Source: a virus
Length of the DNA: 20,054 nucleotides
IMG/VR virus record: IMGVR_UViG_3300009164_000459
Coordinates: 1 to 20,054 of that record
Strand: one strand, 5' to 3'
Under the pieces are notes generated by a model, which searched no databases, was not told the origin of the DNA, and was given only the letters and a program-made list of their open reading frames with translations. Below are positions 1 through 20,054 of the stretch, one piece after another; within the stretch, counting starts at the first letter, position 1, and every line of letters starts with the position of its first letter. A program made the translations under genes and the position numbers.

Positions 1-1
1 C

Positions 2-1504
2 ATGGACATGGAAGGCAACATGGTTGACCAGTTTGGCAATGTGAGACTGCCTACAAGACTGGACAATTTTGCAGTAACTGATCTAGAGTGGGCCACTGAC
101 ATTGGTGTGCCATATGATGTGGTGGTTGTGGGACAGCTACATGTGGGCGGCACTGGCTACAACTATCCAACCTTTGCTGGCATTGACCTTGACACCGCTG
201 AGATCATAGACGATATTACAGTGGTGCCTGCCGGCACAGATCTAACTGCTGGTCTGTTCAGCGGCCCAGGGTGGGCCAACAGCTTCAAGGCTCTGACTGT
301 GTTTGACTTAGGTGATAGTACGACTCCGTCAATTTCAGCAGTGGTAGGCTCATACTATGATGGCAGTCACACCCATGCCATGGTAACTCTCAGTGCTGGC
401 GCTGGCCCGCTCACTGTTGGTATTGGCGTTGATAATCACGGCAGTGACGATGTGATAGGCGAAGACATCTGTTGCGATGTTGATGGCAATGTGTATGTGA
501 TAGTGAACAACTTCTCCAACAATTACGCTGTGGTGATCAAAGGCAGTGCAGGTTCAATAGAATCTGGAAGTGCGGTATGGCAACGCCGTATTGGCGACCT
601 TACTGGTTCCGACGACAGTTTCTACGCCACTGCTATTGCCTATAGTAGCGGTCATGTGTATGTGCTGGGACAATTCTACCAAGATAACATTGACGACACT
701 GATGCCATGTTGATCAAGCTCGATAAAGACACAGGCAACATGATGTGGTCAAGACGCATTGGCAGTCCTGGCAGCGATGGAGTGAATTTTATTAGAGAAC
801 CAGGATGGGAAAGCAGCAGCGGCATCCATGTACAGGATGGCCTGATTGCCATATCCTTTGCTACTGAGGCTAGAACTCCAGGACTCAACAACGGTCCGTT
901 TGAACTAAACACAGTCACACTACAGTATCCTATAGATGGTAGTTTGCTAGGAGAGTTTGGTGATTTTGTAATCACAGACTTTGAGCCTACATTTGGTAGT
1001 ATCAATTACAGCATCACAGCACTGACCACTACCCTAGATGGACTTCCCTTTGCCAGTGAGTTTGCCACACTACTGGCAACCACAACCACAGTGGACACAG
1101 ATTGGACCAACACACAATGGGACATGGATCAAAATCGTCAAATCTTTGAAACACAAACTTGGAAGTTCAACAACGATGGCACGTTTGATACCAAAGAGAT
1201 CACACATCTGGGCGAAGTTCGAATCACTGCCCGTGTGGCACCTGATGTAATCGAACCGACTCCTGCTACTTGGGCATTCCAGAACAATGAAGGCTTGCGT
1301 TTCCCAGATGGCAGCGTTCAGTACGGTGCTTACATAGAAACAGAAATATCACTAGACGGTGGGAGTGCTGTGACAGTGTTTAATATTTTACCAAGACCAC
1401 CTTTGGCGGATGGTGGCGGAAGCAGTTCACGCTTTGGTGTTAACGATCCTGTATACGATGGCAGCAGTGGCGATAATTACGTCTTAGATGGCGGCGGAGC
1501 ATAA
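2..1504 (+). CDS. Tail-fibre/structural protein with beta-propeller-like repeats (5' partial)
   Basis: This is probably a virion surface protein, judged from its repeats and from the fibre genes that follow. The frame is open from the window edge and the first ATG is at base 2, so the true start is likely upstream. Residues about 150-290 contain propeller-blade-like repeats of the PQQ/NHL kind: GNVYVIVNNF, then GHVYVLGQFY, MLIKLDKDTG and WSRRIGSPGSDG, i.e. Asp/Gly turns, VYV strands and a Trp-Arg-Arg-Ile-Gly blade end. Residues 432-442 carry LRFPDGSVQYG, a motif that recurs near the C-terminus of the 8423-9130 protein as LTFPDGTVQLT. The tail after it is Gly/Ser-rich and ends in DGGGA. No catalytic motif is visible. 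A GGAG ribosome-binding site for the next gene lies in its last codons. Exact role (fibre shaft, adaptor or adhesin) cannot be told from sequence. Confidence 0.7.
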   Translation: MDMEGNMVDQFGNVRLPTRLDNFAVTDLEWATDIGVPYDVVVVGQLHVGGTGYNYPTFAGIDLDTAEIIDDITVVPAGTDLTAGLFSGPGWANSFKALTVFDLGDSTTPSISAVVGSYYDGSHTHAMVTLSAGAGPLTVGIGVDNHGSDDVIGEDICCDVDGNVYVIVNNFSNNYAVVIKGSAGSIESGSAVWQRRIGDLTGSDDSFYATAIAYSSGHVYVLGQFYQDNIDDTDAMLIKLDKDTGNMMWSRRIGSPGSDGVNFIREPGWESSSGIHVQDGLIAISFATEARTPGLNNGPFELNTVTLQYPIDGSLLGEFGDFVITDFEPTFGSINYSITALTTTLDGLPFASEFATLLATTTTVDTDWTNTQWDMDQNRQIFETQTWKFNNDGTFDTKEITHLGEVRITARVAPDVIEPTPATWAFQNNEGLRFPDGSVQYGAYIETEISLDGGSAVTVFNILPRPPLADGGGSSSRFGVNDPVYDGSSGDNYVLDGGGA

Positions 1505-1507
1505 ACA

Positions 1508-2008
1508 ATGGCAAATAGAATACAATTACGTAGAGATACAGCAGGAAACTGGCAGAACATTAATCCCATACTAGCCGATGGTGAAATGGGTGTTGAATGG
1601 GATACAGGGTTTATCAAAGTTGGAGATGGCAATACATATTGGAATAACTTGGACTACAACACAGTCAGCAAGGACATTCCACAGAACAATGTCAACGTTA
1701 ACAACGACTATCTTCTAACATTGTCTGATCGTGGTAAACAAGTTTACAGTTCCAATTACTCAAATTATATACTTGTTCCAACAAATGCCACTGTGGCATT
1801 TCCCATTGGCAGCACCATCACAATCATAACCAACGAATCCAATGGCGGTAGAGTCCGTTCAGATGAAGAAGACAACCCACGTATTATTGTTCCTGGAGTG
1901 GCTTATAATACCAGTGGCTACGATTTGCCTGCAGGCAGCATGGCAGCATTGATCAAAGTAGGTACTAATTTATGGTATCTAAGTGGGTACGGAATTACAC
2001 AGGACTAA
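1508..2008 (+). CDS. Small fibre protein: Mtd-N-like module plus C-terminal domain
   Basis: A 166-residue protein, probably a small fibre or fibre-attachment protein. Residues 1-48 match the N-terminal module seen in phage tropism-determinant and fibre proteins: IQLRRDTAGNW, then GEMGVEWDTG and KVGDGNTYWNNL. Residues about 66-166 form a second domain with DYLLTLSDRGKQVY, PTNATVAFPIGS and a final LWYL strand. Both ends resemble the two ends of the 715-residue protein at 4998, which carries about 550 extra residues between them. The start at 1508 is preceded by GGAG at 1496-1499 and follows the upstream stop by three bases, so it is translated from the same mRNA. It could be an independent subunit or a short paralogue of the larger fibre. 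Family membership rests on motif recognition only. Confidence 0.75.
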   Translation: MANRIQLRRDTAGNWQNINPILADGEMGVEWDTGFIKVGDGNTYWNNLDYNTVSKDIPQNNVNVNNDYLLTLSDRGKQVYSSNYSNYILVPTNATVAFPIGSTITIITNESNGGRVRSDEEDNPRIIVPGVAYNTSGYDLPAGSMAALIKVGTNLWYLSGYGITQD

Positions 2009-2011
2009 TTA

Positions 2012-4939
2012 ATGAGCATTATACAAGGGTTCATCGGTGCAGTATCTAATACCGTAAAGTACGAAATCGTACCAAACTATACCTCAATTGACGAAGGTGG
2101 CACCAGCAGTTCGCAAACAGTTACCTATACCATTACCACAGGCGGTGTTGCTGATGGTACCACATTGTACTGGAGCAACGCAGGTACTACCATTGCCGCA
2201 GACCTTGGTGGTTCGGCTCAGGGCTCAGTGGCCATTAGTGGAGGCACTGCAACTTTCTCTCTAACAGCTACAACAGACAACACAACTGAAGGTTCAGAAA
2301 CAATAATCATTGAACTGTATAAAGATGTAGGTCGAACACAGTTAGTAGCCACAGCGGCCACGGTCACAGTTGGCGACACTAGTTTAGATCCCCCTGTTCC
2401 AGGTAGCGGCTTGTTTGTAGCAAGCAACAATACTTCGTTGAAAATTGGCGACACTTATTGGACCATAAACAGTTATGCCGTCCTTGGCAACGTTAATGCT
2501 GGAACTGCGATTATCCTTAGAGATGCATCGAACAACAGTTATAATACTACAGTTCATGACTATGCCAATGGTACCACATTTAATGTGAATAAAGTAACTG
2601 GCATGCCACAACCTATATTAGGTTGGGAGTGGAGTTTAGATGCAGCTTTTTGGTGGCCTATTGCCAGCTCTTCAGAGCCCGAACTAACAAACACTCCATG
2701 GAACTTAGGCTCAACCTGGACCATCGAATTCTGGATGAGAGCCAATGGTGTATCGTCATCCCAGCAAGGTCTAGTCTGTCAGGACGGTTGGTTTGGTAAT
2801 TTACAAGGCGGTAATAGAGACAACGCTATACTTGTTGCCCTTGTTGGCGGCGATCTATCGGTTGGTTTGACCAACGGATTCGCTAATAATTATTATACAG
2901 AACCTGCACCAGGAGTATGGACACACGTTGCAGTGGTTAACACAGCAGGCACAATCAAGACTTTCTACAACGGCGTTGAACAAACCAAACGTGGATATAG
3001 TGAATCGGGCTCAGCATCATACACAAACAATTATATGCCTTTATACATAGGCCGTCTTGGTGGAGGATACGGTGGCTGGTTTGATGGAAAGATTACCAAT
3101 GTACGCATAACCAATACAGCAGTATATAGTGGTAATTTTGCATCTCCAATACTACCAACACGTATTAACGGAAATACCAAATTGTTATGGACACCAACAC
3201 AATACAACTTGGCCGTTGACAGTGGAGATTATGCTACTGCTATAATCAATAATAGTGTTACCTACAGCACTAGTTATCCTATTGCTAGATACGACTTTGG
3301 AACTGTTCCTACTAGCATTAACGAAGGCAGCGCAGGCACATTTAATTTTATAACCGTGGCAGTACCTGACACCACACTGTACTGGGAAACTCTTAATATA
3401 TCTACAACTAATGCTGACCTTAGTGCATTGTCGGGATCATTCGCCTTGGTCAACAGTTCAGGTTCATTTAGTGTAACTCCTACAGCAGACTTTACCACTG
3501 AAGGCAGCGAATCATTTGCTGTGACTGTTAGAACCGGAGCAAGCTACACAGGAACTGTGGTAGCAACTTGCCCTCCAGTTACGGTCAACGACACTAGTAT
3601 AACTCCTACAATACATGGTAGCGTGACAGTTGGCAACGAATCTACAAAAAAATATGCGGTAGTTGCTAGTGCAGGAACTTATGATATCATGTCAGGTCCG
3701 GATGCACTTGGAAATCGCTACGATGTAGGCAGTGGTTTTATTAACTCATTAGCATTTGCTCCTGATGGCATAATTGAAACCATAACTCCAGGTTGGACTG
3801 TAAGGTTTAATAACGGAGACACCCGTACTATTACATCTATTAATAATTTTGAGGGTACTTATGGATTGGTACTTGACAGCCAGTTTACCTACACAGCTGG
3901 TGATGTGTTTCCACTCACTCTCAAGAGTCCCGACTATGTGAATCGTCCATGGTATCTTGGCAATACATGGACCTTAGAATGGTGGCAAAAGGCTAACGTA
4001 TCTACAGCTTCAAGTGGACTTCTTACTGTCATGTGTCAAAGAGACAGTGCCAATGCCATTGACGTATATTATCTAGGTGGTAACTTGGGACTTGCAAATA
4101 CTAGTGTTGGCATAAGTGAACCCACACCAGGAGTATGGACACACGTGGCCATAGTTAGCGATGCTGGAACTGTAACAGTTTATTACAACGGTGTTTCACA
4201 ATACAGTGGAATGAGAAACGTTACATTCACTGATTCAACACGTGATTTGTTCATTGGACGCCGTCAAGGTGATTTCCAATACTTTAACGGAAAACTTACT
4301 AACGTGCGTATAACAAATACCAAGGTCTATACAGGTGCATTTGTGCCTGCGGTGTTGCCACTCAAGGTGTCTGGAACCAAGCTGTTGTGGACACCAACTA
4401 ACTACAGTATAAACACTGACGCTAGCGATATAGCTGCTACTATAACTAGTTACAACGGTATGGCATACGATTCAGATTACCCCAACGAGTTTGCCTACGA
4501 AGCCATACAAGTGGGCGGTGGCATACTTACCATGACCAAGAGCATCAACGGACTGAGTGTGCAGGCAGCGGCAACTAACTTTGACGGTTCGCCAGCAGCA
4601 GGTAGTTATATCAGCATTGACGGAACCATTGTTGCTTCTGACATACTAACTGGTGTAGGACAGGACATGACACGTGGGCATACCATGGTTGTGGTACGCA
4701 AGGAAACCAATACCATTGAAAGCATCAATACCTATGATACCTGGGAGACGCCTACATCAATTGAGGCTCCACTGGCCGCAGTTACAGCAGGACGTATTGT
4801 AATCATAGTTAGTTACGATGCCACAGCCTGTACAGCAACTATGCGAAATACCCTGGTAAACAGCTACGGTGCTACAGACACCACTTCTACCTGGAATTCA
4901 AACCGCAGATCGCACCTGTTTATTGGGACTAAACGATGA
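2012..4939 (+). CDS. Modular tail fibre: 2 x (Calx-beta-like + LamG-like) + FAM3/ILEI-like C-terminus
   Basis: A 975-residue putative receptor-binding or adhesion protein with an internal duplication. Residues ~20-124 form a Calx-beta-like domain (SIDEGG ... TTEGSETI ... VTVGDTS). Residues ~228-415 form a concanavalin/LamG-like domain (WNLGSTWTIEFWMRA, GVWTHVAVVNTAGTIKTFYNG, KITNVRITNTAVYSG, LLWTPTQYN). The pair repeats at ~428-530 (SINEGSAG ... TTEGSESF ... VTVNDTS) and ~645-800 (WYLGNTWTLEWWQKA, GVWTHVAIVSDAGTVTVYYNG, KLTNVRITNTKVYTG, LLWTPTNYS). The last ~150 residues (RGHTMVVVRKETNTI ... VIIVSYDATA ... RSHLFIGTKR) look like the FAM3/ILEI fold domain. LamG-like and ILEI-like domains in other proteins often bind carbohydrate, so recognition of host surface glycans is a reasonable inference. 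ATG is three bases after the previous stop; AGGA near 2000 can serve as the ribosome-binding site. Confidence 0.8.
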   Translation: MSIIQGFIGAVSNTVKYEIVPNYTSIDEGGTSSSQTVTYTITTGGVADGTTLYWSNAGTTIAADLGGSAQGSVAISGGTATFSLTATTDNTTEGSETIIIELYKDVGRTQLVATAATVTVGDTSLDPPVPGSGLFVASNNTSLKIGDTYWTINSYAVLGNVNAGTAIILRDASNNSYNTTVHDYANGTTFNVNKVTGMPQPILGWEWSLDAAFWWPIASSSEPELTNTPWNLGSTWTIEFWMRANGVSSSQQGLVCQDGWFGNLQGGNRDNAILVALVGGDLSVGLTNGFANNYYTEPAPGVWTHVAVVNTAGTIKTFYNGVEQTKRGYSESGSASYTNNYMPLYIGRLGGGYGGWFDGKITNVRITNTAVYSGNFASPILPTRINGNTKLLWTPTQYNLAVDSGDYATAIINNSVTYSTSYPIARYDFGTVPTSINEGSAGTFNFITVAVPDTTLYWETLNISTTNADLSALSGSFALVNSSGSFSVTPTADFTTEGSESFAVTVRTGASYTGTVVATCPPVTVNDTSITPTIHGSVTVGNESTKKYAVVASAGTYDIMSGPDALGNRYDVGSGFINSLAFAPDGIIETITPGWTVRFNNGDTRTITSINNFEGTYGLVLDSQFTYTAGDVFPLTLKSPDYVNRPWYLGNTWTLEWWQKANVSTASSGLLTVMCQRDSANAIDVYYLGGNLGLANTSVGISEPTPGVWTHVAIVSDAGTVTVYYNGVSQYSGMRNVTFTDSTRDLFIGRRQGDFQYFNGKLTNVRITNTKVYTGAFVPAVLPLKVSGTKLLWTPTNYSINTDASDIAATITSYNGMAYDSDYPNEFAYEAIQVGGGILTMTKSINGLSVQAAATNFDGSPAAGSYISIDGTIVASDILTGVGQDMTRGHTMVVVRKETNTIESINTYDTWETPTSIEAPLAAVTAGRIVIIVSYDATACTATMRNTLVNSYGATDTTSTWNSNRRSHLFIGTKR

Positions 4940-4967
4940 GACCCAAAGCAACAGAACACAAAACAAA

Positions 4968-4975
4968 CATAAATA
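4968..4975 (+). promoter_or_regulatory. T4-like late promoter box (CATAAATA)
   Basis: CATAAATA lies in the 58-base gap before the gene at 4998 and matches the T4 late consensus TATAAATA at seven of eight positions. It is followed by GGAG (4984-4987) and ATG at 4998, which leaves room for a short late leader. Similar boxes precede several other genes here. No -35 element is expected for this promoter class. Assignment is by motif only. Confidence 0.55.
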
Positions 4976-4997
4976 AGAATATTGGAGATATACTAAA

Positions 4998-7145
4998 ATG
5001 GCGACAAAAATACAATTTAGACGCGACACAGCCAGCAATTGGTCCAGCACAAATCCTGTACTAAACCAAGGCGAACCTGGGTTTGAAACCGACACTGGCA
5101 AACTCAAAATTGGCAACGGAAGCACTAACTGGAACGGTTTACCCTACGGTGACGGCATAGTTGGCGGTGATGGCGAAATTGCCATTGGCTACCAAGCTGG
5201 CATGACCAGTCAGAGTTGCGCCGCTGTTGCAATTGGATGTCAAGCTGGCAAAACCAACCAAAGCTGTCAAGCAGTGGCAATTGGTTATCGTGCTGGACAA
5301 ACTAGCCAGGATAGCGGATCAGTTGCTGTTGGTGAATACGCTGGCGAATGCAACCAAGGAACTCACTCAGTTGCTATTGGATCTAATGCTGGCGAATGCT
5401 GTCAAAGCTATGTTGCCACCGCAGTTGGACGCTCAGCAGGCGCTTGCAGCCAAGGAACAGGTGCTACAGCCATTGGACACATCGCAGGCTATTGCAATCA
5501 AGGTTATCATGCCACAGCAGTTGGCCGCAAAGCAGGTCAGTATTGCCAAGAACAATATAGTGTTGCCATTGGCGCAGAAGCTGGTCAATGTTGCCAACGT
5601 GAATACAGTGTGGCTGTTGGATACCGTGCAGGTAACTGTGATCAAGGTCGTAGCCCAGGATGGGGAGAGGGTGGTGCTATTGCTATTGGTGCTTATGCCG
5701 GCGAATGCTGTCAAGAATATCATGCTGTTGCTATTGGACGTGATGCTGGCCAATGCGATCAAGGATTTAGTGCTGTAGCAGTGGGTCGTGCCGCTGGTAA
5801 TTGTTGTCAAGGACACGGTGCCGTGGCAGTGGGTAAAAATGCAGGTTATAACTGCCAAGGTCCCAACGCAGTGGCCATTGGTAACTTTGCAGGTCGCTAC
5901 AGCCAAAACTGTGAAGCAGTGGCCATTGGTTATCAAGCAGCCGAATGCTGCCAGAGTTGTAATGCAATCGCAATTGGTGCTTACGCTGGTCAGTATTACC
6001 AACGCTGTGGTGCAATAGCCATTGGTGAATATGCAGGTCAAGGCTGTTGCTGTTGCTCTTGTTATGCTCAAGGTCGTAACTCCGTAGCTATTGGATCCGA
6101 TGCTGGTAATCGAAGTCAGAGTTATGTGGCTGTGGCAATAGGTCGTGCCGCTGGCTACCGTTGCCAAGATACTGGTGCTACTGCTGTTGGACACATTGCA
6201 GGCTACGAATGCCAAGGATATCATGCCACAGCAGTTGGACGTAAAGCAGGACAGTATTTCCAACACCAGTATGCAGTTGCAATTGGTGCAGAAGCTGGAC
6301 GCTATAGCCAGTGTAATGAAGCTGTTGCCATTGGATACCGTGCTGGTGAAAACTGCCAGTCAATAGGTGCAATTGCTATTGGTGCATACGCAGGGCAGGG
6401 TGATGTCTGCTCTTGCAGTGGCAGTGGAACCGGCTATAGTCAAGATTCATGTGGTACGCAACAACAGTACGCTGTTGCAGTTGGTTTTAGTGCAGGTAAT
6501 TATTTACAAGGTCAAAGCGCAGTTGCTATTGGGCACGACGCAGGTAATAGGACTCAAGGCCAGTATGCTGTAGCTATTGGTTATCAAGCTGGTTTTGGAA
6601 ATACTTGCTGTAGCTCACCACAGGGTAACTACTCAGTTGCTATTGGTTACCGAGCTGGCTATCTAAGTCAGGTTGCAAACAGTATTGCAATCAATGCCAG
6701 CATCGATTCATTGAATCCAGGCGAAGCAGGTTTGTACATCAATCCTGTACGTGAAGACACAGGCAACACTGAATACTCAGTTTACTACAACGATACAACC
6801 AAAGAACTAACATACACAGTTCCGGTTGCACTTCAGTTGCCACAGAATCTGCAAGATGGTAACGGTGATTATACATTGGTATTAGGTGACGCTGGTAAAC
6901 ACATTTATAAAACAGGCACTGGCGGAGTCAAGATTCCAACCAATGCTGCCGTAGCTTTACCAATTGGCAGTGTAGTTACCCTAGTTACAGGTAGTACAAA
7001 CTCAACGACTATTACAGCAGTTGACAGTGGAGCAACTACACTTATACTAAGCAAGTTTGGGTCCGACGCTAGCATCAATGTTCCAGTAGACACTTATGTC
7101 ACAATGCTTAAAATTGACGCAAATCGCTGGATGATCCAGACCTAA
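4998..7145 (+). CDS. Cysteine-rich beta-roll tail fibre (YadA-head-like 16-residue repeats)
   Basis: A 715-residue putative fibre. Residues 1-50 are the Mtd-N-like module (IQFRRDTASNW ... GEPGFETDTGKLKIGNGSTNWNGL). Residues 59-560 hold about 29 repeats with the pattern x-(A/S)-V-A-(I/V)-G-x-x-A-G-x-x-x-Q-x-x, similar to the AVAIG repeats of YadA-type trimeric adhesin heads, which form left-handed beta-rolls. Cysteines are abundant: I count 37, all inside the repeat region, mostly at repeat positions 12-13 next to the near-invariant Gln. Loops of 6-18 extra residues interrupt units 10, 18, 25 and 28; unit 18 contains CCCC followed by SC. Residues 561-606 (SIAIN ... GLYINPVRED ... YYNDTTKELTY) match a capping segment common after such repeats. 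Residues 624-715 resemble the C-terminus of the 166-residue protein at 1508. The late box at 4968 and GGAG at 4984 fit expression as a late virion gene. Trimeric assembly is inferred from the YadA analogy. Confidence 0.85.
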   Translation: MATKIQFRRDTASNWSSTNPVLNQGEPGFETDTGKLKIGNGSTNWNGLPYGDGIVGGDGEIAIGYQAGMTSQSCAAVAIGCQAGKTNQSCQAVAIGYRAGQTSQDSGSVAVGEYAGECNQGTHSVAIGSNAGECCQSYVATAVGRSAGACSQGTGATAIGHIAGYCNQGYHATAVGRKAGQYCQEQYSVAIGAEAGQCCQREYSVAVGYRAGNCDQGRSPGWGEGGAIAIGAYAGECCQEYHAVAIGRDAGQCDQGFSAVAVGRAAGNCCQGHGAVAVGKNAGYNCQGPNAVAIGNFAGRYSQNCEAVAIGYQAAECCQSCNAIAIGAYAGQYYQRCGAIAIGEYAGQGCCCCSCYAQGRNSVAIGSDAGNRSQSYVAVAIGRAAGYRCQDTGATAVGHIAGYECQGYHATAVGRKAGQYFQHQYAVAIGAEAGRYSQCNEAVAIGYRAGENCQSIGAIAIGAYAGQGDVCSCSGSGTGYSQDSCGTQQQYAVAVGFSAGNYLQGQSAVAIGHDAGNRTQGQYAVAIGYQAGFGNTCCSSPQGNYSVAIGYRAGYLSQVANSIAINASIDSLNPGEAGLYINPVREDTGNTEYSVYYNDTTKELTYTVPVALQLPQNLQDGNGDYTLVLGDAGKHIYKTGTGGVKIPTNAAVALPIGSVVTLVTGSTNSTTITAVDSGATTLILSKFGSDASINVPVDTYVTMLKIDANRWMIQT
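5172..6677 (+). repeat. ~29 in-frame 48-bp coding repeats (16-residue beta-roll units)
   Basis: The repeat region of the fibre gene. Most units are exactly 16 codons; unit 10 (residues 203-225), unit 18 (338-360), unit 25 (457-490) and unit 28 (523-544) are longer. Codons differ freely between units while the protein pattern is kept, so the array is old and under protein-level selection rather than freshly amplified. Units 4-11 and 18-25 correspond one to one, which shows a past block duplication. Confidence 0.85.
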
Positions 7146-7148
7146 TCA

Positions 7149-7156
7149 AATAAATA
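7149..7156 (+). promoter_or_regulatory. T4-like late promoter box (AATAAATA)
   Basis: AATAAATA sits four bases after the stop of the beta-roll fibre gene, 20 bases before the ATG at 7177, with GAGG (7164-7167) between them. It matches the T4 late consensus at seven of eight positions. AT-rich sequence makes a chance match possible. Confidence 0.5.
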
Positions 7157-7176
7157 ACATATAGAGGAAACTTAAA

Positions 7177-7380
7177 ATGCCACAATTTAATATCACAGCA
7201 ACTTCAGTTAAAAAAGAAGGAATGACTGTTAGCAATACAGACAAAAAACGTCACCCAAGCCCAGCTGCTTTTGACACACAAGAATTAGCACAAGCCAATG
7301 CTGACAAGTATGCTAAGAGTCTATGTCACGAAGACCACGAAGGTGTTTGGGACTGGGTTGGTCACGCTACCCCAGTTTAA
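7177..7380 (+). CDS. Small unidentified protein (67 aa)
   Basis: I do not recognise a named family. The product is 67 residues, soluble, without a signal peptide or membrane segment. It has a Lys-rich stretch (KKEGMTVSNTDKKRHPSP), a short helix-prone middle (TQELAQANADKYAKSL) and a His/Trp-rich end (CHEDHEGVWDWVGHATPV). It is believable as a gene because it has its own late-promoter-like box at 7149, a good GAGGAAA ribosome-binding site nine bases before ATG, and a stop two bases before the stop of the convergent gene, with no slack on either side. Its position inside the fibre block suggests late expression; its role is unknown. Confidence 0.7.
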   Translation: MPQFNITATSVKKEGMTVSNTDKKRHPSPAAFDTQELAQANADKYAKSLCHEDHEGVWDWVGHATPV

Positions 7381-7382
7381 TC

Positions 7383-7625
7383 TCAAGTTGCATTAATAAT
7401 GACCGTAGCAGTTTCGGCTTCTACGGTCATATAACCTTCGCAAGAAATATTCCAGTCGTCCCCGCCTGATCCATTTCCAGTCACTTCACTGTACGTGGGC
7501 ACATTCATTTTAACATTTTTAGCTAGGTATTCTTTGCCATTTTCAAATACTCGCCAAACGTGATCCATTGAACCACGACCATTTTGACCTCTTGATTTGT
7601 TAAATCTTATGTGATACTTGTTCAT
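7383..7625 (-). CDS. Small unidentified protein (80 aa), paired with the oxygenase gene
   Basis: An 80-residue protein of unknown function. It starts MNKYHIRFNKSRGQ, has DHVWRVFENGKEYLAKN in the middle and a DDWNISCEGYMTVE strand region near the end; it reads like a compact beta-rich domain. I have the impression of similar short proteins in marine T4-like phages but cannot name a family. Its ATG overlaps the stop of the leftward oxygenase gene by four bases, so the two are probably translationally coupled and expressed together. It converges on the small gene ending at 7380. Its last codons contain a perfect 10-base inverted repeat (7399-7430). Confidence 0.7.
   Translation of the reverse strand: MNKYHIRFNKSRGQNGRGSMDHVWRVFENGKEYLAKNVKMNVPTYSEVTGNGSGGDDWNISCEGYMTVEAETATVIINAT
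7399..7430. repeat. Perfect 10-bp inverted repeat at a convergent gene junction
   Basis: ATGACCGTAG (7399-7408) pairs perfectly with CTACGGTCAT (7421-7430) across a 12-base loop. It lies within the last codons of the leftward 80-residue gene and 19 bases past the stop of the rightward gene ending at 7380, so transcripts from both sides would form the stem. There is no T-run on either side, so it may act as a pause, an RNA 3'-end stabiliser or a weak bidirectional terminator. Confidence 0.45.
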
Positions 7626-8284
7626 AGTATAACTGTTTCTGATTGGGTGTTTCTTGTAGTTTGTGAAACTTTTGCTGCTGGTGTAACAGTAAGATTATAG
7701 TGTACTAAACGTGTGGGTTCGTCTATGGGATTACGAGTAACACTATGTGGCAACCAAGAATTAATAAAGTACATTGAGCCAGGTTTTGGATTAAACAATA
7801 CCTTAGAACTTGCGTCAGTTATTTTATTTAAATCAGATTCTGGTAGTATAATCTGCATACGCCCTGGACGTGGGTCATGCAACATAACTTGACATCCACC
7901 TTCAGGAGCATCGATAAAATAAAATCCTGTTATTTGCGCTCCGTGATTGTGTATATGTTCTTCATGTCCGTTCCATTTGCGATGTTCTTGACACCACATT
8001 TCTTGAAAATAAACATCAAAGTTTTTCATGTCATGACCTTGGTCTTTTAATATAGCCCAAGAAGCCTCTGCAATAAAACTGGTAAATTCAGCAAGTTCTG
8101 GCTCATGAAAAAAGCCTTCAGTTTGTATAGGATGCATTGGGTTTATTGGCGGTTGATTAGTATCCATTCTTTGTTTTAAATATTTGTTGGATACGTTTTT
8201 AACCGCTTCTAAAAACTCAGGTTTTTCAATTACATAAACTGGACTGGCAAAATATTGAAGTGGGGTAAGTGTATTATTTGTCAT
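7622..8284 (-). CDS. Putative 2-oxoglutarate/Fe(II)-dependent oxygenase
   Basis: A 220-residue protein resembling the 2OG-Fe(II) oxygenase family common in marine T4-like phages (PF13759-like). These enzymes use 2-oxoglutarate, O2 and ferrous iron to hydroxylate a substrate. Visible motifs are WNGHEEHIHNHGAQITGFYFI (residues 104-124), with H110/H112 the likely proximal iron ligands, and NSWLPHSVTRN (175-185) with the distal ligand H180 and R184 placed to bind 2-oxoglutarate. The N-terminal LQYFASPVYVIEKPEF is also typical. The substrate is unknown: a phage virion protein, host protein or metabolite are all possible. It is transcribed leftward against the flanking fibre genes. The sequence before ATG has only GAAG as a poor ribosome-binding site, and a late-like box lies just 8 bases upstream. 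Confidence 0.75.
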   Translation of the reverse strand: MTNNTLTPLQYFASPVYVIEKPEFLEAVKNVSNKYLKQRMDTNQPPINPMHPIQTEGFFHEPELAEFTSFIAEASWAILKDQGHDMKNFDVYFQEMWCQEHRKWNGHEEHIHNHGAQITGFYFIDAPEGGCQVMLHDPRPGRMQIILPESDLNKITDASSKVLFNPKPGSMYFINSWLPHSVTRNPIDEPTRLVHYNLTVTPAAKVSQTTRNTQSETVIL

Positions 8285-8292
8285 AGTGCTTC

Positions 8293-8300
8293 TATTTATT
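8293..8300 (-). promoter_or_regulatory. Leftward T4-like late box (AATAAATA) inside a small hairpin
   Basis: On the minus strand AATAAATA lies 8 bases before the ATG of the oxygenase gene. It is enclosed by TTCTA/TAGAA arms (plus-strand 8290-8294 and 8300-8304) with a five-base loop. If it works like a T4 late promoter, the transcript would start only about three bases before the ATG, giving a nearly leaderless mRNA. That is unusual, so either the box is fortuitous or translation starts differently. Confidence 0.35.
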
Positions 8301-8391
8301 AGAACAGTTAATCACTAGAAAAATTAATAAGTATAGTATGACTATCTTATATGCTTTATTCGTTACACACAGCACCCTTGCATGTGTTACC

Positions 8392-8412
8392 CTTTAGCTA
8401 AATATACTAAAG
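8392..8412 (+). promoter_or_regulatory. Late-like box TAGCTAAATA in a hairpin before the gene at 8423
   Basis: TAGCTAAATA (8395-8404) is a variant of the T4 late box and occurs identically at 18231-18240 before another gene. CTTTAG (8392-8397) pairs perfectly with CTAAAG (8407-8412) across a 9-base loop, so the box spans the left arm and loop while the right arm runs into the AAAGAGA that serves as ribosome-binding site for ATG 8423. The rest of the 138-base gap 8285-8422 is AT-rich and shows nothing else I can support. Confidence 0.45.
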
Positions 8413-8422
8413 AGATCAGAAT

Positions 8423-9130
8423 ATGCCAATTCAAACAATTTTAATAGGTAATTACGCAAACGACGGTACCGGCGATGATTTACGCACGGCATTTGAAAAA
8501 GTCAATGCTAATTTTGCTACTTTTAGCTCAGAAGCTATTGTCAACGGTTCATATGTAGTTTCATTGGATTCCAATGGCAACTTGGTCATTCCCGGAACCA
8601 TCAAAAGTAGCGGTCCTGTAAAAATTATTGCTGGCGGTGATGCATTAAACCCCAATATCAATTATGTACAAATGCAATGGGCCAGTGATGTGGATAATCC
8701 AGATACTGGAAAAAATCAATATGTATGGGCCGATGCAGATGGCGTACATATCAACACTTCACTGTTTGGTACAGAAGGAGCCATATACGATAACCGTTGG
8801 TGGTTCAAGAATACTGGAATTTTAGAATTACCAAGTTTGGCTCAATTGGTGCCGTCAGAACCTGGTAACATAGATTTAAAAGCTGGTCCAGGTGGTTGGG
8901 CAGAGCTTGCTTCAAATAATGATGGTCAATATGTGTGGGTTGACGATAATGGTGTATATATTGCAACTAATTTTATATCCTCTCCTCGCATATGGCAATT
9001 TGGGTTAGATGGTTCATTAACGTTTCCAGATGGAACAGTTCAATTAACCGCTGGCGGAGCTGGAAGTGATTTAGACTTTGGCTCATTTACAGTGCCAAGC
9101 ACATACGATTTTGATCTTGGATCATTTTAA
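8423..9130 (+). CDS. Virion structural/fibre protein with NDGTGDDLRTAF N-terminal module
   Basis: A 235-residue putative structural protein. The N-terminus (ILIGNYANDGTGDDLRTAFE, then KVNANF) is a module I associate with structural proteins of marine T4-like phages; a shorter relative appears at the start of the 13154 protein. The middle has an internal duplication: YVWADADGVHINTS (residues ~100-113) and YVWVDDNGVYIATN (~170-183), each followed by a Trp-rich turn. Residues 194-207 (LDGSLTFPDGTVQL) match the motif near the C-terminus of the first gene in the window. The tail is Gly/Phe/Asp-rich. Its ribosome-binding site AAAGAGA is weak and lies in a hairpin arm (8392-8412). The next gene follows after 17 bases and carries the start-proximal GGGG at 9137-9140, so both are probably on one late mRNA. 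Confidence 0.7.
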   Translation: MPIQTILIGNYANDGTGDDLRTAFEKVNANFATFSSEAIVNGSYVVSLDSNGNLVIPGTIKSSGPVKIIAGGDALNPNINYVQMQWASDVDNPDTGKNQYVWADADGVHINTSLFGTEGAIYDNRWWFKNTGILELPSLAQLVPSEPGNIDLKAGPGGWAELASNNDGQYVWVDDNGVYIATNFISSPRIWQFGLDGSLTFPDGTVQLTAGGAGSDLDFGSFTVPSTYDFDLGSF

Positions 9131-9147
9131 GGATTAGGGGAATATAA

Positions 9148-10752
9148 ATGGCATTACAAATTAGACGCGGCACAGAAGCGCAAAGATTAGCATTATCTGG
9201 TGTAGATGTTCCTTCACTAGGCGAACTGTTATACACAACAGATACTAAAAAACTGTATATTGGTGACGGTGTTAGCGCCGGTGGACAAGATGCTGGATAC
9301 ATTTCTTCAGTGGCAGTTGCTGGGCAAGATACATTATTATCATCCGGTGATAATAATGTATTAACAGTCGTTGCTGGTACAAACATCGCACTAACTACCA
9401 ACGATTCAACTAACACTTTAACGATTGACGGACCGGCAGACTTTAACGGTGGAACTATTGCCGCATTAACTGTTGGTGAAAATTATGCTGCTAATCCAAC
9501 AGATTCGTTTGTGGATATTGAAGGTGGATCCAATAGATTAATGCGTATGGGCGTGAACATGTCAACTTTTGGTGTTGACATAAGTCCATTTATTCAAATT
9601 GCTGCTTATAGAGCTAGTCCTGCTAATAATAATGCTGGTCCAATGATTGAATTTAGACAATCAACCGCAGTGGAATTGGATACAGTTATAGCAAATATTA
9701 AATCAGTTGTTACGAATGTTGCTAATGGTGCAGAATCTGGAAAATTGGTATTTGGGGTTGCTGACGCCGCTAACGTTGTGTCCATTGATGGTACTGGATT
9801 TGTTGGAAATTTAACTGGTGATGTAACTGGTGATGTAACTGGCAACGTGTATGCAATTGATACATCATTGTTAGTGGATGCAACCGATAAAAAATTTAAT
9901 GGCAATGTAACTGGCAATGTAACTGGCAATGTAACTGGCAATGTAACTGGCATTTTAACTGGTCATGTAATTGGCAGTGTATTTTCCGATGATTCTACAG
10001 TATTAGTAGATGGCCCATCTGGTGTGCTTAGAGGTGAACACATTGGTATACTAACTGGTGATGTGTATGGTAGATTATTAACAACGAAATTAGAAATCAC
10101 AAACGATTCAATTTTATCAACTACTAACAATGGCAGTATCTTTATGAATCCAGCTGGAACTGGATCAGTTAATATTTCTAGTAATTTAATAGCCAATGGT
10201 ATTCAAATATTTGGACCGTCAATAGACGGCTCAAGCGGTGACGGAGCACTACGTGTAGCTACACCAATACATACTTCTTTCAGCGTACAATCCGTAGAAG
10301 TCCACAATACGGCAGTTTCATCTGGTGGCGTTCTTTTTGCCAGAGGACGAGGAGACATTACAGCTTATCAAGCTCAAACATTCCAAACTTTACAAAATAA
10401 TGATTCTATTAAAAACCTATTATTTGCTGGACATGATGGCACTGATTTTATAGTGTCCTCAGGAATTGTTGCATTAGTTGACGGTGCAGTAAGTACTGGT
10501 TATGTTCCGGGAAGATTAGAGTTTAAAACAACAAGTACTGATGGTACTGCTGTTACACGTTTGACTGTCAATAAAACCGCAGTAACCAGTGCAGTGCCTT
10601 TCAAGCTACCAGTTTATGCAGATGATGCAGCTCGTTTGGCAGCGATTGCTAGTCCTCAACAAGGTATGATGATTTTTATGCAATCCGGCACTTCTCCAGC
10701 GGCTACAAATCAAATGCAAGTATTTGACGGAACTAACTGGGTTTCACTGTAA
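9148..10752 (+). CDS. Tail fibre with Mtd-N-like start and GNVT beta-helix repeats
   Basis: A 534-residue putative tail fibre. Residues 1-48 are a variant of the Mtd-N-like module (LQIRRGTEAQRL ... GELLYTTDTKKLYIGDG). Residues about 224-275 contain four-residue repeats G-(N/D)-V-T in two clusters (TGDVTGDVTGNV and four copies of GNVT), a pattern seen in phage fibre beta-helices and coded by near-identical 12-base units. A further variant, TGDVYGRL, follows. The C-terminus, PVYADDAARLAAI, then QQGMMIFMQSGTSPA and MQVFDGTNWVSL, is a common fibre-tip segment. It has a clear GGGG-containing ribosome-binding site and follows the gene ending at 9130 closely. No chaperone-type self-cleaving C-terminal domain is visible. 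Function as a host-contact fibre is inferred from composition and context. Confidence 0.75.
   Translation: MALQIRRGTEAQRLALSGVDVPSLGELLYTTDTKKLYIGDGVSAGGQDAGYISSVAVAGQDTLLSSGDNNVLTVVAGTNIALTTNDSTNTLTIDGPADFNGGTIAALTVGENYAANPTDSFVDIEGGSNRLMRMGVNMSTFGVDISPFIQIAAYRASPANNNAGPMIEFRQSTAVELDTVIANIKSVVTNVANGAESGKLVFGVADAANVVSIDGTGFVGNLTGDVTGDVTGNVYAIDTSLLVDATDKKFNGNVTGNVTGNVTGNVTGILTGHVIGSVFSDDSTVLVDGPSGVLRGEHIGILTGDVYGRLLTTKLEITNDSILSTTNNGSIFMNPAGTGSVNISSNLIANGIQIFGPSIDGSSGDGALRVATPIHTSFSVQSVEVHNTAVSSGGVLFARGRGDITAYQAQTFQTLQNNDSIKNLLFAGHDGTDFIVSSGIVALVDGAVSTGYVPGRLEFKTTSTDGTAVTRLTVNKTAVTSAVPFKLPVYADDAARLAAIASPQQGMMIFMQSGTSPAATNQMQVFDGTNWVSL
9817..9972 (+). repeat. 12-bp tandem coding repeats (GGCAATGTAACT family)
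   Basis: GGCAATGTAACT occurs four times in perfect tandem at 9901-9948, followed by two degenerate copies to 9972. Two copies of the variant GGTGATGTAACT lie at 9817-9840. The unit is in frame and encodes GNVT/GDVT. Unlike the older 48-base repeats at 5172-6677, the DNA copies are identical, which suggests recent expansion or conversion and likely length variation. Confidence 0.85.
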
Positions 10753-10764
10753 TTTAATATACAG

Positions 10765-10791
10765 TCCCTTGATAAATATTATATCGAGGGA
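10765..10791 (+). promoter_or_regulatory. Late promoter box inside a hairpin that covers the ribosome-binding site
   Basis: GATAAATA (10771-10778) matches the T4 late consensus at seven of eight positions. It lies within a hairpin: TCCCTTGATA (10765-10774) pairs with TATCGAGGGA (10782-10791) over ten positions, one of them a G-U wobble, around a 7-base loop. The right arm contains GAGGG (10786-10790), the ribosome-binding site for ATG 10797. Read-through RNA from upstream would hide this site. RNA started at the late box, about six bases downstream of it, would lack the left arm and leave the site free. This matches the known logic of T4 gene e and a few other T4 late genes. Confidence 0.65.
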
Positions 10792-10796
10792 ACAGC

Positions 10797-13157
10797 ATGT
10801 TGAATATTTGGACTGAAAAATCTGGCTACACATTTGGTACTATACAAGAAGGTACAATTGTCAATCTTGCACTGCCAATATCTTACTACGACCCAGGTGT
10901 TTCTTTTACAGTAATAAGCGGATCGTTGCCCCCAGGGCTTAGAATAGTAAATTCGTCTATTCAAGGGTCAGCATATGAAGTTGCCAGAGCAACCACGTTT
11001 ACGTTTTGCATACGTGCAACAGATAACGGAGAACGATCTGATAGAACTTTCACTATAAATGTAGAAGGTGCAGACAATCCTGAATTATTAAACAATGAAG
11101 GATCATTGCCCGTTGGTTCAAACAACGCCTTTTTTATTTTAGATTCGTCAGTTGTTGATTTTCAAATTGATGCAATAGATTACGACACCGCAGCTGGTCA
11201 AACATTACAATTTTTTATATCCAGCGGAGATGGTACATTACCTCCAGGATTAACAATGTCCCCAAGTGGAAGGATAACTGGCTTAATTAAACCATTACTA
11301 ACAATTAATAGTATAACAGACGGAAGCGGCAGTTATAACACTGACTTATACGACAGTATTGGTTACGATTTTGGAAATCGTCCAGACAATGGTTATGATA
11401 GTTTTGTTTATGATACAGTAACTTTTGATTTCAATTTGCCAATCACTACACCAAAAAAACTTAATAGAAATTATGAATTTAGGGTAAGTGTAAGTGACGG
11501 AGATACTGTTACAAAGAAAACATTTAGAATTTATGTAGTTGGTGACGACTTTTTACGTGCAGACAACACCTTAATGAATGTGGGCACTGGCGTATTTACA
11601 TCAGATGGGACTTTTATAAGAAAGCCTATTTGGATAACTCCAGAAAATTTAGGAACACATCGAGCCAACAATTACTTGACTATATTATTAGACACGTACG
11701 AAGTTCCAGTCATTGGACAAGTAATTTATAGTTTAGACGCAACAAATCCTGATTCAACTATAAGCGAACTACCTCCAGGTTTACAGTTTGATGTTACAAC
11801 ATCTGAATTGTTTGGAGTTGTTCCTTATCAACCAGCAATTACTAGGACTTATAAATTTACAATCACTGCCACTAGATTTGGCCTTGACAATGAAACCGCT
11901 GCATCAAAAAGAACATTCATTATAAGAACATTGGGTGAGGTTGAAAGTAAGATGACTTGGTTGACCCCAAGTTCATTGGGTAGCATTGATGCAAATTATA
12001 TTAGCACACTGGTAGTTTCCGCAACATCAACTATTCCAGATGCTACTATTTTATATAGAGTGACCTCAGGAATTTTTCCACCAGGTCTAACATTAGAACT
12101 CAATGGTGAAATTACGGGTAAAGTAAATCAATACAGTGATGTGTCAACTCTTGGAATGACAACATTTTCTGATGGTGTATATACTAATCAAACATTTGAC
12201 GGCAACGCAACTAGTGTTGATAGAAAATTTGTGTTTACTATTACTGCACAAGATCAATACGGATACAGTGCTATAAGTAGAGAATTTACTTTAGGTATTA
12301 ATACACCCAATGATAGATTGTATAGTAGTATTGTTGCTAGAACATTTATGAGTCAAGATAAACGTGCAATCTTTAATAGTTTTGTTAATGACAGTAATAT
12401 TTTTACATCTAGCAGCATTTATAGACCCAATGATGAGAATTTTGGAATTCAACGAGATCTTAGAATGACCATTTACGGCGGCATAGAAACAAAAACAGCT
12501 GGAGAGTATGTATCAGCCATGGGATTAAATCACAAACGTAAACGATTTACATTTGGTGATGTAAAATCAGCTAAGGCCAAAGTTCCAGGAACAAATACAG
12601 TAGTTTATGAAGTCATCTATGTTGAAATGTTTGACCCGTTAGAAAAAGGAATAGAATATCTCAATCCAACTGTTACACGTTCACCCGATCCCAAAAAAGT
12701 AACTGTGGACAGCGGCAATGGCATCTGGGCCCTTAACACCGATACTGCCTTAATGAATCGTGCAGAACCATACTTGCCCCGACCAGATAATAGAATTACC
12801 ATAGACCAAAAAAACATACATATTAGCGATCCTAGTTTTAACATACGTTTCCCCAGCTCTATATCTCTTTGGAGAGAAAGACTTAGAGCAGTTGGATTAA
12901 CCGAGAGAAATTATTTGCCTTTATGGATGCGTAGCATACAGGACATAACCAAACAAGAATTAGGATTTACTTTAGCAGTTCCAATCTGCTTCTGTAATCC
13001 AGGAACTTCAGCAGATATTTTGTTGAATATAAAGTATAGTGGATTTGACTTTAAAAATCTTGACTATACTGTAGACAGATATATAATAGATTCCGTTACT
13101 GGTGAGAGTAGCGATAAATATCTAGTATTCAAAGATGACAAGGTAACCATATCATGA
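10797..13157 (+). CDS. Large structural protein with four putative-Ig (He_PIG-like) domains
   Basis: A 786-residue virion protein candidate. Four Ig/cadherin-like domains are visible at residues ~10-91, ~103-250, ~280-378 and ~388-500. Each carries the LPPGL turn typical of putative-Ig domains (SGSLPPGLRI, GTLPPGLTMSPSGRITG, SELPPGLQF, GIFPPGLTLELNGEITG). Domains 1, 3 and 4 open with a related (I/T)W-x-(T/P)...LG-type strand. Residues ~505-786 form a separate domain without repeats (NDENFGIQRDLRMTIYGGIE, VIYVEMFDPLEKGIEYLNPT, SISLWRERLRAVGL), the part most likely to dock to the tail or baseplate. The gene has its own hairpin-embedded late promoter and a GAGGG ribosome-binding site. Its stop overlaps the next start as ATGA at 13154. 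A baseplate or neck/fibre role is inference; I cannot match it to a T4 gene number. Confidence 0.75.
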   Translation: MLNIWTEKSGYTFGTIQEGTIVNLALPISYYDPGVSFTVISGSLPPGLRIVNSSIQGSAYEVARATTFTFCIRATDNGERSDRTFTINVEGADNPELLNNEGSLPVGSNNAFFILDSSVVDFQIDAIDYDTAAGQTLQFFISSGDGTLPPGLTMSPSGRITGLIKPLLTINSITDGSGSYNTDLYDSIGYDFGNRPDNGYDSFVYDTVTFDFNLPITTPKKLNRNYEFRVSVSDGDTVTKKTFRIYVVGDDFLRADNTLMNVGTGVFTSDGTFIRKPIWITPENLGTHRANNYLTILLDTYEVPVIGQVIYSLDATNPDSTISELPPGLQFDVTTSELFGVVPYQPAITRTYKFTITATRFGLDNETAASKRTFIIRTLGEVESKMTWLTPSSLGSIDANYISTLVVSATSTIPDATILYRVTSGIFPPGLTLELNGEITGKVNQYSDVSTLGMTTFSDGVYTNQTFDGNATSVDRKFVFTITAQDQYGYSAISREFTLGINTPNDRLYSSIVARTFMSQDKRAIFNSFVNDSNIFTSSSIYRPNDENFGIQRDLRMTIYGGIETKTAGEYVSAMGLNHKRKRFTFGDVKSAKAKVPGTNTVVYEVIYVEMFDPLEKGIEYLNPTVTRSPDPKKVTVDSGNGIWALNTDTALMNRAEPYLPRPDNRITIDQKNIHISDPSFNIRFPSSISLWRERLRAVGLTERNYLPLWMRSIQDITKQELGFTLAVPICFCNPGTSADILLNIKYSGFDFKNLDYTVDRYIIDSVTGESSDKYLVFKDDKVTIS

Positions 13158-13732
13158 CCAGTGCAATAAACACAGATAACATTAGCGGCACATTTCCAGT
13201 AGCCGGGCAAGACAATAATAGCCAAGGTTTTAGGGACAATTTTACAAACATCAAAGCGGGTTTAAATGTTGCAAAGAGTGAAATTACAACTTTACAAACA
13301 AACACTGCTAAATTGAATGTTGATAACGACTTTAACGGTCAAATTTTAGCCAACGCTGAATTTAATAAATTTTACGGTTCTGTTAGAAATAACGGACCAA
13401 TTAGTACTAATACCAGTGTAAACGTTGAAAACGGACCTTTACAAATTTATACAATTGGAGCAAACCTCACATTGCAGTTTATTCAATGGCCCGTAAGTGA
13501 TAGATTTGCCAAGATCAGAATTCACTTGAAGAGTGATGGCTCCTCTCGTATTGTTAAATTTGTTACAGAATCTGGAACAGATAGCGTATTTTATGCAACA
13601 GGATTTCCAGTTGACGGTTCTGATAAGGCAGTCACACTAGCAAATACTTCTGCACACAAAGTTGTTGAGGCTTGGACATTTGATGGTGGAATTTCAGTGT
13701 TCATGCAGTACTTGGGCGAGTTCACATTATAA
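13154..13732 (+). CDS. Virion structural protein (192 aa)
   Basis: A 192-residue putative structural protein. The N-terminal region (ISGTFPVAGQDNNSQGFRDN, then FTNIKAGL) resembles the NDGTGDDLRTAFEKVNANF module of the 8423 protein, with a D/N-N-x-x-G-F-R-D/T-x-F core. A helical stretch follows (residues ~38-55, VAKSEITTLQTNTAKL) that could form a short coiled coil. The rest is beta-rich and ends WTFDGGISVFMQYLGEFTL. It starts within the stop of the 786-residue gene (ATGA), so the two are probably translated together and may form one assembly. No enzymatic motif is seen. Confidence 0.7.
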   Translation: MTSAINTDNISGTFPVAGQDNNSQGFRDNFTNIKAGLNVAKSEITTLQTNTAKLNVDNDFNGQILANAEFNKFYGSVRNNGPISTNTSVNVENGPLQIYTIGANLTLQFIQWPVSDRFAKIRIHLKSDGSSRIVKFVTESGTDSVFYATGFPVDGSDKAVTLANTSAHKVVEAWTFDGGISVFMQYLGEFTL

Positions 13733-13733
13733 T

Positions 13734-13970
13734 ATGGTAATCAATCCCCTAGTCGATGACCTGAGTGGTCTTAAAGATACCGAAGTCGAGTCTAAAATTG
13801 CCGACTTGAGCAAGAAGTATTGGTTGACTAGAAATCCTGACATACAATATCAAATCAGCTGTTTCATTCAAATTTACAAGGATGAAATGGCTATGCGACG
13901 TGCTAAAGCATGGGAACAACAAAACCAAAAGAGAAATAAAGATCTTGACAATTTAATACAAGTCAACTAA
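13734..13970 (+). CDS. Small helical protein (78 aa), unidentified
   Basis: I choose ATG 13734, one base after the previous stop; an in-frame ATG at 13662 would add 24 residues that overlap the upstream gene out of frame and look like noise. The 78-residue product begins MVINPLVDDLSGLKDTEVES and continues KIADLSKKYWLTRNPDIQYQ, then a charged helix to the end (MAMRRAKAWEQQNQKRNKDLDNLIQ). It is predicted to be almost wholly alpha-helical, with no membrane segment. The start-proximal part looks like short conserved proteins of marine T4-like phages, but I cannot name a function. Its place between virion genes and the chaperonin suggests a late, assembly-related job. Confidence 0.7.
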   Translation: MVINPLVDDLSGLKDTEVESKIADLSKKYWLTRNPDIQYQISCFIQIYKDEMAMRRAKAWEQQNQKRNKDLDNLIQVN

Positions 13971-13979
13971 AATAGCAGT

Positions 13980-14489
13980 ATGACTTCAGATAAATTTGGC
14001 AATGTACTCTACGATTCTACCGATATAGTGAATATGCTATATAAGGGAGATGGTGAACACTTATCCAAAGTGTTGTGCGAAAACAGCATTGACCTATCCA
14101 AACTAGCAGAAATTGCTAACATCCAACTTAATCACGTTGATCCAACATTGTATGACATTGACGTAGAGACTTTTGACAGTATTTGTCAAAATGATTGGAT
14201 GATGCCCAAAGAATATAAAACATTTGATATTGCTAAATGGGTATTAGACAACTGTGAAAATCAAGATCAGCTACAACGTGTTGGTGAAGAACTGCTTGAA
14301 TTTCAACGAAGAAATATGATGCCTTTACTACAATGGCTTAAATATTTCGTAGATTATTGCAGAACTAACAACGTGGTTTGGGGTGTAGGTCGTGGATCCA
14401 GTGTATCCAGTTATGTGCTATTTTTAATAGGTGTGCATAAGATAGATTCCATGAAATATAATTTAGACTGGCAAGACTTCTTAAGATAA
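13980..14489 (+). CDS. Orphan C-family DNA polymerase (DnaE/PolC) motif protein, lacking catalytic Asp
   Basis: A 169-residue protein whose C-terminus, VVWGVGRGSSVSSYVLFLIG (residues 132-151) then VHKIDSMKYNLDWQDFLR, closely follows the bacterial replicative polymerase DnaE segment GPGRGSAAGSLVAYLLGIT..DP..Y.LLFERFL. In DnaE that glycine/serine loop is in the palm and contacts the incoming nucleotide; the catalytic aspartates come after the FERFL segment. Here the protein stops exactly at FLR, so it has the nucleotide-contact loop but none of the catalytic Asp residues and cannot be a polymerase. Residues 1-130 are helical (LQRVGEELLEFQRRNMMPLLQWLKYFVDYC) and correspond loosely to the helices preceding this loop. 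It may bind nucleotide or interact with host polymerase III, or be a domesticated fragment. It lies between small late genes. Confidence 0.65.
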   Translation: MTSDKFGNVLYDSTDIVNMLYKGDGEHLSKVLCENSIDLSKLAEIANIQLNHVDPTLYDIDVETFDSICQNDWMMPKEYKTFDIAKWVLDNCENQDQLQRVGEELLEFQRRNMMPLLQWLKYFVDYCRTNNVVWGVGRGSSVSSYVLFLIGVHKIDSMKYNLDWQDFLR

Positions 14490-14492
14490 ATA
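14485..14492 (+). promoter_or_regulatory. T4-like late promoter box (GATAAATA)
   Basis: GATAAATA overlaps the stop codon of the preceding gene (TAA at 14487-14489) and lies 24 bases before the ATG at 14516, with AGGAG (14505-14509) between. It has the same eight bases as the box at 10771. It would drive the small gene and the co-chaperonin. Confidence 0.55.
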
Positions 14493-14515
14493 CTACTATA
14501 ATCCAGGAGATTAAT

Positions 14516-14737
14516 ATGGCAATGAAAGAACAACAACGCAAAATTTACCGTAGTGCTAACGGTAAAGAAATTGATATTGAAAAACTAAGAAGCAAGAATG
14601 AACTAACTCCGGCAGTTGGTAATGCTCGCGTCAATGCTCGTGGTGATGAATTAGGCCCCGGTGGCAAAATTATCCGCAAGCGTGAAGAAGTAATGGCAGA
14701 ATATTACAAAGGCAATCCAGCGAAAGGCGAAGAATGA
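14516..14737 (+). CDS. Small unidentified protein (73 aa) coupled to the co-chaperonin gene
   Basis: A 73-residue basic protein with no named family that I can assign. Notable segments are MKEQQRKIYRSANGKEIDIE, KLRSKNELTPAVGNARVNAR and GDELGPGGKIIRKREEVMAEYY; the middle GNARVNARGDELGPGGKI looks strongly constrained. It has a textbook AGGAG ribosome-binding site six bases before ATG and a late box upstream. Its stop overlaps the start of the GroES-like gene by four bases (ATGA at 14734), so the two are likely made in step. A role in head assembly alongside the chaperonin is possible but unproven. Confidence 0.7.
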   Translation: MAMKEQQRKIYRSANGKEIDIEKLRSKNELTPAVGNARVNARGDELGPGGKIIRKREEVMAEYYKGNPAKGEE

Positions 14738-15072
14738 ACGTTGTAAAAGGTAAAATTAGACCTATCCGAGATCATATCCTTGCAGTAGATATGGAGTTTG
14801 GTGAAGTCACAACAAGTAGTGGCATTGTTTTAAAAAGCGATGACGGCAAAGATCACGGAATTAAACCACGTTGGTGTCAAGTTTGGGCTATTGGTAGCGA
14901 ACAAAAAGACGTTAAAGTGGGCGAATGGATTTGTGTTGAACATGGTCGTTGGACACGTGGTCATACTGTTGAAGACGAATCTGGCAAGGAAATTGTTATT
15001 CGTCGAATTGATGCCAACGGCATTATGGTATCAGCAGACGAACCACCTTCAGACGTTTACATTCCCAAGTAA
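14734..15072 (+). CDS. GroES-like co-chaperonin (functional analogue of T4 gp31)
   Basis: A 112-residue protein, the length expected for a phage co-chaperonin (T4 gp31 is about 111). It would cap the host GroEL ring to fold the phage major capsid protein. The start KGKIRPIRDHILAVDM matches the first GroES strands. Residues about 21-36 (EFGEVTTSSGIVLKSD) are the mobile loop, with I31-V32-L33 in the place of the hydrophobic tripeptide that docks on GroEL. Residues 47-71 (WCQVWAIGSEQKDVKVGEWI) correspond to the V.aVG.G...vkvGD.V core of GroES, followed by the long C-terminal strand region. It is coupled to the preceding small gene and ends before a hairpin at 15092. It is closer to the bacterial GroES pattern than T4 gp31 is. 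Confidence 0.8.
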   Translation: MNVVKGKIRPIRDHILAVDMEFGEVTTSSGIVLKSDDGKDHGIKPRWCQVWAIGSEQKDVKVGEWICVEHGRWTRGHTVEDESGKEIVIRRIDANGIMVSADEPPSDVYIPK

Positions 15073-15091
15073 CAAACGGTTAACCTAACCC

Positions 15092-15116
15092 AACAGGACT
15101 ATTGACTAGTCCTGTT
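15092..15116 (+). terminator. Perfect 10-bp hairpin after the co-chaperonin gene
   Basis: AACAGGACTA (15092-15101) pairs perfectly with TAGTCCTGTT (15107-15116) around the 5-base loop TTGAC. It follows the co-chaperonin stop by 19 bases. The 3' side ends TGTTCTTACC, so the T-run is weak; termination may be partial. The loop also contributes the -35 box of the promoter for the next genes. Confidence 0.6.
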
Positions 15117-15130
15117 CTTACCTGTATAAT
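15102..15130 (+). promoter_or_regulatory. Consensus sigma70 (early) promoter for the clamp-loader operon
   Basis: TTGACT (15102-15107), a 17-base spacer, and TATAAT (15125-15130). The -35 has five of six consensus bases, the -10 is perfect and the spacing is optimal. The clamp-loader ribosome-binding site AAGGAG (15137-15142) and ATG 15148 follow at once, giving a very short leader. This is a host-polymerase early promoter, in contrast to the late boxes elsewhere. Its -35 lies in the loop of the 15092-15116 hairpin. Confidence 0.85.
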
Positions 15131-15147
15131 ATACAAAAGGAGTGATT

Positions 15148-16062
15148 ATGAAACAATTGTGGGTAGAAAAGTATCGTCCGGCTAGAATTGACGGATATGT
15201 GTTTAGAGATGCACATCAAAAGTCACAAGTGCAACGCTGGATTAAAGAGGGAACAATTCCTCATTTGTTGTTTAGCGGTAACGCTGGTATTGGTAAGACA
15301 ACACTGGCAAAGATTTTGCTCAATGAGTTGAACATAAACGACTTAGACGTTTTAGAAATTAACGCTAGTCGTGAAAACGATGTGGACACTGTGCGTACTA
15401 AGATTATCAACTTTGTACAAATGATTCCGTTTGGTGCATTCAAAGTTGTAATGTTGGATGAGGCAGATTATTTGAGTCCAAACGCACAGGCGGCATTGCG
15501 CGGCGTGATGGAAACGTATGCAACAACAAGTCGCTTTATTTTAACGTGTAACTATCCCAATCGCATTATTCCAGCATTGCACAGTCGTTGCCAAGGATTC
15601 CACGTTGAGAAAGTGGATCAGCTTGCAGTGTTTGAACGAGTTGAAACGATTCTTAAAGCAGAAAGTATTGTATATGATAATGAGACACTGGCAAATTATG
15701 TGGCCGCAACTTATCCAGATTTACGCAAGTGTATCAATTCAGTACAAATGAACAGTATGGATGGTAAATTACATCGTCCAGAAAAAAGCGATGCTGGCGA
15801 AGCAGACTACAAATTTGAGATGGTTGAGCTATTTAAGGCTGGTAAAATTGCAGATGCACGTAAACTAGTGTGCAGTCAAGCACGTCCGGAGGAAATGGAA
15901 GACATTTATCGCTGGTTGTATGATAACATCACTATCTTTGGTGATGATGCAAAACAAGAGAAAGCAATTCTTATTATTAAACAAGGTCTTGTTGATCATA
16001 CACTAGTAAGTGATGTTGAAATTAACTTGGCCGCAACATTGATTAGATTGGCGCATCTATGA
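15148..16062 (+). CDS. 44: Sliding-clamp loader ATPase subunit (T4 gp44 type)
   Basis: A 304-residue AAA+ clamp-loader subunit, which uses ATP to open and load the DNA sliding clamp at primer ends in phage replication. It begins [18 protein letters not shown], the standard clamp-loader N-terminus. Walker A is [10 protein letters not shown] (residues 43-52), Walker B is VVMLDEAD (100-107), sensor 1 falls in LTCNYPNR (N135), and the SRC arginine-finger motif is HSRCQG (145-150). T4 gp44 is of similar size. I use ATG 15148; the in-frame GTG at 15142 overlaps the AAGGAG ribosome-binding site and is not a credible start. In T4 the small subunit gene 62 follows; here a ferredoxin does, joined by ATGA. 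The gene heads an early unit with a sigma70 promoter. Confidence 0.93.
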
Positions 16063-16382
16063 CATATTTGGTGACTGAGAACTGCATCAAGTGCAAGCAT
16101 ACTGATTGTGTAGAAGTATGTCCAGTTGATTGTTTTTATGAAGGTCCTAACTTTTTAGCAATTAATCCAGACGAATGTATCGACTGTGGAGTATGTGTTC
16201 CCGAATGTCCCGTTGATGCAATTGTGCCTGACAATGATGTCGATACCAATGTAGTGTTTTGGACTGAGCTTAACGGACGGTTGAGTAAAAAGTGGCCGGT
16301 TATTACTAAACGTAAGGCAGCATTACCTGATGCTGAAGAGTGGAACGGCAAACCAAACAAACTTGATTTACTTGAAGAATGA
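16059..16382 (+). CDS. fdxA: 7Fe ferredoxin, FdxA / Azotobacter FdI type
   Basis: A 107-residue [3Fe-4S][4Fe-4S] ferredoxin, a soluble low-potential electron carrier. Cysteines are at 9, 12, 17, 21, 25, 40, 43, 46 and 50. These are the same positions as in Azotobacter vinelandii ferredoxin I counted with its Met: 9, 17 and 50 for the 3Fe cluster; 21, 40, 43 and 46 for the 4Fe cluster; 12 and 25 not ligands. The stretches [26 protein letters not shown] and [15 protein letters not shown], and the C-terminal [10 protein letters not shown], are close to that protein as I remember it. The full length of the family is kept. It overlaps the clamp loader and the next gene by ATGA, so it is an integrated phage gene and not a random insertion. 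The redox partner is unknown; a role in host electron supply (for example for nucleotide reduction or respiration) is inference. Confidence 0.9.
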
Positions 16383-16849
16383 CAGAAAAAAAATCAAATT
16401 TAGCCAAAGGCAGACATAGTTATGATGCAGAAGTTGGCGGTACTCTAATACCATTCTTTAATAGGAATGTAAGCGAGTATCCTACAGAAGCAGGTGGAGT
16501 TAAGTTTGATCTGGTTCCTGTTACTAAACAAAAAGATATAATGATCAATCATGCTAGGATGTATGCCCGGCAAGAATATGATCGTATAATGGAATTGGTC
16601 AGTGTGTTAGAAAAACAAGCACAGGCCATTAAGCGTAGATTAGATATCACAGATGCAGTACACGGGGCAGTTTATCAGTTTCAACCAGTGATGGGCAATA
16701 TCTATTGGCTAGTATGGGACAAACGAAAGCAACATACACTACTAACACAGAATGGACCTAACGATTGGTCTAGCAGTGCTCCAGAAGACTATGACTATCA
16801 AGCGCAAGTAAAATATATGGGCGACCATACTTGGATGGAAATAGAATGA
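16379..16849 (+). CDS. DUF2452-family protein (C1orf50-like)
   Basis: A 156-residue protein of unknown function. I recognise the DUF2452 pattern: a helix rich in Lys/Glu/Gln (residues ~53-90, [20 protein letters not shown] then [12 protein letters not shown]), an [20 protein letters not shown] segment (~93-112), then [14 protein letters not shown] (125-138) and a closing [10 protein letters not shown]. The human protein C1orf50 has the same order: a helix with many Gln/Glu, H..A.N...KPGNIYYLY, SPKEWG...P.DF and a final LSWTPYEDIE. No catalytic residues are known for the family. It is flanked by ATGA overlaps with the ferredoxin and the dCMP deaminase, so it belongs to the early unit. The family call rests on memory of the pattern. 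Confidence 0.65.
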
Positions 16850-17379
16850 AACAAAAATATATAGATTTGTATAATGACTTTGCTGAACGTACAGCAAAAT
16901 TAAGCCATGCACGTAGATTACAAGTTGGAGCAGTTATTGTCAAAGACGATACGGTTATTAGTTACGGGTATAACGGAATGCCCAGTGGTTGGGATAACAA
17001 CTGCGAAGATAAAGAATTTGAGAGTGGCGATGCGGGAGGATGGTTAACCCCTGAAGAAATTGAAACACAGTGGCCATTTGAAGAATGGGTTCCAGCACAC
17101 AGTCGAAAAATGCGCTATCGTCTTAAAACTAAACCAGAGGTGCTTCATGCCGAATCAAACGCAATTGCCAAATTGGCTAAATCTAACAACAGTGGTATGG
17201 GTGCTACTATGTTTATTACCCATGCTCCATGTTTGGACTGTGCCAAACTTATATTCCAAAGTGGTATTGGCAGTGTTCTATATAGGGACGCTTATCGGGA
17301 TACTGGTGGCGTCACGTTTCTGGAAAAATCAGGTGTAGAAGTTACACAAATAAAAAGGGCTCCTAAGAGCCCCTTTTAA
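16846..17379 (+). CDS. cd: Deoxycytidylate (dCMP) deaminase
   Basis: A 177-residue zinc enzyme that converts dCMP to dUMP and feeds dTTP synthesis for phage DNA. The zinc and catalytic motifs are HAESNAIAKL (H101, catalytic E103) and APCLDCAKLI (C129, C132). Upstream lie RRLQVGAVIVKDD and the substrate-pocket segment GYNGMPSGWDNNCED. The insert between residues ~57 and 95 (GGWLTPEEIETQWPFEEWVP) is a longer loop than in bacterial ComEB-type enzymes; phage enzymes vary here. I choose ATG 16846, which overlaps the preceding stop (ATGA), rather than the ATG five codons upstream. The last codons, encoding KRAPKSPF, double as the terminator stem at 17352-17377. Confidence 0.92.
   Translation: MKQKYIDLYNDFAERTAKLSHARRLQVGAVIVKDDTVISYGYNGMPSGWDNNCEDKEFESGDAGGWLTPEEIETQWPFEEWVPAHSRKMRYRLKTKPEVLHAESNAIAKLAKSNNSGMGATMFITHAPCLDCAKLIFQSGIGSVLYRDAYRDTGGVTFLEKSGVEVTQIKRAPKSPF
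17352..17377. terminator. Bidirectional intrinsic terminator overlapping the dCMP deaminase stop
   Basis: AAAAAGGGCTC, loop CTAA, GAGCCC, then CTTTT. GGGCTC (17357-17362) pairs with GAGCCC (17367-17372); the flanking A-run and T-run allow termination in both directions. The stem is coded by the final eight codons of the deaminase gene and lies seven bases past the end of the convergent phoH, so it separates the two units. Confidence 0.85.
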
Positions 17380-17383
17380 CTTA

Positions 17384-18103
17384 TTAGTTGTCCCCGTACA
17401 GCGATAACACCTCCTTTACTGCATCGTGGCGTTCAATATCTTTATGGTCAAACTGAACTATATCGATATGTTTCATTTGTTTATTTTTGAGTAGGTTGCA
17501 AAAATTAATCAAGCCATTGTCGTTTACACGATCAGCTTGGGCTAGGTCACCAGTCACTACCATTTTAGAATTTTCTCCCAAACGTGTTAGCAACATTTTC
17601 ATCTGATTTACAGTGGCATTTTGCATTTCATCAGCAATAATGTATGCGTTCTTAAAGGTTCTTCCTCGCATATAAGCGAGTGGGCTGATTTCGATAACTC
17701 CTTCCTCCAACATCTTAGCGATGTCTTGTGCTTTGTAATACTCTCCTAAGACGTCAAATATAGGACGGGTCCACGGTGCCATTTTTTCATTCAATGTACC
17801 TGGCAAAAATCCTAAATCTTCATCTACAGAAACGGCGGGTCTAGTAACTATGATTTTGTCAACTAGCCCTTCCTGATACAACTTAATACCATGCATTACT
17901 GCCAGCATGGTTTTACCCGTGCCAGCTGGACCAATAGCAAACACAATGCTTATTGATTCTTCTTGTAATTTTTGTAAGTAAGTTTTTTGGTTAGAATTAC
18001 GTGCTGTCATTACTACACGTTGCTTCTTTTGGGGAAGGTATGACTGAAAATCAATTACTTTAACATCAGATGTAAAACGTTTTTTCACGCGGTTTTTACT
18101 CAT
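17384..18103 (-). CDS. phoH: PhoH-like P-loop ATPase
   Basis: A 239-residue PhoH-family ATPase, found in many marine phages; its function is not settled (RNA metabolism and phosphate-stress links have been proposed). Walker A is IGPAGTGKT (residues 57-65), Walker B is AYIIADEMQN (153-162). The family signatures RPAVSVDEDLGFLPG (88-102), PLAYMRGRTF (141-150) and VTGDLAQADR (183-192) are all present. The N-terminus (MSKNRVKKRFTSD) is basic. It is leftward, convergent with the early operon, and divergent from the gene at 18268. The ribosome-binding site is AGGAGAAT before ATG at 18103. The 164-base leader region contains a strong hairpin (18134-18176). Confidence 0.93.
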   Translation of the reverse strand: MSKNRVKKRFTSDVKVIDFQSYLPQKKQRVVMTARNSNQKTYLQKLQEESISIVFAIGPAGTGKTMLAVMHGIKLYQEGLVDKIIVTRPAVSVDEDLGFLPGTLNEKMAPWTRPIFDVLGEYYKAQDIAKMLEEGVIEISPLAYMRGRTFKNAYIIADEMQNATVNQMKMLLTRLGENSKMVVTGDLAQADRVNDNGLINFCNLLKNKQMKHIDIVQFDHKDIERHDAVKEVLSLYGDN

Positions 18104-18133
18104 CTAGTTATTCTCCTACTCTTTAATGTAAAA

Positions 18134-18176
18134 GTAGGACTTGTAGCGACCGCCTCGATAACTACAGAGGTCCTAC
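18134..18176 (-). promoter_or_regulatory. Structured leader hairpin upstream of phoH
   Basis: On the phoH-sense strand GTAGGAC (plus 18170-18176) pairs with GTCCTAC (18134-18140), followed after small bulges by CTGTAG/CTACA-type pairing (18162-18166 with 18142-18146) and an inner TCGA..-like loop. The lower stem is followed on the phoH strand by CTTTTAC, which resembles a short intrinsic-terminator tail 30 bases before phoH ATG. It could be an attenuator, a protein-binding site, or an insulator between the divergent genes. I see no convincing sigma70 promoter in the rest of 18104-18267. Confidence 0.5.
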
Positions 18177-18230
18177 ACAATTACTTATACGTTTGGTGAA
18201 ATAATAAACACATACTACATAGAACTTTCC

Positions 18231-18240
18231 TAGCTAAATA
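18231..18240 (+). promoter_or_regulatory. Late-like box TAGCTAAATA
   Basis: TAGCTAAATA is identical to the box at 8395-8404 and lies 27 bases before the ATG at 18268. A weak five-base pairing, TCCTA (18228-18232) with TAGGA (18254-18258), places the ribosome-binding site AGGA (18255-18258) in the right arm, echoing the hairpins at 8392 and 10765. The match could be chance. Confidence 0.4.
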
Positions 18241-18267
18241 CTTGAGTACAATATAGGACTCATATCC

Positions 18268-18804
18268 ATGCGCGATATTTTAGAAGTAATTAAAAACGTA
18301 GAAAGCATCTATAACAACAATTCCAGCTTGGCTATTCTAAAGGACTTTGAAAGAGTTCTAGACGAAATGGATATGTACGTATATAAAAACTGGCAAGACG
18401 GTGAATTAGCTAGCGGACCAAAAGTAGATAGACATTGGGTTACCGCAGAATTCATGTGGGACTATGACAAAATGCCAGACCCAATTGCTGCTAAAAGATT
18501 AACAGAATTAGGCTGCAAGGTCACGTTTCAAAAAACACAAAAAGTAGAGCCGCGCAAGATTCGAACACCTGACGATTTACGTCCTGGAACAAAGAAGGGC
18601 AAGTTAGATTCCAAACCTATTTGGGTTGTAGAAATTGCAATGCCTAAAAAATTAGTATTTGATATTTTTAACGGATACATGGATCGTATTAGAGAAGAAC
18701 GTTCTAGCAAAGGCCCAACAGCTGGTAATGAAGGACCAGCTGGACCAGCAGCAGCACCGGCAGCACCGCCAGCAGCAGCACCGGCAGCAGGAGCACCAGT
18801 ATAA
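18268..18804 (+). CDS. Unidentified protein with Pro/Ala-rich tail (178 aa)
   Basis: A 178-residue protein I cannot name. The ordered part (residues 1-148) begins with helices (MRDILEVIKNVESIYNNNSS, LAILKDFERVLDEMDMYVYK) and has strongly patterned segments DRHWVTAEFMWDYDKMPDP (54-72) and KVEPRKIRTPDDLRPGTKKG (92-111), then a WVVEIAMPKKLVFDIF strand-helix. This reads like a conserved phage structural or baseplate-associated protein. Residues ~149-178 are a low-complexity Pro/Ala/Gly tail. AGGA at 18255 is the ribosome-binding site. The stop overlaps the next start by one base (TAATG), and the AGGAG that serves the next gene (18789-18793) is coded within this tail. Confidence 0.7.
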   Translation: MRDILEVIKNVESIYNNNSSLAILKDFERVLDEMDMYVYKNWQDGELASGPKVDRHWVTAEFMWDYDKMPDPIAAKRLTELGCKVTFQKTQKVEPRKIRTPDDLRPGTKKGKLDSKPIWVVEIAMPKKLVFDIFNGYMDRIREERSSKGPTAGNEGPAGPAAAPAAPPAAAPAAGAPV

Positions 18805-19535
18805 TGAAAATTAATGAAGATTTAGTCGCAGGTGATTTAATAAATTTAATCAGCCACGTTTTTGAAATTGACAGCTATAAAAGCAAGATTGGCGAAGATG
18901 GAGATATAGTTGTACTGAGTTTTACTGCTGATAGTAAAGCCCCAGCAGATGATCTTGCAAGATTTTTTGAAATGGGTTACGACTTTGTGGTTGACGCCGA
19001 TGCCACCAACGGTCCAGTAGACAACGGAAAATTTAAAGTGTTTGTTGAGATTGAAAGAACCAAGCACGTGCCAAAACAAATTATAGAATTATTAGACGGC
19101 GCTAGTAGATTGACTGGCAGCGATAATTGGAAGTTTAGATACTACAAGAGTTTTAAAAGTGTGCCAGCTGATTTGGAAACTTTAGAAGCAGCAATTCCCA
19201 AAGACATAGACGGTTATGATGAGAGAGTTGCAAATAATGAAATGAATAATTTTTCTAATTTCTTCAGCAGAGGGTTTGCTGAAAACGTTAGTGTATTAGA
19301 GGACGACATTAGGTTTGAAAGAGTGTTTGCTGAATCTGTTAAAATGCGTATTAAAGATTTTGATCGTAAAGATGCATTATATAATAGAATTCCAGGTGCT
19401 ATCAAACTAGAATCTAAGGACATGAGTGAGATATTGTTTCTAACAAAAACGCTTGGTAACTACAATATTACAAAAATTAACAACACATTTATATTTGAAA
19501 ATAATGGATACGCAGTTGCGTTGGAGATGATTTAA
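18804..19535 (+). CDS. Unidentified protein (243 aa), coupled to both neighbours
   Basis: A 243-residue soluble protein of unknown function. The first half is an alpha/beta domain with DLVAGDLINLISHVFEIDSY, GDIVVLSFTADSK and KVFVEIERTKHVPKQIIELL; the middle has WKFRYYKSFKSVPADLETLE; the second half is charged (RFERVFAESVKMRIKDFDRK, DALYNRIPGA) and ends FIFENNGYAVALEMI. No catalytic or metal motif is apparent. It starts within the stop of the preceding gene and its own stop overlaps the next start (TAATG at 19533), so the three genes form one translation unit. The set may be structural, given the late-like box upstream. I could not match it to a T4 gene number. Confidence 0.65.
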   Translation: MKINEDLVAGDLINLISHVFEIDSYKSKIGEDGDIVVLSFTADSKAPADDLARFFEMGYDFVVDADATNGPVDNGKFKVFVEIERTKHVPKQIIELLDGASRLTGSDNWKFRYYKSFKSVPADLETLEAAIPKDIDGYDERVANNEMNNFSNFFSRGFAENVSVLEDDIRFERVFAESVKMRIKDFDRKDALYNRIPGAIKLESKDMSEILFLTKTLGNYNITKINNTFIFENNGYAVALEMI

Positions 19536-20054
19536 TGGATCAATTAGGATGGATAATAAGCATAATCCCGGATGGTATTTTTATCTGGATCACTTATATT
19601 ATCATCGCATTGGGTATTGGCCTATATGTAGCTAGTAAGTTAGTTACATGGATTCCTATGATGGGGCAATATAAATTGCCAGCAGAATTAGTAGGAGTTG
19701 TTTTATTATCAGCTGGCACGTATTTGTTTGGAAGTTATGGCACTGAAATGATATGGCGGGCTAGAGTTGAAGAACTTGAAGCAAAAGTAAAAATAGCAGA
19801 AGAAAAGAGTCAGCAAGTAAATGTTGTAATTCAAGAAAAAGTAGTTACTAAAATTAAAGTAGTCAAGGAAAATGTATATGTTAACAGAGAAATCATTAAA
19901 GAAGTTGCGGGCAAACAGTTGGATGCTCAGTGTGCTTTGCCTAAGTCTACTGTCAGCTTGCACGACAGCGCCAGTCGTAATGAAGTGGCCGGACGTGCCG
20001 CCGCAACTGATGGAACCCCCAGCGAAGTTAAAGCCAGTCAGCTCCTCGACAGAG
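19535..20054 (+). CDS. Two-TM, coiled-coil membrane protein, inner-membrane spanin-like (3' partial)
   Basis: The frame opens with ATG 19535 and runs off the window end (173 codons seen). Residues ~15-36 (IFIWITYIIIALGIGLYVAS) and ~50-67 (AELVGVVLLSAGTYLFGS) are hydrophobic enough to span the membrane. Residues ~70-125 are a charged coiled coil (RVEELEAKVKIAEEKSQQVN, VVIQEKVVTKIK). Then come one Cys (133) and CALPKSTVSLHDSASRNEVA, with APxxVxASQLLD-like residues at the cut end. This order (membrane anchor, periplasmic coiled coil, CxLP...VxLHD...AAxTDG) is what I know from i-spanin/Rz-type lysis proteins of marine phages, which usually have one TM, so two TM segments is a point of doubt. A holin-like role or an antiporter-like regulator is less likely. 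Confidence 0.65.
   Translation, partial: MDQLGWIISIIPDGIFIWITYIIIALGIGLYVASKLVTWIPMMGQYKLPAELVGVVLLSAGTYLFGSYGTEMIWRARVEELEAKVKIAEEKSQQVNVVIQEKVVTKIKVVKENVYVNREIIKEVAGKQLDAQCALPKSTVSLHDSASRNEVAGRAAATDGTPSEVKASQLLDR

Follow-up and report, generated by a model that had tools for sequence, protein, structure and literature searches.

A cysteine-rich beta-roll tail fiber and an adjoining oxygenase gene pair in aquatic phages

The window analyzed here, a 20,054-nucleotide stretch of viral DNA (IMG/VR record IMGVR_UViG_3300009164_000459, positions 1 to 20,054), encodes a long cysteine-rich fiber protein; its parts and two related or adjoining genes are as follows.

1508..2008 (+): roll-less, cysteine-free 166-aa paralog with the N- and C-terminal domains of the fiber
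2012-4939 (+): 975-aa protein with LamG-like lectin and ILEI domains, adjoining the fiber gene
4998..7145 (+): cysteine-rich fiber ORF, 715 aa, stop codon included in the span
5010..5126 (+): Mtd_N domain (PF18454), residues 5-43, E=3.8e-18, 65.6 bits against a cut-off of 26.3
5178..6683 (+): predicted left-handed beta-roll, residues 61-562, 29 coils, containing all 37 cysteines
5610..5678 (+): 23-aa unit with the insertion GRSPGWGEGG
6015..6083 (+): 23-aa unit with a CCCC..C insertion loop, residues 340-362
6372..6473 (+): 34-aa unit with a cysteine-rich insertion (CSC..C)
6570..6635 (+): 22-aa unit with a CC insertion
6684..7142 (+): C-terminal domain, residues 563-715, cysteine-free and conserved among orthologs

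Mtd_N, which passes the curated PF18454 cut-off, is the sole Pfam domain found in the 715-aa fiber, and the PHROGs matches are to tail-fiber and tail-spike families, in line with the original prediction of a phage tail fiber. The Mtd_N domain is the probable virion-attachment end of the protein, and the C-terminal domain the probable distal tip. Unlike the trimeric autotransporter adhesins, this phage fiber has no membrane anchor barrel at its C-terminus, Pfam finding only Mtd_N and the neighborhood consisting of phage genes. With regard to the comparison with Mtd and DGR systems, a reverse transcriptase is absent among the annotated proteins of the window, which is a genome fragment. The adjoining 975-aa protein is probably another adhesin, and the 166-aa paralog represents a natural roll-free version of the fiber.

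The beta-roll shaft

The motif [VIT]A[IV]G was used to divide the fiber into coil units. The roll found in this way lies within 6 nt of the span previously proposed (5172-6677), and the proposed count of about 29 repeats stands: 25 of the 29 coils are exactly 16 aa long and four carry insertions that extend them to 23, 23, 34 and 22 aa. The unit with the CCCC..C motif, which had been singled out as a possible metal site, is among the latter.

Because the whole-chain single-sequence AlphaFold model was poor (pLDDT 42.6), a nine-coil segment (window positions 5223-5654) was modeled from an in-register alignment with 46 other roll segments. In the resulting model (pLDDT 94.2, pTM 0.87), coil positions 2-4 and approximately 12-13 form strands. 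Comparison with VIA-align yielded Z of about 17.5 against YadA-type heads (17.6 for BpaC, 7o23; 17.4 for YadA, 1p9h; 17.0 for BoaA, 3s6l), with 125-126 of the 144 residues aligned at an rmsd of 1.7-2.4 A, and lower values of 11-12 for left-handed helix acyltransferases. This number of aligned residues approximates 9 x 14, which would follow from two extra residues per fiber coil. The roll is shared by many viral proteins in BFVD (TM up to 0.97 to the nine-coil model), and the PDB matches from Foldseek by itself were weak. At the level of the model, the YadA-like left-handed parallel beta-roll that had been proposed for the shaft is supported.

The fiber shares with the YadA-type heads the AVAIG core, the invariant glycine, the small residues inside and the location of insertions at the same coil edge; it differs from them in its 16-residue coils (14-15 in the YadA-type heads), the invariant Gln13 and the cysteine columns. 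Published YadA-type coils consist of 14 residues, or 15 in UspA1, with the motif GxNSVAIGAxSxAx and a rise of 4.8 A per coil, and take up insertions after position 14, ahead of position 1 of the following coil (PMC9543794). When aligned by motif, the fiber coils have their extra residues and cysteine columns at this insertion edge, and the cysteine side chains are predicted to be located at the surface side of the roll. The fiber is probably a homotrimer, and its architecture would comprise the Mtd_N attachment domain, a 29-coil roll shaft of about 14 nm at a rise of 4.8 A, and the C-terminal tip.

Cysteine columns on a common viral scaffold

A recount agrees with the original prediction that all 37 cysteines fall within the repeats and none in the N- or C-terminal parts. 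Cysteine accounts for 37 of the 503 repeat residues (7.4%) compared to 9 of 3196 (0.28%) when six further ORFs of structural type from the window are pooled (binomial p about 2e-39). The coils were numbered A1-V2-A3-I4-G5-x6-x7-A8-G9-x10-x11-x12-Q13, and homologs with the same architecture were collected from IMG/VR (L001, L002, which is partial, L003, L004, L063, L064/L065 and L067). Across 150 regular coils of eight cysteine-rich homologs, the window included, there are 61 cysteines at position 11, 63 at 12, 16 at 14 and 19 at 15, with minor contributions at positions 7 (6), 6 (2) and 8 (1); elsewhere there are none, including the equally variable positions 10 and 16. Gln13 is present in 147 of these 150 coils. 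This is the placement originally described as positions 12-13 beside Gln14, the numbering being offset by one.

The same position-specific counting, suggested earlier as a check on viral protein sets, gives values near zero for ordinary rolls: in 294 coils, mostly from one general viral-contig roll search, position 11 is mostly Thr (0.3% Cys) and position 12 mostly Asn, Ser or Thr (0% Cys). The 16-residue scaffold itself, with the repeat AxAIGxxAGxxxQG, is common in chlorovirus, virophage and phage proteins (BFVD and viral contigs) and is normally cysteine-free (about 0.1%); nearly all of the sampled viral-contig rolls are cysteine-free, with T11/N12 at the cysteine columns, in contrast to the fiber. 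The 16-residue coil length, which had been contrasted with the 14-residue YadA-type repeats, is therefore no peculiarity of this fiber among viral proteins. The cysteine content of individual arrays is either 0-0.8% or 4.8-9.5%, the sole intermediate value, 2.3%, belonging to L051, which has 17-residue repeats. By these measures, the cysteine-rich 16-residue rolls form a separate class, in which cysteine is an add-on to the common scaffold, with T11/N12 replaced by C/C. When composition is masked, the arrays of the Mtd_N clade cluster together; the cysteine-rich arrays L023, L035 and L038, for their part, lie closest to cysteine-poor arrays.

Two possible sources of the cysteines were rejected. 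Both TGC and TGT codons are used in the repeats, which excludes a copied single DNA word and with it a DNA-repeat artifact; there is only one family of long internal DNA duplications in the fiber gene. Phage-wide or habitat-wide cysteine richness is incompatible with the 0-0.4% cysteine of the other structural-type ORFs in the window and with the similar content of the remaining ORFs in loci with and without a linked oxygenase (see below).

A pattern scan of bacterial genomes returned 119 stretches, with zero roll arrays, by filter, among the loci kept. The largest cysteine-rich 16-residue roll seen is a 1936-aa protein with 76 cysteines, encoded near the start of loci L285 and L288, where it adjoins the oxygenase pair. 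The L051 protein (ORF 2 onward) is a 1626-aa array of VFIGxxAG repeats with 82 cysteines spread over other coil positions.

The oxygenase gene pair and its association with cysteine-rich adhesins

Downstream of the fiber gene lies a small cassette; a further gene of interest is encoded at a distance.

7177..7380 (+): small conserved gene, 67 aa, between the fiber and the cassette in the Mtd_N-roll clade
7383..7625 (-): 80-aa protein MNKYxIRFNKSRGQ..., a new conserved family, with a 4-nt overlap between its start and the oxygenase stop
7622..8284 (-): 2OG-Fe(II) oxygenase, PF13759, 220 aa, ending in ...ETVIL, 48.9 bits against a cut-off of 27
16059-16382 (+): ferredoxin, NCBIfam FdxA_Protbact, 165.7 bits against a cut-off of 135, with 9 cysteines in 107 aa

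The strongest functional clue at this locus is the linkage of the oxygenase and the 80-aa gene, neither of which figures in the original prediction. The enzyme is assigned to PF13759 (2OG-FeII_Oxy_5) by the curated Pfam cut-off and scores 55.6 bits against the NCBIfam subfamily TIGR02466, below the cut-off of 62.5; among the compared enzymes (A3), the histidines that are candidates for the iron site are H110, which is nearly invariant, and the invariant H112 and H180. The 80-aa family had no match in Pfam or NCBIfam, nor a significant one in PHROGs; a search with it retrieved at least 565 loci in IMG/VR, and it is named here as a new conserved family. Both genes are present in 76 of the 80 loci kept from this search, and the 4-nt overlap recurs in 43 of 55 measurable pairs. 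The enzyme ends in [VIL][VIL] in 65 of 67 distinct sequences (AEIV, TVI, IIV and VIL in the window and L241-L320), typically after a Pro/Ala-rich linker, and this conserved aliphatic tail may be a docking tag.

With the oxygenase as the only query, the loci retrieved fell into six distinct groups: cysteine-rich rolls occur in two of them and cysteine-rich Gly-rich proteins of an unrelated kind in three; the sixth (32% identity) contains no cysteine-rich neighbor, and none was found next to the distant PF13759 enzymes of L236/237. In L001 (3074-3664, minus strand) and L004 (2957-3547, minus strand), a PP-loop gene, QueC-like by eye, is located between the oxygenase and the 80-aa gene. In the cultured Pelagibacter phages HTVC033P (L239) and HTVC023P (L240), the only such enzymes are distant ones: two 2OG oxygenase genes lie side by side, next to genes for Gly-rich proteins that contain 1.2-1.8% cysteine, and a gene for a putative ferrochelatase is also present. 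The expectation that the 80-aa protein would be found in cultured cyanophages was dropped, the search match being only in the uncultured MW202545, where no cysteine-rich adhesin is encoded within the 11.6 kb read.

In the comparisons that follow, all loci are metagenomic fragments with ORFs called by simple rules, "unlinked" denotes absence of the enzyme from the fetched flank, and the loci are not phylogenetically independent. PF13759 is present in 14 of 14 records with cysteine-rich 16-residue rolls compared to 3 of 10 with ordinary rolls, and in these three the enzyme does not adjoin the roll. All 16 rolls encoded at most 6 kb from the enzyme contain at least 2% cysteine (median 4.9%), as opposed to 2 of 26 rolls without the enzyme (median 0.2%; p=3e-7). 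Because some roll loci had been fetched with cysteine-bearing patterns, the test was rerun on the loci from the general viral-roll search only, where 3 of 3 linked and 1 of 25 unlinked rolls are cysteine-rich (p=0.001).

An independent test is provided by Gly-rich adhesins, a second fold, which were fetched by a cysteine-free query; those classified as unlinked had a searched flank of 2.5 kb or more on either side. The median cysteine content is 2.31% in the 24 linked adhesins, 17 of which reach 2%, and 0.35% in the 22 unlinked ones, none of which does (p=4e-8); no such difference is seen for the remaining ORFs of these loci (p=0.29). Of the 24 linked adhesins, 23 contain more cysteine than their closest unlinked relative. 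The two classes are mixed over sequence space, the nearest relative being of the same class for 30 of the 46 adhesins. Cysteine is the only residue strongly enriched in linked adhesins of both folds; the other shifts are an increase in Arg and His with a decrease in Thr in the rolls, and a decrease in Asp and Glu in the Gly-rich adhesins. There are exceptions: in the jumbo phage L077 (354-kb contig), the enzyme is 18 kb from the cysteine-rich roll fiber; L051 has no linked PF13759, its contig containing only a PF13640 gene, at a distance of over 11 kb from the fiber; and several enzyme-linked Gly-rich adhesins have ordinary cysteine levels (e.g. 0.4% in L363). Altogether, cysteine-rich adhesins of two unrelated folds adjoin the oxygenase and the 80-aa gene in many aquatic phages.

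Possible roles of the cysteines

The 2OG-Fe(II) oxygenases are among the genes that are common in aquatic phages but lack an explanation, and they are usually filed as metabolic helpers. In the literature they figure as auxiliary metabolic genes that may modulate the metabolism of 2-oxoglutarate and nitrogen (PMC3037559, PMC4164917). The enzyme described here belongs to the same superfamily, but its PF13759 subgroup is linked to adhesin genes as well as to the 80-aa partner, which points to modification of virion proteins over 2-oxoglutarate metabolism. The closest solved relatives, the TIGR02466/PF13759 structures 3bvc and 2rg4, are annotated as uncharacterized proteins only.

The oxygenase and its partner gene are linked to several types of adhesin, the fiber among them. 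In the fiber, cysteines in place of Thr11/Asn12, together with those at 14 and 15, would create a dense thiol band along the roll. We propose that the oxygenase, aided by the 80-aa protein, modifies the adhesin inside the infected cell ahead of virion assembly. The simplest target would be the cysteines or residues beside them, and the outcome would be virions whose surface thiol chemistry is altered in favor of stability or attachment to the host. That the oxygenase modifies, or works with, the cysteine-rich adhesin is, in our assessment, only slightly less probable than the converse. The identification of cysteine as the target is a guess, appreciably less secure, because no substrate assignment was found for this subfamily, none of the papers listed for PF13759 and TIGR02466 having its substrate as the subject of the title. 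Equally guarded is the wider reading, in which the two proteins would be a dedicated machine that changes adhesin cysteines post-translationally across unrelated folds and gives a large part of aquatic phages a modified sulfur surface; such an altered surface would presumably serve attachment. The enzyme pair of the window clade is on the strand opposite the fiber and so is not co-transcribed with it, which counts against this proposal, as do the exceptions given above and the distant PF13759 enzymes of L236/237. The modeled roll fold, together with the cysteine columns, the genetic linkage and the association with cysteine in two adhesin folds, suggests a widespread system that modifies or depends on virion-surface thiols. 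The connection of one PF13759 subgroup with cysteine-rich adhesins of two folds provides a specific, testable substrate hypothesis. No earlier report of a phage adhesin oxygenase or a cysteine-rich fiber was found in a search of mostly non-subscription papers, and, if the hypothesis is correct, this would be a chemistry of phage-host contact unseen in model phages.

A rather unlikely alternative is that disulfides within or between coils, or among the three chains, stiffen the fiber extracellularly, the oxygenase serving something else in the host-recognition locus. Phages Milano and 7-7-1 likewise contain unusually cysteine-rich virion proteins, with extensive disulfide networks (PMC10811340, PMC12796354), and same-position cysteine neighbors in adjacent coils are slightly more frequent in the rolls than in within-protein shuffles (90 compared to 78, p=0.03). 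However, the cysteine pairs of Milano and 7-7-1 are specific and extend across sheath, tube, baseplate and capsid, whereas the cysteines of the window phage are confined to the adhesin and their sites turn over: between the window and L003, about half differ, being exchanged with residues such as Y, N, S, D, T or G. Furthermore, the totals in intact homologs are odd (37, 43, 31 and 41), pooled adjacent-coil tests detect weak coupling at positions 14 and 15 and none for 11 or 12, and the linkage to the oxygenase in two folds is left unexplained. The density of cysteines, then, is kept between phages, and their exact placement and pairs are not. Free variation at these positions among homologs, named beforehand as evidence against the ladder, is accordingly seen for single sites but not for the density of the columns. 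Because density is kept while individual sites turn over, a fixed pattern of disulfide pairs appears unlikely, and the disulfide stapling that had been suggested as one possibility finds no support in this form; opportunistic disulfides may be compatible with the turnover.

Shared ancestry or habitat, whereby related aquatic phages would carry the oxygenase pair and cysteine-rich adhesins for unrelated reasons, we consider improbable. Many of the loci come from related samples, and both this and the fragmentary contigs and cysteine-bearing search patterns noted above would favor such an explanation; yet the association is found in two unrelated adhesin folds with several N-terminal domains, persists with the cysteine-free query and in the general viral-roll subset, coexists with remaining genes that are not cysteine-rich, and is accompanied by mixed linkage classes among similar adhesins.

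Least probable of all is that the cysteines bind Fe, Zn or Cu along the roll, as a thiol analog of the HxH sites of T4 gp37, and that the fiber is recognized by the host or delivers metal: the dense CC, CxxC and CCCC..C clusters resemble the repeated candidate ligands of iron-binding fibers, HxH iron sites in marine phage fibers and the Ferrojan horse idea offer a precedent (PMC11705849), an iron enzyme adjoins the fiber locus and a ferredoxin gene is present in the window, but no HxH motif was found in the 715-aa fiber, the candidate ligands being thiols with a putative metal role, the ligand geometry is not kept among orthologs, and the cysteines are scattered in the Gly-rich relatives. The FdxA_Protbact match of the ferredoxin suggests that this phage-encoded protein is of proteobacterial origin.
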